Positions 1 through 64,000 of a stretch of 64,000 nt of DNA are shown here, one piece after another. The notes below the pieces were generated by a model. That model was given only the letters and a program-made list of their open reading frames with translations. It ran no database searches and had not been told where the DNA came from. This DNA is from Candidatus Bipolaricaulota bacterium (GTDB lineage: Bacteria; Bipolaricaulota; Bipolaricaulia; UBA7950; UBA9294): contig JANQEA010000035.1 of the NCBI GenBank assembly GCA_028278555.1, positions 88,089-152,088 of the forward strand, read 5' to 3'. The position numbers were made by a program, and so were the translations under genes. Positions within the stretch are counted from its first letter, which is position 1; every line of letters starts with the position of its first letter.

Positions 1-264
1 CGGCGGAACATAGAGGATCCGACCGAACATCTCGCCGAGCAAGAGGATCGACCCCGAATCGAGCATCGCGCGAATCCACTTCCCACGTCCGATCACCTCG
101 ACGATCTTCCGGCCGACAAGCCGGCTTTTGTACGCCCCGAGATCGTCGTTGAGGAACATAAATCGCGGCCGCTCGTCCGCAACATCGACTGACACGATCG
201 GCTCGCCACGCAGCCGATCGTGCATCTGACGTGCAACGGTTACGACTTCGGGAAGTTCGAACAT
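1..264 (-). CDS. Fpg/Nei-like DNA glycosylase, N-terminal part (runs off left edge)
   Basis: The first 88 residues are visible; the gene continues beyond base 1. They begin MFELPEVVTVARQM and continue with a KSRLVGRKIVEV...GRGKWIRAML...LLLGEMFGRI pattern. This matches the N-terminal beta-sandwich of formamidopyrimidine-DNA glycosylase/endonuclease VIII proteins. Classical members start MPELPEV, with Pro2 as the catalytic nucleophile; here residue 2 is Phe, although Glu3 is kept. A subgroup, mostly known from Clostridia, starts M-I/F-E-L-P-E and also lacks Pro2. The start is an ATG preceded by GAGG at 7-base spacing. It overlaps the 3' end of the DUF3795 gene by 25 bases, so the two are probably co-transcribed. 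The family is fairly sure; base-excision activity is not. Confidence 0.75.
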   Translation of the reverse strand, partial: MFELPEVVTVARQMHDRLRGEPIVSVDVADERPRFMFLNDDLGAYKSRLVGRKIVEVIGRGKWIRAMLDSGSILLLGEMFGRILYVPP

Positions 265-761
265 CTTTCGTCCTCAAACAGGATGGTGCTCGGCCAGGAG
301 GCTTCAAGCCCCTTCGGCCACACGGCAAGGAGGTCACCCGCGTTCTCCCCCGGATCTCGAACGAAGAGGCCGGCCTTGCGAGCTCCCTCGCGCATGTGCT
401 GAAGCAGCTCGTCGTTCGCGCACGAGCCGAAATCCGTACAGTCAGAGCAATCGGCGACGTGGCTCTCGACGGCGCAAGCTCTCAACGAGCAGTCGTCCCG
501 GCCGCCGCCCTGTCGGCAGCCAACACACGAGGCGGCTCCGCGCAACACATCGAGGCCGCACGAGAAGGCGGGGTAGTCCATCTCACTCGGGGCCCAGTGC
601 TCCGCTCCGTGGGAATCGAGGACGCTTTCGAGCCCACCGATCAATGCTCTCAATGACCCGTTGCCGAGAGCGCAGCTCCCACACCAGATTCCGCACCCGC
701 CGATCTGCCCCTTCACGTTCTCGTAGGCTTTTCGCGCCGTTGCTGTCTTCATTCTGTCCAT
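240..761 (-). CDS. DUF3795-type cysteine-rich protein
   Basis: A 173-residue protein rich in paired cysteines: GGCGIWCGSCALGNG near residue 22, then CVGC near 96, DDCSLRAC and DCSDCTDFGSC. This arrangement fits the DUF3795 family of small cytoplasmic Cys-rich proteins, thought to bind metal but of unknown role. No signal peptide or membrane segment is seen. Two in-frame ATGs (759-761 and 750-752) are possible starts and neither has a strong Shine-Dalgarno. The 3' end overlaps the following glycosylase-like gene, which suggests translational coupling. The assignment rests on the cysteine pattern only. Confidence 0.7.
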   Translation of the reverse strand: MDRMKTATARKAYENVKGQIGGCGIWCGSCALGNGSLRALIGGLESVLDSHGAEHWAPSEMDYPAFSCGLDVLRGAASCVGCRQGGGRDDCSLRACAVESHVADCSDCTDFGSCANDELLQHMREGARKAGLFVRDPGENAGDLLAVWPKGLEASWPSTILFEDERCSNFPKS

Positions 762-839
762 CGTAGCACCACGACCTAGCGGGTGACCACTTTCTGCTGA
801 GAGCTCGCCCGCCCAGAACCGCAGGTAGCACTCGGCTTC

Positions 840-2720
840 CTACGGCATGCGATGTGCCTCGATGTACAGGTCGACCTGGCGCGCGACGACGTCGAGCGGA
901 ATCCCGCCGGACCCGAGGATCACGTCGTGGAACGCCTGCAGCGAGAAGACGTCGCCGAGCTCCGCCTCGGCCTTGCTCCGGAGCGATTCGAGGGTCAGCT
1001 TGCCGACCATGTAGCTGCATGCCTGGCCGGGAAGGACGACGTACCGCTCGATCGATCCAAGGAGCGCGCCAGGCGGGAACCCGCGAAGACTTTCGAGATA
1101 GCTCGATGCCTGGTCGCGCGTCCATCCGAGAGCGTGGATCCCCGTGTCGACGACCAGACGCGCCGCCCGGAGGAGCTCCAGATCGAGCCGGTAGAGGTTC
1201 GCCAGCGGACGCCCTTCGTAGAGACCGAGCTCGTATCCGAGCTGTTCGCAGTAGAGCGCCCAGCCCTCGACAAACCCGTCGGTCTCAAGGATCCGCATGA
1301 ACAGCGGGACGTTCAGCTCCTGCGCCAGGGACAGCTGCAGATGGTGACCAGGGATCCCCTCATGGTGCAGGATGCAGAGCATCTGAGACTCGGGGGTCGG
1401 CGCCATCGAGGCGACGTTGAAGACGCCGGGGCGCGCTCCGTCCCAGGATGGCCGGTTGTACGAATTCGTGTACGTCCCCGGACCGCCAAGCCGAATCTCA
1501 AGGGCGTTCGCCGGGAGCCGGCCAAAGTGCGGTCCGACCACGGTTTTCGTTTCATCGAGCAATTCGCGAAACTTCGCCACGAGCGCGTCGGCTTGTTCGG
1601 GGTCGGACGGATCGTAGAGCGTGTCTGCGGCTTCGGCCTGCTCCCACAGCTCGCCGATGCTCAGATCCGTGTCGTACCCCAGTTCGTCGAAGCCGGCCCG
1701 GATCCGAGCGAGCAGGTCGTCGACGAGCTCGCGGCCGAGCTGATGGAGCTCGGCAGGAGAGACATCGACCGACGTTTCATGGTGCAGCCGGTATGCGTAG
1801 TAGGCCTGCCCGTCGGCGAACGTCGCCGCGCCGCCCTCCTCAGGCGCGTTCGGCATCCGATTGAGAATCGCTTCCCGGAGCGTCCAGTAACCGGCCAGGA
1901 ACCCATCGCGGAAACCGGCGAGCGCGTCCTCTCGCGCCGCCTCGCGCTCCGTCTCCGTCAGTCCGTCGATGGCGGCCAGATCCCGATCGAAACGCTTGAA
2001 TGCCGGAATCGACTCGACCGGAACCTCGGAACGCGTAGCCGGCTTCTCTTCGCCCAGGCCGAGGGCCAAATCGATCTGCCCGAGGCAGCCCTCGAGCATG
2101 TAGCGTGGCGTGTGCAGTCCGATCGACTCCTGGAAGGCGAACGTATCGAGCACGGCGGACATTCGGGCCGGAATCTGCTCCAGCCGAGAGAGGTAGTCCT
2201 CGATGTCGGTCCGGTCCGTCAGCGGCTGCACCCAGCTGAACAGGATGTTCATCCCGCTCGGGATGCTGTAGCCGAAGAAGCCGTGCAGCGGGTAGGCGTG
2301 GCGCTCGTAGGCGTAGCCTTCGATCCGATCCTCGAGGAACCACGCGTATGCGTCGTACCAGGTCACCTCCGGTTCGCCGAGTGAATCGCGATCGTACGTC
2401 CGGAGCAACTCGAGGATCGCACGATCGAACGCGAAACGCTCCTCGATTCCCGCCTGCGAGATGTCGGTCAGCTCGTCGTCTCGCATCCCGAATGACTCCG
2501 AGAGGCCGAGGAAGGTCACCGTCTCGGGGTCGAGGAGGAGGGCTCGCCGGAACGAGGCGTCGAGAAACGCCTCGAACGGAAGTCCACGGAGCGACTCGAT
2601 CGGGTCTTCCGTCAGGGCAACCGGTCGGGCTTCGCCCGAATCACGCAGATGCGATCCGACACCCAGAAAGACGAGCGGAACGAGCACAAGGGCCAACAGA
2701 ATCCACGGAATGGCTTTCAT
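840..2720 (-). CDS. Exported DUF885 family protein (peptidase-like), copy 1
   Basis: A 626-residue protein with an N-terminal hydrophobic signal segment (about residues 5-22) and the DUF885 body. The family hallmark HHEGIPGHHLQ lies at about residues 452-462 and resembles a zinc-metallopeptidase motif. DUF885 proteins are usually 550-620 aa and treated as putative exported metallopeptidases; a substrate cannot be assigned. The start ATG has AGGAGG eight bases upstream. A second exported DUF885 gene lies at 43922-45748 on the other strand; they share the motif and overall length but are clearly diverged. The gene stands alone between the DUF3795 and flavoprotein genes. Confidence 0.88.
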   Translation of the reverse strand: MKAIPWILLALVLVPLVFLGVGSHLRDSGEARPVALTEDPIESLRGLPFEAFLDASFRRALLLDPETVTFLGLSESFGMRDDELTDISQAGIEERFAFDRAILELLRTYDRDSLGEPEVTWYDAYAWFLEDRIEGYAYERHAYPLHGFFGYSIPSGMNILFSWVQPLTDRTDIEDYLSRLEQIPARMSAVLDTFAFQESIGLHTPRYMLEGCLGQIDLALGLGEEKPATRSEVPVESIPAFKRFDRDLAAIDGLTETEREAAREDALAGFRDGFLAGYWTLREAILNRMPNAPEEGGAATFADGQAYYAYRLHHETSVDVSPAELHQLGRELVDDLLARIRAGFDELGYDTDLSIGELWEQAEAADTLYDPSDPEQADALVAKFRELLDETKTVVGPHFGRLPANALEIRLGGPGTYTNSYNRPSWDGARPGVFNVASMAPTPESQMLCILHHEGIPGHHLQLSLAQELNVPLFMRILETDGFVEGWALYCEQLGYELGLYEGRPLANLYRLDLELLRAARLVVDTGIHALGWTRDQASSYLESLRGFPPGALLGSIERYVVLPGQACSYMVGKLTLESLRSKAEAELGDVFSLQAFHDVILGSGGIPLDVVARQVDLYIEAHRMP

Positions 2721-2849
2721 ACGATCTACCTCCTGGAGTGCATGGAATGCCGATCTCCCATCGGATCGGAGTCGGCTGTGAATCGGGAATGGCGGTGAGC
2801 TGCCCCTGGTGGAACTGGGATCCCGCCTGGAACGTCCGGATCTGCTTCG

Positions 2850-3410
2850 TTAAGCGGCTCGGCGCTGAGCGACGTCCTGGCCGAGCGCGGTCGCCTCCGC
2901 CAGCTTGTCCGGCAGATCGGCGATTGGGATGTCTCGGCCAGTCTCCGGATCGTATGTCTGGGCGAGGACCGCATGGGAGCGACTTCCGAATCCGGCGGTG
3001 ATCCGGTCGAGCCACTCGACCATCGAGCCGTAGTAGTGCCGATAGCCGATCAGCAGGGCGAAGTCCTTGTTCCCGAAGTACTCGGGTGAAACGACGGCCT
3101 CGAATCGATCGAACAGCGTCTTCAGCTGCGACGTCATGTATCCCCAGAACATCGGGGAGGCCATCACGACGACCTCGGCCTCTCGGAAGGCCGGGTAGAC
3201 GGCCTGCATGTCGTCTTGGATCACGCAACCGTCTCCCGCCGAACAGCCCATGCACGTCTCTCCACGGCAATGAGCGATCTCCATCTCGATCGGACGGAAG
3301 TGAGTCACCGAATGCGTTTCCTCCCCTCCGAGTCCCCGGAGGAAGTGCTCGGCCAACGTGTCGGTGTCCCCACCCACCCTCGCGCTTCCATGCAAGACGA
3401 CGACGTTCAT
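2850..3410 (-). CDS. Flavodoxin-fold NAD(P)H-dependent FMN reductase / iron-sulfur flavoprotein-like
   Basis: A 186-residue protein starting MNVVVLHGSARVGGDTDTLA, the phosphate-binding start of the flavodoxin-like NADPH-dependent FMN reductase fold. Residues 48-68 carry four cysteines (C48, C53, C56, C62) followed by DDM, the Cys-rich segment of this flavoprotein subgroup. In iron-sulfur flavoproteins it binds a 4Fe-4S cluster. It then reads ASPMFWGYMTSQLKTLFDR, the usual FMN-pocket segment. I chose the ATG at 3408-3410 because GGGAGG sits just upstream; the frame stays open further 5' without support. It is probably a cytoplasmic electron-transfer or quinone/flavin reductase. Physiological partner unknown. 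Confidence 0.85.
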   Translation of the reverse strand: MNVVVLHGSARVGGDTDTLAEHFLRGLGGEETHSVTHFRPIEMEIAHCRGETCMGCSAGDGCVIQDDMQAVYPAFREAEVVVMASPMFWGYMTSQLKTLFDRFEAVVSPEYFGNKDFALLIGYRHYYGSMVEWLDRITAGFGSRSHAVLAQTYDPETGRDIPIADLPDKLAEATALGQDVAQRRAA

Positions 3411-3518
3411 CCGTCCTCCCCTTTCGCGACGAGCCGCCCCGAGAGGAGCGCTCGTCGTTCTCGACTCTAGCACACGGGGCGTCTCGCCAGCGTCTTCCCT
3501 CGGAAGCCTGTCCGCACA

Positions 3519-4517
3519 TCATTCGTGCCGGATCCTCGGATCGATCGCCGCCAGGGAGACGTCCGCGATGACATTCCCGATCAGAAGGAAGATGCAGTAG
3601 AGGAGAAACGCCCCGGTCAGAACGTGCTGATCCTGCCGCTGCATCGCCGTCAGAAAGACCCGGCCGAAGGTCGGGAGGCCAAGAACCTGCGTCGCGATAA
3701 TCGATCCGGCCAGGAGCGTCGGGAGCATGATGCCGAACATGCTGACAAGCGGGTTCAGCGCATTGGGAAGGGCGTGCTTCAGAATCGTCCTAAGTTCGGA
3801 CAGGCCTTTCGCGCGGGCCGTCGCGAGGTAGTGCGCTGAGAACGTGTCGAGGAGCGTCGACCGGAGGTTCCGGACGATCATCGCGAACATCGGCGCCCCG
3901 ACGATGATCCACGCCGGCCAGAGGTGCCAGAGGTAGTTGAGTAACTTGGCGAAGGAGAACGGCGTCCGCTGGTAGGCGAGATCGAGCAGCCCCCAGGTGC
4001 CCGATCCGAACAGGAGCGGATTGACGAACCGGTAGATGAACCAGAGAAAGCACCATCCGAGGATGTATCCGGGAATCGAGATTCCGAGATAGGTGATTCC
4101 CGCGATCAGCGTATCGGCCCACGTCCGGCGGCGGAGCGCGGAGAGGATCGCGACCGGGATCCCGACGAGCCACGCGAGGATCATCGACGATCCGGTGATG
4201 ATCAGCGTCCATCCGATGCCGCTCCCCTCGCCGAACAGGATCTCGGATGCAGGCCGGCTGTTGAATGGCGAGAAGGAGACGCCGAAGTCTCCGCGTGTGA
4301 TCACCCCCTCGAGCCAGATCCAGAACTGGACGACCCACGGTTTGTCGACGCCACGCATCACACGGAGCGCTTCCAGGGAATCGGCGTCGATACCGGTGAG
4401 TAGCAGCGGCGTGTAGAAGTCGCCCGGAGCAAGCGACACGAGGCCGAACGAGAAGAACGCGCACAGGAGAAGAACGATGACGATCCCCAGCGCTCTCCGA
4501 AGAAGGTAGACGATCAT
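3519..4517 (-). CDS. DppB/OppB-type ABC transporter permease (orphan)
   Basis: A 332-residue integral membrane protein starting MIVYLLRRALGIVIVLL, with about six hydrophobic helices. It carries the DppB-type EAA loop region (ARAKGLSELRTILKHALPNALNP) at about residues 235-260. This is the first permease of peptide/nickel ABC importers. Such genes normally sit with a solute-binding protein, a DppC permease and two ATPases; none is present on either side. Upstream (4518-4757) I see no gene and only a weak Shine-Dalgarno (AAAGGGG). It may work with subunits encoded elsewhere or be a relic, but the frame is intact and of full length. Confidence 0.88.
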   Translation of the reverse strand: MIVYLLRRALGIVIVLLLCAFFSFGLVSLAPGDFYTPLLLTGIDADSLEALRVMRGVDKPWVVQFWIWLEGVITRGDFGVSFSPFNSRPASEILFGEGSGIGWTLIITGSSMILAWLVGIPVAILSALRRRTWADTLIAGITYLGISIPGYILGWCFLWFIYRFVNPLLFGSGTWGLLDLAYQRTPFSFAKLLNYLWHLWPAWIIVGAPMFAMIVRNLRSTLLDTFSAHYLATARAKGLSELRTILKHALPNALNPLVSMFGIMLPTLLAGSIIATQVLGLPTFGRVFLTAMQRQDQHVLTGAFLLYCIFLLIGNVIADVSLAAIDPRIRHE

Positions 4518-4757
4518 CCGACCGGTTTCGCCCCTTTCTTGATCCTCGGGCGATGGTCGGAGCCGTCGGCAGGGGGCTCAACACCTCAGGCGTGACATCG
4601 GCGTGAAAACCCTGGGGCTCTATGGATCGGAGATTGACCAACGGACAGATGACTGCCGGAAGCGCGGCGGCACCTCTCGAACGAAATGAACCTGCAGGGC
4701 ATCAAACCCCACGGGGCGATTCACCCGCTTCGACCTCGCGAAGCGTCTCTCTGCGGC

Positions 4758-5384
4758 CTAGCTGTCGGGCGAACCGATCGCCGGTTCGATCAGATCCACC
4801 ATCCCACCGCAGCCGCCCTGACTGATCGGCGTGTTGCACATGCCGCGATAGCACGAACCGAACGTCGTCAGATCGTACGTCTCCGGGTCGATCCCGCGAT
4901 CTTCGAGCGCCACGGCGAGGTAGTAGTCGGGGCGGACGAAGCGGAACCACTCGAGGACGCTCGCCTGCACCTGATCGGTTCCGTAGTCCAGATCGAGGAT
5001 CAGATGCGCAGCGAGTCCCTTGCCGCTCCGGATGAGGTTGCAGGCCTGACCCTCGTCGTTTTCACAACAGCACTTGAACGCGAGGTTGTCATCACAGCAG
5101 GGCGCGACCAGCGCACTGAGTGCGTCGACGTACCGGAGATCATCTTCAACGAGCGGGACGATCGTGTACCACCACTCGACGAACTGCGGCAACGATTCCA
5201 GGCTGAGCGGGATGCCGTACTCCGTCTCCGCTCCCGCTTCCGGGATGATCTCCGCCCGGAGTTCGTCGAGGAGATCGCTATCCGATTGAGCAATCCCCAC
5301 GAGAACGATGGCGATCAACGAAGCAGCCGCCAACCCGGCGATCCAGAGCCTTCCTCGCGTCTTCACTCGAACGTCATTTTCCAT
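4758..5384 (-). CDS. Exported cysteine-rich protein of unknown function
   Basis: A 208-residue protein with an N-terminal signal or anchor segment (WIAGLAAASLIAIVLVGIA, about residues 12-30). A cysteine cluster follows in the middle (APCCDDNLAFKCCCEN...ACNLIRSGKG, about residues 92-122), then TFGSCYRGMCNTPISQGGCGG near the C-terminus. The central cluster recalls the PCYCGC-type Cys-rich motif of some exported Gram-positive proteins, but I cannot equate them. The pattern suggests metal binding or disulfides in the periplasm or on the surface. I preferred the ATG at 5382-5384 (AGGAGG ten bases upstream) over an in-frame TTG six bases earlier. No neighbour suggests a role. Confidence 0.7.
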   Translation of the reverse strand: MENDVRVKTRGRLWIAGLAAASLIAIVLVGIAQSDSDLLDELRAEIIPEAGAETEYGIPLSLESLPQFVEWWYTIVPLVEDDLRYVDALSALVAPCCDDNLAFKCCCENDEGQACNLIRSGKGLAAHLILDLDYGTDQVQASVLEWFRFVRPDYYLAVALEDRGIDPETYDLTTFGSCYRGMCNTPISQGGCGGMVDLIEPAIGSPDS

Positions 5385-5594
5385 TGGCAACGGACCTCCT
5401 CGTTAATGCGGAGCAAGAGATCAAGTTTACCCCATCGGGTGGCCGTCGTGTGTCTCACCGATGAGGATTTCGCATGCAATGCGGCATGGGAACACCCAGG
5501 CCTCATCGGATGACGCCGACTGCAGCCGCGGCTACCATCCGATGCGCCCGGGCGTTCCGGAAGCATCGGGCGGACTCGTTAGGAAGGAGATCGG

Positions 5595-6458
5595 ATGGCG
5601 ATGGCAATTCTGCTGGCACTCGCTTCCGGCGGGACATGGGCAATCGGGATGACGGCCGCCAAACCGGCACTCCGCCACATCGACGTCCTCTCCTACATGC
5701 TCGGCCGCTGGCTCCTCGTTACGCCCCTCGCACTCATTTATGCTGTTGCCACCGGCACGCTCGCCTTCCCTAGCGCTTTCGCCGTGGGGTTGGCCGCCCT
5801 CGCAGGATTCCTCGATTCGACGGTCGGCGGCCTGACGTACCTGCTCGCCATGCAGCGTGCCCCCGCCTATCAGACGGCAACGCTGGCGAGCACCGCGCCC
5901 CTTTGGGGTGTGACCACCGCCATCCTCATCCTCGGGGAGCCGTTCCGGTGGGAGATCCTCGCTGCGGCGGTCCTCGTCGTCTTCGGCGCCTACTTCCTCG
6001 TCGGTCGGCGGATGAGAATCCGAGAACACGCCATCGGTTCGCTCTTCGGTCTGCTGACCGGCCTTCTCTGGGGATTCGCAGAGACGATTCCGTCAAAGCT
6101 TGCCCTGCAGGCCGGTCTCTCGCCGGCGTCCCTCCTGTTCGTCTTCGCCGGCTCCGGCGTCGTCACCATCGGGCTGATCACGCCGTTCCTTCGGAGATGG
6201 TTCCCCTTCCGCATCGACCGGAGAGGCGTTGCACTCTGCGTCCTCGCCGGCGTCTGTGGCGCGTTTCTAGGCTGGAGCCTCTGGCTGTCGGCGCTCGACC
6301 TGGCACCGGCGAGCGTCATCTCACCGATCCGTGGCTCGACCCTCGTCTTCGCACTCGTCTACTCCGTTCTCTTCCTCCGTGAACGGCTGACGAGGCGTTC
6401 CCTCTTCGGCGTTCTCTGTGTTCTCGGCGGTGTCCTCCTCGTCTCACTCCGGGCTTGA
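5595..6458 (+). CDS. EamA/DMT family transporter
   Basis: A 287-residue protein with ten predicted hydrophobic helices in two repeated halves, the drug/metabolite transporter (EamA) layout. Family features include a first helix with SGGTWAIGM and a second-half start LTGLLWGFAETIPSKLAL. It probably exports a small metabolite across the inner membrane; substrates cannot be read from sequence. The ATG has AAGGAG five bases upstream. It precedes the PP-loop ATPase gene on the same strand by 90 bases, so co-transcription is possible but unproven. Confidence 0.88.
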   Translation: MAMAILLALASGGTWAIGMTAAKPALRHIDVLSYMLGRWLLVTPLALIYAVATGTLAFPSAFAVGLAALAGFLDSTVGGLTYLLAMQRAPAYQTATLASTAPLWGVTTAILILGEPFRWEILAAAVLVVFGAYFLVGRRMRIREHAIGSLFGLLTGLLWGFAETIPSKLALQAGLSPASLLFVFAGSGVVTIGLITPFLRRWFPFRIDRRGVALCVLAGVCGAFLGWSLWLSALDLAPASVISPIRGSTLVFALVYSVLFLRERLTRRSLFGVLCVLGGVLLVSLRA

Positions 6459-6548
6459 GCCACCCAGCTCGTCGCGACCGGCCTCTTGCTCCGAGGGATG
6501 ACCGCGCGATAGTCTGATCCGCGGATCGTCGAAGCAGAAGGGAGCCCT

Positions 6549-7679
6549 GTGACCTCGAAGCGCACGCACTGCCGCCGCTGCCTCCTTCCAGAAGGCGCAT
6601 TCAACGTCCGACTTGATAGCTCCGGGCTCTGCAACTACTGCCAGCATTGGGACGCGACCCGGGCCTCGCTCCTCGACTTCGAGCGGAACCGTCCGCTCCT
6701 CGTCGATCGCCTGGAACGCTACCGTGGCCGATTCCACTACGACGCGGCCGTCGGCCTGAGCGGGGGGAAGGACAGCGCGTACGTCCTCCACCGCCTGACC
6801 TCGGCCTACGAGGCGAATGTGTTGGCCATTACATTCGACAACGGATTCCTGACCGACTACGCGTGGCACAACATCGGCGAGATCTCTCGCGCCTCCGGCG
6901 TCGACCACTTCGTCTACCGGCCGGACTGGGACGCCTATCGCGACTTCTACCTGGCGACGCTCCGTCGACTCGGCGATCCGTGCATCGCCTGCTCGATCGG
7001 GGGCTACATCCTCTCGGTCCGCGGGTGCCGAGACGTGCGGATCCCCTTCTTCGTGCACGGACGATCGCCGATGCAGATGTTCCGCCATTGGTACCCGGGC
7101 ACGCGGGATCCGGGAGTCGATGTTCTCCGAGGGAACCTCGAGCTGCACTCGGTCGCTGCGCTCCGGAGGCGCTATCGCTCGGTCATCCGCCGGATGCACC
7201 TCCTCCTGCTCTATCTGGTTCCGAACCCGCGGCGTCGCCGGAGGATTCTCCGCGAGCTCTTCGGCGCCGGGCTCGGAGACCGCGATCTCGTCCCTGAGTT
7301 CCTCGCCTTCTTCCTGTTCGAGCCGTACGACGAGGCCGCGATCGTCCGTCATCTGGAGGCCCTCGACACCGGCTACCGTCGTCCGGAGAACCACGCGATC
7401 CTCGGGCACGGCGATTGCCTGATCCACGATGCCTGCGCCTACCTGTACGAGCGACACCACGGCATCAGCCGCGTCCTGCCGGATGTCGCGGGGATGCTCC
7501 GCGAAGGGGCGATCACGCAGGACGAAGCCCACGAGATTCTGGCTGCGAATACGCCTTCCGAGAATGAGGTCGAGGCGTCGATCGGCCATCTGACTGAACG
7601 CCTTGCGATGCCCCGGTCTCAGTTCGAACGGATCGCCGCGCGGTTCGGCAGGAGATCCGGGAGGACCCCGTTCTCCTAA
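6549..7679 (+). CDS. PP-loop ATPase, N-acetyl sugar amidotransferase (WbpG)-like
   Basis: A 376-residue cytoplasmic protein. An N-terminal zinc-ribbon-like pair of motifs (CxxC at residues 8-11 and 28-31) is followed by the PP-loop SGGKDSAYVL at 71-80. Further cysteines (DPCIAC, 145-148) and a C-terminal helical region follow. PP-loop enzymes adenylate a carbonyl or tRNA carbon before amide or sulfur transfer. This domain order is that of WbpG/PseA-type amidotransferases of sugar biosynthesis and related proteins. No sugar-biosynthesis genes are adjacent, so the substrate is open. The start is a GTG with AGAAGGGAG just upstream. Confidence 0.75.
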   Translation: MTSKRTHCRRCLLPEGAFNVRLDSSGLCNYCQHWDATRASLLDFERNRPLLVDRLERYRGRFHYDAAVGLSGGKDSAYVLHRLTSAYEANVLAITFDNGFLTDYAWHNIGEISRASGVDHFVYRPDWDAYRDFYLATLRRLGDPCIACSIGGYILSVRGCRDVRIPFFVHGRSPMQMFRHWYPGTRDPGVDVLRGNLELHSVAALRRRYRSVIRRMHLLLLYLVPNPRRRRRILRELFGAGLGDRDLVPEFLAFFLFEPYDEAAIVRHLEALDTGYRRPENHAILGHGDCLIHDACAYLYERHHGISRVLPDVAGMLREGAITQDEAHEILAANTPSENEVEASIGHLTERLAMPRSQFERIAARFGRRSGRTPFS

Positions 7680-7701
7680 CGTGCGAAAGAAAGGACGAAG
7701 G

Positions 7702-8760
7702 ATGAAGCCCTGGCTTCTCGGCGTGACCGTGTCGCTCGCTGTGCTTGCCGCCTACCTGCTCTTCTGGCCGATCCCGATCGATCCTGCCCGCTGGACGCCG
7801 CCCGAGGCACCGGAACTGGCTGGTGCCTACGCGCCGAACGACGCGCTCGCCGGGGTCGAGAGGCTCGACGTCGGGCGCGGTCCGGAGTCGGTCGCCGTCG
7901 CGGCCGACGGATCGGTCGCCTGTGGGCTCGAGGACGGTCGGGTCGTCCGATGGGCCGATGGCGCTGCCGAGACCCTCACCGACATCGGAGGTCGTCCCCT
8001 CGGGATGGCGTTCGACGCCGGCGGAAACCTGATCGTCTGCGATCTGTACGGACGCCTTTTATCGATTTCGGCGGCCGGAGCGATCCGGGAACTCGTGACG
8101 GAGATCGACGGCGTTCCGCTCGGTCTGGTCAACGACCTCGATCTCGGCGCCGACGGGACGATCTACTTCAGCGAATCCTCGACGGAGACGATGGACACAC
8201 TCCTCGATCTGCTCGAACACCGGCCGCACGGCCGGCTCCTCGCTTACCATCCGGGCACGGCGTCCGTCGAGGTCCTCCTTGACGGGCTCTACTACGCGAA
8301 CGGCGTCGCCATCAGCGCCGACGGCTCGTTCGTTCTGGTCGTCGAGACGACGGAGTACCGCGTCCGGAGGCTTTGGCTGACCGGCCCTCGCCAGGGCGAA
8401 GACGAGGTCTTCATCGACAACCTCCCCGGCTTCCCGGACGGGATCTCTTGCGACGACAACGGCACATTCTGGCTCGCGCTGATGAACCCGAGAAACGCGT
8501 TCATCGACTGGACTCTCGAACGCCCGTGGATCCGGAAGGTCGCCGCCCGACTCCCGCTCGCCTGGTTCGCTGGGGCTGCGCCGCGCTACGGGTTCGTCCT
8601 CGGCCTGGATGAGAACGGAAACGTCCTCCACAACCTCCAGGATCCCTCCGGGAAGCACTACGCCGGGATCTCCTCCGTCGTCCGTCACGGTGATGCGCTC
8701 TATCTCGGGAGCCTGTTGGAAGACGCAATCGGAAGGGTGGGCGCATCCGCGGAGTACTGA
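7702..8760 (+). CDS. Membrane-anchored SMP-30/strictosidine synthase-like beta-propeller
   Basis: A 352-residue protein with an N-terminal membrane segment (MKPWLLGVTVSLAVLAAYL) and a propeller of about six blades. Blade motifs include GRPLGMAFDAGGNLIVCD, NDLDLGADGTIYFSES and NGVAISADGSFVLVVET. These match the SMP-30/gluconolactonase and plant strictosidine synthase/APMAP family: calcium-binding lactonase or arylesterase-like enzymes. The FSESS and YYANGVAIS segments are typical of the APMAP branch. It starts 22 bases after the PP-loop gene with AAGGACGAAGG upstream, so the two are likely co-transcribed. Enzymatic substrate unknown. Confidence 0.82.
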   Translation: MKPWLLGVTVSLAVLAAYLLFWPIPIDPARWTPPEAPELAGAYAPNDALAGVERLDVGRGPESVAVAADGSVACGLEDGRVVRWADGAAETLTDIGGRPLGMAFDAGGNLIVCDLYGRLLSISAAGAIRELVTEIDGVPLGLVNDLDLGADGTIYFSESSTETMDTLLDLLEHRPHGRLLAYHPGTASVEVLLDGLYYANGVAISADGSFVLVVETTEYRVRRLWLTGPRQGEDEVFIDNLPGFPDGISCDDNGTFWLALMNPRNAFIDWTLERPWIRKVAARLPLAWFAGAAPRYGFVLGLDENGNVLHNLQDPSGKHYAGISSVVRHGDALYLGSLLEDAIGRVGASAEY

Positions 8761-8817
8761 GCCTCATCATACCTGGCAATGGCAGCAGTGACCTGGTGCA
8801 AGCTTGTGGACTTCGGA

Positions 8818-9387
8818 TTACCCGATGATCATCGAAACCAGGCCAAGCGCGATACCGCAGAGCACGATCGCGAACCCCAGATGAGAGAGACTTCGGACAC
8901 GGGCGTCACGAATCCACCTCTCGAGTGCCTCTTTCGATGCCAGTGCATTCGGAGGATCTTCGCGCGATCTGCGGAGCGCCACATACTCCTGCGCCACAGA
9001 GCCTTCGCCTGATCTCACAACCATCGCTGAGCCGCGCAGTATGCCTGAGATCCCTGCGGGTCGTAAGTCCGGTTTCCGCTCCGCAATGATCTTGAGGATC
9101 TCCTTGAAACCTCGGTCCCCTTCTTCAAGCCACTTGGGCTCGTCCTTCTTCGAGGAATCACCACAGAGTTTGTCCATTCCGCTCTCGATTGCTCCCCAAC
9201 GAGGACTCACGCGATTGAACAGGCGTTTGAACCAGCGGCACTGATCGCCGATCAGCACGAATGTCCCGAGGAGCACTGAGAGAGCGCCCGAGATCCCGAA
9301 GCCTGCAGCGAGACCAATCCATCTGGCGGGTATCGCCAGCGACGCTCCGATAATCCCTACAAGGACAGCCCACACATGGATCCTCAC
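8818..9387 (-). CDS. Hypothetical membrane protein
   Basis: A 189-residue protein not recognised as a named family. Two hydrophobic segments near the N-terminus (about residues 3-20 and 27-47) and one at the C-terminus (about 169-188) flank a charged, largely helical middle with a KKDEPKWLEEGDRGF segment. The GTG start is preceded by a G-rich stretch (GAGGGGG). Its composition is less GC-biased than its neighbours (more AA/TT-containing codons), so it and the next gene may be a later arrival. It lies 21 bases after the SHOCT gene on the same strand, suggesting a two-gene operon. Confidence 0.6.
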   Translation of the reverse strand: MRIHVWAVLVGIIGASLAIPARWIGLAAGFGISGALSVLLGTFVLIGDQCRWFKRLFNRVSPRWGAIESGMDKLCGDSSKKDEPKWLEEGDRGFKEILKIIAERKPDLRPAGISGILRGSAMVVRSGEGSVAQEYVALRRSREDPPNALASKEALERWIRDARVRSLSHLGFAIVLCGIALGLVSMIIG

Positions 9388-9408
9388 AATCCCCCTCTTG
9401 CGCCCTTT

Positions 9409-9861
9409 TCAAAGACCAAGAATCTGATTCTTCTTCGCTGCAAACTCAGCATCAGTGAGAATCCCTGCTTCGTGCAATTCAGCGAGCTTTTCCAGCGCTG
9501 CCACCTCGTCTCCGGGAGTCTTGGATGTCCTCATCTCTTGGCGACGTGCGTCGATCGCGTCCCTCAGCTCTGCGAACTCATCGTTCTTGCCCGGCCAGAA
9601 CATGACAGCGTTCTCGTCGGAGACCGTTTTGTGGAAGCCCTTAGTCTCACTTCCTCCCGGGTACATGAACTGAATGTAGCCACTCGCTATCCAGGTTGCC
9701 CTCTTGAATTGGATAGCTGTGATCTCGGAGAGGAGGATCTCCTTCTCCCCAGCCCAGGGATGTGACGAGAAAGCCATGAGCCCGCGCCGTTTGATTCTCA
9801 CTCTGTCCTCGAGAAGCTCAATCTGCCCGTTCACGCCGCTGCATTCAAGTAGAACTTCCAT
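9409..9861 (-). CDS. DUF4429/SHOCT domain protein
   Basis: A 150-residue protein. The N-terminal half, starting MEVLLECSGVNGQIELLEDR and including IQFKRATWIASGYIQFMYPG, is a PH-like DUF4429 module. The last 32 residues (EKLAELHEAGILTDAEFAAKKNQIL) are a textbook SHOCT domain, a short C-terminal oligomerisation motif. Such proteins are cytoplasmic, often phage- or stress-associated, and of unknown function. The start was set at 9859-9861 because GGAGG lies five bases upstream; the open frame extends 55 codons further without support. It is divergent from the MarR operon. Confidence 0.8.
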   Translation of the reverse strand: MEVLLECSGVNGQIELLEDRVRIKRRGLMAFSSHPWAGEKEILLSEITAIQFKRATWIASGYIQFMYPGGSETKGFHKTVSDENAVMFWPGKNDEFAELRDAIDARRQEMRTSKTPGDEVAALEKLAELHEAGILTDAEFAAKKNQILGL

Positions 9862-9973
9862 AGAATCCTCCAAGATCTTGACTTCTGATACCCGAACCAT
9901 GCGAGCATGCGGCGCATGCCCGATGCTGTCAAGTCCTTGTTGTGGTAAGAGAACTGCGAGTCTCTCGAGTGAC

Positions 9974-10002
9974 TTGACGAAGGAACCTTGACGAATTATA
10001 GT
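9974..10002 (+). promoter_or_regulatory. Sigma-70-type promoter of the MarR/ABC export operon
   Basis: TTGACG (9974-9979), a 17-base spacer and TATAGT (9997-10002) form a near-consensus promoter in an otherwise GC-rich background. Predicted transcription start is near 10009, 38 bases before the MarR start codon. A second TTGACG at 9988 is not correctly spaced. Confidence 0.75.
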
Positions 10003-10006
10003 TTTC

Positions 10007-10023
10007 GACCTAACGATTAGGTC
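10007..10023. promoter_or_regulatory. Probable MarR operator palindrome
   Basis: A perfect inverted repeat, GACCTAA-CGA-TTAGGTC, sits directly downstream of the -10 box and over the predicted transcription start, in front of a MarR gene. MarR-family dimers bind palindromes of this size and usually repress their own operon, so autorepression is the likely role. No second copy of this palindrome was noticed in the window. Confidence 0.65.
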
Positions 10024-10046
10024 CAAGACGATCTGGAGGCTAAAGA

Positions 10047-10556
10047 ATGCATGAGAGAGTGGGACCGAAGCGTGAGATGACGGTCGGCCAGCTGCTGGCC
10101 CAAGTCTGCCGGATGAGCGGCCACCACCTGCGGAGACACATGGAGAGACTCGGTCTCCACCGCGGGCAGGGCTTCGCGCTGATCCACCTCTGGCACCACG
10201 ACGGGATCCCGCAGCGCGAGCTCGCGCGGGCGATGCACATCCGACCGGCCTCCGTCACCAACATGCTTCAGCGAATGGAACGGGACGGCTGGATCTCCCG
10301 CTCACGCGACGATGCGGACCAGAGGATCGTCCGGGTCTTCATCACCCCCAAAGCGAGAGGCCTTCGGGAGAAGGCGAAGACGGTCTTCCGGCAGATGGAG
10401 GACGAATTGAACGAGATCTACACGGTCGAAGAGCGGGAGACCCTTCGCCGATTGCTGATGAAGCTGCACGATCGGTTCACGCCGGATCCGGGTGACGACC
10501 CACACCACCACGCGTTCTTCGACGAGCCGCCTGGCAAAGACGAGGACTCGGCGTGA
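10047..10556 (+). CDS. MarR family transcriptional regulator
   Basis: A 169-residue winged-helix protein. The helix-turn-helix and wing (IPQRELARAMHIRPASVTNML...GWISRSRDDADQRIVRVFIT) lie at about residues 52-95, with dimerisation helices on both sides. The DDADQRIVRVFLT-type wing is diagnostic of MarR. It is first in a run of genes for a heterodimeric ABC exporter and a MacB-like system, so it probably senses a toxic ligand and derepresses export. The start ATG follows CTGGAGG; its TGA overlaps the GTG of the next gene. A promoter and palindromic operator lie just upstream. The tail is acidic and His-rich (DDPHHHAFFDEPP). Confidence 0.92.
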   Translation: MHERVGPKREMTVGQLLAQVCRMSGHHLRRHMERLGLHRGQGFALIHLWHHDGIPQRELARAMHIRPASVTNMLQRMERDGWISRSRDDADQRIVRVFITPKARGLREKAKTVFRQMEDELNEIYTVEERETLRRLLMKLHDRFTPDPGDDPHHHAFFDEPPGKDEDSA

Positions 10557-12376
10557 GATCGATCGGGAAGCTCCTCCGATTCGTCCGTCCGTATCGCTGG
10601 CAGGCCGCGATCGCTCTGACACTCCTTCTCGGGATGATCGCAAGCGATCTGCTGATCCCGCGATTGACGCAGCGGATCATCGACCAGGGGATCGCGACCG
10701 GCGACATGGGCGTCGTCCTGACGACGGCCCTCTGGATGCTCGGCGCGGCGATCCTGGCAGCCCTCTTCGCCCTCGGAAACAACTACTTCTCGGTCCGCGT
10801 CGCGCAGTCGTTCGCGCACGATATCCGAAGCGCCCTCGTCCGGAAGGTGCAGTCCTTCTCCTTCGGCAACCTCGACCGGTTGCGGACAGGGAACCTGATC
10901 ACGCGCTCGACGAGCGACGTCCACATGACACAGATGATCGTGATGATGTCGCTTCGGATCCTGACGCGGGCGCCGATCTGGATCATCGGCGCCGTGGCGA
11001 TGCTCATCCTGACGAGCCCGCAGCTTGCGCTGATGATGGCCGCCTTTGTCCCCGTGATCGCGCTGTTCGTGATCTGGTTCGCGCGAAAGGCGCAGCCGAT
11101 GTTCGCAGTGGTTCAGGAGAAGCTCGACCGGCTGAACACGGTTCTGCAGGAGAACCTGGCAGGCGTTCGCGTGGTGAAAGCCTTCGTCCGCGAGCGTCAC
11201 GAGATCGAGAGATTCGAGGGAGCGAACGTCGACCTGATGGACCGGAACGTCCGGATCATGCGGCTCGTCGCGATTCTGCTCCCAACCATGGTCCTGATCC
11301 TGAACCTGGCGGTGGCCGGCGCGATTTGGATCGGCGGGGCCTCGACGGCAGTCGGCGGCATGACGCCCGGACAGATCGTCGCTTCGATCAACTACCTGAT
11401 GTTCGCGATGTTTCCGCTGATGATGCTCGCCGGGATGCTCGGACCGATCGCCGCGGCGAACGCGTCGGCCGGACGCATCCTCGAAGTCCTCGAGGATGAA
11501 GCCGACGTCGCCGACCGGACGGACGCGCGGACGGTCTCTCAGCCTCGCGGGCGGATCGCGTTTGAGAACGTCTCCTTCGCCTACGGCGGGAACGGGACGG
11601 AGCCCGTTCTCTGTGGCGTCGACTTCGTCGCCGAGCCGGGGGAGACGGTGGCCCTTCTCGGCGCGACCGGCTCCGGGAAATCGACGCTCATTCACCTGAT
11701 TCCGCGCTTCTACGACCCGACCGAGGGGCGGATCACGTTCGACGGCGTCGACCTGCGCGACCTGCAGACGCGATCGCTCCGTTCGCACATCGGCGTCGCG
11801 CTGCAAGAGGCGGTCCTCTTCGGCGGGACGATCCGTGAGAACATCGTCTACGGCCGGCCGGATGCGACGGAGAGTGAAGTTCGCGCGGCGGCGGCCGCCG
11901 CCCAAGCGGCCGAGTTCATCGAGGCGTTCGAAGACGGCTACGAGACCGAGATCGGTCAACGCGGCGTGACGCTTTCCGGCGGCCAGCGCCAGCGGATCGC
12001 GATCGCCCGGGCGCTTCTCGTCAAGCCGAAGGTTCTCATCCTCGATGACTCGACGAGCGCGGTCGACATCGAGACGGAGGTCCGGCTGCAAGATGCGCTC
12101 GACCGGCTGATCGCCGACTCGGAGCATACGACGACGCGCTTCATCGTCGCGCAGCGGATCTCGACCGTCCTCTTGGCGGACAAGATCCTGGTGCTCGACC
12201 GGGGACGGATCGAGTCCTGGGGAACGCACGGCGAACTCTTGGAACGAAGCACCATCTATCGCGAGATCTTCCTGTCCCAGCTTGGGAAGGACCAGGACTT
12301 CGAATCGGGAGCCAATCGGAGTTCACGCAGTGAACTCCCGAGCAACTCGACCTCCGAAGGAGGTGAGTTGCCATGA
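10553..12376 (+). CDS. ABC exporter half-transporter, degenerate-site subunit
   Basis: A 607-residue protein: six transmembrane helices (about residues 15-300), then an ATPase domain with Walker A LLGATGSGKST, signature LSGGQRQR and Walker B LILDDSTSAVD. The residue after Walker B is Asp rather than the catalytic Glu. This is the hallmark of the degenerate nucleotide site in heterodimeric exporters such as TM287/288, LmrCD and BmrCD. The partner is the next gene. It probably exports drugs or lipids across the inner membrane. The GTG start overlaps the MarR stop. Its C-terminal tail is Ser/Asn-rich and is encoded by two tandem hairpins. Confidence 0.92.
   Translation: MRSIGKLLRFVRPYRWQAAIALTLLLGMIASDLLIPRLTQRIIDQGIATGDMGVVLTTALWMLGAAILAALFALGNNYFSVRVAQSFAHDIRSALVRKVQSFSFGNLDRLRTGNLITRSTSDVHMTQMIVMMSLRILTRAPIWIIGAVAMLILTSPQLALMMAAFVPVIALFVIWFARKAQPMFAVVQEKLDRLNTVLQENLAGVRVVKAFVRERHEIERFEGANVDLMDRNVRIMRLVAILLPTMVLILNLAVAGAIWIGGASTAVGGMTPGQIVASINYLMFAMFPLMMLAGMLGPIAAANASAGRILEVLEDEADVADRTDARTVSQPRGRIAFENVSFAYGGNGTEPVLCGVDFVAEPGETVALLGATGSGKSTLIHLIPRFYDPTEGRITFDGVDLRDLQTRSLRSHIGVALQEAVLFGGTIRENIVYGRPDATESEVRAAAAAAQAAEFIEAFEDGYETEIGQRGVTLSGGQRQRIAIARALLVKPKVLILDDSTSAVDIETEVRLQDALDRLIADSEHTTTRFIVAQRISTVLLADKILVLDRGRIESWGTHGELLERSTIYREIFLSQLGKDQDFESGANRSSRSELPSNSTSEGGELP
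12318..12338 (+). repeat. Perfect palindrome with triloop inside ABC gene 3' end
   Basis: GGAGTTCAC-GCA-GTGAACTCC: a 9-bp perfect stem with a GCA loop, lying in the last 20 codons of the first half-transporter gene and three bases before the next hairpin. GNA triloops make unusually stable hairpins. Confidence 0.8.
12342..12371 (+). promoter_or_regulatory. Hairpin masking the ribosome-binding site of the second ABC gene
   Basis: GCAACTC, a bulged G, ACCTCC, a GAA loop, GGAGGT and GAGTTGC form a 13-bp stem with one bulge. The 3' arm contains the Shine-Dalgarno GGAGGT (12359-12364) for the ATG at 12373. The site would be closed until ribosomes finishing the upstream gene open the stem, giving translational coupling and a matched subunit ratio. 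Confidence 0.7.
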
Positions 12377-14223
12377 GTGAACGTAACGCACATCACGCTC
12401 CCGAGAGAACCCGACAGCGGGCCGGCATGTTCCGGCCGGGCCGCGGCGGCCACATGTTCGGCGGAGAGAAGGCGAAGGATACACGCGGGGCGCTCCGCCG
12501 ACTCGTCGGCTACTTGAAGCCGTACCGCGGCACGATCCTGCTCGTCTTCGTCCTCGCGACGTTCGGGACGGTCATGGCCCTGGCCGGTCCGTACCTGATG
12601 GGCGTTGCGATCGACCGGATCGTCGCCGGGGAAGCGTTGGCCGACATCCTGCGCATCGTCGTGCTGATGCTCGTGACCTACGTGATCACGTGGATCGCGA
12701 ACACAGGGCAGGGCGTCCTGATCGCGACGGCGGCGCAGAAGGCGATGCGCAGGCTCCGTGCCGACCTCTTCGACCGGCTCCAACGGCTCTCTCTCAAGTT
12801 CCACGACGGCCGCCGCTCCGGCGAGACGATGAGCCGGTTGACGAACGACATCGACGCGATCAGCCGCGTGCTCAGCCAGAACGTGACCCAGCTCTTCACC
12901 GGCGTCCTGACGATGCTCGGCATCCTGATCGTGATGTTCATCCTGAGTCCGTGGCTTGCGCTGGCTTCGATGATCGTCCTCCCGCTGATGTTCGGACTCG
13001 TGGTCCTGATCGGAAAGAAGACGCGGTCCGCCTTCCGCGCCTACCAGAAGAACCTCGGCACCCTGAACGGAACCCTCGAGGAGACCTACAGCGGGCAGCG
13101 CGTCGTGATGGCCTTCGGCCAGGAGGATCGGGTCCTCGAACGGTTCGACGAGCACAACGCAACCGTCCGCAAGCTCGGGACCTACGCGATGACCTACGCC
13201 CTGTTCGTGATGCCGATGATGGGGATCCTGTCGAACATGAACGTCGCCGTCGTCGCCGGGGTCGGCGGATGGCTGACGATCCGCGGGATCGTGACGATCG
13301 GTCTGATCGCCACGTTCATCACCTACTCCAGGCGATTCGCCGAACCGCTTCGTCAGCTGGGCGGGCTCTACAACCAAGTTCAGGCGGCCCTCGCCGGCGC
13401 CGAACGCATCTTCGAGGTCCTCGACGAGGAGCCGGATCTTCCGGATCGTGAAGGGGCTGCCGACCTCGACGAGATTCACGGTTCGGTCGAACTCGACCGA
13501 GTCACCTTCGCCTACGTCCCGGACGTCCCGGTCCTTCACGACGTGAGTCTGCAGGCCGAGCCGGGCCAGGCGATCGCCTTGGTCGGGCCGACGGGAGCGG
13601 GGAAGACGACGATCGTCAACCTGCTATCGCGGTTCTACGAGATCGAGGAGGGTGCCGTTCGGGTCGATGGGACGGACATCCGCGACGCGACGAAAGCGTC
13701 CCTGCGTCGCCAACTCGGCGTCGTCCTGCAGCAGACGTTCCTCTTCGCGGAAAGCGTGATGGAGAATATCCGGTACGGGCGGCTCGACGCGACGGACGAG
13801 GAGGTCATCGAAGCGGCACGTCTGGCGAACGCCGACGAATTCGTCCGGCGACTGCCGAAGGGATACAAGACGGAGCTCTCCGAGCGTGGCTCGAACCTCT
13901 CTGAGGGGCAGCGGCAGCTGATCACGATCGCTCGCGCGATCCTCGCCGACCCGCGGGTTCTCATCCTCGACGAGGCGACGAGCTCGGTCGATACGAGAAC
14001 CGAGGTTCAGATTCAGGCGGCCCTTCGCCAGCTGATGAAGGGGCGGACGAGCTTCGTCATCGCGCATCGCCTTTCGACGATCCGCAATGCCGATCGGATC
14101 GTCGTGATCGAAGAAGGGCGAATCGTCGAACAGGGGACACATGAAGAACTGCTATCGAACGACGGCGCCTACCGGCGTCTCTACTTGAGCCAGTTCCGAG
14201 AGAACGGCCGCGAGGAGGAATGA
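12373..14223 (+). CDS. ABC exporter half-transporter, catalytic subunit
   Basis: A 616-residue partner of the preceding protein. A basic, Gly-rich N-terminus (about 50 residues, RPGRGGHMFGGEKAKD) is followed by six transmembrane helices. The ATPase has Walker A LVGPTGAGKTT, signature NLSEGQRQL and Walker B VLILDEATSSVD with the catalytic Glu intact. The LSEGQ signature and complete Walker B against an Asp-substituted partner are as expected of a heterodimeric type IV exporter. The ATG overlaps the previous stop (ATGA). Its ribosome-binding site is inside a hairpin. The next gene, a lipoprotein, overlaps its stop. Confidence 0.93.
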   Translation: MSERNAHHAPERTRQRAGMFRPGRGGHMFGGEKAKDTRGALRRLVGYLKPYRGTILLVFVLATFGTVMALAGPYLMGVAIDRIVAGEALADILRIVVLMLVTYVITWIANTGQGVLIATAAQKAMRRLRADLFDRLQRLSLKFHDGRRSGETMSRLTNDIDAISRVLSQNVTQLFTGVLTMLGILIVMFILSPWLALASMIVLPLMFGLVVLIGKKTRSAFRAYQKNLGTLNGTLEETYSGQRVVMAFGQEDRVLERFDEHNATVRKLGTYAMTYALFVMPMMGILSNMNVAVVAGVGGWLTIRGIVTIGLIATFITYSRRFAEPLRQLGGLYNQVQAALAGAERIFEVLDEEPDLPDREGAADLDEIHGSVELDRVTFAYVPDVPVLHDVSLQAEPGQAIALVGPTGAGKTTIVNLLSRFYEIEEGAVRVDGTDIRDATKASLRRQLGVVLQQTFLFAESVMENIRYGRLDATDEEVIEAARLANADEFVRRLPKGYKTELSERGSNLSEGQRQLITIARAILADPRVLILDEATSSVDTRTEVQIQAALRQLMKGRTSFVIAHRLSTIRNADRIVVIEEGRIVEQGTHEELLSNDGAYRRLYLSQFRENGREEE

Positions 14224-14474
14224 TGAAACGAGGGATAGTTGTCGTGTTGATGGTTCTCCTGGGCGGACTCGTGCTTATTGGCAGCGGTGGCTGCGGCGAC
14301 TTCCGGGAGCGTGCCGCAGAGGTGGAGACACGGATCGCGGCGGCCGAGGATGCATCGGAGGTCGCCGCACAGGCGGCCGCTGCGAACACGGCCCGGATCC
14401 TCGAGCTGCAGGATCGCATCGAAGCCCTTGAACAGCAGCTCGGAGAGCTTCTCGACCAGGGCGAGGGATCGTGA
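14223..14474 (+). CDS. Small coiled-coil lipoprotein (export-operon companion 1)
   Basis: An 83-residue protein with a signal peptide ending in a lipobox (LVLIGSGGC, Cys at about residue 24). The rest is almost entirely Ala/Glu/Gln-rich heptads (AANTARILELQDRIEALEQQL), predicting a continuous coiled coil like Lpp/OprI-type lipoproteins. It should be lipid-anchored to the inner or outer membrane. I chose the second of two adjacent ATGs because AGGAGG is then four bases upstream. It sits between an ABC exporter and a MacB-like system. A protein of similar build ends the TolC-MacAB operon at 56374-56760, suggesting a shared role as spacer, anchor or adaptor. Exact function unknown. Confidence 0.78.
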   Translation: MKRGIVVVLMVLLGGLVLIGSGGCGDFRERAAEVETRIAAAEDASEVAAQAAAANTARILELQDRIEALEQQLGELLDQGEGS

Positions 14475-14566
14475 GAGAATCGACCCCAGGGAGCTGCCGC
14501 ATGAACGTCACAGATTCTTCAATACCGAGGAGAAGAATGGAAGAACGGAAGAGACAAGGAGGAACC

Positions 14567-15169
14567 ATGAAGCGGATGGCATGTTTGGCCGCAGGTCTGT
14601 TTGTTCTGTCGATCGGCCTTGGTCTGTTCGGGCAGGCGGAACTCGAGGTCTTCCCGGTCGGCACGACGACGATGGTTTACCGGATCACGTCCGAGGAAAT
14701 GAGCGAGCCGCAGACGCTCGAGCTGATCGTCACAGCCTACGGTGATGGGCGGTACACGCTCAAGATGCTGACGGAGCAGACCGGGACAGAGGATGAGCTT
14801 GCGACCGGTTTTGGGTTCATCTTCGGCTCGGCCCGCGTCTCGTCCGGGGCCGGCCATGACGTCAGCTACACCTCGCTCGAAGCGCTGATGGATCAACGAA
14901 ACCGGCTTCAGGAGGGGCAGGACTACCTCCTCCCGGACGGCGGCCTGTTCAAGGACATCGTCGGGGCGACGATCGCCAGCGTCTGGTGTCTCGAAGGGAC
15001 GTTCGAGTCGCCTGATGAGCCAGACGCGCGGATGACCGTCGCTTTCGCCCTTTCCCACCCGGTCTACATCTCCCCACGGATCCGTGCAGAGGAGCTTCGC
15101 GAGGGAGAATGGGTCGAGACGTTCGCGCTCGAGCTGATCGAGTACACGTTCGTCGAAGGCGGAGGCTAG
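14567..15169 (+). CDS. Exported hypothetical protein in export operon
   Basis: A 200-residue protein with a signal peptide (MKRMACLAAGLFVLSIGLGLFGQA) and a mostly beta-strand body without recognised domains. Segments such as TTMVYRITSEEM...YTLKMLTEQTG suggest a periplasmic lipid- or ligand-binding barrel, but that is a guess. The ATG at 14567 has AAGGAGG at good spacing. It lies between the coiled-coil lipoprotein and the MacB-like ATPase, only two bases before the latter, so it belongs to the same transcript and may act with that transporter in the periplasm. Confidence 0.75.
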   Translation: MKRMACLAAGLFVLSIGLGLFGQAELEVFPVGTTTMVYRITSEEMSEPQTLELIVTAYGDGRYTLKMLTEQTGTEDELATGFGFIFGSARVSSGAGHDVSYTSLEALMDQRNRLQEGQDYLLPDGGLFKDIVGATIASVWCLEGTFESPDEPDARMTVAFALSHPVYISPRIRAEELREGEWVETFALELIEYTFVEGGG

Positions 15170-15171
15170 GG

Positions 15172-15861
15172 ATGCCTTTCCTCAGCATGAAGGGAGTCAC
15201 CAAGGAGTACACACTCGGGAAGACGATCGTCCGCGCGCTCCGTGGTCTTGATCTCGATATCCACAGCGGCGAGATCGTCGCGATCATGGGCCCGTCCGGT
15301 TCGGGGAAGTCGACGCTGATGCACATCCTCGGGGCGCTCGACCGACCGACCGACGGGACAGCGATGATCGACGGCCAAGATCTACAGCAGCTGAAGGAGA
15401 GGCATCTCGTCACGCTCCGCGGCAAGCAGGTCGGATTCGTCTTCCAGACGTTCAATCTGATTCAGACGTTGACCGCGCAACGGAACGTCGAGCTCCCGAT
15501 GATCTTCCAGGGAACGTCCCCCGGCGAGCGGCACCGACGTGCTGCCTCTCTTCTGGAGAAGGTCGGACTCGGAGACCGCGTTCGACACCGACCGAACGAG
15601 CTCTCCGGCGGAGAGCGCCAGCGGGTTGCGATCGCCCGCGCTCTCGCCAACGACCCGGAGATCATCCTCGCCGACGAGCCGACCGGGAACCTGGACACGG
15701 AGACTGGCGAGCCGATCCTCGCTTTGCTGAAGGAGCTGAGCGCCCGGGACGGCAAGACGGTCATCCTGGTAACGCACGACCCCGAGGCGGCGGCGATCGC
15801 CGATCGGATCGTCACCCTGCGCGACGGCTGCGTGGCAAGTGAGTCGGGAGGTGGTCGGTGA
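15172..15861 (+). CDS. MacB/LolD-type ABC transporter ATPase
   Basis: A 229-residue ATPase with Walker A GPSGSGKST (about residues 41-49), a Q-loop in GFVFQTFNLI, signature LSGGERQR, Walker B IILADEPTGNLD and the switch His in VTHD. DEPTGNLD and the 225-230 aa length mark the LolD/FtsE/MacB-ATPase group, which powers mechanotransmission-type permeases rather than import. It pairs with the FtsX-like permease whose start overlaps its stop (TGATG). GGAGG lies eight bases before the ATG. Confidence 0.93.
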   Translation: MPFLSMKGVTKEYTLGKTIVRALRGLDLDIHSGEIVAIMGPSGSGKSTLMHILGALDRPTDGTAMIDGQDLQQLKERHLVTLRGKQVGFVFQTFNLIQTLTAQRNVELPMIFQGTSPGERHRRAASLLEKVGLGDRVRHRPNELSGGERQRVAIARALANDPEIILADEPTGNLDTETGEPILALLKELSARDGKTVILVTHDPEAAAIADRIVTLRDGCVASESGGGR

Positions 15862-17138
15862 TGTTCTTCGAGTTCCTACGTCTCGCGGGGCAGAGCATCC
15901 GCCACCGACGCCTCCGAAGCTGGCTGACCGTCATCGGGGTCTTCATCGGGATCACCGCCGTCGTCGCGCTAATCTCCCTTGGCCTCGGATTCGAGAAGAC
16001 GATTACGGACCAAGTTTCGCAGGTCTTCGGCGTCGACACGTTCATCATCGTGAATGAGAACGCATTCGGCGGTGGACCTCACGGTGGAAGCGCGGAAGAG
16101 TACGCCCTCGATCTCGATCTGCTCAACTCGATCCAGGGCGTCAAGGTCGCTGCGGCGCTGCGCGAGCGAACCGGCTTCGTTCAAGGCCAGCCCGATGCTC
16201 AAGGAAACGCGCTTCAGGGATTCCTCCCAGTACTCGGCCTCTCACCAGAGCTTCTCACCGACTTCGAGTCGTTCACCGGGGAACTCGAAGTGATGCCCGG
16301 CGGACGGCTTTTCGAGCCGGGCGACGTCGAAGTAGCGGTTCTTGACTACGAGATTTCCCAGCGGCTAGGCGTCTCCGTCGGCGACACGATCCTCGTCGCC
16401 GGAGATGGAAGCGCCGAACTGAATCTGACAATCGTCGGGATTCTGGCCCCACCTGACGAGGAAACACGCGACTCTGGAGGTGGGTTTGGCGCACAGTTCA
16501 GCTCCGGTTCCGATGGATCGACAATCAGCGTGCCGTATGACACGATGGACCTTCTGTGGGGACCTGCAGACGACGTGCTGATGACCCTCGTCAGGACCGA
16601 GCCGGACTACGATGTCGATGAGGTCGCCGATCGAGCCGAAGAAGCTCTCCAGGATCGGGGCTCGGAGATCACCGCGATCACCTATGGCGACATCAGCGAG
16701 CAAATCGGGCAGTTCACTGACATCGCCAGCGCCGTACTGGCCGGCATCGCGGGGATCTCCCTTCTCGTCGGCGGCGTCGGCGTGATGAACACGATGTTCA
16801 CGTCGATCCTCGAACGAACAAAGGAGATTGGCGTTATGAAGGCGGTCGGCGCGAAGAACAGCCACGTAATGATGATCTTCCTGATCGAGTCCGGTCTGAT
16901 GGGACTCGTCGGAGGGATCGTCGGCGCTGCGCTCGGCATCGGAGCTGATATTCTGTTCACATCGCTGATCAACGGAAGCAGCGCCTTCATGGGCGGCGTC
17001 GAGATGGCCATCGTGATCAGCCCCTCCCTGATCCTGGTCACACTCGTCGGATCGTTCGCGCTCGGCGCCTTCGCCGGATTCCTTCCGGCATGGCGTGCCT
17101 CGCGACTCCCAGTTGTCGACGCTCTTCGGTACGAGTAA
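15861..17138 (+). CDS. MacB/FtsX-family ABC permease
   Basis: A 425-residue permease: an N-terminal helix (LTVIGVFIGITAVVALISLG), a periplasmic MacB core domain of about 230 residues and three C-terminal helices. It carries the conserved GGVGVMNTMFTSILERTKEIGVMKAVGA motif (about residues 294-325; quoted only as a landmark) and the end LPAWRASRLPVVDALRYE. This is the permease of type VII ABC systems that drive efflux or lipoprotein transfer. I chose the ATG at 15861 over a GTG three bases earlier. It ends the MarR-led operon; a strong inverted repeat follows. Confidence 0.93.
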   Translation: MFFEFLRLAGQSIRHRRLRSWLTVIGVFIGITAVVALISLGLGFEKTITDQVSQVFGVDTFIIVNENAFGGGPHGGSAEEYALDLDLLNSIQGVKVAAALRERTGFVQGQPDAQGNALQGFLPVLGLSPELLTDFESFTGELEVMPGGRLFEPGDVEVAVLDYEISQRLGVSVGDTILVAGDGSAELNLTIVGILAPPDEETRDSGGGFGAQFSSGSDGSTISVPYDTMDLLWGPADDVLMTLVRTEPDYDVDEVADRAEEALQDRGSEITAITYGDISEQIGQFTDIASAVLAGIAGISLLVGGVGVMNTMFTSILERTKEIGVMKAVGAKNSHVMMIFLIESGLMGLVGGIVGAALGIGADILFTSLINGSSAFMGGVEMAIVISPSLILVTLVGSFALGAFAGFLPAWRASRLPVVDALRYE

Positions 17139-17145
17139 CTAGAGA

Positions 17146-17183
17146 CGAGCGGTGCAGCGACACACACCTCACTGCACCGCTCG
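17146..17183. terminator. Bidirectional hairpin terminator
   Basis: A 12-bp perfect stem (CGAGCGGTGCAG / CTGCACCGCTCG) with a 14-base loop lies between convergent genes, eight bases after the MacB-like permease stop and 15 bases before the end of the first beta-helix gene. There is no U-tract, so any termination would rely on the stem or Rho. Confidence 0.6.
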
Positions 17184-17198
17184 CGAAGACGAGACCGG

Positions 17199-19556
17199 CT
17201 ACACACCCTGCCCTGGTGCGGCACCCTCCAACAGGAAATCCCACTCGCCGGCCGGACAGATCCCCCCGAGGCTGTTTCCGTCTAGCCCGGACCCATCGGG
17301 GATGACGTTCCCGCTGCCGGTCAGCTCGCCGGTGAAGCGCAGATCCGGATCGTAAGCACCCTGGTCTCCACCACATCCTTCGCCGTAGATCTGGAGCCCG
17401 TAGCCGAGATTCGATGTGATCTGACAGTCGGCCAGTTCGACGCTGGGGGATCCCGTTAGGAGAACACCGGTGCTGTTCTCAGAGATACTGCATGCATGGA
17501 GTCTGATCTTCAGACTTTCGCTGACCGCCCATCCGCCTACCTCCACGACGACTCCGCTTTCCGCGTTCCTCACAATCATGCAGCGTTCCAGTCGCACATC
17601 CGTATACCCCTCGATGCTGATGCCCGTCCCGAGGTGCCCCGCGATCGTGCAGTCGGTCAGTTTGACGACAATGCCTCCCTCAAGAATCGAAGGGAAGATC
17701 CAGATGCCGTGCCCGGCGTTCTGCTCAAGAGCCGTGTTGGTCGCCTCGACTCGGCACCAGCCGAGGATCGAGAGTCCACTGTCCCCATTCTCAAAGACGC
17801 GGCATTCGTCCATGTAGACCTCGTCTCTCTCAGTACCCGGGGGCGAGGAACCCAATACCGGACGTCCCACTCTGATACCATCCCCGCGATTCCGCCCTAC
17901 TGAGCATCCGCTCATGCGAACGTAGCTGCTCTTGAGAACGCTAACCCCGTCAGTGCTCCACCTATCAGATCCGTGCCCGTTGTCGGTAATCGTGCAATCC
18001 GTGAGATCCATCCGGCCGCCCATCATCGCAACGGCGCCTTCCCCATGGTTTCCATCTATCGCGCAACCCGCCAAATCGACCTGAGCGCCATCCGTGACAC
18101 GAACACCGGTGATGTTCTCCGTAATCACGCAGTCGACCAGCTCGACGTACACCTCTCCGTTTGCGGCGAGCCCCTCCGATTCGGCGATCACGCAATCTTG
18201 CGCGAAGAGGGCCCCACCGTAGACAGCGACACCCGATTCTTCTCCCCCCCGAATGACGCAAGACGAGAGATGGACATCACCAGATTGCACTTCGAGTGCC
18301 AGGCCTTCCATCTGCAGGAAGTCGCAACCGATCAGATCGATCGTTCCGGCGTCCTCGACGAGAATCCCCAAATCGCAGCGTTCGAACAGGCAGCCTCTCA
18401 TCGACACGTTCGCCGATTCCATCACACGGAGCCCCACTCCCTCAATCTCGCGGAAGCGGACCGAATTGAACTCCGCCACAGCCGAACCGAGCAGCTCGAT
18501 TCCGACGTCGTCGAGGCCGTAGCGGCTCGCAGTACACCAGACGTCGACGTCCTGCAGCGACGCTTCAGGTCCGACGAGCACCCACGGTCTCTTGAGAGCG
18601 ATTTGTTCCACGATGAGAGACTCGACTTCATGGAGGACGACACCTCCGTACAACCACAGAGCCATTTTCGGGGTCTCGAGCTTCGTTTCGTCTGCGCCTT
18701 GCCCGCGAATCGTTAGAGACTTCCAGATCGTCAGCGCTTGTGGGAAAACCCCTTCTGCGATCTCAACGATCCCTCCGGGCGCAACCGCGTCGATCGCCTC
18801 TTGGATCGTCTCATAGTCCCAGGGGACGCGTACGTGAGTCGCATCGGTTTGCTCGACAAGCACCGTTCGCAGCTCCGAAGGAGCGAAGAAGCCAAGTTCA
18901 GCCCCATTCCCCCTCAGATCGTTGCCACCTCCAGAGACGGCGGCACCTGCCGTTTGGACAACGATCCCGAACCCTGCATTCAAGCCGATGACACAATCCC
19001 AGACCTCAACCGTTCCGGGGGACTGGACGTCGATTCCGTTGCCCATGTTGGTGTGAATCCAGCACTCACGGATTTCGACAGTTCCGGTTGAGTGAATGCT
19101 GATGCCATTGCTCCGGCTCCCAAGGACTTCGAGGCCTCGGAGAGTAACGTTCCCCGATCCGAGCACGGCAACAGCGTCGGGGAAGAGCTTCCGGCTCCGG
19201 TCGACCACGAGGTTCTCCACGACAACATCTGCATCGCCGGTGATGGTGAGTGTCGAGACCTCTTGCGAGACGACTGCATGGATCCGCGTCATCGAGGGAG
19301 ATCGTCCAGAGCCGACGAGGCGGAGCGGCTTCGAGATGATGATGTTCTCCCGGTACAGACCCGGAGCAAGCCGGATCGTTGCGCCGTCAGGCGCCGCATC
19401 GATCGCCGCCTGGATCGACTCGCCCATCTGGACCTCGATCACTTCCGTTCCAGTCAGCGCCACAGCGATGCTCACGCAGGAAGCCAAAGCAACAATCAAT
19501 GCTTTGAACCGGACAGTACCCGCAAGAGATGAGTCGCTACCTCGGGCTCGCAACAT
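17199..19556 (-). CDS. Secreted right-handed beta-helix protein 1 (785 aa, one unit)
   Basis: A signal peptide (about residues 1-37) is followed by module A, headed by GESIQAAIDAAPDGATIRL, the NosD/pectin-lyase start. PbH1 coils and the linker NGAELGFFAPSELRT come next. Module B, headed by VPWDYETIQEAIDAVAPGG, has roughly 500 residues of coils rich in D/E-C-x-I ladder positions. The C-terminal cap is GSGNVIPDGSGLDGN...GGICPAGEWDFLLEG. Such folds make long parallel beta-solenoids used as surface fibres or polysaccharide-acting enzymes; no catalytic residues can be named. The ATG at 19556 has GGAGG five bases upstream. Its last ~45 codons are almost identical in DNA to those of the next paralogue. 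Confidence 0.88.
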   Translation of the reverse strand: MLRARGSDSSLAGTVRFKALIVALASCVSIAVALTGTEVIEVQMGESIQAAIDAAPDGATIRLAPGLYRENIIISKPLRLVGSGRSPSMTRIHAVVSQEVSTLTITGDADVVVENLVVDRSRKLFPDAVAVLGSGNVTLRGLEVLGSRSNGISIHSTGTVEIRECWIHTNMGNGIDVQSPGTVEVWDCVIGLNAGFGIVVQTAGAAVSGGGNDLRGNGAELGFFAPSELRTVLVEQTDATHVRVPWDYETIQEAIDAVAPGGIVEIAEGVFPQALTIWKSLTIRGQGADETKLETPKMALWLYGGVVLHEVESLIVEQIALKRPWVLVGPEASLQDVDVWCTASRYGLDDVGIELLGSAVAEFNSVRFREIEGVGLRVMESANVSMRGCLFERCDLGILVEDAGTIDLIGCDFLQMEGLALEVQSGDVHLSSCVIRGGEESGVAVYGGALFAQDCVIAESEGLAANGEVYVELVDCVITENITGVRVTDGAQVDLAGCAIDGNHGEGAVAMMGGRMDLTDCTITDNGHGSDRWSTDGVSVLKSSYVRMSGCSVGRNRGDGIRVGRPVLGSSPPGTERDEVYMDECRVFENGDSGLSILGWCRVEATNTALEQNAGHGIWIFPSILEGGIVVKLTDCTIAGHLGTGISIEGYTDVRLERCMIVRNAESGVVVEVGGWAVSESLKIRLHACSISENSTGVLLTGSPSVELADCQITSNLGYGLQIYGEGCGGDQGAYDPDLRFTGELTGSGNVIPDGSGLDGNSLGGICPAGEWDFLLEGAAPGQGV

Positions 19557-19709
19557 GTCGCCTCCTTCAGACCGCGCGTACTCTACTAGACTAGGATCGT
19601 ATAGCATGGACTCACGGAAAGACAAGGTGTTGCCAGACTAGCACTTCCAAGATGGATGCCGGGCGCTCTTCTCGTGACTCCCGCCGCATCGCTCGTGACG
19701 ATAGACCGA

Positions 19710-22700
19710 CTACACACCCTGTCCTGTGGCCGCACCCTCCAACAGGAAGTCCCACTCGCCGGCCGGACAGATCCCTCCAAGGCCGTTCCCGTTCAGTCCG
19801 GACCCATCGGGGATGACGTTCCCACTCCCGGTCAGCTCGCCGGTGAAGTCCAGCTCTGACTGGTGCAGATGCCGTCCGCCGCTGCACTCCAAACCGTAGA
19901 TCTGGAGACCGTAGCCGAGGTTCCCCGTGATTTCGCAGTCGCTCAGCTCGACGGAGGGGGCCTCCGCCAACCCGACGCCAATCAGGTTCTCGACAATGAG
20001 ACACGCGCGAACTGCTGCAACCGTCGAGCCTGCGACGATCAACCCGTACATGCCGCTTCGCCCGATCGTGCACCGTTCGATCAGGACCTCGGTTCCGCTG
20101 GCGACGACAACGCCACTTCTCACGTGATCGATGATCTGGCTCTCGACCAACGCGAAGGTACCTTCGAAGAACTCATCGATATGGATCCCATTCCCGTAGT
20201 TCCTCTCGAAGATCGACTGCCGGATGTTGATCCGCTTCCCATCGAGGACGAACAGGCCGTCCTCCGCGTTCTCGAAGACGCGGCACTCGACGATCTCCAG
20301 CTCGCTCTCCGGCGAAGCACCTTCGGGGATCGCAGGATCGATTCGCGACAAGGCGGATAGAGGCATCATCTCGATCCCCGATCCGGCGTTCCGACCGACA
20401 TCGCAGTCCTCGAGACGGACGGTCGCGTTATCGGAAATGAAGACCCCCGAGGAGCCGAACGACAATCCGTTGTCGGTGATCGTGCAACCGACGAACTCGA
20501 GCCGGCTGTCTTGCTGCGCGTAGGCAGCGTACCCGAGGTTCTCGGCGATCGTGCAGTCGACCATCTCGAGCTGTCCCGTCTGTTCGCAGAAGACGGCACG
20601 CTCTCCCTTCGTCTCGGCGATGACCGAGTCCTGGGCGCGGACCGTCCCTCGAAAGACCGAGATCGCCGATTCGCCGCTCCCGCGAATCGCGCAAGAGCGG
20701 ATCTCCGTCTCGCCGCTGTAGACGTTGAGCGCACGCGTCGCCTGACGGTCGAATGCACAGTGATCGACCGTTAGACTTCCGACACTTGTGATCCCATCCA
20801 TGTTGCCGGCGAAGCCGCTCGCTCGGACCGCTGCGGAGGTCCCTCTGCCATCGAGCGATAGCCCGGTCTGCACGCAATCCTCGAACGTGCACGACGATGC
20901 GTCGACGTGTCCACTCCCATCGATGGCGATCCCGACGCGACAGCCGCGGAATGAACAGTCCGTCAGGAAAGCGGTGGTCGATTCATTCAGGCGGACGCCC
21001 GCTCCGCGGACGTCGCGAACACGAACATCCTCCAACTGCGCGTTCACCGAACACCGCAGCTCGATCCCGACCTCATCGCGACAGGCGACCGTCACGTCAC
21101 GGATCGTTGCCTCGGTCCCGCAGATCATCCAAGATCGATCGAGACGGATACGCTCGATGACAGAAGACCCCGCACAGTGAAGGACCACACCTCCGTAGAG
21201 CACGTCGGCCGCTGCGCCGAGCTTCGTCTCGTCACCCTGGCCGAGAAGGGTCACGGACTTCCAGACCGTCAGGCTTTCGGAGAAGGAGCCGCTGTCGATC
21301 TCCACCGTGCCGCCCGGGGCCACGGCGTCGATCGCTTCCTGGATCGTCGCGTAGTCATCCGGGACGCGGACGTGCATCGACTCCGTCTGGATGGCGAGCG
21401 GTATACGGAGTTCCGGCGGTGCGTACAGGCCGAGATCCGCGCCGTTGTCGCGGAGGTCGTTCTCGCCCCCGAAGACGGTCGCGCTCTCCGTCTGTACCAG
21501 GATGGCGAACTCGTCGATCGCGTGGATCGAGCAACCGCGGATCTCGGTCGCCCCTATCGAATAGACGCTGATTCCGTTCCCCCGGCTGCCGCGAATCTCC
21601 AACGTCTGAAGCGCCGCAGAGGCCGATCCGTAGACCGCGACCGTGTCGGTGCGGAACCGCTTGTCCCCTTCGATCACGAGGCTCTCGAGCCGTGCATCCG
21701 CACTCCCCAGGACGGTGACTGTCGGTTGCATCAGCTTCGTCGGAGAAGGACGTATGATCGTCGGATCTTCGGGATCCTCCGATCCGATAAGCGTGACCGA
21801 CGTCTGGATCGTCAGCGTCTCGACGTACTCGCCCGGCGCAAGCCGGATCGTCGCACCGTCGGGGGCCGCGTCGATCGCTGCTTGGATCGACTCCCCCGGC
21901 GAAACGCGGATCTCCGTCAGGAACTCCAGTCCCTCGACGCTGAACGCTCCTTCAGCATTCCCATGCTCATCCTCCGGTCCGGGAATGGTGTTCCCTGAGC
22001 CGGAGATCACCTCGGCTACTTCCACCGGATCGCTCGAACGCTCGCCCTCGACCAACAGGACGCCGAAGCTCGCGTTCGACGACACCACACTGTCCAGAAG
22101 CCCAAGCCGGGAGCCCGTGTCGAGAGAGACGCCGATGCCGTTGCCGCGAATCTCGCACTGCGTCACAGATGCGATGGCTCCGTGCCACGCCTCGATTCCG
22201 GCTTGGCCGTTCTCTTCGATCGTGCAGTTTTGGACCGCAGCCCCGACGCCATCGCCGTCCCTGCAGTCGAACTCGAACTCGGACGACCGCGGATCGAAGG
22301 TCAAGCCGAAGACTTCGCCGTCGAGAACGACCCCACTCTCCCGATTCCCCGACATTGTGCACCCGTCGAGGGTCGCCCGGCCGGCCGCGCCGATGCGCAG
22401 TCCGCTTCCCACGTTCCCGTCGATATGGCAGCCGGTCGCTTCGACGACCGGGATGACGTCCCGGGGATCGCCGACGTCGAACAGACTGTCATACGTCTCG
22501 TAGCCGGCGTTGATCGCGATCCCGTGCCCGAGGTTCTGGACGACGCTCGTGTCGCGGAGGACGACGTGCCCCTTCATGCCGACCCTGATGCCCGCGCCAC
22601 GAGACTCATCCAGATCCTCGGCGTCACCGCCGTAGAGCCCGTTCGCGTCGATCTCGGAGTCAACGATCTCGCAGTATGCGAACTCGCTGACCACGATTCC

Positions 22701-24179
22701 GTCGTTGTGGTTTCCATGCACGGTGCATTCCGCCAGTTCGACCTGCGCATGCCCGATAGCCAGCAGACCACAGCCATTCGCACCGGAGAGGATGCACGAC
22801 GAGAAGCGGACCTTTGCGTCGCTCGACACGCGGACGTTGCTCTCCCCGGCACCGCTCAACGTGGTCCGCTCGATCAGCACGTCCGATTCTCCCGAGACAT
22901 CCATCCCGAATCGCGATCCCCCGCGAACCACGCAGTCGCGGATCGCACCGCTGCCGCCGAAGATCTCGATCCCTGAGAGCTCCGGCTCGAACACGGACGC
23001 GGACACCTCGATGTGATTCCCCCTGGCGACAACCGATCCGCCACGCGCGCCGATGAACCGACAGTCCTCCACCAACACGTGACGCGCCGCCGTCGTCGAG
23101 AGATCGATGTAGTTCCGATCGAAGCTGCATTCGGAGAGGCGGATGGATGAACCGGCGATCCCTTCGATCGCCGTTCCGCCGATGGTCGAGAAGCTGGACG
23201 CATCTGCGGTCAGACTCCCACCTTCGCCGACCATGAAGACCGGCCACCTGCTGACCTTCCCCGTTCCCGTCACGCCCACACGATCGAGGACGAGCGATGT
23301 ATGAATCGCAATCGGCGCCTTCTCTTCGACTTGGAGTGAGATCTCCGTCAGCGTCACAATCTCGGCGCTCGCCAGAATGGACACAAGGCCCGTCAATCGA
23401 ACCCCATCGGGCCCGCCACCGCGCAGCTCGACGGCCTTCCAGATCGTGATGCCCGATCCGAACTCCCCGGATCCGATGTGGATGATCCCCCCCGGGGCGA
23501 CCGCGTCGATCCCTGCCTGGATCGACGGGTAGTCCTCCGGCACGCGGACGGACTCGGTTGTTGTCTCCGGGGCCTGCGGCGTCCGCAGGTCCGGCGGAGC
23601 GTGTCCGGCGAGATCGGCCCCGTTTCCCGAGAGCACGTTCTCCGCGCCCGTCACGCTGGCGCCGCCGTGCACTTCGATGCCGAAACGGCTGTTTCCGAGG
23701 ATCCGACACGCCTCGATCCGGACCACCGCGGGCCCTTGGACCGAGATGCCGTTCCCTTGACAGTCGGCGACGATCAGCGACAGGCAATCGAGTTCCGCCG
23801 TGCCCGCGTGAAGGATCCCGTCGGGCAGGTATCCGAACGCCCCGCGAATCGTGAACCCCTCGAGGACGATCCGATGCTCGGCGTCGGTATCGGTCAGCAT
23901 CATGGCAGGCCCGGCGACCCTCGCTTCGACGATCACGTCCTCCGGACGTGTCGGATCGCCCGCGATCTGAATCGCGCGATCGATCCGAAGGTTCTCACGG
24001 TAGACGCCCGGAAAGAGAACGACCATCGCACCGTCGGAGGCCGCGTCGATCGCCGCCTGGATCGACTCGCCCGGCCGGACTTCGATGGTCGCCGCATCCT
24101 CCGCCGTCGCGAGCAGGCCGAAGCACGCGACCAGAGCCATCGAAACGCACGTCGCTCGGTTCCTCCATCCCTTCCGCAT
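19710..24179 (-). CDS. Giant secreted right-handed beta-helix protein 2 (1489 aa, two fused units)
   Basis: After a signal peptide (to about residue 27) the protein contains two complete copies of the unit seen in its neighbours. Unit 1 has heads PGESIQAAIDAASDGA and VPEDYPSIQAGIDAVAPGG. Unit 2 starts at about residue 756 with PGESIQAAIDAAPDGA and then VPDDYATIQEAIDAVAPGG. The join (near base 21910) still carries a relic of the C-terminal cap (ISGSGNTIPGPEDEHGNAEG), as expected from in-frame fusion of tandem genes. The true cap is at the end (GSGNVIPDGSGLNGN). It is probably an extracellular or periplasmic solenoid. The start follows GCGAGGAGGGG. Function unknown. Confidence 0.88.
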   Translation of the reverse strand: MRKGWRNRATCVSMALVACFGLLATAEDAATIEVRPGESIQAAIDAASDGAMVVLFPGVYRENLRIDRAIQIAGDPTRPEDVIVEARVAGPAMMLTDTDAEHRIVLEGFTIRGAFGYLPDGILHAGTAELDCLSLIVADCQGNGISVQGPAVVRIEACRILGNSRFGIEVHGGASVTGAENVLSGNGADLAGHAPPDLRTPQAPETTTESVRVPEDYPSIQAGIDAVAPGGIIHIGSGEFGSGITIWKAVELRGGGPDGVRLTGLVSILASAEIVTLTEISLQVEEKAPIAIHTSLVLDRVGVTGTGKVSRWPVFMVGEGGSLTADASSFSTIGGTAIEGIAGSSIRLSECSFDRNYIDLSTTAARHVLVEDCRFIGARGGSVVARGNHIEVSASVFEPELSGIEIFGGSGAIRDCVVRGGSRFGMDVSGESDVLIERTTLSGAGESNVRVSSDAKVRFSSCILSGANGCGLLAIGHAQVELAECTVHGNHNDGIVVSEFAYCEIVDSEIDANGLYGGDAEDLDESRGAGIRVGMKGHVVLRDTSVVQNLGHGIAINAGYETYDSLFDVGDPRDVIPVVEATGCHIDGNVGSGLRIGAAGRATLDGCTMSGNRESGVVLDGEVFGLTFDPRSSEFEFDCRDGDGVGAAVQNCTIEENGQAGIEAWHGAIASVTQCEIRGNGIGVSLDTGSRLGLLDSVVSSNASFGVLLVEGERSSDPVEVAEVISGSGNTIPGPEDEHGNAEGAFSVEGLEFLTEIRVSPGESIQAAIDAAPDGATIRLAPGEYVETLTIQTSVTLIGSEDPEDPTIIRPSPTKLMQPTVTVLGSADARLESLVIEGDKRFRTDTVAVYGSASAALQTLEIRGSRGNGISVYSIGATEIRGCSIHAIDEFAILVQTESATVFGGENDLRDNGADLGLYAPPELRIPLAIQTESMHVRVPDDYATIQEAIDAVAPGGTVEIDSGSFSESLTVWKSVTLLGQGDETKLGAAADVLYGGVVLHCAGSSVIERIRLDRSWMICGTEATIRDVTVACRDEVGIELRCSVNAQLEDVRVRDVRGAGVRLNESTTAFLTDCSFRGCRVGIAIDGSGHVDASSCTFEDCVQTGLSLDGRGTSAAVRASGFAGNMDGITSVGSLTVDHCAFDRQATRALNVYSGETEIRSCAIRGSGESAISVFRGTVRAQDSVIAETKGERAVFCEQTGQLEMVDCTIAENLGYAAYAQQDSRLEFVGCTITDNGLSFGSSGVFISDNATVRLEDCDVGRNAGSGIEMMPLSALSRIDPAIPEGASPESELEIVECRVFENAEDGLFVLDGKRINIRQSIFERNYGNGIHIDEFFEGTFALVESQIIDHVRSGVVVASGTEVLIERCTIGRSGMYGLIVAGSTVAAVRACLIVENLIGVGLAEAPSVELSDCEITGNLGYGLQIYGLECSGGRHLHQSELDFTGELTGSGNVIPDGSGLNGNGLGGICPAGEWDFLLEGAATGQGV

Positions 24180-24225
24180 CGCCCCTCCTCGCCCCCAATT
24201 ACGCACTCGCTCGATGCTCCGTCCT

Positions 24226-26532
24226 CTAGACCTGATCCTCGCCCGGCGTCAGAAGCTCGCGGCCCACATCGTCGGGACAGAAGGCTCCGCCCCAGTTCGC
24301 GTCCGTTTCGCCAACGTCCGGGATCCGATTCCCAAACCCGGCGACCAGGCCGGCGAAATCCATCGATGGGTCGTAGTCCATCCCCGTAGGCCAGCACTCC
24401 GCACAACCGAGTGAGAGTCCGTACGTCAGACTTCGGACAACGGAGGAGTCGGAGAGCATGAGCACAGTCGCCTCCATGAGAAGGATTCCGACGTAATTCT
24501 CCGTGAAGACGGACTCCTCGACGATCGCTTCCGCATACCCGCCGAGCATCAATCCCGCACGCCGGCTCGCCCCGAGATAGGAAGACTGGACCGCGAGTTT
24601 CGCAAACCCCACCCCGAAGATGCCAACATCATTGCCCGCAAAGGTCGACTCCTCGACAACCGCGGACACCCACCCTCCAAGGACCACGCCGAAGGTCTCC
24701 CCCGTGAACGTGCAGCCGCGGACGGTGATGTCCTGCGAGTCACGTCCACCCAGTCCCAGCCCGCCGTTGGCTTCGAATCGACAGTCGATCAGGACGACGC
24801 TCGCCGGACCGCCTTCGGGTTCAACGAGAGAGTACGGCCTGCTCTCAACTCCTGGCACGCAGAGTAGCCCCGCGTCGGTGTTGCCCGTCACGGTGACGTT
24901 CTCCATGCGTAGCGACGCGTTCGGGGTCACGTGCACTCCGGACACGCCGATCGTCTCGGTCCACTCGGTGGTTTGTGTGTCGAATCCATTCCCGTGGATC
25001 GAAGAATCGACGATCGTGCAAACTCCATGTTCAATGACCCTCACGCCGATCCCCGGATTGCCCGCGACCTCGCAGCCCACGAGTCGCGCCGCCGCCAACT
25101 CGTGAATCAGAACAGCTGCGTCCGCTGCAGACGTGATCGTACAGCCCTTCAGCGTGATCGCGGATTCTCCGTAGGCGCGGACTGCATGTTCCGCTCCGTC
25201 AAACGAGCAGTCGGTGACCTCCACATCGGACGCGGCATCCGCGAGGAGACACGTCTTTGAAAGCTCCTCGAAGGTGCATTCGCGCACTGCTCCCTGGGCT
25301 TCGCCGATGCCGAGTCCGTACGGCGCATCGCTGAACGACGTTCGCTCGATCTCGAATTCGCCGCGCTCGACGAAGACCCCCATATCGCGTATTCCTTCGA
25401 ACCGGCATTCGGTGATCCGGGTCGATCCGTTGACCTTCAATCCGGCACGGCTCTCTTCGAAGACACAGTCCGCGAGCCGAAGCATCGTCGCCTCGTCCGT
25501 GAAAATGGCGATCCCGCCGAACTCGGCGAAACGGCAATTCACCGCGATTAGCTGCCCACCCGAGACGACGGAAAGGTACGAACCGAGGTGAACTCCTCGG
25601 TGCCCGAGAAATGCGGCGTTCGAAAGGTGGACCTCGGAGCCGATCTCGATCGATGTCTGCCCGAAGGAGGAGACGGTCAGTTTCTCAATCCGGACAGTCC
25701 CCGCCGATTGAAGGACCGACAGACCGATCCGTTTCTTCGCGGCAGCGAGAATCGTCTCCGCTCGCCCCTGTCCGCGAAGCGTCACGTCCTTCCAAAGGCA
25801 AACCCCTCCAACAAACTCGCCGGATCCGATCTCGACCGCCCCGCCGGGGACGACCGCATCGACCGCCGCCTGGATCGTCGCGTAGTCCTCGGGGACACGG
25901 ACCGTCTCGCGATCGATCTGCTCCGCGGCAGGCGTTCGCAGCTCGGGCGGCGCGTAGCGTCCAAGCGGAACGCCGTTCCCATCGAAACGATTCTCCGATC
26001 CGGTCACGTCAACGTCAGGATTTGCCACCGTCAGACCGTACACGTGGTTGTCGACCAATGCGCAGTGGTCGATGACGACACGACCCTCACCATGCACGCT
26101 GACACCGCTCCCCCAGCACTCGCGAACGACAAGATTCCGTAGCGTGACGGACCCCGATCCCAGAACGTAGACCCCATCCGGAAGGTAGCCCTTCGCCCTT
26201 TCGATCGTGAATCCTTCGAGCACGACTTGGATCTCATCCGTCCCGCGAAGCGTCACCACCGGCCCGCCCGACTTGGGAGCAAGGACAACGAACTCGGGTG
26301 CATCGGAGAACCCCCGAAGGGTGAGGCTCTTCTCGATGACAAGGTTCTCCGTGTACTCCCTCGCCTGCAGCTGAATCACAGCTCCCTCGGGAGCTGTATC
26401 GACCGCCTTCTGGAGCGATTCGCTCGGTGGAACGATGATGACGCGCGTCGGTTGGGCGACTCCTGACCAGCCGATCACAACGCATAGGAGACCGGCCATC
26501 AAGATGGGCAGAACGGACCGGGTTCTCGTCAT
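24226..26532 (-). CDS. Secreted right-handed beta-helix protein 3 (768 aa, one unit)
   Basis: First gene of the minus-strand trio, with a signal peptide (LPILMAGLLCVVIGWSGVA). Module A is headed by PSESLQKAVDTAPEGAVIQL and ends in NGVPLGRYAPPELRT. Module B is headed by VPEDYATIQAAVDAVVPGG and the diverged cap is GFGNRIPDVGETDANWGG. The order of parts is identical to the other two proteins, but the sequence is the most diverged of the four units. GGAGGAGG precedes the ATG. The gap to the next paralogue is 46 bases, so all three are likely one transcript. Expected to be exported and folded as a beta-solenoid; ligand or partner unknown. Confidence 0.88.
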   Translation of the reverse strand: MTRTRSVLPILMAGLLCVVIGWSGVAQPTRVIIVPPSESLQKAVDTAPEGAVIQLQAREYTENLVIEKSLTLRGFSDAPEFVVLAPKSGGPVVTLRGTDEIQVVLEGFTIERAKGYLPDGVYVLGSGSVTLRNLVVRECWGSGVSVHGEGRVVIDHCALVDNHVYGLTVANPDVDVTGSENRFDGNGVPLGRYAPPELRTPAAEQIDRETVRVPEDYATIQAAVDAVVPGGAVEIGSGEFVGGVCLWKDVTLRGQGRAETILAAAKKRIGLSVLQSAGTVRIEKLTVSSFGQTSIEIGSEVHLSNAAFLGHRGVHLGSYLSVVSGGQLIAVNCRFAEFGGIAIFTDEATMLRLADCVFEESRAGLKVNGSTRITECRFEGIRDMGVFVERGEFEIERTSFSDAPYGLGIGEAQGAVRECTFEELSKTCLLADAASDVEVTDCSFDGAEHAVRAYGESAITLKGCTITSAADAAVLIHELAAARLVGCEVAGNPGIGVRVIEHGVCTIVDSSIHGNGFDTQTTEWTETIGVSGVHVTPNASLRMENVTVTGNTDAGLLCVPGVESRPYSLVEPEGGPASVVLIDCRFEANGGLGLGGRDSQDITVRGCTFTGETFGVVLGGWVSAVVEESTFAGNDVGIFGVGFAKLAVQSSYLGASRRAGLMLGGYAEAIVEESVFTENYVGILLMEATVLMLSDSSVVRSLTYGLSLGCAECWPTGMDYDPSMDFAGLVAGFGNRIPDVGETDANWGGAFCPDDVGRELLTPGEDQV

Positions 26533-26645
26533 GGCGCCTCCTCCGGGCAGGGCTTCGTCGACTAGAGTTCGATACTACGGCCCGAAACAGAGGAGAAACA
26601 AGGGGCATTCCACGAGAATGGACGAACTGGCCAAGCCAGCGCAGG

Positions 26646-27230
26646 CTACGGCGAATCGTTCGGCGGCAAAATCCGTTCGGTCAGATCGAGCATCCGGAGG
26701 ATCGTCCAGAGGGCAGGGACGTGCCCCGTGTCGCACGGCTTCTCATAGGCCGCTAGGAGGAAGGCGTACGCACGGAACAACTGCATCGAGGCTCGGTCGA
26801 TCCGACGCTCCTCCAGTCCCAAGAGGGCCGCGTCGAGCGCGAACGTCAGGTACATACGAACGTTCTTCGTCGCATCGACGACACGCTCGCGAACCCCGGC
26901 CTCGATCGCCGGCCCTTCGAATCGAACCCGGAGGGCTCCGATCTCGACGAGCAGGCCGATCGGCTCGATCCCAGAAGGCGTCGGACGAGCGAAGTGCTTT
27001 CCTTGGACGCCTTCGAGCAGATTGACGAGCTGCTGCGTGTGGAGGCGAAGATCGCCGAGCGTCGGCGAGTAGGCGGCCACGGTAGCGAGCGTGAGCCCCA
27101 ACCGAAGCTGCTGCACAAATGCGATGAGCCGATCCTCGATCGAAGGTTCCTCCGGTTGCGCGAATCCGCTGGCCGCCGCGCCACAGATCAAGAGAAGACA
27201 GACGCTCACCGCTCGGATCGTTCTGCTCAT
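26646..27230 (-). CDS. Exported all-alpha hypothetical protein
   Basis: A 194-residue protein with a signal peptide (AVSVCLLLICGAAASGFAQ) and a helical body (LIAFVQQLRLGLTLATVAAYSPTL...LRLHTQQLVNLLEG). No family recognised. The ATG at 27230 has AAGGGAG seven bases upstream. It lies 56 bases downstream of the membrane-anchored regulator on the same strand, so the two probably form an operon. Together with the exported helical protein at 28390-29085 it may be part of that regulator's regulon. Confidence 0.7.
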   Translation of the reverse strand: MSRTIRAVSVCLLLICGAAASGFAQPEEPSIEDRLIAFVQQLRLGLTLATVAAYSPTLGDLRLHTQQLVNLLEGVQGKHFARPTPSGIEPIGLLVEIGALRVRFEGPAIEAGVRERVVDATKNVRMYLTFALDAALLGLEERRIDRASMQLFRAYAFLLAAYEKPCDTGHVPALWTILRMLDLTERILPPNDSP

Positions 27231-27286
27231 GTCGTGCTCCCTTCGCTCACGTGGACCAGTCTCCTCAGTCCGATGCCGTCCTCCCA

Positions 27287-28216
27287 TCATCGATCGGTCA
27301 TTTCCCCGTCAACGTCCGCCGGGACCAGCCGGTAGCCGAACCCGGGAACCGTCACGATCCGGCTCCCTCCGTCCGGAGCCGCTTGTTCGAGCCGCTTCCG
27401 GACCAAGTAGATGTACTGCTTGACATCTTTCGAGTCGGCGTAGGGCGATTCGGCCCAGATCCCTTCAACGATCTCCCGCTCGGAGACGACACGGTCGGAG
27501 CGGACCGCGAGAAACTCGAGAAGGGCGTATTGCTTCGGCGTCAGCTTGACCGGTTTGTCGTCCAGCGTTACGCGCTTGACTGCCCGCTCGATCCGAAGAT
27601 CCCCGACGACGATCGGCGCCAACGCACTCACGACGTCCGTCTCTTCCATCCGACGTCGGGATCGCCCGCGGTAAGTCCAGAAGAGGAGCCCGAGGATCAG
27701 CACATCCACCACGATCGCAAGTCCCACCGCGGCGAACGTCGTGCTCCGTCCCCGGGCAGTGATCGTCATCGTGTCGATCCCGATCCGGACGCTTCCCGCA
27801 GCACCATCGGAAGCAGTCAGCGGAAGGCTCACATCGAGATACGATCCCCCGCCCGGCATCTTGCGCGTCTCAATCGTCGCGGCGTGAGTCGGAGTGAGAC
27901 CGAGCTCGGCCACGACCTCCTCGCGTTCATCGATCACGAGAACACTGTCGATCTCGATTTGGACAAAGACCGCACTGCCGACGAGCATGAACCGCGATGC
28001 CGCTCGGAGCATCTCTTCATCGAGCGGCTCGATCCACGCACGGGCCGACGCGGCGAATGCCTGCACGTAGGCGAGGCTTCGCTCTTGGAACGTCTCCTCG
28101 AGCAGCGTGTGATAGCCCTGAACAGCCAGGATCAGCGCAAGCACGGTGACGAGAACGACCGTCACCGCCGCGATCACGAGCCTCTGCTTCCCGTCGAACC
28201 GACCGATGATTCCCAC
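27287..28216 (-). CDS. Membrane-anchored one-component regulator: periplasmic sensor plus OmpR-type winged helix
   Basis: A 309-residue protein: transmembrane helix 1 (about residues 12-33), a periplasmic domain of ~125 residues, helix 2 (161-182) and a basic juxtamembrane stretch (RGRSRRRM). A complete OmpR/PhoB-type Trans_reg_C winged helix (200-300) follows, with KLTPKQYALLEFLA and RIVTVPGFGYRL. There is no receiver or kinase domain. ToxR/CadC proteins use the same DNA-binding domain but at the N-terminus with one helix; here the order is reversed and there are two helices. The output is inferred to regulate transcription from the membrane. The GTG start has only a close GAGG, so the exact N-terminus is uncertain. 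Confidence 0.85.
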   Translation of the reverse strand: MGIIGRFDGKQRLVIAAVTVVLVTVLALILAVQGYHTLLEETFQERSLAYVQAFAASARAWIEPLDEEMLRAASRFMLVGSAVFVQIEIDSVLVIDEREEVVAELGLTPTHAATIETRKMPGGGSYLDVSLPLTASDGAAGSVRIGIDTMTITARGRSTTFAAVGLAIVVDVLILGLLFWTYRGRSRRRMEETDVVSALAPIVVGDLRIERAVKRVTLDDKPVKLTPKQYALLEFLAVRSDRVVSEREIVEGIWAESPYADSKDVKQYIYLVRKRLEQAAPDGGSRIVTVPGFGYRLVPADVDGEMTDR

Positions 28217-28254
28217 GCCCTCAGAGTAGATCGGGCCGGAGAGGCATACAAGGC

Positions 28255-28321
28255 GGTCAACGTCGATTGACCCTTCGTTGACCGCGCCTCGGTTCCACCT
28301 TGATGTTCACTTCTCTACGGT
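28255..28321 (+). promoter_or_regulatory. Candidate OmpR-type operator and weak promoter in divergent gap
   Basis: TTGACC occurs at 28267 and again at 28278, an 11-base direct repeat typical of OmpR-family half-sites. An inverted copy, GGTCAACG (28255-28262), mirrors CGTTGACC (28276-28283). Ten bases further is a poor -35 (TTCCAC, 28293) with a TACGGT -10 (28316-28321) at 17-base spacing. The weak -35 next to the repeats suggests activator dependence. The site lies between the regulator and the divergent exported protein. Confidence 0.5.
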
Positions 28322-28389
28322 CGGACCCGTCGACGCCGATCACCAGGAACTGACGGCGTCGGGTGCTCTCGGCACCGAAAGGAGAAAAC

Positions 28390-29085
28390 ATGCGTACCAA
28401 GGCACGAAGGTGGAGACTCCGCGCGCTGGCCGTCTGCTGTCTGTCCGCGCTGCTCGTCGTCATCACGATCCCCATCGGAGCCGCGCTCGCCGAACCGGAG
28501 CGGCCCGGGAATCCGGTCGGATTCACCCTCGAACGTCTCTCCGAGGTCCTCGGGCGCCTCGAGGCCGAGCTTGCGGCACTCGAGGGTCCGGCCGCCGAGC
28601 GACTCGAAGAAGGGATCGAGCAGATCATCGAGCTGATCGAGGCCCTGCTCGACGATGTCGATCGCCCCGGTGACCAAGAAGAGGATGGCGCGGCGATCCG
28701 GTCGCGCATCCTGAAGCTCGATCTGATGCTTCACCGACTCCTCTATGTCCTCGACGAAATTGTCGAGAGCGCGAAGAAGACCCCGGCGCGCCCGCGCGCG
28801 AAGGAAGCGGTCGATGACCTGCGCAGCTGGGTCGATGGATACGTCGATGGCGCAACATCCGGGATGCGCCCCCGCGAGGCGGCCCGATTCGAGAAAGCGG
28901 CCCACGAGATCGCCCGTTCGCTGGCCGGGCGTGTGGCCGAGTCGGCGCGGAAGGTTCACGAGCCGACACCACCCGATCGCGCCAGACCAATCCTTGCGCG
29001 GCTCGTCGAGCGATTGGAGGAGCTCCTCTTCTACCTCGATGGGTTGATCCTTCGAAGCGCCCAGCGTCCGCCCTCCCAGGAGTAG
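28390..29085 (+). CDS. Exported helical hypothetical protein
   Basis: A 231-residue protein with a signal peptide (LRALAVCCLSALLVVITIPIG; cleavage near ALAEP) and an almost purely alpha-helical, charged body (RLSEVLGRLEAELAALEG...LEEGIEQIIELIEALLDD). No known domain. The ATG at 28390 has AAAGGAG five bases upstream. It is divergent from the membrane-anchored winged-helix regulator, with a candidate operator between them, so it may be a regulated periplasmic partner or ligand reporter. A strong terminator follows. Confidence 0.72.
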   Translation: MRTKARRWRLRALAVCCLSALLVVITIPIGAALAEPERPGNPVGFTLERLSEVLGRLEAELAALEGPAAERLEEGIEQIIELIEALLDDVDRPGDQEEDGAAIRSRILKLDLMLHRLLYVLDEIVESAKKTPARPRAKEAVDDLRSWVDGYVDGATSGMRPREAARFEKAAHEIARSLAGRVAESARKVHEPTPPDRARPILARLVERLEELLFYLDGLILRSAQRPPSQE

Positions 29086-29095
29086 CCGCGAAGCT

Positions 29096-29131
29096 GTGTG
29101 ACGCGCCCGTGAAATCCCGGGCGCGTCACAC
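29096..29131 (+). terminator. Strong hairpin terminator
   Basis: A 13-bp perfect stem (GTGTGACGCGCCC / GGGCGCGTCACAC) with a 10-base loop starts ten bases after the stop of the exported helical protein and is followed by TTT. It separates that gene from the VCBS-repeat gene, whose own -10-like TACAAT lies at 29152. Confidence 0.75.
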
Positions 29132-29176
29132 TTTGAACCTGGGGCTCCAGATACAATCCGCGCCGGAGGGATCCCA

Positions 29177-30385
29177 GTGAAGCTCAGAAGACTCCTGATC
29201 GGTACGCTTCTCCTGTGCGGCCTTGCGGTCGCCGCGCTTGCGACGTACGAGGCCTTGTTCATCGATGTCACGGAGACCCATCTTCCGATCGACGACCTGT
29301 TCAACCGCAGTATGGACGCGGCTCCGATCGATATCGACGGAGATGGGGATCTGGATCTCATCGTCGCGATCGAGCATGAACCGAACATCCTCTTGGTCAA
29401 TGACGGCGTAGGACACTTCGCCAACGAGAGCGTTGCCAGAATCCCGCAGCGCGCGCTCGACAGCGAGGACATCGGCGTCGCAGATCTCGATCGAGACGGC
29501 GATCTCGACATCGTCATCGTCAGTGAGGACGACCGGACCAACGAGATGTACCTGAACAACGGGGACGGGACGTTCACCGACGCAGGCGATCGGTGGCCGG
29601 TCGACGGGACCTCGAACGCCGTCGCCGTCGCCGATGTCGACGGCGATGGCGATCCGGACATCCTCGTCGGGAACAACGGGCAGAACGCGCTGCTGATGAA
29701 CAGCGGATCCGGACGTTTCTCCGACGCGACCACCTCCCACCTCCCGACAATCGAGGACGTGACGCAGGACCTCGAGCTCGGCGATATCGACGGCGATGGT
29801 GATCTCGATCTGCTGGTTGGAAACGAGGATCGAAACCGGCTGCTGATCAACGATGGCCGCGGCGTCTTCCGCGACGAGAGCGAACTCCGACTCCCCGTTC
29901 GGGGAGGACGCGAGGAGACGCGGGAAGCCGACTTCGGCGACGTCGACAGCGACGGCGATCTCGACATTGTTTTTGCCAATGTGGCGTTCTCCGTTCAGCA
30001 GGCCGTTCGACAGAATCGCCTGCTGATCAACGACGGGTCAGGCCGCTTCACCGACGAGACCGATACTCGTCTTCCGAAGGACGGCAGTCAGACCGTCGAC
30101 GCCGACTTCATCGACCTCGACAACGACGGCGACCTCGATCTCGTTCTTGCCGAGTCGAGCGCGACCGCTCCGACCAGCCAAGCGCTCCGCATGCGCTACC
30201 TCACCCACCTGAACGACGGCACCGGTGTCTTCAAGTACGCACGCTGGATCCTCCCGTGGACGGTCGTCGGAAATGGTTTCGATGTCGAGGCGGCCGACTT
30301 CAACGGCGATGGACGGATCGACCTCTACTTCTGCAGTCGAATGGGGTTCGATCGGCTCGTCTTTGGCGTCGTCCTCGACAATTGA
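29177..30385 (+). CDS. Exported VCBS/FG-GAP repeat beta-propeller
   Basis: A 402-residue protein with an N-terminal signal or anchor (LLIGTLLLCGLAVAALATYEA) and about seven repeats. Each has a calcium-binding DxDGDGDLD loop (for example DIDGDGDLDLIVA, DLDRDGDLDIVIV, DVDGDGDPDILVG) followed by an LLINDG/FTD element. This is the integrin-alpha-like FG-GAP/VCBS propeller found in surface proteins and periplasmic lyases. The start is a GTG with GGAGGG seven bases upstream; TACAAT at 29152-29157 could be its -10. A pair of hairpins ends the gene, the first using its final codons. Confidence 0.87.
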   Translation: MKLRRLLIGTLLLCGLAVAALATYEALFIDVTETHLPIDDLFNRSMDAAPIDIDGDGDLDLIVAIEHEPNILLVNDGVGHFANESVARIPQRALDSEDIGVADLDRDGDLDIVIVSEDDRTNEMYLNNGDGTFTDAGDRWPVDGTSNAVAVADVDGDGDPDILVGNNGQNALLMNSGSGRFSDATTSHLPTIEDVTQDLELGDIDGDGDLDLLVGNEDRNRLLINDGRGVFRDESELRLPVRGGREETREADFGDVDSDGDLDIVFANVAFSVQQAVRQNRLLINDGSGRFTDETDTRLPKDGSQTVDADFIDLDNDGDLDLVLAESSATAPTSQALRMRYLTHLNDGTGVFKYARWILPWTVVGNGFDVEAADFNGDGRIDLYFCSRMGFDRLVFGVVLDN

Positions 30386-30434
30386 GAAGACGACGCCAAA
30401 GCCGCGGAAGAACGAGTTCACAACTCGTTCTTCC
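30361..30434. terminator. Double hairpin terminator overlapping the VCBS stop codon
   Basis: Hairpin 1: a 13-bp perfect stem (CTTTGGCGTCGTC, 30361-30373, with 30389-30401). Its loop holds the VCBS stop codon. Hairpin 2: a 13-bp perfect stem (GGAAGAACGAGTT, 30406-30418, with 30422-30434) closed by a CAC triloop. Confidence 0.7.
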
Positions 30435-30509
30435 TGTCAGTGAGCAAACGGGATTCTCTTCCGCATCGAAACCGCCCTGCCATGAAGACAGAGCCGAGGC
30501 CGAAGACGG

Positions 30510-30537
30510 GTGAGAAGGAGCAAGTGCTCCTTTTCAC
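30510..30537. terminator. Hairpin terminator for the minus-strand GNAT gene
   Basis: GTGAGAAGGAGC pairs with GCTCCTTTTCAC (one G-U pair) around an AAGT loop, ten bases past the stop of the minus-strand acetyltransferase. It probably ends that transcript and backs up the double hairpin from the opposite side. Confidence 0.55.
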
Positions 30538-30546
30538 GTCGGTGAC

Positions 30547-31077
30547 CTAGAGTTGCAAGACCATGTGAATATCTTCCGGTTCCTCCGCGAGCAGTTCCGG
30601 AACCGGTTCGGAGGTCGGGACAAACCCCTTGGACAGATAGAAGCCAACAGCCGATTCGCTCGGGGTCGCCGAGACATAGAGCGCCGTTGCGCCATCGCTC
30701 CGTGCGAGGGCGAGGACCTGTGCGTGCAACCGGGACGCGATCCCGCTTCTCCGGTATCCATCGCTGACATGAAGAATCGCCAGTTGGCCCATCGTCGGAC
30801 GGAGCCTCGGACGATAGACGGCGAACCCGGCCAGCCGATTGTCGTCGAACGCGCCGATGGCCGTTCCACCCAGATCAAGGTAGTGTTCGGCCATCCCGAT
30901 CATCTCGCCGAAGCTGTGCTCACCGTCCCCGTCGAACCATGGCGGCGTATCCCAGTGAACGGCCATCTCGATCAGCTCGGTCCCTTCCTGGCGATAGCCA
31001 ACACGGATCACCTCGCTACGGTTGATCTCCCGCAGCTTTCCGATCTCGTCAACGTCCATCCGGCGGATCCGGATCAC
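30547..31077 (-). CDS. GNAT family N-acetyltransferase
   Basis: A 176-residue GNAT protein with the acetyl-CoA loop YRRSGIASRLHAQVL (about residues 109-123), preceded by the beta-4 strand LAILHVSDG. The C-terminal SAVGFYLSKGFVPT is the usual GNAT motif B region. Substrate unknown. The GTG start has GGAGG five bases upstream, and its first bases overlap the stop of a short upstream reading frame (31074-31247) that resembles this protein's own N-terminus. Confidence 0.87.
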   Translation of the reverse strand: MIRIRRMDVDEIGKLREINRSEVIRVGYRQEGTELIEMAVHWDTPPWFDGDGEHSFGEMIGMAEHYLDLGGTAIGAFDDNRLAGFAVYRPRLRPTMGQLAILHVSDGYRRSGIASRLHAQVLALARSDGATALYVSATPSESAVGFYLSKGFVPTSEPVPELLAEEPEDIHMVLQL

Positions 31078-31247
31078 TGCCGCCTCCGGATAGGCCAGCG
31101 CTGAGCGCTCGGTTCCCCAGGAAGACCCCCAACGCCAACAGACGAAGAGGCGTTAGCCACTTCGTCTCCGTTTCTGTCGCAGGCAGAGACGCAATCGATG
31201 TCGCGGATCTTTCCCAGTTCGCGAGCGTTCATGACACGAATCTCCAA
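31074..31247 (-). pseudogene. Truncated GNAT-like leader ORF (57 aa)
   Basis: A TTG-started frame with AAGGAGG eight bases upstream; its stop overlaps the GTG of the downstream GNAT (GTGA). Its first ~20 residues (LEIRVMNARELGKIRDID) align with the start of that GNAT (IRIRRMDVDEIGKLREIN): I-R, M, E-x-G-K and R-x-I are shared. After about residue 22 the similarity is lost (DRNGDEVANASSSVGVGG). I read it as the remnant of a duplicated acetyltransferase, now a coupled leader ORF. It could instead be a chance frame. Confidence 0.4.
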
Positions 31248-31298
31248 GCGCAATCCCTCCTTGAATGTTGGCAGCCTTTCAAATGTGTGTCGGCCGGC

Positions 31299-31511
31299 TC
31301 AGTCTCCGTCTCGATTGTGCCGGGAGAGAGTTCGCTCCCCCAGACGATCGGCGACCGATTCGGTCAGCACGTGGACGATCCCATTCACCCGCACGGAGGA
31401 GAGGCTCCGATCGGCGATCCACGCGCGGACCGTCGGGGCGTCTGTCCCGAGGACTGCGGCCGCCTTCTCGACCGTCAGAAGCGCTGGAAGCTCGACCCCG
31501 TCGTGGATCAC
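31299..31511 (-). CDS. Small HTH_17/MerR-type DNA-binding protein
   Basis: A 70-residue frame with codon use like its neighbours. It encodes LLTVEKAAAVLGTDAPTVRAWI...VRVNGIVHVLTESV, the compact winged helix-turn-helix of the HTH_17/excisionase-like family. It starts at GTG with only a weak GAAGG upstream, and a hairpin (31514-31536) lies immediately 5'. The frame extends further without an obvious start, so this may be the 3' part of a decayed gene. No integrase or partner gene is nearby. Confidence 0.45.
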   Translation of the reverse strand: MIHDGVELPALLTVEKAAAVLGTDAPTVRAWIADRSLSSVRVNGIVHVLTESVADRLGERTLSRHNRDGD

Positions 31512-31513
31512 GT

Positions 31514-31536
31514 CGCGACCGCCTTCAGCGGTCGCG
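31514..31536. repeat. Palindrome upstream of the HTH ORF
   Basis: CGCGACCGC-CTTCA-GCGGTCGCG, a 9-bp perfect stem with a 5-base loop, directly before the GTG of the small HTH protein. It could be an operator or part of a decayed element. Confidence 0.5.
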
Positions 31537-31622
31537 TGGGAGAAGGAGCTAGAACTACTCTCCGCTCTGCACCCATTCGCTGAACCACCGTTTCAGTTTG
31601 CGGTGCTCCTCGCGTAGTCGTC

Positions 31623-31735
31623 GCCGTTCTCCGAACGGCGGATCGCGCTCCCTTGAGCAATGCTAGTCGGCACCATTCCTTTAACCCACCGACCTCTTCA
31701 TGCTGCAACGTCACCGTTCTGCGAACGGCGGATCG
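31623..31735. repeat. Two copies of a 23-bp palindromic repeat, 90 bp apart
   Basis: CCGTTCT-C/G-CGAACGGCGGATCGC occurs at 31623-31645 and 31713-31735 with one mismatch. Each copy includes a CCGTTC/GAACGG inverted repeat with a 3-base loop. The gap 31512-31791 holds no convincing gene; minus-strand fragments in it look coding-like but are broken by stops, so it may be a decayed insertion. Confidence 0.55.
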
Positions 31736-31791
31736 CCCTGTCCCGCGAGCCACCAATCGGTTCTGTTCCTTTCGAGGTCTATGCCACCGTA

Positions 31792-32571
31792 TCAAGCAGC
31801 TACGGCGTTGTATCCGGCATCGACGTGGTGCGTCTCTCCGGTCACACCGGAGGAGAGATCGCTCAGAAGATAGACGGCCGCCTTGCCGACTTCGTCCGTC
31901 TCGATGTTCCGTCGGAGCGGCGCCGTCTTCTCCATCCTGTCGAGCATCACATCGATCCCGCCGACGGCCATCGCGGAGAGCGTCCGACACGGACCAGCCG
32001 AGAGGGAGTTGACGCGAATCTTGGATTCGCCGAGCTCCGCAGCCAGGTACCGGGCCGCGGACTCGAGCGCCGACTTGGCGACCCCCATCACGTTGTACCC
32101 CGGGGTCGCCTTCTCCGCGCCGTAGTACGATAGAGCGAGGATCGAACCGCCATCCGGCATCAGCTCGCGTGCACGGTTCGCAATCGCAACCAGTGTGTAC
32201 GCGCTGATGTCGAGCGCCTGCGTGAAGACTTCCCGTGGCGTCTCGGCGAACCGTCCCGCCTTCAGGTACTCCCGATCGGCGTAGGCGACCGAGTGAACGA
32301 CGAAGTCGAGTCTCCCGAGGTCCTCCTTCGCCGCCGCGAAGAGCGCGTCGAGGTCGTCGTCGCTCGACACGTCGCACGGGCGGAGCCATGCATCTCCGAG
32401 CTCGCCGTTCTCCAGCGCCCGCCGAACGCGCCCCTCCATCTTCTCGCCCGGCAGGTGCGTGAAGGCGCACGTCGCGCCCTGTGCAGCGGCGTTCTTCGCG
32501 ATGTGCCATGCGATGCTTCGCTCGTTGGCGACACCGAAGATCAGTCCTGTCTTCCCTTCGAGTAGGCCCAT
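31792..32571 (-). CDS. fabI: Enoyl-[acyl-carrier-protein] reductase (NADH)
   Basis: A 259-residue short-chain reductase of the FabI type. It starts MGLLEGKTGLIFGVANERSIAW, the divergent Rossmann glycine region of FabI. It has SYYGAEKA and the YNVMGVAK active site: Tyr149, Tyr159 and Lys166 correspond to E. coli Tyr146, Tyr156 and Lys163. It reduces enoyl-ACP to acyl-ACP in the last step of each fatty-acid elongation cycle. GGAGG lies seven bases before the ATG. It stands alone, without other fab genes. Confidence 0.95.
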   Translation of the reverse strand: MGLLEGKTGLIFGVANERSIAWHIAKNAAAQGATCAFTHLPGEKMEGRVRRALENGELGDAWLRPCDVSSDDDLDALFAAAKEDLGRLDFVVHSVAYADREYLKAGRFAETPREVFTQALDISAYTLVAIANRARELMPDGGSILALSYYGAEKATPGYNVMGVAKSALESAARYLAAELGESKIRVNSLSAGPCRTLSAMAVGGIDVMLDRMEKTAPLRRNIETDEVGKAAVYLLSDLSSGVTGETHHVDAGYNAVAA

Positions 32572-32743
32572 CCGGCCACCTCCTCCGTCGGTCGGTCGAA
32601 CACTTGTTCTTCTTCGCTACGGTACCGGCGCCGGCGCCCGACTGCAACGGAGGGATCTTGGGCGCGAGAGCGCAGTCTCGAATGGCCTTGTTTCGATCGA
32701 GGCTGTATCCTACGAGTCCGAATCTCCGCAAAAGGGGGGCGAG

Positions 32744-33394
32744 ATGTTCCGAATCCTCATGGGCATGCTCGGAGTCGTCGGGCTCGTTGTCGCGACGTCG
32801 CTCCTGTTCGGAGGCGGGAGCCTCCTTCTTCTCGACGCGACGCTGGCCGACGAAGACGGCTTCATCAATAGCGTCCCGTTCGAAATCGAAGTCGACGGAT
32901 ACGCGGTCGTCGCCGGTCCGGCAGAGATCGAGCTGACGCCCGACGTGCCGGTCAATCTCGGCGCGATCGCCACACTCCGCATCCAGGCGACACACGAGGA
33001 CCCGGAACTCGGAGTCTTCGTCGGAATCGCCAATGCGGGTGCGGTCGACACATACCTCGGCGGGGTACCGCACGCGATCGTCGAGGATCTGGACGACGAA
33101 GCGTTCTCCCTCACCTACCGGATCGATGCATCCGGCGAAGCTCCCGGGGCACCAGCGGAGCAGCCGTTCTGGATCGGCTCGACGTTCGGCCCGGGACTCC
33201 AGACACTCGAGTGGGAGATCGAGTCAGGAGACGTCTCGTTCGTGGTGATGAACACCGACGCCGCGGACGGACTCTCGTTCGAGGCCGTGGTCGGAGCTCG
33301 CGTTCCGCTGATCCGGCCGGTCGGGACCGGACTCCTGATCGGTGGGGGCGTCGCGCTCGCCCTCGGGACGATCCTCCTCGCGCTGGCGCTGTAG
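32744..33394 (+). CDS. Membrane protein with beta-rich exoplasmic domain, unknown function
   Basis: A 216-residue protein with an N-terminal transmembrane segment (ILMGMLGVVGLVVATSLLF), a ~150-residue extracytoplasmic beta-rich region and a C-terminal transmembrane segment (GTGLLIGGGVALALGTILLALAL). The central LQTLEWEIESGDVSFVVMNTDAADG resembles a conserved motif (W-x-V-x-x-G-x-W-x-V-V-x-M-N-x-D) of uncharacterised two-helix proteins best known from Actinobacteria. AAGGGGGG precedes the ATG. It is divergent from fabI. The role is unknown; an envelope location is fairly safe. Confidence 0.75.
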   Translation: MFRILMGMLGVVGLVVATSLLFGGGSLLLLDATLADEDGFINSVPFEIEVDGYAVVAGPAEIELTPDVPVNLGAIATLRIQATHEDPELGVFVGIANAGAVDTYLGGVPHAIVEDLDDEAFSLTYRIDASGEAPGAPAEQPFWIGSTFGPGLQTLEWEIESGDVSFVVMNTDAADGLSFEAVVGARVPLIRPVGTGLLIGGGVALALGTILLALAL

Positions 33395-33408
33395 AGCGAA
33401 CCTAGCGA

Positions 33409-33437
33409 TTCACGCCGGCGCTATTCGCCGGCGTGAA
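33409..33437. terminator. Bidirectional terminator with the lipocalin stop in its loop
   Basis: TTCACGCCGGCG-CTATT-CGCCGGCGTGAA: a 12-bp perfect stem with a 5-base loop between convergent genes. The complement of the loop contains the TAG stop of the minus-strand lipocalin, so the last codons of that gene form one arm. Confidence 0.65.
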
Positions 33438-33972
33438 CCGACTGGTCGATCCATTGGAAGTCGCCCCGATCGTACCCCTTCGCTTCGAGCCGTTCGAAGA
33501 TCCCCTCCAATACCTCGTCCGGGAGCTCCGGTGAGCGGCTGAGGATCCAACTGTACCTCCGCTGCGGATGACCGACAACGGCGTATCGGTAGTCGGGCGC
33601 GAGATCGAGGACCCAGTAGTCCCCAGGGAAGAACCAGCGCCCGAGAAGGCGGACGAAGCTGACCTTCAGCTTCGCCGGAGCGAACGAATCGGGGATCCAC
33701 GCGCGTCCGACAATGCTGAATGACGATCCATCCGCACGGAAGCACGTGTTCGTCACCTTGACCTGGCCGTTCGCGAGGAGGTGATACTCGGCTGTCGTCC
33801 CCTGAACGCAGGCCCGCTCGAAGGTCGTCGGTATGCTCGCGACCGCGTACCAGAGCCCCATGTACTGCTCGACGTCGAGCGCCTCGACGACCGCCGGCCG
33901 CTCGCCCAGTCGCCCCATGAATCCGATCGCACCGATGGCGAAGATCGCCAGAAGTCCCGCGGCAATTCTCAT
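33421..33972 (-). CDS. Lipocalin family protein (Blc-like)
   Basis: A 183-residue protein with a hydrophobic N-terminus (GLLAIFAIGAIGFMG) and a single lipocalin barrel. It starts at the diagnostic Y-x-G-x-W motif (VEQYMGLWYAVASIPTTFER). VTNTCF and GDYWVLDLAPDYRYAVVG, the typical second and third motifs of bacterial Blc lipocalins, follow. Blc proteins sit in the outer-membrane/periplasmic space and bind lysolipids or fatty acids. No lipobox Cys is seen after the signal segment, so it is probably soluble or N-terminally anchored. GGAGGG precedes the ATG. Confidence 0.9.
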   Translation of the reverse strand: MRIAAGLLAIFAIGAIGFMGRLGERPAVVEALDVEQYMGLWYAVASIPTTFERACVQGTTAEYHLLANGQVKVTNTCFRADGSSFSIVGRAWIPDSFAPAKLKVSFVRLLGRWFFPGDYWVLDLAPDYRYAVVGHPQRRYSWILSRSPELPDEVLEGIFERLEAKGYDRGDFQWIDQSVHAGE

Positions 33973-34065
33973 CGCATCCCTCCGATCCCAGGCCGTGCCT
34001 CCGAGTGAGGTGAGTCAACCTACCCTGCTCGTCGGCGGGAAGGCAAGGTGCAATGAGCCGTGTCG

Positions 34066-34878
34066 TCAGGAGAGATCCGCCGCATCGAGAATCTCGAGAA
34101 GCGGAGCGAGCCTCTCCCGGATCGACTCGCAGCTCCACGAGCGGTCGATCCTTCGCATCAGGAAGCGATGGACGGTCGGGTCGCAGGCGATCCGCTGGGT
34201 GTAGGACATCATCATCAACGGGTTCGAAGCCGAGAGGATGACCTGCTCGGTCGTCCATTCGACAATGCCGAGGATTGTGTCCAGATCAACGAGGCGCCCG
34301 CGCAAGCGATACCGGAATCGCTGCACGACGTACGTGTCCCCTCCGAACATCCCGATGATCTCCGCCGGGATCGTGAATCCGATCCACCCATCCCCTTCCT
34401 GGTCGATTACCCGCGGATCGTCTCGATCGGTTGGGAGCGGGTCGTTGACCGGGTCGTCGAGGACAGCTCCGCGGACTTCCGTGTGCCAGTCGTGGGCAAA
34501 CCAAGTCGTGCCTCCCTCGACGCGAAGTTCGGCGACACGTGGCTCCGGACGGATCGATCGCATCGTTGCATCGGAGATGTCGGTGACGAACAGCGCGGTC
34601 GAGGTGTCGACATCCGTGAAGCAGTACGCGTCGAGCAGCGCCACTTGCGAACCGCTCTGAGCGATCTCGGTAAAGAGACCGACCGTGGTCAGAAATGTGA
34701 CTTCGCCGAGGAACGGCAGGTCGGCGATCGCGACGAGTCGTTGCACCGTGACCCAGCGCCCGGAGAGGTCGGGGAGCGGAGCGTCAGTCTGAGAAAGTGC
34801 ACCGAAACCGAAAAGCACGACAGTCGCCATCAGGATCAACGCAAGCCGTGAGCCCTTCTCCAACACCCGAAATCGCAT
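34066..34878 (-). CDS. Exported hypothetical protein
   Basis: A 270-residue protein with a signal peptide (LALILMATVVLFGFGALSQ) and a mostly beta-strand body of unknown family. It opens LPDLSGRWVTVQRLVAIADLPFLGEV and contains a central TDISDATMRSIRPEP segment and a C-terminal helix. The LSGRWV start is reminiscent of lipocalin-like barrels, but no other lipocalin motif is visible. GGAGGGG precedes the ATG. It is divergent from ada, and 93 bases separate it from the downstream lipocalin gene on the same strand. Confidence 0.7.
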   Translation of the reverse strand: MRFRVLEKGSRLALILMATVVLFGFGALSQTDAPLPDLSGRWVTVQRLVAIADLPFLGEVTFLTTVGLFTEIAQSGSQVALLDAYCFTDVDTSTALFVTDISDATMRSIRPEPRVAELRVEGGTTWFAHDWHTEVRGAVLDDPVNDPLPTDRDDPRVIDQEGDGWIGFTIPAEIIGMFGGDTYVVQRFRYRLRGRLVDLDTILGIVEWTTEQVILSASNPLMMMSYTQRIACDPTVHRFLMRRIDRSWSCESIRERLAPLLEILDAADLS

Positions 34879-35009
34879 GCCCCCTCCTGGACGACGCCCT
34901 CGGATGACATCCTACCTAAGCGGACATTGAGTTCAACTTCACCGACGATGAAATGGTCGCCGAGCCACCGGTTGTGGGCCGGCCGAGCCCTGCATACAGT
35001 GGCGGGGCC

Positions 35010-36077
35010 ATGAAGACGCCCCAGCCGAGTCACCCGCTCCCGGATGGCGATGTCCTCTACCGTGCCCTCATCGATCGGGACAGCCGATTCGATGGATTGT
35101 TCGTCGCCGCGGTCAAGACAACCGGCATCTTCTGCCGGCCGACCTGCCGGGCACGGAAGCCGAACCCGGAGAACGTCGAGTTCTTCGCCGCGCCGCGCGA
35201 CGCACTCCTCCACGGCTACCGGCCGTGCAAGATCTGCAGCCCGATGGGACTGCCGGATGAAGTCCCCGACTGGCTACAGCCGCTCCTCGACGAAGTACAC
35301 GCGCAGCCGGAGCGACGGTTGACCGACCGAATGCTCAGGGATCGGGGGATCGAACCGGATCGCATCCGTCGATGGTTCCAGAAGCACCACGGGATGACGT
35401 TCCACGCCTATTGCCGTGCACTCCGGTTGGGTCTCGCGTTCGGGCGGATCCGCGAGGGGGATGACGTCGGTCCGTCCGCGTTCGGTGCAGGATACGATTC
35501 GCTCAGCGGCTTCACCGAATCGTTCCAGAAGACGATTGGTTTCACGCCGGGGGAGAGCCGCGATCGGCAGGTAGTCCGCGTCGCTCGGATCACGACGCCG
35601 CTCGGCCCGATGCTCGCCGGCGCTACGGAGGACGGGCTCTGCCTGCTCGAGTTCGCTGATCGTCGGATGCTCGAGACGCAGTTGACGCGGCTTCGAAAGC
35701 ATCTCGCCGCCGAAGTCATCCCCGGACAGAGCGACATCCTCTCCGCCATCGCGTCTCAGCTCGCCGAGTACTTCGCCGGAGAACGGCGGACGTTCGACAT
35801 GCCACTTGTGACGCCCGGAACGGAGTTCCAGCAGCGTGTCTGGGAGAAGCTCCGGACGATCCCGTACGGCGAAACGCGCTCGTACCAGCAGCAGGCCGAG
35901 GCGGTCGGACAACCGTCGGCTGTCCGCGCCGTCGCACGCGCCAACGGGGACAACCGGATCGCGATCGCCATCCCATGCCACCGGGTCATCGGCAAGAACG
36001 GGAAGCTGACCGGCTACGGCGGCGGGCTCTGGCGGAAGGAGTACCTCCTCAACCTCGAACGGTCTGCCTCATCCTGA
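35010..36077 (+). CDS. ada: Ada: methylphosphotriester sensor, AraC-type HTH and O6-methylguanine-DNA methyltransferase
   Basis: A 355-residue protein with all three Ada modules. The zinc/methylphosphotriester domain carries Cys42, Cys46, Cys73 and Cys76 (FCRPTCRARK...GYRPCKIC). The AraC-type HTH spans about residues 95-180. The O6-alkylguanine methyltransferase domain has acceptor Cys323 in IPCHRV. Ada repairs methylated DNA directly and, once methylated on the N-terminal Cys, activates the adaptive response. The ATG at 35010 fits the usual N-terminus, though its ribosome-binding site is weak (GGCGGGG). No alkA or alkB is adjacent. Confidence 0.95.
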   Translation: MKTPQPSHPLPDGDVLYRALIDRDSRFDGLFVAAVKTTGIFCRPTCRARKPNPENVEFFAAPRDALLHGYRPCKICSPMGLPDEVPDWLQPLLDEVHAQPERRLTDRMLRDRGIEPDRIRRWFQKHHGMTFHAYCRALRLGLAFGRIREGDDVGPSAFGAGYDSLSGFTESFQKTIGFTPGESRDRQVVRVARITTPLGPMLAGATEDGLCLLEFADRRMLETQLTRLRKHLAAEVIPGQSDILSAIASQLAEYFAGERRTFDMPLVTPGTEFQQRVWEKLRTIPYGETRSYQQQAEAVGQPSAVRAVARANGDNRIAIAIPCHRVIGKNGKLTGYGGGLWRKEYLLNLERSASS

Positions 36078-36126
36078 CACCGCGAGTTCGAGACGGCCGG
36101 GTCGAACTTGTGTACCCTCATGAGTC

Positions 36127-36741
36127 ATGGCGACGACCCTGTATCTCATCCGTCACGCGCAGAGCCATCCTTCGGCTCGGATCATCCATTCCGAGTGGCC
36201 GCTGAGCGAACTCGGCCGGACTCAAGCAACCCGACTGACCCATCTTCTCGAACCGCTCGGGATCGAGCGGATCGTCTCCAGCCCGTTCACCCGGTGTCTG
36301 GAGACGATTCGACCGTTCGCAGAGAAGTCCGGATTGGAGGTCGTCCTCTGCGACGACCTCCGCGAGCGGCACCTCGGCGTCGGCTTCGATGACGACTTCT
36401 GGGCCGTCTGGCGTCGATCGTGGGAGGACTTCGACTATGCAGTCCCAGGGCATGAGACGTCCCGCGAGGCGCAACGACGATTCGTCGCCGCGATCGACCG
36501 GACCCTGAGTGAGCACGAGGGGCAGACGATCGGCGTCTGTGCGCACGGGAACGTCATCGGCCTGTTCTTGAATCACCTGGACGCCCGGAACGGCCGGGAG
36601 ACAGCCGAACGGCTGACGAATCCGGACGTGCTCAGGTTCCGGACCGACGGAGGCTCCGTCGTGTGGGATCGGTCGTACCGGCTTCCGGGGTTCGCCGACC
36701 TCGTGACCGATCCGGCGGAGACGCCGATCGACGACGACTGA
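36127..36741 (+). CDS. Histidine phosphatase (phosphoglycerate mutase-like) family protein
   Basis: A 204-residue protein with the family's catalytic LIRHAQS at residues 7-13 (His10), the second Arg in [10 protein letters not shown], and the second catalytic His in GVCAHGNVI. It probably hydrolyses a small phosphate ester; cofactor-independent phosphatases of this type are hard to assign a substrate. No strong Shine-Dalgarno precedes the ATG. It opens a same-strand run of small genes up to 39804. Confidence 0.88.
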
Positions 36742-36800
36742 AAGCATTGCAGGGTGCGGAGACGGAGCAAGAAGCGATCCGCGAAATGAACGGAGGCATC

Positions 36801-37082
36801 ATGGCAACAGCGACGGCACGACACATCCTAGTGGATTCGGCGGAGCGCGCCGAGGAACTGAAGCAACAGATCGAGAACGGGGCCGATTTCGCGCAACTGG
36901 CAGCGGAACACTCCGAGTGTCCGTCCGGCTCGTCCGGCGGCGATCTCGGCGAGTTCGAGCAGGGGCAGATGGTCCCCGAGTTCGATCAGGTCGTCTTCAA
37001 CGAGGCCCTCGGCGAGATCCACGGACCGATCCAGACTCAGTTCGGCTACCACCTGATCGAGATTCTCGACCGATCCGAATAG
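36801..37082 (+). CDS. Parvulin-type peptidyl-prolyl isomerase
   Basis: A 93-residue single-domain parvulin. It begins [18 protein letters not shown], with [25 protein letters not shown] and [10 protein letters not shown] in the middle and [13 protein letters not shown] at the end, the full PpiC/rotamase core. It lacks a signal peptide, so it is cytoplasmic, comparable in size to E. coli PpiC. GGAGG lies five bases before the ATG at 36801. The DUF2164 gene starts three bases after its stop. Confidence 0.93.
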
Positions 37083-37085
37083 GGC

Positions 37086-37346
37086 ATGGCGATCGAGCTT
37101 CCTAACGAGACGAAGGAGCAGCTGCTCTCGTCGATCGTGCGTTTCTTCGAGGAGCGTTTCGAGCAGGAGATCGGTGATCTGAAGTCGTCCCTCCTCCTCG
37201 ACTACGTCCTGAAGGAGATCGGGCCGTCCATCTACAACACCGGTGTCGCTGATGCGCAGGCACGGATGAGTGAGATGGTCGACGAGATCGACGCGACCTG
37301 CTACGAGCCCGAATTCGCTTACTGGGAGAAGAAACCGTCGTCATGA
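37086..37346 (+). CDS. DUF2164 family protein
   Basis: An 86-residue protein matching DUF2164 over its length: residues 18-46 (VRFFEERFEQEIGDLKSSLL...KEIGPSIYNTGV in outline) and a C-terminal CYEPEFAYW. The family is small, cytoplasmic and uncharacterised. It is tightly spaced after the parvulin gene and its stop overlaps the ATG of the following GNAT gene, so translation is probably coupled. Confidence 0.88.
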   Translation: MAIELPNETKEQLLSSIVRFFEERFEQEIGDLKSSLLLDYVLKEIGPSIYNTGVADAQARMSEMVDEIDATCYEPEFAYWEKKPSS

Positions 37347-37870
37347 TCCGACTCGAGACCGAGCGGTTGCGGCTGAGACCGATCCAATCGGAGGATGTCG
37401 AACCCCTCGTCGATCTGTGGACCGATCCCGAGGTGACACGATTCATGGGCGGGCCGCGGGATGGAACGCAGCTGAAGACATGGTTCGAGGAGGATGTCAT
37501 CGAGCCGGCACCGGATCCTCACGACCTCTGGCCAGTCGAGGAGATCGCGACCGGTCAGGTGATCGGCCATTGCGGTCTCCTCGACAAGGAGATCGAGGGC
37601 GAAACGGAGATCGAGCTGACCTACGTCTTCGCCGTGCCGGCGTGGGGGAAGGGCTTCGCGACGGAGATCGCTGTCGCACTCCGGGATCACGCGTTCGAGA
37701 AGATGGGAATCACACGGCTGATCGCGCTGATCGATCCGGACAACGGAGCTTCGCAGCGAATCGCCGAGAAAGTCGGGATGCGGTTCGAACGGGATCTCGT
37801 CCGCCCCGGCGGCGCGATCCGAAGGCTGTACGCGGTGACCGTCGGAGAGAAGCCCGACGCGAAACCGTGA
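37343..37870 (+). CDS. GNAT family N-acetyltransferase (RimJ/RimL type)
   Basis: A 175-residue GNAT of the RimJ/RimL branch. It starts MIRLETERLRLRPIQSED, has VIGHCGLLDKEIEGETEIELTYVF in the core, the acetyl-CoA loop PAWGKGFATEIAVALRDHAF and the end NGASQRIAEKVGMRFERD. Members acetylate N-terminal amines of ribosomal proteins or small molecules; the substrate here is unknown. Its ATG overlaps the DUF2164 stop and its stop overlaps the GTG of the methyltransferase gene. Confidence 0.9.
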   Translation: MIRLETERLRLRPIQSEDVEPLVDLWTDPEVTRFMGGPRDGTQLKTWFEEDVIEPAPDPHDLWPVEEIATGQVIGHCGLLDKEIEGETEIELTYVFAVPAWGKGFATEIAVALRDHAFEKMGITRLIALIDPDNGASQRIAEKVGMRFERDLVRPGGAIRRLYAVTVGEKPDAKP

Positions 37871-38508
37871 GTCGATCGACAAGCGCCCACGGCCTGCGAG
37901 ATCGACTTCGGGCAGCGTACGACGCGATGGCCGAGGCGCGCGACCGTCATGACCTTCCCGCGTGGAAGCGGGACGTTCGGGCGTCCTTCTTGGCCCTTAT
38001 TCAGCAAGAAGGGGCGACTCGGCTGCTCGAGATCGGTGCCGGCACGGGACGCGACGGCGCCTTCTTCGCCGAACATGGGCTTGACGTCGTCTGCATCGAT
38101 CTCTCACCGGAGATGGTCCGTCTCTGTCGCGAGAAGGGGCTGGAGGCGGAGGTGATGGACGTCGCCGATCTTCGGTTCCCGGGCAACTCCTTCGGCGCCG
38201 TCTACGCGCTGAACTGCTTCCTCCATCTTCCGACGAGCGAACTCCCGGACGCGCTTCGCGAGGTTCATCGGATCCTCCGCCCGGGTGGCCTATTCTTCCT
38301 CGGCGTCTACGGCGGCATCGACCAAGAGGGCGTCTGGGAAGAGGATACCTACGAGCCGAAGCGGTTCTTCTCGCTTCAGACCGACGAGCACCTCCTGGAC
38401 AGCGTCCGGACGTTCTTCGACCTCGTCTCGTTCGATCGGATCTCCGTAGCATCCGAAGCCCCGCGGATCCACTTCCAATCGCTTATCCTCCGGAAGACGG
38501 TGAGCTAG
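37867..38508 (+). CDS. Class I SAM-dependent methyltransferase
   Basis: A 213-residue methyltransferase with motif I LLEIGAGTGRDGAFFAEHG (about residues 56-74), the acidic end of beta-2 in VVCIDLSPEMV, and the LREVHRILRPGGLFFLGVYG region after beta-4. The GTG start overlaps the preceding GNAT stop. A small-molecule substrate is likely but cannot be specified. It is followed 18 bases later by the AAC(3)-GNAT fusion. Confidence 0.9.
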   Translation: MSRSTSAHGLRDRLRAAYDAMAEARDRHDLPAWKRDVRASFLALIQQEGATRLLEIGAGTGRDGAFFAEHGLDVVCIDLSPEMVRLCREKGLEAEVMDVADLRFPGNSFGAVYALNCFLHLPTSELPDALREVHRILRPGGLFFLGVYGGIDQEGVWEEDTYEPKRFFSLQTDEHLLDSVRTFFDLVSFDRISVASEAPRIHFQSLILRKTVS

Positions 38509-38526
38509 CACCGGAAGGAGGTTCGG

Positions 38527-39804
38527 ATGACCGAGCGCGATGCCATCGAACGGACGGATCGACCGATCACGGTCGACGCTCTCGTCGAGGATCTGAAGGA
38601 TCTCGGCGTAGAGAGCGGATCGACGCTCCTCGTCCACGCGTCGCTCAGCGCGGTCGACTGGGTCTGCGGCGGCGCGGTCGCCGTGATCCTCGCGTTGGAG
38701 AAGGTCCTCGGCGAAGAGGGCACGCTCGTGATGCCGACGATGTCCGGAGATCTGACCGATCCACGCGACTGGCAGCATCCTCCCGTCCCCGAGGACTGGA
38801 AGGAGACGATCCGCGCTGCGATGCCCCCGTTCGATCCGAATCTCACCCCAACGCGGAGCATGGGTGCGATCGCCGAGACGTTCCGGACGCAGCCCGGCAC
38901 AGTGAGGAGCGGACACCCGCACGCCTCGTTCGCCGCCCGCGGCCCGCTGGCAACACGGATCACCGGCGATCACGCACTTGACTATGCCCTCGGGGAAGGG
39001 TCGCCGCTCGCGCGGATGTACGAGCACGATGGGCGCGTTCTCCTTCTCGGCGTCGGGCATGCGAACAACACGTCGCTCCACCTCGCCGAGTACCGGGCGG
39101 ACTTCCCGGGGAAGCGCGAGCGGCCGAACGGGGCGCCGTTGATCGTCGACGGGGTCCGCCGGTGGGTCGACGTCCTCGATCTCGATGTCAACGCGTCGGA
39201 TTTCCCGCGAATCGGCGACGCGTTCGCGCGGGAGACCGACCTCGTCCGGACAGGTCAAATCGGGAACGCAACCGCCCTCCTAATGCCGCAGCGCACCCTG
39301 GTCGATTTCGCCGTCGGCTGGATGGAGGCACATCGCGGTCGGAGCGATGAAGGACCGGCCGCGTTGATCCGACCGGTCACTTCGGCCGATCGAGACGAGT
39401 GGATCCGCCTTCGCTGCGTTCTCTGGCCGCATCGCGACCCGGCAGAGCTCGCAGCCGAAGTCGACGAGATGACCGTCGACCTGGAGGCTTCTCCGGTCTT
39501 CGTCGCTGTTCGCCCCGACGGTGGACTCTGCGGTCTGATCGAGGCCGCGATCCGCGACGGCGCCGTCGGATGTTCGACCGATCGGGTCGGCTATCTCGAG
39601 GCCTGGTACGTCGAACCCGCGTGGCGCTGGTGTGGGATCGGTCGAACACTTGTCGAGCAAGCCGAGGCATGGGCCCGTGCTCAGGGCTGCGCCGAGATGG
39701 CCTCCGACACGAACCCTCGGTACCCGCTCAGTCCGGCCGCTCACGAGGCGCTCGGCTACCGCGTCGTCAAGCGGAAGACCCACTTCCGGAAGGCACTCGA
39801 CTGA
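38527..39804 (+). CDS. AAC(3)-family / AAC(6')-like GNAT fusion acetyltransferase
   Basis: A 425-residue two-domain protein. Residues ~12-270 are an Antibiotic_NAT (AAC(3)-II/III/IV type) domain: [42 protein letters not shown] and the His185-x-x-Glu188 pair in SLHLAEYR. Residues ~280-425 are a GNAT resembling AAC(6'): [21 protein letters not shown], the acetyl-CoA loop [19 protein letters not shown] and [20 protein letters not shown]. Each alone would be of normal length. Together they suggest 3-N and 6'-N acetylation of aminoglycosides or of a related natural substrate. The ATG has GGAAGGAGG upstream. No integron or transposon surrounds it and codon use is native. Confidence 0.88.
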
Positions 39805-39812
39805 ATCTCCTG

Positions 39813-41969
39813 TCAACGAACTGACTTCGCGAGTTCGGCGAGGTCGGGCCGTTCGGCGACATCGTCCATCGCTCGATGCCACTTCGCCGACAGATCTCCG
39901 AGGTCGACCGAGCCGCCTTCCCGGACGAAGACCGGGATGACGTGTAGCGGCACGCCGATCGTCACGTCGGTCGGCCCCTTGTAGCGGATGCCCGACCAAG
40001 CATCGATCCAAGACCCCTCGGGAATGTGGACGGCGACTGAGTCGCTCCCCGGCTCCCAGACCGGACGGACGAGGACATCCGGGCCGTAGAGATACTCCGC
40101 CCATCGGTCGATGTACTCCGGATGATCCGGATAGGCGACGAAGAGCGGACGAACGATCGGCGTCCCCCGCTCGTGGGCTGCCTCAGCGAGTCCGTAGACG
40201 TAGTCAATCAGGTCGACATGGAGGCGCGCGTAGAACGCCCAAATCGCGAGGAGCTCTTCGTCGTAGACCGTGTCGAACGTATAGCCCTCGGCAGTCAGCA
40301 CCTCGCCCGATTCATCCGCCAACCACGACCACGGGGCGAGGTTCGCCGTCGGCCCGACCTCCATGATCGGACAGAACGCCGAGAAGGCGAGCCAGCGCGC
40401 CAGAACTTCCCGAGGCGGGCGCGTGTTGTAGCCGCCGGTGTCCGAGCCCCAGATCGGTACGTTCAGGACGGCGGCCCGCTGCAACGCGATGATCGCCGAA
40501 CGGAGGCCCCACGCGGATGGGTCGGTGTCGCCGCCCCACGCGACGGCAACCCGTGACATCCCCGGCCAGCCGGCGCGGTAGAACGAGACGAACTCTCCGA
40601 CTCCGAACTCCGCAGCCGCGTCAAATGCCGCCTCGGCAAACCAAAGCGGGTACGCGTTGTGCCCATGCCGATAGTCGGTCCCGTCGTGATAGGCACCTCG
40701 GAAGAGCTGCCCGTCCGGCGGCTTTTCCTCGCCGCGGTCGAGCTTGAAGCCGGCGATTCCCGTCTCGAGGAGCCTCTGCACCTCTGTCTTCCACCACGCT
40801 GCAGCGTCGGGATTCGTGAAGTCGATCAGCGCCGCGCTCGGGAGATACGGGAGGGTCAGCGGGACGTGATAGCCGCGTTCGACCGCGAGGTCGGCCTGAC
40901 CGTCCATCACCCACGGTCCGAGCCAGAGGAGCGAGGCAATCCCCTCCCGCCGGAGCCAATCGATCATTGATTCGAACGCAGGGAAGCGAGCACCGTCGAA
41001 GACCATGTCTCCGTACCCGAACGTCCCGGCCGACCACGGGCGATCGATCGCGTACCACGAGCACGGGATCCCGAGCGCGTTCATCATCAACACGTCCTCG
41101 ACGACCATCGAGTTGAACGGGCCGTCGTAGGGCGTGCCGTCGAAGAACGCGGGAAGATCCCAGACGACGTCACGCCATCGCCCCGGACCGAAGATGAACG
41201 CAGGCGGCAGGAGGCTCATCCCTGTGATCCGGGCATATCGCTCAACCACGTCGATCGGCTCCGGCCCGGGAATCAGGAGGATCGAGAGCGTCGGTCCTTC
41301 GGACTCGATCGTCAGCTCCGTCGGGCGGATCTGTCCCGCCTCGGCGATCCCGAACCGGAAGGTCGCCGGCCAGTCACCCTCGACGTAGACACCGTACCCG
41401 CTCGACGAGACGAAGAACGGCGCGTAGATCGAGACCGTCGGAAGGGTGTATAGGTCGACGGTCTGCCCTCGCAGGTTCAGCCCCTCGGTCATCTCCGGCT
41501 CCCACGAGAGGCCCTGGCTCCCCTGAACGACGCGCTCCATCAGTCCGTAGAACCCTTCCGCCTCCCCAACTCGGAACGAAACGCCGAGCTTCTCGAACTC
41601 CCCCTTCGGCTCGACGCGAAACTCAATCCGAACCGTCCGATCCGGGCTGGAACCGATCCGGATCGCCGCCGACCGTCCGTCGTCGGTCCGATAGACGAGA
41701 TGCGTAATTGCTCCGTTCGCCCGCTCGACCGGCGGGCCATCGAGCAGGATCCGACCGTCTCGATGCCAGACATAGAACGCCGAACCCCCGTCCATCCACA
41801 GTTCCGGGAACGGAGACTCGAGGCGGATCGAGAGCGGATCCTCGATCAGGGTGTGAGAGATCGGTTCGGCATCGTTGAAGGCGGCTGCCAGGACGACGAA
41901 TGCGATCACCAGGACGAGCCCGACCGAGAGCAAAGACCGCGTGGATCTCCCGAAGCTGACGTCCCGCAT
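39813..41969 (-). CDS. Exported GH31 family glycoside hydrolase (alpha-glucosidase-like)
   Basis: A 718-residue protein with an N-terminal signal/anchor (SVGLVLVIAFVVLAAAF) and the GH31 fold. The catalytic nucleophile Asp411 lies in GIAGFKLDRGEE; the acid/base region is AWGGDTDPSAWG (about Asp481). The substrate-side motifs SWYAIDRPW and FCPIMEVGP precede and follow. GH31 enzymes are retaining alpha-glucosidases, xylosidases or sulfoquinovosidases; which one is not clear. The ATG at 41969 has GGAGG five bases upstream; an upstream in-frame start is unsupported. A palindrome in the divergent gap (42032-42046) may regulate it. It converges on the AAC fusion with eight bases between. Confidence 0.9.
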   Translation of the reverse strand: MRDVSFGRSTRSLLSVGLVLVIAFVVLAAAFNDAEPISHTLIEDPLSIRLESPFPELWMDGGSAFYVWHRDGRILLDGPPVERANGAITHLVYRTDDGRSAAIRIGSSPDRTVRIEFRVEPKGEFEKLGVSFRVGEAEGFYGLMERVVQGSQGLSWEPEMTEGLNLRGQTVDLYTLPTVSIYAPFFVSSSGYGVYVEGDWPATFRFGIAEAGQIRPTELTIESEGPTLSILLIPGPEPIDVVERYARITGMSLLPPAFIFGPGRWRDVVWDLPAFFDGTPYDGPFNSMVVEDVLMMNALGIPCSWYAIDRPWSAGTFGYGDMVFDGARFPAFESMIDWLRREGIASLLWLGPWVMDGQADLAVERGYHVPLTLPYLPSAALIDFTNPDAAAWWKTEVQRLLETGIAGFKLDRGEEKPPDGQLFRGAYHDGTDYRHGHNAYPLWFAEAAFDAAAEFGVGEFVSFYRAGWPGMSRVAVAWGGDTDPSAWGLRSAIIALQRAAVLNVPIWGSDTGGYNTRPPREVLARWLAFSAFCPIMEVGPTANLAPWSWLADESGEVLTAEGYTFDTVYDEELLAIWAFYARLHVDLIDYVYGLAEAAHERGTPIVRPLFVAYPDHPEYIDRWAEYLYGPDVLVRPVWEPGSDSVAVHIPEGSWIDAWSGIRYKGPTDVTIGVPLHVIPVFVREGGSVDLGDLSAKWHRAMDDVAERPDLAELAKSVR

Positions 41970-42031
41970 TCCGACCTCCTCGCTTCGCTCGATCCTATCG
42001 GCGCCGTTCCGAACGTCAAGACCCACAGCAG

Positions 42032-42046
42032 ACGAAACGGTTTCGT
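42032..42046. promoter_or_regulatory. Candidate operator palindrome in the GH31 divergent gap
   Basis: ACGAAAC-G-GTTTCGT, a perfect 7-bp inverted repeat around one base, lies 63 bases upstream of the GH31 gene and 78 bases upstream of the opposite gene. It looks like sugar-regulator (LacI-type) operators, but no such regulator is in the window. Confidence 0.35.
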
Positions 42047-42123
42047 GATAGACGCCTAGGTTTCCACGTCATAGCTTGGATGCAAGGTGGTTGATGAGTA
42101 TCCTGACTGGAGAGGTGATAGAC

Positions 42124-42612
42124 ATGGCAGATCCACTGTTCGATCGTCCGGCGTTCATCGAGAAGGTCCGACAGATCTTCGCGTCGCTCGAGCCGCTCCT
42201 CCCCGAGGGAGACGCATTCGACTACGAGGAGACCGCTCTCTTCAGCGGCGTCGTCAACGAGTCGCAGGAACATCTGGTCATCGTACCGATGACGCGGGAT
42301 TCGGTCTCGATCCAGAAGGGCTTCACCCTCGGAGAACAGGAGTCTTGGGCCGATGTCGGAACCCTGTCGGCCTTCGCCTTCCTTGTGATGCCTCCGACCG
42401 ACTGCATCCATACCGTTTCGTATGACGTCCCGTACCTCGTTCGCGGGACCTCATGGAACGAGGCGGACGTCGTCGACGAGCACAACACGGTCATCAGGCA
42501 GTTCGTCACGTGGTGGCACCGCGGAGAGCCGCAGAAGCAGTTCTACAAGTTCTACGGTAACGCAGTCATCCACATCAGCAACTGCGACACCGTCTCGATG
42601 AACCAACAGTAG
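42124..42612 (+). CDS. Hypothetical cytoplasmic protein
   Basis: A 162-residue protein with no recognised family. It begins MADPLFDRPAFIEKVRQIFAS, has a central HLVIVPMTRDSVSIQKGF and ends with a Trp/Lys-rich stretch (QFVTWWHRGEPQKQFYKFYG). No signal peptide or membrane segment. The ATG at 42124 was chosen because GGAGAGG precedes it; an in-frame start 48 bases earlier has no such support. Eleven bases separate its stop from the PCMT-like methyltransferase gene, so they are probably co-transcribed. Confidence 0.6.
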   Translation: MADPLFDRPAFIEKVRQIFASLEPLLPEGDAFDYEETALFSGVVNESQEHLVIVPMTRDSVSIQKGFTLGEQESWADVGTLSAFAFLVMPPTDCIHTVSYDVPYLVRGTSWNEADVVDEHNTVIRQFVTWWHRGEPQKQFYKFYGNAVIHISNCDTVSMNQQ

Positions 42613-42623
42613 AATCGGTCGAC

Positions 42624-43841
42624 ATGGATGCGGTGCCGGAATCGTACGTTTCGTGTCTCGTCGAGCGGTGGGGGGCGATCTCTGAGCCCGTCGAACGCGC
42701 GTTTCGGACGGTTCGACGCCATCGATTCGTGGACGGATGGTACCACCTGGAGGCCACAAACCTCCGGGTGGCCTTCCATCCGGTCGATTACGATCCGGAT
42801 CACCCGGCGCCGGAGCAGCTCGACGAGATCTACTCCGATGTGGCTCTGATCACCGCTTTCGATGATTTCTTGCCGACGAGCTCGACCTCTCAACCCACGC
42901 TGGTCGTCCGGATGCTCGAGCTACTCGAGCTTCGACCGGAGATGCGCGTCCTCGAGATCGGGACCGGAACCGGGTACAACGCGGCCCTTCTCGCCGAAAT
43001 CGTCGGCCCGGAAGGCGCTGTGCACACCGTCGAGATCCAAGAGGAGGTCGCGCGGAAGGCGAGCCAACACCTGCAGGGAGAGGGATACACCGATGTCCGG
43101 GTCTTCCATCGCGACGGCTACCTCGGCGTCCCCGACGCTGCTCCGTTCGACAGGATCGTCGCGACCGTCGGCTGCTCTTCTCTCTCTTCCCATTGGGTCG
43201 AGCAGCTCGCCCCAGGCGGATGGATGCTCGTTCCGCTTCGTCACGGACTCCGGGATCCTCTCGTCCGGATCGAGCGTCGCGTGGATCGTCCCGAATGCGC
43301 GTCCGGACGGATCGTCGGCTGGTCGACGTTCATGCCGATCTACGGCACGCTTCGATCGGCGAACTCCTGGCCCAGCTTCGCGATCCGGAGTCTCCCGAAA
43401 CACGCAACGTGGACACGCCGTCTCCCGAGCCCCCTTTCGTCCGAGTCGGCGCGGACAGGACACCCTCTCGAACACCCGATCCACAGGGCCATTCACTTCT
43501 TCCTGACGCTTTCGTCCCGCGAGCTGTGGCCCGATGCCCGCGGCTACGGTCTCGTCGACCCGGGGAGCCGGTCGGTCCTCGTCGTCACGCAGGATGCCGT
43601 GGAGGGGTTCAGTGCAACGGATGACGTAGCGAGCCTCGAACGCCTCTACGATCGATTCCACCGGCTCGTGGAGACCTGGGATCAATGTGGCCAGCCAGCG
43701 CCAGAGGACTTCTCTATCGAGTTCGTCCCGTTCGGACACTTCGAGTTCATCGAGTCGGAGCCGGAGATGGAATGGATCATCGAACGGCACGATTTTCACG
43801 AAATTATCCATCTCCCGGCGAAACGCGACCGCCCCGAATAG
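42624..43841 (+). CDS. Protein-L-isoaspartate O-methyltransferase (PCMT)-like protein with C-terminal extension
   Basis: A 405-residue protein. The N-terminal ~220 residues are a PCMT domain: FRTVRRHRFVDGWY, TSSTSQPTLVVRMLELLEL (the PCMT substrate motif), motif I VLEIGTGTGYNAALLAEI and PFDRIVATVG, ending LAPGGWMLVPL. PCMTs repair isoaspartate in damaged proteins and are usually ~210-220 aa. Here a ~185-residue extension of unknown fold follows (WPDARGYGLVDPGSRSVLVVT). Extended PCMT-like proteins also occur as peptide-maturation methyltransferases, so repair is likely but not certain. Confidence 0.85.
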   Translation: MDAVPESYVSCLVERWGAISEPVERAFRTVRRHRFVDGWYHLEATNLRVAFHPVDYDPDHPAPEQLDEIYSDVALITAFDDFLPTSSTSQPTLVVRMLELLELRPEMRVLEIGTGTGYNAALLAEIVGPEGAVHTVEIQEEVARKASQHLQGEGYTDVRVFHRDGYLGVPDAAPFDRIVATVGCSSLSSHWVEQLAPGGWMLVPLRHGLRDPLVRIERRVDRPECASGRIVGWSTFMPIYGTLRSANSWPSFAIRSLPKHATWTRRLPSPLSSESARTGHPLEHPIHRAIHFFLTLSSRELWPDARGYGLVDPGSRSVLVVTQDAVEGFSATDDVASLERLYDRFHRLVETWDQCGQPAPEDFSIEFVPFGHFEFIESEPEMEWIIERHDFHEIIHLPAKRDRPE

Positions 43842-43921
43842 CGCGCCTACTCAGGGCTTCACGCCCTCTTCACAGTCGACCGATAGACTCCGATCAACCC
43901 CTCAGCGAAGGAGCACTCACC

Positions 43922-45748
43922 ATGCGCAGTCTCCTCTGGCTGCTTCCGGCATTGATCCTCGGCCTGGCCCTCTTCGGCGGACAGGCGGCTAGCGACAACT
44001 CCACATCACCCGCACCAGCGTGGGCTCCCCCCGCCTTCAGCGACATCGAGGCTGAGCTCGCCGGCCTTGAGTTCGATGCGTTCATCGAGACCTCATATCG
44101 TCTGCATCGCTTGCGTTTTCCGCAATCGATCACGCACCTGGGGCTCGCCGACGCCTTCGGCGCCCGCAACGACCGACTCGACGACTACTCGTCGGAGTAC
44201 GTGGCGGAGACGCATCGAATCGAGCGGTTCATCCTCGACCGCCTTCGTGCGTTCGACCGAGATGCCCTCTCCAAAGAGCAGCGGCTCACCTACGATGTCG
44301 CCGAGTGGATCTGGGATGACACGGTTCGCGGACAGGCGTTCGCCGACCTCGACTATCTCGTCACGCACTTCTACATCACGAGCCGCGACTGGGCGGTGTA
44401 CGACCTGTTGGTCAAGGTCCATCCCCTGGGCAACATCGCGGATGCCGAGGACTACGTGGCTCGACTGGCGGAGATCGGCCGGCAGTTCGACCAGCTGATC
44501 GAAGGGATGGATGCCCGCGCCGATCGAGGAATCGTCGCGCCGAGAGTCGTCCTGAATCAGGCGATCTCGTCGATCTCTGGGCTCGTCAACGCCCCGGCGC
44601 TCTACCACCCGTTCTACGCCCGTCTGCGCGACCGGCTTCCGGGCATTCCCGGGGTGACAAGCGATCGGCACAACGAACTCCTCGCCGAGGCGGAGACCCA
44701 TCTCGAAGAGACCGTCCTTCCGGCCTACCGGAAGCTCTACAACAAGCTCATCGCTCTCCGAGAGATCGCACCTGACACTCTCGGATACGGAGATCAGCCG
44801 AACGGAGACGCCTACTACGATTACGCGCTCCGCCATCAGAACCAGACCGAGTTGACGGCGACGGAGATCCACGAGATCGGACTGCAGCAGGTCGCCCGAC
44901 TCCAGGAGGAGATCGGAGCGGCCGCCGCCGCACTCGGGTACGACGAGGGAACGCCGATCCCGGCGATCTACCGCCGGGTATCGCGCGAAGGCGGATCGTT
45001 CTCCGGAGCGGCAATCGTTGCCGAGTACGAACGACTTCTCGCCGACGCAAGAGAAAGGGCAAGCGACGTCTTCGAGAGATTCCCGTCGATCCCGGTCGAG
45101 ATCATCGGCGACGACTTCGGAGGCTACTACCGCCCTGCCCCGACCGACGGCTCCAGGCCGGCTCAGTTCGTCGCGCCGAACAGCGGATCGCAGCCTCGCT
45201 ATCCGATGCCGACGCTCACCTATCACGAGACGATCCCCGGCCATCACATGCAGATCGCCACGGCGGGAGAGCTCGGCCTCCCGCTCCTTCGGACGACCGC
45301 AGAGCTCCTCGGATACGTCGAAGGATGGGCGCTCTACTCGGAGCGACTCGCCTGGGAACTCGGATGGTACGCCGACGATCCCTACGGGGACCTCGGACGG
45401 CTTTCGGACGAGATGATGCGAGCGACCCGACTCGTCGTCGATACCGGGATTCACGTGATGGGATGGTCGTTCGACGAAGCAGTCGACTACTTCGTCGAGA
45501 ACACCGGCCGGCCGCGAGCGTTCGCTCAAGGGCAGATCCTCCGCTACGCCGTCTGGCCGGGGCAGTCAACGTCCTACATGATTGGCTTCCTGGCAATGCT
45601 CGACCTGCGAGAACGAGTCCGCGACGCCTTGGGCGAGGAGTTCGACCTCGCAGCGTACCACACGATGATCCTCGAGAATGGGAGCCTTCCGTTGGCGGTT
45701 CTCGAACAGATCGTCGACCGATTCATCGAGGAGGCGACAGGCGACTAG
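43922..45748 (+). CDS. Exported DUF885 family protein (peptidase-like), copy 2
   Basis: A 608-residue protein with a signal peptide (LLWLLPALILGLALFGGQA) and the DUF885 body, including the motif YHETIPGHHMQIATAGEL (about residues 436-453) and EGWALYSERLAWELGWY. It is paralogous to the gene at 840-2720 (shared motif, length and the VDTGIHxxGW region). Putative exported metallopeptidase. The ATG at 43922 has AAGGAG eight bases upstream; the open frame continuing 5' overlaps the PCMT gene and is not used. It converges on the RIO kinase with seven bases between. Confidence 0.9.
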   Translation: MRSLLWLLPALILGLALFGGQAASDNSTSPAPAWAPPAFSDIEAELAGLEFDAFIETSYRLHRLRFPQSITHLGLADAFGARNDRLDDYSSEYVAETHRIERFILDRLRAFDRDALSKEQRLTYDVAEWIWDDTVRGQAFADLDYLVTHFYITSRDWAVYDLLVKVHPLGNIADAEDYVARLAEIGRQFDQLIEGMDARADRGIVAPRVVLNQAISSISGLVNAPALYHPFYARLRDRLPGIPGVTSDRHNELLAEAETHLEETVLPAYRKLYNKLIALREIAPDTLGYGDQPNGDAYYDYALRHQNQTELTATEIHEIGLQQVARLQEEIGAAAAALGYDEGTPIPAIYRRVSREGGSFSGAAIVAEYERLLADARERASDVFERFPSIPVEIIGDDFGGYYRPAPTDGSRPAQFVAPNSGSQPRYPMPTLTYHETIPGHHMQIATAGELGLPLLRTTAELLGYVEGWALYSERLAWELGWYADDPYGDLGRLSDEMMRATRLVVDTGIHVMGWSFDEAVDYFVENTGRPRAFAQGQILRYAVWPGQSTSYMIGFLAMLDLRERVRDALGEEFDLAAYHTMILENGSLPLAVLEQIVDRFIEEATGD

Positions 45749-45755
45749 CCGCCGT

Positions 45756-46580
45756 CTACCGGAGCGGGTCGACGTGCTCCCTCCAGATCGCGAGCGAATG
45801 CTCGATCGGATCGACGCCGTCGACCCCGTGTTCTTCGAAGAAGCCGTTCAGATTGCGTAGATCGCGGATGAGCAGGTCGAACGCGTCGTCGTTGTATCGC
45901 GGGTCGACAGCCTGCGGGAAGTCGATCACCACCGCCCGCCCGTTCCAGTAGAGCAGGTTGAATGCGGAGAGGTCGGCGTGGACCCGATGGTGCTTCAGAA
46001 AGAGGTCGACGTTGCGGAGGACCTGGTCGTAGAGCTGGCCCGCCTCGTCCTCCTCGAGGACGACGTTGGTCAGCATCGGCGCCGGATCCTCCGCATCGCC
46101 GAGGTACTCCATCAACACGACCGGGCCGACCCGTTCGATCGGCTCGGGGACGTCCGCGCCAACGTCGTGGAGGATCCGAAGCGTCCGTTCCTCATGGGCG
46201 ATCCAGGCGCTGAACTTGTGCAGACGCCCGCGGCGTGTCTTCTTCCCGAGCGCTTTCAGGACCCGTGCGTCGGGGCGCGAGCCACGCTCCCGGCCCTGCT
46301 GGTAGACCGCATCGCGCTTGAAGCTCCGCGTCTCGAACGGGCGGTAGACCTTCGCCGCAACGAGCTCACGCTCGAGCGTCGGATGCGCAGCACAGCAGTA
46401 GACAACCGCCTCCTTCCCGGTTTTGATCGGGCGGAGAACCTCGGTGATCAGGTGTTGTTCGATCAGCGGGTCGAGATGTGCGAGGAGGGCCTCCTCGACG
46501 GTACGGTCCTCGTCTTCCTTCGGCGTGGCGCCCCGATACCTCTCCTCGAGCGGATCGATCTCTTCCAGGCGCCGATCCAT
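45756..46580 (-). CDS. RIO1-like serine protein kinase
   Basis: A 274-residue RIO-family kinase: the flexible P-loop region PIKTGKEAVVYCC, ERELVAAKVYRPFETRSFKR, VVLMEYLGD at the hinge, the catalytic HADLSAFNLLYW and the metal-binding VIDFPQAVDPRYN. RIO kinases are universal in archaea and eukaryotes (ribosome maturation); the bacterial relatives are poorly characterised. It starts four bases after the stop of the upstream aldo/keto reductase gene and has no good Shine-Dalgarno, which suggests coupled translation. Confidence 0.92.
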   Translation of the reverse strand: MDRRLEEIDPLEERYRGATPKEDEDRTVEEALLAHLDPLIEQHLITEVLRPIKTGKEAVVYCCAAHPTLERELVAAKVYRPFETRSFKRDAVYQQGRERGSRPDARVLKALGKKTRRGRLHKFSAWIAHEERTLRILHDVGADVPEPIERVGPVVLMEYLGDAEDPAPMLTNVVLEEDEAGQLYDQVLRNVDLFLKHHRVHADLSAFNLLYWNGRAVVIDFPQAVDPRYNDDAFDLLIRDLRNLNGFFEEHGVDGVDPIEHSLAIWREHVDPLR

Positions 46581-46584
46581 CGAA

Positions 46585-47733
46585 CTAGGAGGCCCCGGTC
46601 TTCGTGAGGAAGGCGTGCGCCTTCTTCAGCCAATCGATGATCTCGATCTGCTGCGGGCAGACCGACTCGCACCGACCGCACTCGACGCAGTTGTCGGCCC
46701 TCGCCCCGGCATCCATGAACTGGTTGTACGACATTCGATAGCGGGCGTGGTCGCCGTACATCATCGCGCTGTTGTAGTTCGCGAAGACGCGAGGGATGGC
46801 GACGCCGCTCGGGCAGGGCTGGCAGTACTTGCAATCGGTGCACGGGATCGGCGAGAGCGCACGGTAGGCGTCGCGAACGCGATCGACCAACGCGAGATCC
46901 GCTTTGCTCAACGTGCCGACGCCCGACGACGACGCGCTCGCCAGGTTCTCCTCGACCTGCTCCATCGTCGACATGCCGGACAGGCAGAGCGACACCTCCG
47001 GCTGATTCCAGAGCCACTGCAGCGCCCAATCGGCCTGCGAACGCTCCGTCGCAGCGCTCGCCCACAACGCCGCGACCGCCTCCGGTGCTTCTTGCGTCAG
47101 CGAACCGCCGCGGAGCGGCTCCATGATCACCACGGCGAGTCCCTTCGCCGCTGCGTACTGCAGGCCTTCCCGTCCGGCCTGAAAGTCGACGTCCATGTAG
47201 TTGTACATGATCTGGCAGAACGTCCAGTCGTACGCGTCGACGATCTCCTTGAACAGAGAGAGGTCATCGTGGAACGAAAAGCCGAGATGACCGATCCGAC
47301 CGTCAGCGATCGCCTTCTCCGCCCAGTCGAAGACGCGCAGATCACGTAGGTTCGGCCAGTACGTCTTGTTCAACGCATGCAGTAAGTAGAAGTCAACGCG
47401 GTCCGTCTGAAGGCGCTCGAGCTGGATCGCCAGGTGCTTGTCGAAGTCTCCCTCTTCCTTGATCAGCCAAGACGGCATCTTCGTCGCGAGCTTGACCTTG
47501 TCCCGATATCCGTCCTTCAGACAACGCCCGACGAGCGGCTCGCTCTGCTCGCGGTGATACGGCCACGCCGTGTCAACGTAGTTCACGCCGCTATCGATCG
47601 CGGCACGGATCATCCGAGTCGCTTCGGGTTCGTCGATGTTCGCCGAATTGCCATCGGTCGTCGGAAGGCGCATCGCGCCGAAGCCGAGGGCCGACGGCCG
47701 CCAATCGAGCGTTCCGAACCTGCGATACTGCAC
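46585..47733 (-). CDS. Aldo/keto reductase with C-terminal ferredoxin domain, copy A
   Basis: A 382-residue protein. An AKR barrel (residues 1-~280; GFGAMRLPT, AIDSGVNYVDTAWPYH with the catalytic Tyr, DFYLLHALNK) is joined to a C-terminal region with two Cys clusters (CTDCKYCQPCP and CVECGRCESVCPQ), a typical 2[4Fe-4S] arrangement. Such enzymes are redox proteins of anaerobes whose substrates are mostly unknown. The GTG start has GGAGG at good spacing. It lies 71 bases downstream of a close paralogue, and the RIO kinase follows by four bases. Confidence 0.92.
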   Translation of the reverse strand: MQYRRFGTLDWRPSALGFGAMRLPTTDGNSANIDEPEATRMIRAAIDSGVNYVDTAWPYHREQSEPLVGRCLKDGYRDKVKLATKMPSWLIKEEGDFDKHLAIQLERLQTDRVDFYLLHALNKTYWPNLRDLRVFDWAEKAIADGRIGHLGFSFHDDLSLFKEIVDAYDWTFCQIMYNYMDVDFQAGREGLQYAAAKGLAVVIMEPLRGGSLTQEAPEAVAALWASAATERSQADWALQWLWNQPEVSLCLSGMSTMEQVEENLASASSSGVGTLSKADLALVDRVRDAYRALSPIPCTDCKYCQPCPSGVAIPRVFANYNSAMMYGDHARYRMSYNQFMDAGARADNCVECGRCESVCPQQIEIIDWLKKAHAFLTKTGAS

Positions 47734-47804
47734 GGTGCCTCCTTGCTGTATTCATCCGAAGCCGCCGAAGCGGCGCGCTCATTCTATCCGATGCGACGAA
47801 CCGG

Positions 47805-48986
47805 CTAGGCAGATTCCGAATCGAGCCCGAAGAACGACGTGACCCGTTTCAGCCATTCGATAATCGGGATCTGCTGCGGACAGGCCTCTTCGCACGTGCC
47901 GCAGGCAACGCATCGCTCGGCGCCCGTCCCTCTCGCCAAGTAGTCCATGAAGGCGGTGAAGCCCCTACCCGATTCGCCGTAAATCGTCTTCTCGTTGTAG
48001 GCGGAGAAGGCGAGTGGGATGTCCACCCCCTGCGGACACGGCTGACAGTATTTGCAGTCGGTGCAGGGGATCGGGTTGAGCGCCATGAATGCGTCTCGCG
48101 CCCGGTTGTAGACCGCGAGGTCTGCGTCCGAGAGCGATCCGATCGACGAGCGGTCGGCACTCGCGAGATTCTCCTCGAGCTGGTCCATCGACGACATCCC
48201 TGAGAGGACAATCGAGACCTCCGGGCGGTTCCAGAGCCACTGGAACGATCGATCGGCCGGGGTTCGCTGATCCCCCGCCTCCGTCCAGATCGCCCCGACC
48301 GAAGGCGGCGGCGTCCGGGCGAGCTGTCCTCCGCGAAGCGGCTCCATGATCGAGATGGCCAGACCGCGCGTAGCGGCATACTCGAGTCCGCGGACACCGG
48401 CCTGGAACTCGACGTCCATGTAGTTGAGGAGGATCTGACAGAAGGTCCAGTCGTAGGCATCGACGATCTCCTCGAACAGCGCAACCTCGTCGTGGAATGA
48501 GAAGCCGAGATGGCGGATTCGGCCGTCGGCGATCGTCCGCTCGGCCCAGTCGAAGATGCCCATCCCCTGGAACTGCTCCCACCTGCTCCGACTCAAGCCA
48601 TGCAGCAGATAGAAGTCGATGTGGTCCGTCTGCAAGCGCTCGAGCTGACCGTCGAGGAATGGATCGAGATCCTCCGCCGCCTGGATCCACCGGGGGGACA
48701 ACGAGAGCTTGGTCGCAAGCTTGACGCGCTCTCGATAGCCATCGAGCAGCGCCTTGCCGACCGCGACTTCGCTCTGTCCTCCGTGATACGGTCGCGCGGT
48801 GTCGACGTAGTTGATCCCTCCTTCGATCGCCGCTCGGATCAGCTCGATGGCTCGAGGCTCGTCGATGTCGGTCATCTGATGTGTGCTGATTCCGTTGCGC
48901 CGCTCGCTGACCGTCGGCAAGCGCATCGCGCCGAATCCGAGAGCCGAAGGCCGCCAGTCGAGTCGTCCGAAGGTGCGATACTCCAT
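47805..48986 (-). CDS. Aldo/keto reductase with C-terminal ferredoxin domain, copy B
   Basis: A 393-residue paralogue of the downstream gene. It has the same N-terminus (RRF/RTFGRLDWRPSALGFGAMRLPT) and the same AKR catalytic region (GGINYVDTARPYHGGQSE). The same two Cys clusters follow (CTDCKYCQPCPQG, CVACGTCEEACPQ). A ten-residue insertion (SERRNGISTHQM) follows the first glycine motif. It is a tandem duplication, now well diverged, in one likely operon with copy A and the RIO kinase. GGGAGG precedes the ATG. Confidence 0.92.
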   Translation of the reverse strand: MEYRTFGRLDWRPSALGFGAMRLPTVSERRNGISTHQMTDIDEPRAIELIRAAIEGGINYVDTARPYHGGQSEVAVGKALLDGYRERVKLATKLSLSPRWIQAAEDLDPFLDGQLERLQTDHIDFYLLHGLSRSRWEQFQGMGIFDWAERTIADGRIRHLGFSFHDEVALFEEIVDAYDWTFCQILLNYMDVEFQAGVRGLEYAATRGLAISIMEPLRGGQLARTPPPSVGAIWTEAGDQRTPADRSFQWLWNRPEVSIVLSGMSSMDQLEENLASADRSSIGSLSDADLAVYNRARDAFMALNPIPCTDCKYCQPCPQGVDIPLAFSAYNEKTIYGESGRGFTAFMDYLARGTGAERCVACGTCEEACPQQIPIIEWLKRVTSFFGLDSESA

Positions 48987-49119
48987 CTGTCCTCCCTTCC
49001 GTGCTAAGCAAACGAGATATCGTGCAAAACGATGATGTGCGCTAGAGGTGACTTCTCGGTCTGACGGAAGACAGAGTATATCCCGAATCAGGATGGCGCG
49101 TGGACGTGGAGTGGAGCGT

Positions 49120-49145
49120 GAAGGCCGAGGGAAACCTCGGCCTTC
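49120..49145. terminator. Hairpin terminator downstream of trmO
   Basis: GAAGGCCGAGG-GAAA-CCTCGGCCTTC: an 11-bp perfect stem closed by a GAAA tetraloop, 24 bases past the trmO stop on the minus strand. No clear U-tract. Confidence 0.6.
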
Positions 49146-49169
49146 AGCGCGGCGTCGATCAGATTGCGT

Positions 49170-49652
49170 CTAGAAGTTGAATTCCGAACTCCAGTCGAAC
49201 ATCGCGGAATCTTCATTCCACTCTGGCCAGTGCGCGCGCCACGAAGGCGTTCGGATGTTGCGGATCCGATCGAGCGACGGCTCGTACGGTTTGAGGTCGA
49301 GGATCGGTGTGCCGTTCTCGGCGTCGATGTATGGAACCTCGATGGCTCCCTCTGCCATGTCGAGGCGCATGATCGGCACCGGAGTGATGCCGATCGGGTT
49401 TGGCCGTGCAGGCGAGCGCGTCGCGAAGACGCCGAGGCTCTCCGGCCCCTTGGTGTACGGCCGCTCGCATGTGAGGAGGCCGCGCAGTTCATCGGTGTCC
49501 GTCAGGTGGCACCAGAAAAGAACGACGACGTGACCGAACTCGGCCAGCCCCTCAAGGGCTGGCCGGAACGGTTCGTCGATTCGGAGGCACGCGGTGTCTC
49601 CCGAGATCTCGATGCGGCCGATTGGCCGGAGCTGATACCGCGGCTCAGGCAC
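49170..49652 (-). CDS. trmO: TrmO/TsaA-like tRNA N6-threonylcarbamoyladenosine methyltransferase
   Basis: A 160-residue protein with the TsaA-like barrel: YQLRPIGRIEISGDTACLRI, LAEFGHVVVLFWCHLTD, LGVFATRSPARPNPIGIT (the conserved RxPxRPNPIG motif) and VPYIDAENGTPILDLKPY. TrmO methylates t6A37 of tRNA-Thr using SAM. The length equals the single-domain form, without the C-terminal extension of E. coli TrmO. The start is a GTG overlapping the end of the GyrI-like gene. Confidence 0.88.
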   Translation of the reverse strand: MPEPRYQLRPIGRIEISGDTACLRIDEPFRPALEGLAEFGHVVVLFWCHLTDTDELRGLLTCERPYTKGPESLGVFATRSPARPNPIGITPVPIMRLDMAEGAIEVPYIDAENGTPILDLKPYEPSLDRIRNIRTPSWRAHWPEWNEDSAMFDWSSEFNF

Positions 49653-50124
49653 GTTTCACCGGCTCGCAGATGTCGACGATGAACTTCTTCTCCGGGTGTT
49701 GCTCGTGATCGTTCAGGTACAGCTCGTAGCACAGCCGGCTCTCATCCGGTTCGCAACCGTTCTCCGGCATCCACTCGCCGACGAGCTTGTCCCACGCGTC
49801 GCCGAATTCGCTGCCATCGATCTCGACGTGGGCGACGGCGAACAGGCCTCCGGGAATCGTCATCACCTTCACATCACCGTCGGCTTCGGTCCCCTCCGGC
49901 ACGGTGAGGCAGGCGGATGAACGAAGCTCGGATTGGTCAACCTTCGCCGCATCGCAATAGTAGACCGCGAGCGTCTGCGTCGTGGGAAACTGGATCAGTC
50001 CCTTCGGGCCAGCCCATTGAAAGACCTTCTGAAAGGCCCCACCGATCTGATTGTACGGGCCAACGTGTTCCACACAGGCGACGATTCGCTCCGGCAACTC
50101 CTTGACTTCCGCTTCGAACTTCAT
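49645..50124 (-). CDS. GyrI-like small-molecule-binding domain protein
   Basis: A 159-residue stand-alone GyrI-like domain (SOUL/AraC effector-binding fold). It shows RIVACVEHVGPYNQIGGAF, CLTVPEGTEADGDVKVMTIPGGLFAVAHVE and RLCYELYLNDHEQHPEKKFIVDI. It closely resembles the C-terminal half of the AraC-type regulator encoded just upstream, so it probably arose from that gene by partial duplication and may bind the same ligand. AGGAGG precedes the ATG at 50124. Confidence 0.88.
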   Translation of the reverse strand: MKFEAEVKELPERIVACVEHVGPYNQIGGAFQKVFQWAGPKGLIQFPTTQTLAVYYCDAAKVDQSELRSSACLTVPEGTEADGDVKVMTIPGGLFAVAHVEIDGSEFGDAWDKLVGEWMPENGCEPDESRLCYELYLNDHEQHPEKKFIVDICEPVKRA

Positions 50125-50241
50125 CGTGTTCCTCCTATGCTCGATTGGATACCTCACCGTAGCGCTTGCTCGAAGGGATGTCTCCCCGATCCTTGCGGAG
50201 GAGTTGGCGGAGCTTGCGGGAGGGTTTGCAGATCTTGCGCG

Positions 50242-50296
50242 GCTTGCCGGCCTCCGGCCGACAAGCCGGGCGAGAATGTGCGTAGCACATTCTCGC
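50242..50296. repeat. Two adjacent palindromes between AraC-GyrI and GyrI genes
   Basis: Hairpin 1 (50242-50266): GCTTG-C-CGGCC-TCC-GGCCG-A-CAAGC, one mismatch. Hairpin 2 (50270-50296): GCGAGAATGTGC-GTA-GCACATTCTCGC, a perfect 12-bp stem with a GTA triloop. They fill much of the 249-base gap 50125-50373, which has no gene. No U-tract follows on the minus strand. Confidence 0.75.
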
Positions 50297-50373
50297 ACTG
50301 GATGGGCGACCGGGATGGGTGTCCCCGCGCAGGCAAGCGTTCCCGCGTTGATGACGTAAGGAGTCCGGAGAGC

Positions 50374-51288
50374 CTAGAGCGCTCGAATCGGCTCGCAGAT
50401 CTCGACGATGTGCTTCCCCTCAGGATGCTTTTCAGGGTTGTTGAGGTAGAGCTCGTAGCAGAGGCGAGAATCCGGCTGATATCCGGATTCCGGCAGCCAA
50501 TCGGTCATCAGGCGATCCCACGCTTCACCGTACCGAGTCGGATCGAGCTCAACGTAGGCGACGGCGAACAGCCCGCCCGGAACGTTCATCGTGCCGATGT
50601 CGCGCTTCACCTTCGTCCCTTCGGGGACAGTGATGCACGCGTCGGCACGGAGACGATCGATCGGCGTGATGTCCGGATTGTCGTAGTAGATCGCGAGGAC
50701 CTTCGTCTCCCGCTTGAACAATCGTCGTGGACCGGCCCATCGCATCAGACGCCGGAATGCGTTGCCGATTTCGTTGTACCGCCCGACATGTCGGACATAG
50801 GCGACATGCAGCTCGGGGAGGTCGCGAACCTCGACACGGAAGACCATATCGGTCCGCGTCGACGAGAGGTCGGCCGGATTGGTGAACTCCGCGCCTCCCT
50901 CCTCGAGTCTTGCCCGGAAGTGAGCAAGGGAGTCAAGTCCTCCGGCGCGGAACTGTGTCGCCGACATCCCGAACCGCTGGCGAAACTCACGGGCGAACGC
51001 CGAGGGGGAGGAGTAGCCGCAGTTGACGGCAATCCCGGTGATCGTTTCCGTCGGGTTGTGAATCAGTTGCGACGCCGCGCTCTGTGCCCGCACCCGGCGG
51101 ATGAAGTCGTTCAGCGTCTCGCCGACGACCGACTTGAAGACGCGATGGAAGTGATACGGCGAGAAGCTGGCCACCTGGGCCAGCTTCTCAAGCGATAGAT
51201 CGCCAGTCAGATTCTCCCGGACATAGTCGATGACGCGGTTGACCCGCCCGACGTACTCCTGCCGTCTCAGCTCCGCCTGGTCGATCAC
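50374..51288 (-). CDS. AraC family regulator with C-terminal GyrI-like ligand domain
   Basis: A 304-residue Rob/TipA-like regulator. Its N-terminal AraC double HTH (about residues 14-115) includes LSLEKLAQVASFSPYHFHRVFK and IAVNCGYSSPSAFAREFRQRFG. The GyrI-like effector domain (about 145-304) includes LHVAYVRHVGRYNEIGNAF and CITVPEGTKVKRDIGTMNV. It probably binds a hydrophobic drug-like ligand and activates nearby genes. The GTG start has no strong ribosome-binding site. It lies 13 bases after the VOC gene and upstream of the stand-alone GyrI protein and trmO. Confidence 0.92.
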   Translation of the reverse strand: MIDQAELRRQEYVGRVNRVIDYVRENLTGDLSLEKLAQVASFSPYHFHRVFKSVVGETLNDFIRRVRAQSAASQLIHNPTETITGIAVNCGYSSPSAFAREFRQRFGMSATQFRAGGLDSLAHFRARLEEGGAEFTNPADLSSTRTDMVFRVEVRDLPELHVAYVRHVGRYNEIGNAFRRLMRWAGPRRLFKRETKVLAIYYDNPDITPIDRLRADACITVPEGTKVKRDIGTMNVPGGLFAVAYVELDPTRYGEAWDRLMTDWLPESGYQPDSRLCYELYLNNPEKHPEGKHIVEICEPIRAL

Positions 51289-51301
51289 GTTGCGTGGCTG
51301 G

Positions 51302-51667
51302 CTACCCTTTGCTCCATACGCCTAGACGATTGCCAACGTTGTCGAGGAAGAGCGCGTAGTAACCGAACTCATCGGAGATCTTCGTCTTGCCTTGGAGAGT
51401 CTTCCCGCCGGCTTCGGTGATCTTCGCGAGTGTCGCGTCGATGTCGTCGACCTCGATGTGGAGGATCGGTCCCACTTCGGACGGCTTCTCGCCCTCCGGA
51501 TTCGCGTCGAACCCGCCCCCCAGACCCCCTGGGGTCTGGAACATCGCGTAGGTCTCGAATCCGGGGATATCCTGGAACGTCCAACCGAAGATCGTCTCGT
51601 AAAACGATCGTGTCTTCTGGATGTCCGTCGTCGCCAGTTCGATGTGACAGAAACTCCCGTGTGCCAT
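51302..51667 (-). CDS. VOC (glyoxalase/bleomycin-resistance) family protein
   Basis: A 121-residue protein with two beta-alpha-beta-beta-beta repeats typical of the VOC superfamily: CHIELATTDIQKTRSFYETIFGW at the start and ILHIEVDDIDATLAKITEAGG in the second half, ending LFLDNVGNRLGVW. VOC proteins are metal-dependent enzymes or drug-binding proteins. It is first in the minus-strand run VOC, AraC-GyrI, GyrI, TrmO. A TATAAT-like -10 lies 51 bases upstream (minus strand, 51718-51723) but with no clear -35. Confidence 0.9.
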   Translation of the reverse strand: MAHGSFCHIELATTDIQKTRSFYETIFGWTFQDIPGFETYAMFQTPGGLGGGFDANPEGEKPSEVGPILHIEVDDIDATLAKITEAGGKTLQGKTKISDEFGYYALFLDNVGNRLGVWSKG

Positions 51668-51841
51668 CGATACTCCTTTCGCTCATGCGGCGAACTGCCG
51701 AAACTGCAAGTGGTTCCATTATACGACGCCGAGTCAGATCGGAGCCGAGGCTGCAATCCACAGATGCCTCTCATGAGTGCGAATCCTTCACACGGCTGCC
51801 ACGACTCTGAACGTTCCGGCACACAGCCGCTGCGTACGGTT

Positions 51842-51881
51842 CCGCGATTCCTGGCACGGACACCGGCGCCGGGAATCGCGG
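51842..51881 (+). promoter_or_regulatory. Inverted repeat in the leader of the TolC-MacAB operon
   Basis: CCGCGATTCC and GGAATCGCGG form a perfect 10-bp inverted repeat with a 20-base loop, 27 bases before the tolC-like start codon. It could be an RNA leader structure (attenuator) or an operator. No promoter consensus was found near it. Confidence 0.5.
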
Positions 51882-51907
51882 CTGCAGACAGGAGGTGCTG
51901 GACCGGA

Positions 51908-53308
51908 ATGAACAAGAGAACTGCAATATCCATCGTGATGGTTGCGGTTGTGCTGTCGAGTACGTTCTCGCTTGCTGGCAACTCGACGGCCGAAGAGATC
52001 CCCCGGATCTCGGTCGGCCAGGCCATCGAGCGGGCAATCGAGAACGATGTCGACCTCCGGCAGCGGGCGCTCGATCTCGAGATCGCTCGCCTCGAGCTGG
52101 AAGCGGCCGAGGCGATGGCCTACGTGCCATCGATCGGCTTCAGTATCGAACTTCCGGAGTGGACGAGCGTAGGGTGGGCCACGGATCTCACGGGGAACCT
52201 GAGCGCCAATCTGCCCCTTCCCTGGATGACGGGGCGGGGACTGACCACGTCGCTCGGCCTCGGCGTCGATCTCTCGGATGGGTTCGAACTCTCTCAGGTC
52301 GTTTGGGAGATCGCCTTCTCGGAAACCTTGAATCTCGGAAATCTCGACGCCGGGACAGCAGGACTGGACGTATTGCGAAGCGCGGTCGAATCGGCGGAGC
52401 GTGCACTCGATGAGAGCGTCGGCGATCTCGTTCGATCGGTTCTCACAGCATACGCCGATCTTCTAGGCCTTCGACTCCAGTCGGAGATCGATTCGACGAA
52501 TGCCGAGACCGTAGCCGCCGATCGGATCCAGGTCGAACGGAATACCGCCGAAGGGTATGCCTCGGAGAACGACCTCCTCGAAGCGGAGATTCGACTCCTC
52601 GAGGCGGAGATCCAAGCCGAGCGGAGTCTCCAAGTCTATGAGACAGCGCTCGAATCCTTCAGCCGTGAGACGCTCGGCATCGAAGGCGTTTTCAAGCCAA
52701 TCGAAATCGCGCTCGACCTCGACGCGCTTCTCGTCGCAGCGGCTTCCTTGACCGTGATCGAAGAGATACCACCGGCCGTGATCTATGGGCAGACGAGCGT
52801 GCAGAGTGCTCTCGACCGTGTTGTCGCCGCCGAGGAGGCACTGACCGAGGCGAGAGCCGACGCGCTTCCACAGCTATCGCTCGACGCGTCCGTCGGTGCC
52901 GATCAATGGCGGATTGGGTTCGGACTCTCGTTCGACCTGTTCGCTCCAGATCGCTCGGTGGACGTCGAGATCGCTGAGACCGAGCTTGAGCTGGCCCACC
53001 AGGAGTACGAGGCGGCCTGGATGGAAGCGGAGAACACGGTGATCCGATTGCGGCAGGAGCTCCACGCGGCGATCGACGACATCGAGCTCCTTCGACTGGA
53101 GATCGAGAAGTGGACGCTCGAGGAGCCGTCGATGGCCGCACGCTACGAGGCCGGGCTGATCAGTGCTGAAACGTGGGATGCGTTCGGCGAGGAACTGGAA
53201 GCCTTCCGTGTCGATGCCATCGCACGCGAGATGGCTCTCCTCGATGCGTATCTCACCTACCGAGAGGCACTCGGGTTGGAACTCGATTGGGAGGGCTGGT
53301 TGACATGA
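51908..53308 (+). CDS. TolC family outer-membrane efflux protein
   Basis: A 466-residue protein with a signal peptide (ISIVMVAVVLSSTFSLAG). The body has two helical-barrel repeats (ISVGQAIERAIENDVDLRQRALDLEIARLELEAAEA... in outline, and ALDRVVAAEEALTEARADALPQLSLDASVG) separated by short beta regions, the TolC/OEP layout. It forms the outer-membrane channel for the adaptor and MacB-type transporter that follow, and is the best evidence for an outer membrane in this organism. GGAGGTG lies somewhat far (11 bases) from the ATG. Its stop overlaps the next start. Confidence 0.9.
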   Translation: MNKRTAISIVMVAVVLSSTFSLAGNSTAEEIPRISVGQAIERAIENDVDLRQRALDLEIARLELEAAEAMAYVPSIGFSIELPEWTSVGWATDLTGNLSANLPLPWMTGRGLTTSLGLGVDLSDGFELSQVVWEIAFSETLNLGNLDAGTAGLDVLRSAVESAERALDESVGDLVRSVLTAYADLLGLRLQSEIDSTNAETVAADRIQVERNTAEGYASENDLLEAEIRLLEAEIQAERSLQVYETALESFSRETLGIEGVFKPIEIALDLDALLVAAASLTVIEEIPPAVIYGQTSVQSALDRVVAAEEALTEARADALPQLSLDASVGADQWRIGFGLSFDLFAPDRSVDVEIAETELELAHQEYEAAWMEAENTVIRLRQELHAAIDDIELLRLEIEKWTLEEPSMAARYEAGLISAETWDAFGEELEAFRVDAIAREMALLDAYLTYREALGLELDWEGWLT

Positions 53309-54360
53309 CTCGGAAGAAACGGAAGACGTGGGTCGTCCTTGCGGCAGCGATTGTCATCTCCGGAGTGGGGATCGCGCTCGGTCTCGTTCTGAGCGGCGAC
53401 TCTGGATCGTCACCGAACACCGGCGCGCAAGCGGATCAGACCTACACCGTCGGCCGGGGCGACATCGAGCAGTCGCTGACGGTCTACGGCGAAGTGGTCC
53501 CGGCTCAGGAGTACACGTTCACATTCGCTGGAGACGACGTCGACGAGATCTTCGTCAAGGTCGGGAACCGGGTGGAGGAGGACGACGTCCTCGTCGAGCT
53601 CGACCGGACGCAAGCGGAGCTCAACCTCCTCGAAGCCGAACGGGCACTCCGTGAGGCCGAGGCGGGCGGTGTACCGAACACGATCCGCGAGCGAGAACTC
53701 AGCTATGAGATCGCGCTCGAGCGCTACGAGGAGACGACGCTTCGCGCTCCGTTCGCCGGCGTGATCACTCGCCTGACGCAATCAACGTCCTCCTCGGAGA
53801 ACCGAAGTCTGACACTGATCGACACGAGCGAGCTCTATATCGAGGCGAGCGTCGACCAGCTCGACGCCCCCGTCGTCGCGGCCGGGCAGACGGCCGAAGC
53901 GATCATCGAGCCGCTTCCGGACGAGTCGTGGACGGTCGAGCTGGTCGAGGTCGGCGGTATGGCGACCTCGAGCGGCAACAGCACGGTCGTCAGCGTGACC
54001 GCCAAGCTCCCCGAGGCCGATTCGAGGATCCTCGTCGGCTACACGGTGGAGATGGAGATCCTCACGGCCTACGCCGAAGACGTCCTGATCGTTCCGATCA
54101 CCTGCCTGGTGGAGAGCCCACGGGGGTGGATCGTCACGAAGATCTTCGACGACGAGGAGGTCCCTCAACCGGTCACCCTCGGTGCGATGTCCGACCAGTA
54201 CGTGGAGATCACGTCCGGCCTGGTTGAGGGCGACGTCATCCTCCTCAACGCGGTTTCGGCGCCTTCGCGCCCGAACCCAGAGGAGATGTCCGAGGAACAG
54301 ATGGAGGCGTTCCGGCAGCGGATGCAGCAGAGCGGCGGCGGTCGCCCCGGAGGGCCGTGA
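53305..54360 (+). CDS. Efflux periplasmic adaptor (MacA/HlyD family)
   Basis: A 351-residue protein with an N-terminal membrane helix (TWVVLAAAIVISGVGIALGLVL). The lipoyl half-motifs (QEYTFTFAGDDVDEIFVKVGNRVEEDDVLVELD and LRAPFAGVITRLTQS in outline) surround a short coiled coil. Beta-barrel and membrane-proximal domains (VVSVTAKLPEADSRILVGYTVEMEI) follow. It should bridge the MacB-type pump and TolC. The helical hairpin is short for a MacA. A Met/Gln/Gly-rich tail (EEQMEAFRQRMQQSGGG) ends the protein. ATGA overlap with tolC; GTGA overlap with the ATPase gene. Confidence 0.92.
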   Translation: MTRKKRKTWVVLAAAIVISGVGIALGLVLSGDSGSSPNTGAQADQTYTVGRGDIEQSLTVYGEVVPAQEYTFTFAGDDVDEIFVKVGNRVEEDDVLVELDRTQAELNLLEAERALREAEAGGVPNTIRERELSYEIALERYEETTLRAPFAGVITRLTQSTSSSENRSLTLIDTSELYIEASVDQLDAPVVAAGQTAEAIIEPLPDESWTVELVEVGGMATSSGNSTVVSVTAKLPEADSRILVGYTVEMEILTAYAEDVLIVPITCLVESPRGWIVTKIFDDEEVPQPVTLGAMSDQYVEITSGLVEGDVILLNAVSAPSRPNPEEMSEEQMEAFRQRMQQSGGGRPGGP

Positions 54361-55046
54361 TCGACATGATCCAGCTAACGAACGTCACCAAGGACTACCC
54401 GATGGGCGAGGTCGTCTATCGGGCGCTCCGCGGGATCGATCTGGAGATCCGAGAGGGAGAGTTCGCGGCAATCACCGGCGCATCCGGATCCGGCAAGTCG
54501 ACGCTGATGCACGTCATCGGCGCGCTCCATCGGCCGACGTCCGGGCAGGCCCTGTTCGACGGAGACGATCTCGGGACGCTGTCGCGCGAGGAGCTGGCGA
54601 CCATCCGGAATGCCAAGATCGGGTTCATCTTCCAGCAGTTCTTCCTGCTCCCGCGATCGACGGCCCTCGCCAATGTTGAGCTCCCGCTCGCCTACGCGGG
54701 CGTTCCGAGAAAGGAGCGGAGCGAGATCGCGCGGACATGCCTCGAGCGCGTCGGGCTCGGCGACCACACCCATCACCGCCCGACGCAACTCTCGGGCGGG
54801 CAGTCGCAACGGGTGGCGATCGCTCGCGGCCTGGCGAACTCGCCGCGACTCGTCCTCGGCGACGAGCCGACCGGGAACCTCGACAGCCAGACAAGCGAAG
54901 AGATCTTGGCGTTGTTCCACTCGCTCCATGACGAGGGGAGGACGATCGTCCTCGTCACCCACGAACAGGAGATCGCCCAGGTGACGAAGCGCGAGATCGT
55001 CCTGAAGGACGGGCTCATTGAGGAGGATCGCAATGGGACTTCGTGA
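54357..55046 (+). CDS. MacB-type ABC transporter ATPase
   Basis: A 229-residue ATPase: Walker A ASGSGKST, Q-loop GFIFQQFFLLPR, signature LSGGQSQR, Walker B LVLGDEPTGNLD and the switch His in VTHEQ. It has the LolD/MacB-ATPase length and DEPTGNLD hallmark. The start GTG overlaps the adaptor stop; an ATG nine bases later is an alternative. It pairs with the permease whose ATG lies inside its last codons. It is related to, but distinct from, the ATPase at 15172-15861. Confidence 0.93.
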   Translation: MIDMIQLTNVTKDYPMGEVVYRALRGIDLEIREGEFAAITGASGSGKSTLMHVIGALHRPTSGQALFDGDDLGTLSREELATIRNAKIGFIFQQFFLLPRSTALANVELPLAYAGVPRKERSEIARTCLERVGLGDHTHHRPTQLSGGQSQRVAIARGLANSPRLVLGDEPTGNLDSQTSEEILALFHSLHDEGRTIVLVTHEQEIAQVTKREIVLKDGLIEEDRNGTS

Positions 55047-56274
55047 GATGTTGCGGACTGCGTTCAGCGCGCTGCGGGCGCACAAGCTTCGAAGCTCGCT
55101 CTCCGTCCTCGGGATCGTCATCGGGGTCGCTGCCGTCGTCGCGATCATCGCGCTCGTCAACGGCGCCACCGCCGAGGTGACCGACCAGATCGCCGGCCTC
55201 GGGATGAAGACGATCACCATCGACATCTTCCCGAACGCGATCTCCTCCGCAGCCTCGTCGCGGGCGTTGAGCGAGGAGTTGACGAGCGAGATCCTGGCCG
55301 CTCCGTTCGTGTCGCAGGTCGTACCGACGGCGACGACATTCGCGTCGGCCGTCATCGACGGAGAGGAATGGCAGATCACACTGAACGGCGTCACGCCGGA
55401 ATACCAAGAGCTATTCGAGGATTTCGATCCGGCCAGCGGCCGGTTCCTCCACGCCGTCGACGACGACCGGAAGGTCATCGTTCTTGGTTCTGGGTTTGCC
55501 GAAGACTACTTCCCAGATCGCGATCCGGTCGGCGAGGATCTCGTCCTTGTCGTCGCGGGGCAGCGAGCGGCGTTCACGATCGTCGGCGTGATGAGCGAGG
55601 GTGGGACAGTCGGATACCAGAACCTCGACGACGCGGTCTACGTTCCGCTGTCGACGGTCCAAACCCTCTCCGGGTCGCGGCAGTTCAGCTCATACATCGC
55701 GCAGGCGGCCGACGAGACGGTCATCGAGCAAGCCGCCTTAGAGATCGAAGCGGTCCTGACCGAAGTGATCGACACCTCGGCCTCGGCAGCCGGACCGGGA
55801 GGTCCTCCCGGTGGCTTCCGGGGACGGACGCCGTACGCGATCACGATTCAGAAAGAAGCGATCGAGAGCTATGAGGAGACGGTCAACACGATGACGTTGA
55901 TCCTCGGCGGGGTCGGAGCGATCAGCCTTCTCGTCGGCGGAATCGGGATCATGAACATCATGCTCGTCTCCGTGACCGAGAGGACACGCGAAATCGGGAT
56001 TCGAGCGGCGATCGGCGCGAAGCCAAGAGACATTCGAACGCAGTTCCTCGTCGAGTCGATCATGATCAGCCTCCTCGGCGGCTTCCTCGGGCTCGGACTC
56101 GGCTGGCTCTGTGCGTGGCTCGGATCGCTCTTCGGCGGATGGCCGTTCGTCCTCTCGATCACCCCGGCTTTGCTTGCCTGTGGTTTCTCGCTGCTGATCG
56201 GCGTCACGTTCGGGCTCTATCCGGCCCTCCGCGCCGCCAAGCTCGATCCGGTCGAGGCACTCCGCTTCGAATAA
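55033..56274 (+). CDS. MacB-type ABC permease
   Basis: A 413-residue permease with an N-terminal helix (SLSVLGIVIGVAAVVAIIAL), a periplasmic MacB core domain, three C-terminal helices, the GGIGIMNIMLVSVTERTREI motif and the end YPALRAAKLDPVEALRFE. With the upstream ATPase, adaptor and TolC it makes a complete MacAB-TolC-like tripartite pump for drugs, peptides or siderophore-like molecules. I chose the ATG at 55033 (GAGGAGG upstream) over a TTG 15 bases earlier. A Gly/Pro-rich insertion (AGPGGPPGGFRGRTP) lies before the second helix. Confidence 0.94.
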   Translation: MGLREMLRTAFSALRAHKLRSSLSVLGIVIGVAAVVAIIALVNGATAEVTDQIAGLGMKTITIDIFPNAISSAASSRALSEELTSEILAAPFVSQVVPTATTFASAVIDGEEWQITLNGVTPEYQELFEDFDPASGRFLHAVDDDRKVIVLGSGFAEDYFPDRDPVGEDLVLVVAGQRAAFTIVGVMSEGGTVGYQNLDDAVYVPLSTVQTLSGSRQFSSYIAQAADETVIEQAALEIEAVLTEVIDTSASAAGPGGPPGGFRGRTPYAITIQKEAIESYEETVNTMTLILGGVGAISLLVGGIGIMNIMLVSVTERTREIGIRAAIGAKPRDIRTQFLVESIMISLLGGFLGLGLGWLCAWLGSLFGGWPFVLSITPALLACGFSLLIGVTFGLYPALRAAKLDPVEALRFE

Positions 56275-56373
56275 CCAGCGAAAGAAGGACGCGACCCAGA
56301 AGGGGATGCCCCCCGGGTCCGAGGATTGATACGGCATCGCGGACGCGAAACGTCCGCGCGAGAGGAGAGTGCA

Positions 56374-56760
56374 GTGAAGAAGATGAAATGGGCGGTTGCG
56401 GCCATCGGCATCGGCATGGTCGGCTTGCTTCTGGCAGGCTGCACGGATGTGCAAGGCTCAGCGGGTGATTGGGAAGCCGAAGTCGGAGCACTTGAAACAG
56501 CGTTGAGCGAAGTCCGCGATCTCGCACGCTCGAACGCCGAGAGCATCCAGGCATTGCAGCAGCGAATCGAAACGCATAGCGAAACCGGTTCACCCGATGG
56601 CGCTGAGCCGAGGGGACTCGAGGAGATCGAACAGCTAAGCGATCGTCTCACAGGGATACAGCAGGCGCTCGAAGAGCTCTCCACGCGAGTCAGCGAGATC
56701 GAGTCGACGCTCAGCCAGCGGCCACAGCGGTCTGGAGGGTCATCTGGCGGTCGCCCGTAG
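56374..56760 (+). CDS. Small coiled-coil lipoprotein (export-operon companion 2)
   Basis: A 128-residue protein with a signal peptide ending in the lipobox LLLAGC (Cys at about residue 23). Two predicted coiled coils (VGALETALSEVRDLARSNAESIQALQQRIE and IEQLSDRLTGIQQALEELSTRV in outline) are joined by a Ser/Gly/Pro linker, with a basic Gly/Ser tail. Like the lipoprotein at 14223-14474 it sits at the end of an ABC export gene set and shares the short lipobox-plus-helix design. The GTG at 56374 fits GGAG spacing better than the downstream ATG. Possibly a peptidoglycan or envelope spacer tied to the pump; unproven. Confidence 0.75.
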   Translation: MKKMKWAVAAIGIGMVGLLLAGCTDVQGSAGDWEAEVGALETALSEVRDLARSNAESIQALQQRIETHSETGSPDGAEPRGLEEIEQLSDRLTGIQQALEELSTRVSEIESTLSQRPQRSGGSSGGRP

Positions 56761-56776
56761 ACCCGAGCGCCGCCCG

Positions 56777-57289
56777 TCAGCCACCCGACTCGGCGGCGGG
56801 CGGAACCCACTCCATCAGCGTGTGCATCCCGTGCGACTGGACGGCGACGAAGCCGAGGCGCTCGTACAGGCGCTTCGCGCCCGGGTTGCCGAACTCGACC
56901 GAGTGATGGAGCGGGACACCGGCTTGCCTCGCCTCCTCCTGGAGTTGACGGATGAGGTGGGTGCCGATGCCGCACCGCCGATGCTCCGGCAGGATCGCGA
57001 TGTCGAGCAGCCGAATCTCCTCGGACGAGCGATAGACCCACGTGCGCCCGGCAGGTAGACCGTCTCGCAACACGATGGACTGCACAGCATTCGGGAAGTG
57101 GGTTGTGTAGTGCCGACGCTGCGCATCAAACTGCATCCGCAGAAACGCGTTCCACGCCTCGTCCTCCCACTGCCATGCCTCTCGTTCGACCTCGCGTGTG
57201 CTGGCATAGACACGAAACAGGAGGGGACCGTCGTCCTCTCCGATCGGCCGGAGCGTGATCGTGCCGGGGTCGACCTCGTGTGCCGTCAT
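56777..57289 (-). CDS. GNAT family N-acetyltransferase
   Basis: A 170-residue GNAT with beta-4 IRLLDIAILPEH, the acetyl-CoA loop RRCGIGTHLIRQLQEEA and the end VEFGNPGAKRLYERLGFVA. The N-terminus (ITLRPIGEDDGPLLFRVYASTR) matches GNATs that act on small molecules; the substrate is unknown. The start is uncertain: the ATG at 57289 gives a normal N-terminus but its GAGG is 11 bases away; an ATG at 57322 is in frame. It converges on the lipoprotein gene with 16 bases between. Confidence 0.87.
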   Translation of the reverse strand: MTAHEVDPGTITLRPIGEDDGPLLFRVYASTREVEREAWQWEDEAWNAFLRMQFDAQRRHYTTHFPNAVQSIVLRDGLPAGRTWVYRSSEEIRLLDIAILPEHRRCGIGTHLIRQLQEEARQAGVPLHHSVEFGNPGAKRLYERLGFVAVQSHGMHTLMEWVPPAAESGG

Positions 57290-57417
57290 CGCTGCTCGAA
57301 CCTCCTCTCCGTACGGATGCATCACCGCAGGATACAGGAGGATGCGCCAACAATCCTCTAACGGAGTTTCCGAGCGTGAAGGGAGACGGGAATGAACATA
57401 ACCACAGGTAATCTCAC

Positions 57418-57446
57418 TTGACGAAGGGATACGCCTCGGCTACGGT
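57418..57446 (+). promoter_or_regulatory. Promoter of tail-collar gene 1
   Basis: TTGACG (57418-57423), a 17-base spacer and TACGGT (57441-57446), followed by GAGGGAAACT. The same layout and trailing AGGGAAAC recur before tail-collar gene 2, which supports both as real promoters. Confidence 0.65.
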
Positions 57447-57533
57447 GAGGGAAACTGCGACAGCGCGACGGGATCACGATGTCGGTTCACGGAAGCGTCT
57501 GCTTCATCGCCCGTCCGCGGAAGGAGCCTCATC

Positions 57534-58064
57534 ATGGCAGATCCGTTTGTCGGCGAGATCCGAATGGTCGGTTTCTCCTTCGCCCCAGTTCACTGGGCGG
57601 ACGCGGACGGACAACTCATCCCGATTTCGCAGAACGAAGTGCTCTACTCGCTGTATGGAACGACGTACGGAGGCGACGGGCAGAAGACCTTCGCGCTGCC
57701 GGATCTGCGCGGCCGGGCTGCGATTCACTGCGGGAAGGGGCCCGGGCTGCCAGCCTTCAAGAGGGGGCAGCATGGTGGCTCGACGGACGTCGTGCTGTCA
57801 GAGGACGAGTTGCCGCCGCACTCGCATACGGCGAAGGTCAGCGCCAAGGCAGGCGAGGCGAATCAGATCGCGCCCACCGGGCACTATTGGGCTCAACTTC
57901 AGCGCAATGCCGTTCTATACAGCGACTCTCGCGACACAGTGATGGCGGCAGATGCGGTGGAGGTCGAGGAAAGCGGCGGTGGGCAGGCACACACGAACAT
58001 GCAGCCCTATCTGACAATCCGCTTCTGTGTCTCCCTTGCCGGTCTCTATCCTCAGCGCAACTAG
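57534..58064 (+). CDS. Tail-collar (microcystin-dependent-protein type) protein 1
   Basis: A 176-residue protein starting MADPFVGEIRMVGFSFAPVHW, with the phage tail-collar core LYGTTYGGDGQKTFALPDLRGRAA at about residues 41-64 (landmark only). LPPHSHTAK and the conserved end PYLTIRFCVSLAGLYP follow. In phages this domain forms the tip collar of tail fibres; stand-alone forms are called microcystin-dependent (MdpB-like) proteins and their role is unclear. It is the most diverged of three copies here. AAGGAG precedes the ATG. DUF6916 follows by 15 bases. Confidence 0.9.
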   Translation: MADPFVGEIRMVGFSFAPVHWADADGQLIPISQNEVLYSLYGTTYGGDGQKTFALPDLRGRAAIHCGKGPGLPAFKRGQHGGSTDVVLSEDELPPHSHTAKVSAKAGEANQIAPTGHYWAQLQRNAVLYSDSRDTVMAADAVEVEESGGGQAHTNMQPYLTIRFCVSLAGLYPQRN

Positions 58065-58079
58065 CCTCAAGGAGCCGTC

Positions 58080-58409
58080 ATGGCGATTCCAACGAGTCTC
58101 GAGATGTTCGCCGGGCAAGAGGGTTCGATGTTCACCGTTGTCGCAACCGGAATCCCCGGCGCGCTCGACCGGCCGTTCGGACCGGTCGAGCTGGAGCTGA
58201 CCAAGACAGAGGACCTGTCGACCGACGTGATCGACGGCTTCTCGCTTTTCTTTCGCGGGCCGCGGGAGCAGGAGTTCCTGCAAGCGAACTACAGACTGAA
58301 ACACGAGACGATCGGCAAAGTCGATCTCTTTCTCGTTCCGGTCCTCGATCCGCTGCCGCCGGACAACCGTGTCCTGTACCAAGCGATCATCAGCCGGCTG
58401 AAGGCGTAA
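58080..58409 (+). CDS. DUF6916-like protein
   Basis: A 109-residue protein resembling the DUF6916 family, which occurs beside microcystin-dependent-type tail-collar genes. It opens IPTSLEMFAGQEGSMFTV, has VELELTKTEDLSTDVIDGFSLFF in the centre and ends LFLVPVLDPLP...YQAIISRL. It is predicted to be a small beta-barrel. No signal peptide. Its position between collar genes 1 and 2 suggests that it acts with them, perhaps as an assembly or docking partner. Function unknown. Confidence 0.75.
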   Translation: MAIPTSLEMFAGQEGSMFTVVATGIPGALDRPFGPVELELTKTEDLSTDVIDGFSLFFRGPREQEFLQANYRLKHETIGKVDLFLVPVLDPLPPDNRVLYQAIISRLKA

Positions 58410-58565
58410 CGATCGCGCACGCCGAGACCCGACCGGCCATTTTCGGTCGCTCTGTTGGCCAGCTTCCCTCTGCAGCACCGTCTTTTCAAGGAGTCATCAG
58501 GATTATGACGCTTTTAACATCACTGTGGACCCCATCGATGAAGAGGCACTCACGCTCGTGAGCAT

Positions 58566-58629
58566 TTGACATAAGTATCGTTCCGGTCTACGTTAGGGAA
58601 ACCGATCGATCCGCGGGTGCGGGCCCGCG
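58566..58629 (+). promoter_or_regulatory. Promoter and leader hairpin of tail-collar gene 2
   Basis: TTGACA (58566-58571), a 17-base spacer and TACGTT (58589-58594), then AGGGAAACC. A hairpin (CGCGGG 58612-58617 with CCCGCG 58624-58629) sits just before AAGGAG. A similar GCGGG...CCCGCGAAAGGAGC leader precedes gene 3 (59222-59245), but gene 3 lacks its own promoter. Confidence 0.65.
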
Positions 58630-58642
58630 AAAGGAGCCTCAG

Positions 58643-59173
58643 ATGGCAGACGCGTACATCGGGGAGATCCGCATGGTCGGATTCCCCTACGCACCGGTGT
58701 ACTGGTTGAACGCCGACGGGCAAAGGTTGGACATCAGCCAGTACACGACCCTGTTTGCTCTCTACGGGACGATCTACGGCGGCGACGGGCGTGTGCACTT
58801 CAACCTACCCGACCTGCGCGGTCGGGTGCCGATTCACGAGGGCCGGGGCACGGGACTTCCGCCGTACGAGATGGGCTGGTTAGGAGGCCTTCCAACCATC
58901 ATTCTCGAGACGAACGAGATGCCGAGTCACGGGCATGCGGCGAAGGCGAATGCGAAGGCGGCAGAGGGGACCGAAGGAGTCCCGACCGATCACTACTGGG
59001 CACAGCAGGCACGAACCGCTGTTGCGTACAGTACCGACCACGACGTCGTGATGGCCCAGGATGCGGTCGAGCTCAATCCGAACGGCGGGACCCAGCCCCA
59101 TGAGAACCTCCCGCCGTACCTGACCGTCCGCTTCTGCGTGTGCATGGACGGAACGTTCCCTCCGCGGCACTAG
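58643..59173 (+). CDS. Tail-collar (microcystin-dependent-protein type) protein 2
   Basis: A 176-residue protein, MADAYIGEIRMVGFPYAPVYW, with the collar core LYGTIYGGDGRVHFNLPDLRG, MPSHGHAAKANAKA, TDHYWAQQARTAVAYSTDH and the end YLTVRFCVCMDGTFPPRH. It is very close to protein 3 and more distant from protein 1, so copies 2 and 3 are a recent duplication. It has its own promoter and a structured leader. No signal peptide; if exported it would need a contractile or other tail-like machine, of which no gene is visible here. Confidence 0.9.
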   Translation: MADAYIGEIRMVGFPYAPVYWLNADGQRLDISQYTTLFALYGTIYGGDGRVHFNLPDLRGRVPIHEGRGTGLPPYEMGWLGGLPTIILETNEMPSHGHAAKANAKAAEGTEGVPTDHYWAQQARTAVAYSTDHDVVMAQDAVELNPNGGTQPHENLPPYLTVRFCVCMDGTFPPRH

Positions 59174-59252
59174 CGCGGGCTTCCCGTGATGGTTGAGCGG
59201 ACGAGGTCCTCGAGCGACACAGCGGGTCGCAGGCCCGCGAAAGGAGCATGAC

Positions 59253-59783
59253 ATGGCGGATGCGTACATCGGCGAGATTCGGATGGTTGGCTTCACCTAC
59301 GCGCCGCAGTACTGGACGAACGCAGACGGGCAGGTCCTGGATGTCAGCAGCCATCAGGCACTGTTCTCGCTGTACGGGACGATCTACGGCGGCGACGGGC
59401 GATCGAACTTCAATCTCCCCGACTTCCGCGGCAGGATGCCGATCCACGAAGGCCGCGGCCCCGGCCTTCCCACCTACAACATGGGAGATGCTGGAGGCTA
59501 CCCGACGGTCGTCCTCCAGGAGGCACAGATGCCGGCCCATACGCACGGCGCGAACGTCAAGGCGAAGGCGGCGCAGGGGACCGAGGGGGCTCCGACCAAT
59601 CACTACTGGGCCCAGCTCGCCCGAACCGCCGTGGCGTACAGCACCGATCACGATGTCGTCATGGCCCACGACGCGGTCGAGATCCAGTCGACCGGTGGAA
59701 GTTTGGAGCACGAGAACCGACCTCCGTACCTGACGATCCGCTTCTGCGTCTGTCTCGACGGGCAGTACCCGCCGCGGCCGTAG
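59253..59783 (+). CDS. Tail-collar (microcystin-dependent-protein type) protein 3
   Basis: A 176-residue near-duplicate of protein 2 (MADAYIGEIRMVGFTYAPQYW, LYGTIYGGDGRSNFNLPDFRG, NHYWAQLARTAVAYSTDHDVVMA, YLTIRFCVCLDGQYPPRP). AAGGAGC with the shared leader precedes the ATG at 59253. Eighty bases separate it from gene 2 without a promoter, so the two are probably co-transcribed. Differences cluster in the first 35 residues and around the central THGANVKAKA, as expected of a receptor- or ligand-facing tip. Confidence 0.9.
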   Translation: MADAYIGEIRMVGFTYAPQYWTNADGQVLDVSSHQALFSLYGTIYGGDGRSNFNLPDFRGRMPIHEGRGPGLPTYNMGDAGGYPTVVLQEAQMPAHTHGANVKAKAAQGTEGAPTNHYWAQLARTAVAYSTDHDVVMAHDAVEIQSTGGSLEHENRPPYLTIRFCVCLDGQYPPRP

Positions 59784-59827
59784 CGTGGATCCCCCAGCCG
59801 GCTGGCGCGAGGGGGCGGGCCCGTCCG

Positions 59828-60265
59828 CTAGTCGGCTGACTCCCAAATCTGAGGATCCGGACCTCCACCGATCGGGAAGCAGCCGATCCGAGTCGGCCTG
59901 ATCCGAATGACCGCGTAGTTCGGGTCATCTGGTCCTTCGAACCACTTCGCCAAGCGGTCGTTCCACGCGAGGCGTCGGTCCTCTGCGCCCGTGCTGATCT
60001 CGGCTCGTCCTTCGATCCGGAAGTACGAGCCGGGACGGTCCGAATCGACGCTCCCGCAGGCCAGGTGGACCTCCTCGCAGGCCCGGATCTGCTCGACCTT
60101 CTCCGTGCCGAGGAACGTCGGCATGCGGATCGTCAGTCCGACGTCGATCGTCGCCCGCATCGTCCGGACCGATGGCCGCTCGTCCTCCGTCATCGTCGCC
60201 AGGGAACAGAGAAACGCCGGCTCCGCCTGCAACGTCTCGAGAATCCGCTTGACCACATCGGACAT
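59828..60265 (-). CDS. Pyridoxamine 5'-phosphate oxidase-like flavin protein
   Basis: A 145-residue protein with the PNPOx-like split barrel: VVKRILETLQAEPAFLCSLATMTEDERPSVRTM (outline), FLGTEKVEQIRACEEVHLACGS, YFRIEGRAEISTGAEDRRLAWNDRLAKWFEGPDDPNYAVIRI (outline). It is closest in layout to general-stress-protein-26-type members, which bind FMN or F420. Enzyme activity unknown. GGAGGAG precedes the ATG at 60265; an extended upstream frame is not used. It is divergent from rimO. Confidence 0.88.
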   Translation of the reverse strand: MSDVVKRILETLQAEPAFLCSLATMTEDERPSVRTMRATIDVGLTIRMPTFLGTEKVEQIRACEEVHLACGSVDSDRPGSYFRIEGRAEISTGAEDRRLAWNDRLAKWFEGPDDPNYAVIRIRPTRIGCFPIGGGPDPQIWESAD

Positions 60266-60352
60266 CGTTCTCCTCCTCAAGGCCAGAGTGCACGCGGCCC
60301 GTCTCGCGCCCGTCCCACGCGGCCCGTATGATCCGGTCATTCAGAGGATGGG

Positions 60353-61660
60353 ATGAGGAACATGACCGAACCGGATCGAGGAGCGCCGCGGATCCATCTC
60401 GCCAGCCTCGGCTGCGCGAAGAACCTCGTCGACTCCGAGCGGCTCCTCGCGCGTTTGGCGACGGCCGGGGGCCTCGTCGGCGCCGCCGCGGACGAGGCCG
60501 ACGTGATCATCGTCAACACCTGCGGGTTCATTGCGCCAGCGACGGCCGAATCCCTCGAGACGATCCACAGCTACGCGAAGCTCAAGCACGACGGGACGTG
60601 CAGCCGGCTCCTCGTCATCGGGTGCCTCGTCGAACGGGGCGCGGAAGCGATCCGCAACGAGATTCCCGACGTCGACGGCGTCTTCGGAATCGACGAGCAC
60701 GAGGCGATCGTCGCCGCAGCCGGGCTGACCGCCGAGCCGGAAGACGGAGCCCGCCTCCTCCTCACCCCGAAGCACACAGCCTACCTTCGGATCTCCGACG
60801 GATGTGACAATCGATGCAGCTATTGCACGATCCCGCAGATCCGCGGTCCGTTCCGGAGCCGCCCCGTCAGCGAGATCGTCGAGGAGGCCCGTCAGCTGGT
60901 CGATCTCGGTGTTCGCGAGCTGAACCTGATCGGCCAGGACACGACCTCCTACGGAAAGGATCTGGCCAAACCGGCGACGATCGAAGCCCTTCTCGAGCGG
61001 CTCGCCGGAATCCCTGACCTCCGATGGCTCCGGCTCCTCTACACCCATCCGGCCTTCTTCACCGACGGCCTCGTCGAGGCGTACGCGTCGCTTGAGGCGC
61101 TCTGCCCGTACGTCGATCTCCCGCTCCAGCATCTGAACGATGAGATCCTCGCACGGATGGGGCGGCGTGCGTCGCAGGCCGAGTCCCTCGCCCTGATCGA
61201 GCGCCTCCGGGCCCGCGTTCCCGAGATCGCAATCCGGACGACGTTCATCGTCGGTTTCCCGGGCGAGGCGGAGGCGCAGTTCGACGAACTCGTCGACCTC
61301 GTCGAGCGGATCCGGTTCGACCACGTCGGCGTCTTCCGTTACTCGAACGAGGCGGGAACGCCGGCCGCCGGGATGCCCGACCAGGTCTCCGAACGGACGA
61401 AGGGGAAACGCCAGGAGGAGCTGATGCTCGCCCAGCAGCAGGTCGTCGCCTCCAAGAACCACGCGATGCTCGGGAAGGTCGTCGAGGTGCTGATCGATCG
61501 CCCGAGCGACGAACCGGGCCTCTGGATCGGACGGACCCGGACGCAGGCACCGGACGTCGACAGCGTGACGTTCGTTCACGTCAATGAAGTCACCTCGGGT
61601 GACTTCATTGACGCACAGATCATCGACACCGTCGGCTACGACCTGATCGCTCAGGCCTGA
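60353..61660 (+). CDS. rimO: Ribosomal protein S12 methylthiotransferase
   Basis: A 435-residue radical-SAM methylthiotransferase. The N-terminal UPF0004 domain has the three cluster cysteines C21 (LGCAKN), C57 (NTCGF) and C91 (GCLVE). The radical-SAM motif is C151-x3-C155-x2-C158 (GCDNRCSYC), followed by IPQIRGPFRSR. A C-terminal TRAM domain ends the protein. IHLASLGCAKNLVDSE identifies RimO rather than MiaB; it modifies the S12 aspartate (D88 in E. coli). The ATG at 60353 has GAGG five bases upstream. Codons 409-420 form a perfect 16-bp palindrome. Confidence 0.95.
   Translation: MRNMTEPDRGAPRIHLASLGCAKNLVDSERLLARLATAGGLVGAAADEADVIIVNTCGFIAPATAESLETIHSYAKLKHDGTCSRLLVIGCLVERGAEAIRNEIPDVDGVFGIDEHEAIVAAAGLTAEPEDGARLLLTPKHTAYLRISDGCDNRCSYCTIPQIRGPFRSRPVSEIVEEARQLVDLGVRELNLIGQDTTSYGKDLAKPATIEALLERLAGIPDLRWLRLLYTHPAFFTDGLVEAYASLEALCPYVDLPLQHLNDEILARMGRRASQAESLALIERLRARVPEIAIRTTFIVGFPGEAEAQFDELVDLVERIRFDHVGVFRYSNEAGTPAAGMPDQVSERTKGKRQEELMLAQQQVVASKNHAMLGKVVEVLIDRPSDEPGLWIGRTRTQAPDVDSVTFVHVNEVTSGDFIDAQIIDTVGYDLIAQA
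61579..61613 (+). repeat. Perfect 16-bp palindrome with triloop inside rimO
   Basis: CGTCAATGAAGTCACC-TCG and its exact complement (61598-61613) lie within the TRAM-domain codons of rimO. The encoded HVNEVTSGDF still fits the RimO TRAM pattern, so the palindrome is not an obvious insertion. Confidence 0.85.
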
Positions 61661-62409
61661 GGCGGGCTGCCGAGGATCCGCTCGACGAGTCCTTCCAGCC
61701 GCTCGAAGTGGGTTCCTCGCCAGTAGAGCTTCGCGCACCCATCGCAGCGGACATACTCGTCGAGCCAACGCGCCGTCCTCGGCGGAATTCGCTCGGCAAC
61801 CTCCTCTTTCGACACCGGTTCGAGGCGTCCGTTGCACGCTGTGCAGCGCGAGAACGGGCGGGCATCTCCGGCAAGTTCGAATCGCCGGACGACCTCCCGC
61901 GCCTGCTCGATCGGATCGGTCGAGCGGAGCCAGTAGCCGTGCGTCACCCGTCCGTGCTTCAGCAGTTGCCGATCCCGGGAGAGAAGGATCCGCCCTTCCT
62001 CCGCGGAGATCTCGACCAGCTCGTTGTCATCGAAGTCGTTCGAGTGAAGGACGTCAAGGCCGAGCAAGCGCAAGAGCCGGACGAGCCGCCGGAGGTGCAC
62101 GTCGGCGACGAACGCCGTCCGACGGAGGGGCGTGTCACGGAGGCGAACGATCGGCGCGATGTCGAGGCTCTCGAAGACCGGGTAGACCGAGACGCGATCT
62201 CCGTCTCGCAGGCGCCGGTCGAACCCGACCGACTCCCCGTTGACGAGGATCAGATCGACCTCGACATGCGGCACGCCGAGCGACTCGATTGCGTCCTTCA
62301 CCGTCGGGGGAACATGAAACCGGTAGGGGATCTCGATCTTCCGGCGCTCAGGCGGGAAGAAGTCATTCAGCTCGGCGTAGAAGCGGAAGGTCGCCTCATT
62401 CGATCCCAT
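61651..62409 (-). CDS. Mut7-C RNase-like protein with N-terminal ubiquitin-like domain
   Basis: A 252-residue protein. A ubiquitin-like Mut7-C_ub domain (residues ~5-80; ATFRFYAELNDFFPPERR, VDLILVNGESVGFD, GDRVSVYPVFE) is joined to a Mut7-C PIN-like domain (FVADVHLRRLVRLLRLLGLDV, EGRILLSRDRQLL). A C-terminal zinc ribbon follows (RCTACNGRLEPV...RCDGCAKLYWRGTHFER). The fold predicts a metal-dependent RNase, never well characterised in bacteria. It starts within the 3' end of the acetyltransferase gene (14-base overlap) and its 3' end overlaps rimO by ten bases on the opposite strand. Confidence 0.92.
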   Translation of the reverse strand: MGSNEATFRFYAELNDFFPPERRKIEIPYRFHVPPTVKDAIESLGVPHVEVDLILVNGESVGFDRRLRDGDRVSVYPVFESLDIAPIVRLRDTPLRRTAFVADVHLRRLVRLLRLLGLDVLHSNDFDDNELVEISAEEGRILLSRDRQLLKHGRVTHGYWLRSTDPIEQAREVVRRFELAGDARPFSRCTACNGRLEPVSKEEVAERIPPRTARWLDEYVRCDGCAKLYWRGTHFERLEGLVERILGSPPQA

Positions 62410-63055
62410 CGGCCCACTGATCTGTGCTGGTGATCAGCTCCTGAACCTGTTCGAAGTAACGCCCGACGTGGATTCCATCCATCAGGCCGTGGTGCGCGTG
62501 GACGGAGAGGGGCATCGGTATCCGCTCGCCCTCGGTCCGGTAGCGTCCCCAGGCAATCCGGGGGAACGAATCCGGCGGATCGAGCGGAACCGGGTGCATC
62601 ACCGAGCGAAACGAGACCCACGGGAAGATGGCCATGAACAGGTAGTCGTCACGGCCGACCACATCCTCGACCGATGGGTTCCGTCGCGCTTCGGCGATCG
62701 CCTCGATCGCAGCCGGCACGAAGACGGTGGGGTCCTCGCAATAGTCGAAGAGGCAGAACGAGAAGAGGTCGTTCTCTGTCGCGATGGTCGCCGATGGATG
62801 GATGACCGAATGCTCGACCACACCGTCACCGCGGATCCGGCATCGAAACTCGGGGATCTCGTTCGCCACGCGAGCCAGCAGGTAGATCAGATGGGCCGTG
62901 AAGTGCGATCCGCGTGCCTTGACAGATCGGACGAGTCTTGCCACATCGACGTCGGCGCAGACGTTGAAGTACGGATACGCGAAACCGTTGAACAGCTCGA
63001 AGTGCTTCCGCCTCGGCCACGTCTCGAGATCGATCCACCGCACGTCGTCACTCAT
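62396..63055 (-). CDS. Chloramphenicol acetyltransferase (CatA)-like protein
   Basis: A 219-residue protein with the full type-A CAT layout: W-x-R-x-x-H-F (TWPRRKHFELFNGFAYPYFNV), FRCRIRGDGVVEHSVIHPSAT, FPWVSFRSVMHPV and the active-site region VHAHHGLMDGIHVGRYF. His189 and Asp193 match the catalytic His and structural Asp of HHAVCDG; the variant HHGLMDG is unusual but seen in environmental CAT-like proteins. Chloramphenicol or another primary alcohol could be the acceptor. GGAGGG precedes the ATG. No mobile-element context is visible. Confidence 0.88.
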   Translation of the reverse strand: MSDDVRWIDLETWPRRKHFELFNGFAYPYFNVCADVDVARLVRSVKARGSHFTAHLIYLLARVANEIPEFRCRIRGDGVVEHSVIHPSATIATENDLFSFCLFDYCEDPTVFVPAAIEAIAEARRNPSVEDVVGRDDYLFMAIFPWVSFRSVMHPVPLDPPDSFPRIAWGRYRTEGERIPMPLSVHAHHGLMDGIHVGRYFEQVQELITSTDQWADGIE

Positions 63056-63191
63056 CGTCCCTCCTCCCGAGCTACCTTAGCCGAAGCGGGTCGACCGGGC
63101 CATCGGCGGGCCCACCGTCTCCGCACAGGCGCTTCACAACAAGCCCGTACCCGAGGAGTATCGTTTCCGGGTCATGACGGAGAGGAAAGGA

Positions 63192-64000
63192 ATGCCCCGC
63201 AGACGGAAGATCCTCCTCACGATCGCCGCGGCGCTTGTCGTCGCCGTCGGAGGGCTCGTCGTCGCGTTCGTCGTCTCTTCTCCGCAGCCGGCCGAACTCT
63301 CGATCGACGTCGCAACGAAGGCGATCCCGCTCAGCTGGGCCGAACCACAGACCGAACCGGTTATTGACACCGAGGGCGAGCCGGATGCACTCGAAGACGA
63401 AACACCCTCCGAACCCTTTGTCTCGACCGGGAGTCTCGCGCTGATCGGCGACGGGAAACCGTTCGGCGAGGAGGTCTACGAGCTGACGATCTCCGAGGAT
63501 CGGGCGACGCTCCATTCGTCCGGCCGATTCTGGTTCAAGGTCGTCGTCGCCACGGTCAACGTCACGTTCGAGCAGACGTTCGAAGGGGAGGGCGATCTCC
63601 GCCCGGTCATGTACGTTGCGGAGTTCCACGCGCCGCTCGGGTTCGACCGATCGATCCGCGCAACGGTCGAGGACGATCGGGTGACCGTCGAACGCCGCAA
63701 TGACGAACAGCAGATCACGATCGCGCCGGAGCGGACGTTCACCCTCGGGACGTTCAGCACCTACGTCCTCCTCCCTCGTCTGTTCGCCCTTCGTCGCGAG
63801 GACGGCTCGGCATCGTTCGAGGTCCTCGTCTTCGGCGGCCCGCCGGATCAGGAGCTCTCCGACGACGCCGACGGCCTGCCGGTGATGACAGTCGAGCGGA
63901 TGGGGACCGCATCGCTGATCGCCGGGGAGACCGTCCTCGAGGCCGACTGCTACACCGTCTCGAGCGATCTCGGCGAAAGCGAGCTCTTCGCCCGCGGCGA
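63192..64000 (+). CDS. Exported hypothetical protein (runs off right edge)
   Basis: At least 269 residues, open at the window end. An N-terminal basic stretch and membrane segment (ILLTIAAALVVAVGGLVVAFVV) is followed by an acidic spacer (EPVIDTEGEPDALEDE) and a beta-rich domain. That domain contains GEEVYELTISEDRATLHSSG, LRPVMYVAEFHAPLGFDRS and TFTLGTFSTYVLLPRLFAL. No family recognised; the repeated strand pattern suggests a periplasmic lipid-binding-like barrel, which is only a guess. I chose the ATG at 63192 (AGAGGAAAGG upstream); an ATG at 63174 is also in frame. Confidence 0.7.
   Translation, partial: MPRRRKILLTIAAALVVAVGGLVVAFVVSSPQPAELSIDVATKAIPLSWAEPQTEPVIDTEGEPDALEDETPSEPFVSTGSLALIGDGKPFGEEVYELTISEDRATLHSSGRFWFKVVVATVNVTFEQTFEGEGDLRPVMYVAEFHAPLGFDRSIRATVEDDRVTVERRNDEQQITIAPERTFTLGTFSTYVLLPRLFALRREDGSASFEVLVFGGPPDQELSDDADGLPVMTVERMGTASLIAGETVLEADCYTVSSDLGESELFARG

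Follow-up and report, generated by a model that had tools for sequence, protein, structure and literature searches.

Four bifunctional aminoglycoside-modifying enzymes, AAC(6')/APH(2''), AAC(3)-Ib/AAC(6')-Ib', ANT(3'')-Ii/AAC(6')-IId and AAC(6')-30/AAC(6')-Ib', are known according to PMC3675766, and an overlapping list is found in PMC6017855. Like the protein described here, AAC(3)-Ib/AAC(6')-Ib' (in both sources) and AAC(6')-30/AAC(6')-Ib' (in the former) have two acetyltransferases per frame; judging from reference titles, they were reported from integrons. The present protein differs from them by its Antibiotic_NAT lobe. Both lobes of these two integron enzymes are GNATs and, to our knowledge, an Antibiotic_NAT lobe occurs in none of the four known enzymes.

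Taken separately, the two lobes have well described relatives. FrbF (phosphonate biosynthesis, PDB 3sma), YokD (2nyg) and BA2930 (3ijw) are like the first lobe in fold, catalytic motif and tree branch, yet they are single-lobe proteins devoid of a GNAT (chains of 265-286 residues). They were reported to be inactive on aminoglycosides (PMC8956665). The second lobe resembles AAC(6')-Iy (1s3z), Ih, Ig and Il in fold and common residues. These AAC(6')-I enzymes are stand-alone, whereas the lobe examined here is fused, belongs to another well supported branch and remains below the NCBI cut-off. Two domains are also present in a clone that Donato et al. (2010) obtained from apple-orchard soil (via PMC4485178); their folds are not stated in that source, and it is possible, but not certain, that the architecture is the one described here.

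Two acetyltransferase lobes in one reading frame

The window (the whole stretch of 64,000 nucleotides analysed here, from a Candidatus Bipolaricaulota contig) contains a single frame of 425 aa, without internal stops, in which Pfam recognised both lobes: Antibiotic_NAT at residues 35-267 (E 1.7e-93) and Acetyltransf_1 at residues 298-397 (E 3.1e-12; see Table 1 for coordinates). This agreed with the initial annotation, which had described one protein joining a non-GNAT AAC(3) fold to an AAC(6')-like GNAT and whose quoted motifs were present in the translation. Native codon use and the lack of mobile elements, which it had also put forward, agree with the results obtained. GC3 was 0.828 and 0.750 in the first and second halves of the fusion as compared to 0.760-0.794 in four neighbouring genes, a base composition consistent with native use. 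No transposase or integrase match was recorded in the 10 window genes scanned (one of them without any Pfam match). Out of 72,556 plasmid records searched, 3478 matched the fusion, but none had a single place covering 80% of it, nor did any of 11 matching phage records. PADLOC had no family for this fusion or for the second one described below.

Table 1. Features of the fusion gene and its surroundings (positions in the window)
Feature	Position	Strand	Basis
Separate GNAT (Acetyltransf_3), upstream	37343..37870	+	Pfam
Methyltransferase, upstream; unsettled start codon; 18 nt separate its end from the fusion	37873..38508	+	ORF, Pfam
AAGGAGG, ribosome-binding-site-like, 5 nt 5' of the fusion ATG	38515..38521	+	read from sequence
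Gene of the two-lobe fusion (Antibiotic_NAT + GNAT), 425 aa; ATG 38527, stop 39804	38527..39804	+	ORF, Pfam
N-terminal Antibiotic_NAT lobe, residues 1-272, FrbF/YokD/BA2930 branch	38527..39342	+	Pfam, tree, fold
Catalytic motif T182-S-L-H185-L-A-E188 (TxPhiHPhiAE)	39070..39090	+	motif after PMC8956665
Linker, residues 273-277, pLDDT <50	39343..39357	+	structure model
C-terminal AAC(6')-I-like GNAT lobe, residues 278-425	39358..39801	+	Pfam, NCBIfam, tree, fold
A-S-D394-T in the GNAT lobe (ASDT in the aligned AAC(6')-Iy)	39700..39711	+	alignment
Small protein (no Pfam match); in G075 a 46% identical homologue lies close to the fusion	42076..42612	+	Pfam scan, neighbour comparison
PCMT-like methyltransferase; a 46% identical homologue lies close to the G075 fusion	42624..43841	+	Pfam, comparison
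DUF885 gene, start not settled	43922..45748	+	Pfam

The N-terminal lobe has the Antibiotic_NAT fold, by sequence as well as in the structure model, and carries TxPhiHPhiAE, the catalytic motif of this family (PMC8956665). In alignment A1, which comprises 49 of the 65 window-type fusions listed (see below), H185 and E188 occurred in all 49 sequences, while position 182 was T in 43, S in 5 and A in 1. The nearest solved relatives by sequence were FrbF, YokD and BA2930; in fold comparisons, BA2930 and YokD came out best and FrbF was level with AAC(3)-IIIa by Z. The same proximity was observed in a tree built from 11 window-type fusions (65 listed), 14 unfused relatives (55 listed), five second-type loci (see below) and four unfused genome proteins (L003-L008, L014, L015 and L017 being left out): the lobe grouped with FrbF, YokD and BA2930 (92/81), separate from AAC(3)-IIe/VIa (100/99), and AAC(3)-IVa formed a long branch of unsure placement. 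Moreover, its 215.5 bits against the NCBIfam AAC_3 equivalog lie below the 270-bit cut-off, which was missed by all three window-type fusions scanned (204.2 for P0044 and 198.6 for P0068). By branch and score, the lobe is thus not of the AAC(3)-II/III type assigned in the initial annotation and belongs to the FrbF/YokD/BA2930 branch. With this assignment unsupported, the proposal that the protein is an aminoglycoside-modifying pair in precursor form is unsupported too; a better fit is the second option of that annotation, dual modification of another substrate.

A contact-residue test for aminoglycoside use was tried and dropped. The lobe displays S111, A179, D218 and L76 at the places of Asp94 and Asp162 (meta-AAC0038) and of Glu185 and Asp67 (AAC(3)-IVa), positions that were taken from PMC8956665; AAC(3)-IIe/VIa also deviate at several of them. 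As these positions did not split active from inactive enzymes in the alignment, nothing was drawn from them.

Two unfused proteins resembling this lobe were encountered. One, from a Deinococcus sp. QL22 plasmid typed as non-mobilizable (L100:1501-2295 (+)), is 57% identical to it. The other (L115:2330-3253 (+)) is a window-type Antibiotic_NAT without GNAT that ends where the linker would start, the next frame being on the opposite strand.

The C-terminal lobe was closest to AAC(6') enzymes. Among the 24 NCBIfam rows obtained for the whole 425-aa protein, 18 were AAC(6') models and five AAC(3) models, and the lobe itself reached 105 bits with AAC_6p_group_E, below the 140-bit cut-off. It scored 77, 74 and 69 bits with AAC(6')-Iy, Ih and Ig, respectively, was 42% identical to AAC(6')-Il, and its six top GNAT entries by Z were AAC(6')-Iy, Ig and Ih structures. 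In a tree of 122 rows it fell into a firm, 40-row branch (100/99) made of 26 fusion rows, eight other long proteins and six Chloroflexota/Hydrogenedentota loci, with AAC(6')-Iy, Ih and Il outside. This tree took 21 of the 65 listed fusions and five loci (two of them identical), and left out a weak second match of L021, the cut or broken L078, L080 and L089, L001 (which repeats P0001) and P0125. W292, W300, G372, D394 and T395 were invariant in the 49 aligned fusions, and E339 and E358 were found in 48; W, W, E and D positions are common to AAC(6')-Iy, Ig and Ih. The tyrosine-glutamate pair named for GNATs in PMC8956665 was not located in this lobe. The C-lobe is an AAC(6')-I-like GNAT scoring below the cut-off.

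Relatives of this GNAT lobe also occurred in other long proteins (P0121-P0132), nine of the 12 bearing another domain label. Among these were beta-lactamase PF00144 (P0122), ASCH (P0121) and DUF1697 (P0126), as well as PF00300, PF00903 and PF00581. PF00903 and PF00581 are glyoxalase and rhodanese, respectively. The window-type GNAT may behave as a mobile module.

Distribution and common inheritance of the lobes

The same domain order recurred in many database proteins. Our own profiles recognised both lobes in 65 of the best 120 of 5747 matches (7999 candidates scored), query included. All but one of the 64 other listed proteins displayed 49-78% identity over 97-100% of the length, the remaining one (P0074) being shorter (56% over 77%). 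Source labels of these relatives included Candidatus Bipolaricaulota (P0060 and P0067), Thermotogota (P0057) and Planctomycetes (P0068). When the GNAT part alone served as query, Antibiotic_NAT was also present in 29 of 41 matches (query included) and absent in 12. The initial annotation had held that its reading would fall if many proteins of this exact architecture were already described; many indeed exist in databases, but no description of the exact Antibiotic_NAT + GNAT fold pair was found in the literature searched, and that on Bipolaricaulota and aminoglycosides yielded nothing on this topic by title.

Within the phylum, 19 of 100 genomes contained an Antibiotic_NAT match, above the cut-off in 18. 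The family of the window genome (33 genomes, its own included) accounted for 12 such proteins: five complete window-type fusions (in G000, the window genome, and in four more genomes, G069, G070, G075 and G077), one window-type piece cut by a contig end (G076), one unfused protein (G092:C37) and five second-type fusions (G000, G091, G092, G094 and G095). Outside this family, no in-frame GNAT was present at the seven Antibiotic_NAT loci examined (L011, L012, L014-L017 and L019), and G003, G033 and G036 displayed just short or broken matches. One genome of the class carried several Antibiotic_NAT pieces, three with an internal stop (G033:C146 and C99). In named genomes, an AAC(3) lobe accompanied one of the 80 GNAT loci kept out of 177 confirmed (L026, Candidatus Bipolaricaulis), in a scan that relied on GNAT patterns, included some loci cut by contig ends and does not bound the distribution.

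The pairwise identities of the two lobes correlated across all pairs of the 49 aligned fusions (r 0.88), which indicates that both lobes were inherited together. The window-type fusion, which may have had one origin or more, required two changes in both trees, of which firm branches force just one (GNAT bootstrap not settled). Repetition of the same join in the 64 other listed proteins and in four other genomes indicates that it is neither a chance event nor an assembly join. A chimera, or the frameshift or assembly join near residue 270 envisaged in the initial annotation, is thereby refuted, its probability being practically nil.

A second fusion in the same genome

A search of the window genome uncovered a second protein, P0133 (G000:C62:17745-18926 (-), i.e. 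L111:5716-6981 (-); 422 aa), that matches the window fusion across both lobes with 35% identity. Lobe order and length are alike, but the two fusions differ in their N-lobes and GNAT branches. The N-lobe of P0133 passed the AAC_3 cut-off with 330.9 bits, as did L116 of another genome with 332.7 (two of two scanned), and was nearest to AAC(3)-IIIb (234 bits). Its GNAT formed a separate firm branch (99/99) and had weak and mixed PDB relatives, the best at 38 bits. With P0133 as query (7995 candidates scored), both lobes were found in 92 of the best 120 of 417 matches. Among 33 of these 92 second-type fusions (alignment A3), an acid occurred at the Asp94 place in 15 and at the Asp162 place in one, a mixed pattern at positions which, in the alignment, fail to tell active enzymes from inactive ones. 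None of 3301 matching plasmid records had a single place covering 80% of this fusion. P0133 is a better candidate than the window fusion for a true aminoglycoside enzyme.

The first lobes and the GNATs of the two fusions lie in separate branches, which is most simply read as two independent joins within one lineage; judged from the trees, at least two origins are probable for the Antibiotic_NAT + GNAT join. In G037, a related genome from another family of the class, a further arrangement was observed (L016:1483-2801 (+)), in which the TGA that ends an Antibiotic_NAT frame overlaps, as ATGA, the ATG that starts a GNAT frame. This overlapping pair is possibly translationally coupled.

A broader scenario can be put forward tentatively, and with more doubt than confidence. 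One lineage would have joined two unrelated aminoglycoside-targeting acetyltransferase folds at least twice independently and kept both fusions here, the window gene for a non-aminoglycoside polyamino natural product and P0133 with a genuine AAC(3)-III-like lobe joined to another GNAT. The two would make up a native two-enzyme system of double N-acetylation predating the clinical bifunctional enzymes.

Proposed function and gene neighbourhood

The window fusion is a conserved two-lobe protein (FrbF/YokD-type Antibiotic_NAT + AAC(6')-I-like GNAT). We consider it fairly probable, from sequence and structure model, that it is a bifunctional N-acetyltransferase, which would use acetyl-CoA to cap small-molecule amines at two sites, that of the N-lobe being probably not for aminoglycosides; activity, amine substrates and dual action are what we infer here. 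In the N-lobe, His185, aided by Glu188, would deprotonate the amine for attack on acetyl-CoA, as proposed for the family (PMC8956665). The C-lobe would transfer the acetyl group in the manner of GNATs, to an amine resembling that of an aminosugar or a polyamine, its site being possibly one for an aminosugar. The flexible linker would let the lobes turn over independently, and either one polyamino molecule would be doubly acetylated or two related molecules would be acetylated. Were both lobes active, fusing Antibiotic_NAT to GNAT would be a native solution that recurs within an uncultured lineage, beyond hospital integrons, and the substrates of the FrbF/YokD branch would become more accessible to study. 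In this branch, some database entries are named 'aminoglycoside 3-N-acetyltransferase', which can overstate resistance in metagenomes given the reported inactivity of FrbF, YokD and BA2930 on aminoglycosides (PMC8956665).

A native double aminoglycoside modifier, acting at 3-N through the N-lobe and at 6'-N through the C-lobe, is unlikely. It would agree with the AAC(3) fold and TxPhiHPhiAE motif, with a fold Z to AAC(3)-IIIa equal to that of FrbF and with the W, W, E and D that the GNAT lobe has in common with AAC(6')-Iy, Ig and Ih. Acid D218, at the Glu185 place of AAC(3)-IVa, could be added, were it not that FrbF is likewise acidic there and the residue is not diagnostic. The N-lobe group (FrbF/YokD/BA2930) and the cut-offs missed by both lobes (215.5 instead of 270 and 105 instead of 140 bits) argue against it, and a double antibiotic-resistance label is not justified since the N-lobe is closest to enzymes reported inactive on aminoglycosides. 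It is very improbable that a single lobe is enzymatic, the other binding substrate or CoA for regulation or oligomerisation: sister proteins without GNAT lobe exist, but H185 and E188 of the N-lobe are invariant in the 49 fusions, together with D394, T395, W292 and W300 of the C-lobe.

Gene neighbourhood brings in another alternative, a peptide- or amino-acid-directed detoxifier that would N-acetylate peptide-like amines together with the DUF885 and PCMT-like neighbours, to which we give quite slim chances. A DUF885 match lay downstream on the same strand in all five complete-fusion genomes, about 0.35-4.3 kb away (partial in G070), and in both the window genome and G075 the small-protein and PCMT-like genes stood in between, in the same order. 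In the window, however, a glycosidase of family 31 intervenes on the opposite strand between the fusion and the small-protein gene, and no such neighbourhood was recorded at five second-type loci during neighbour comparison. DUF885 matches numbered three to eight per genome in the six genomes searched (pieces included) and, these genomes being related, adjacency may be old synteny and is a lead rather than a proof. The literature search on DUF885 gave no title or abstract on its action. The bifunctional N-acetyltransferase described above remains our preferred reading.

Two further observations concern these neighbours. Besides the downstream DUF885 gene, the window carries one at 840-2720 (-), and six DUF885 matches were counted in its genome. 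The PCMT-like protein lacks a Pfam match after residue 221 and displays 46% identity over 392 residues to L109:3587-4795 (-), both genes being located near a fusion in their respective genomes.
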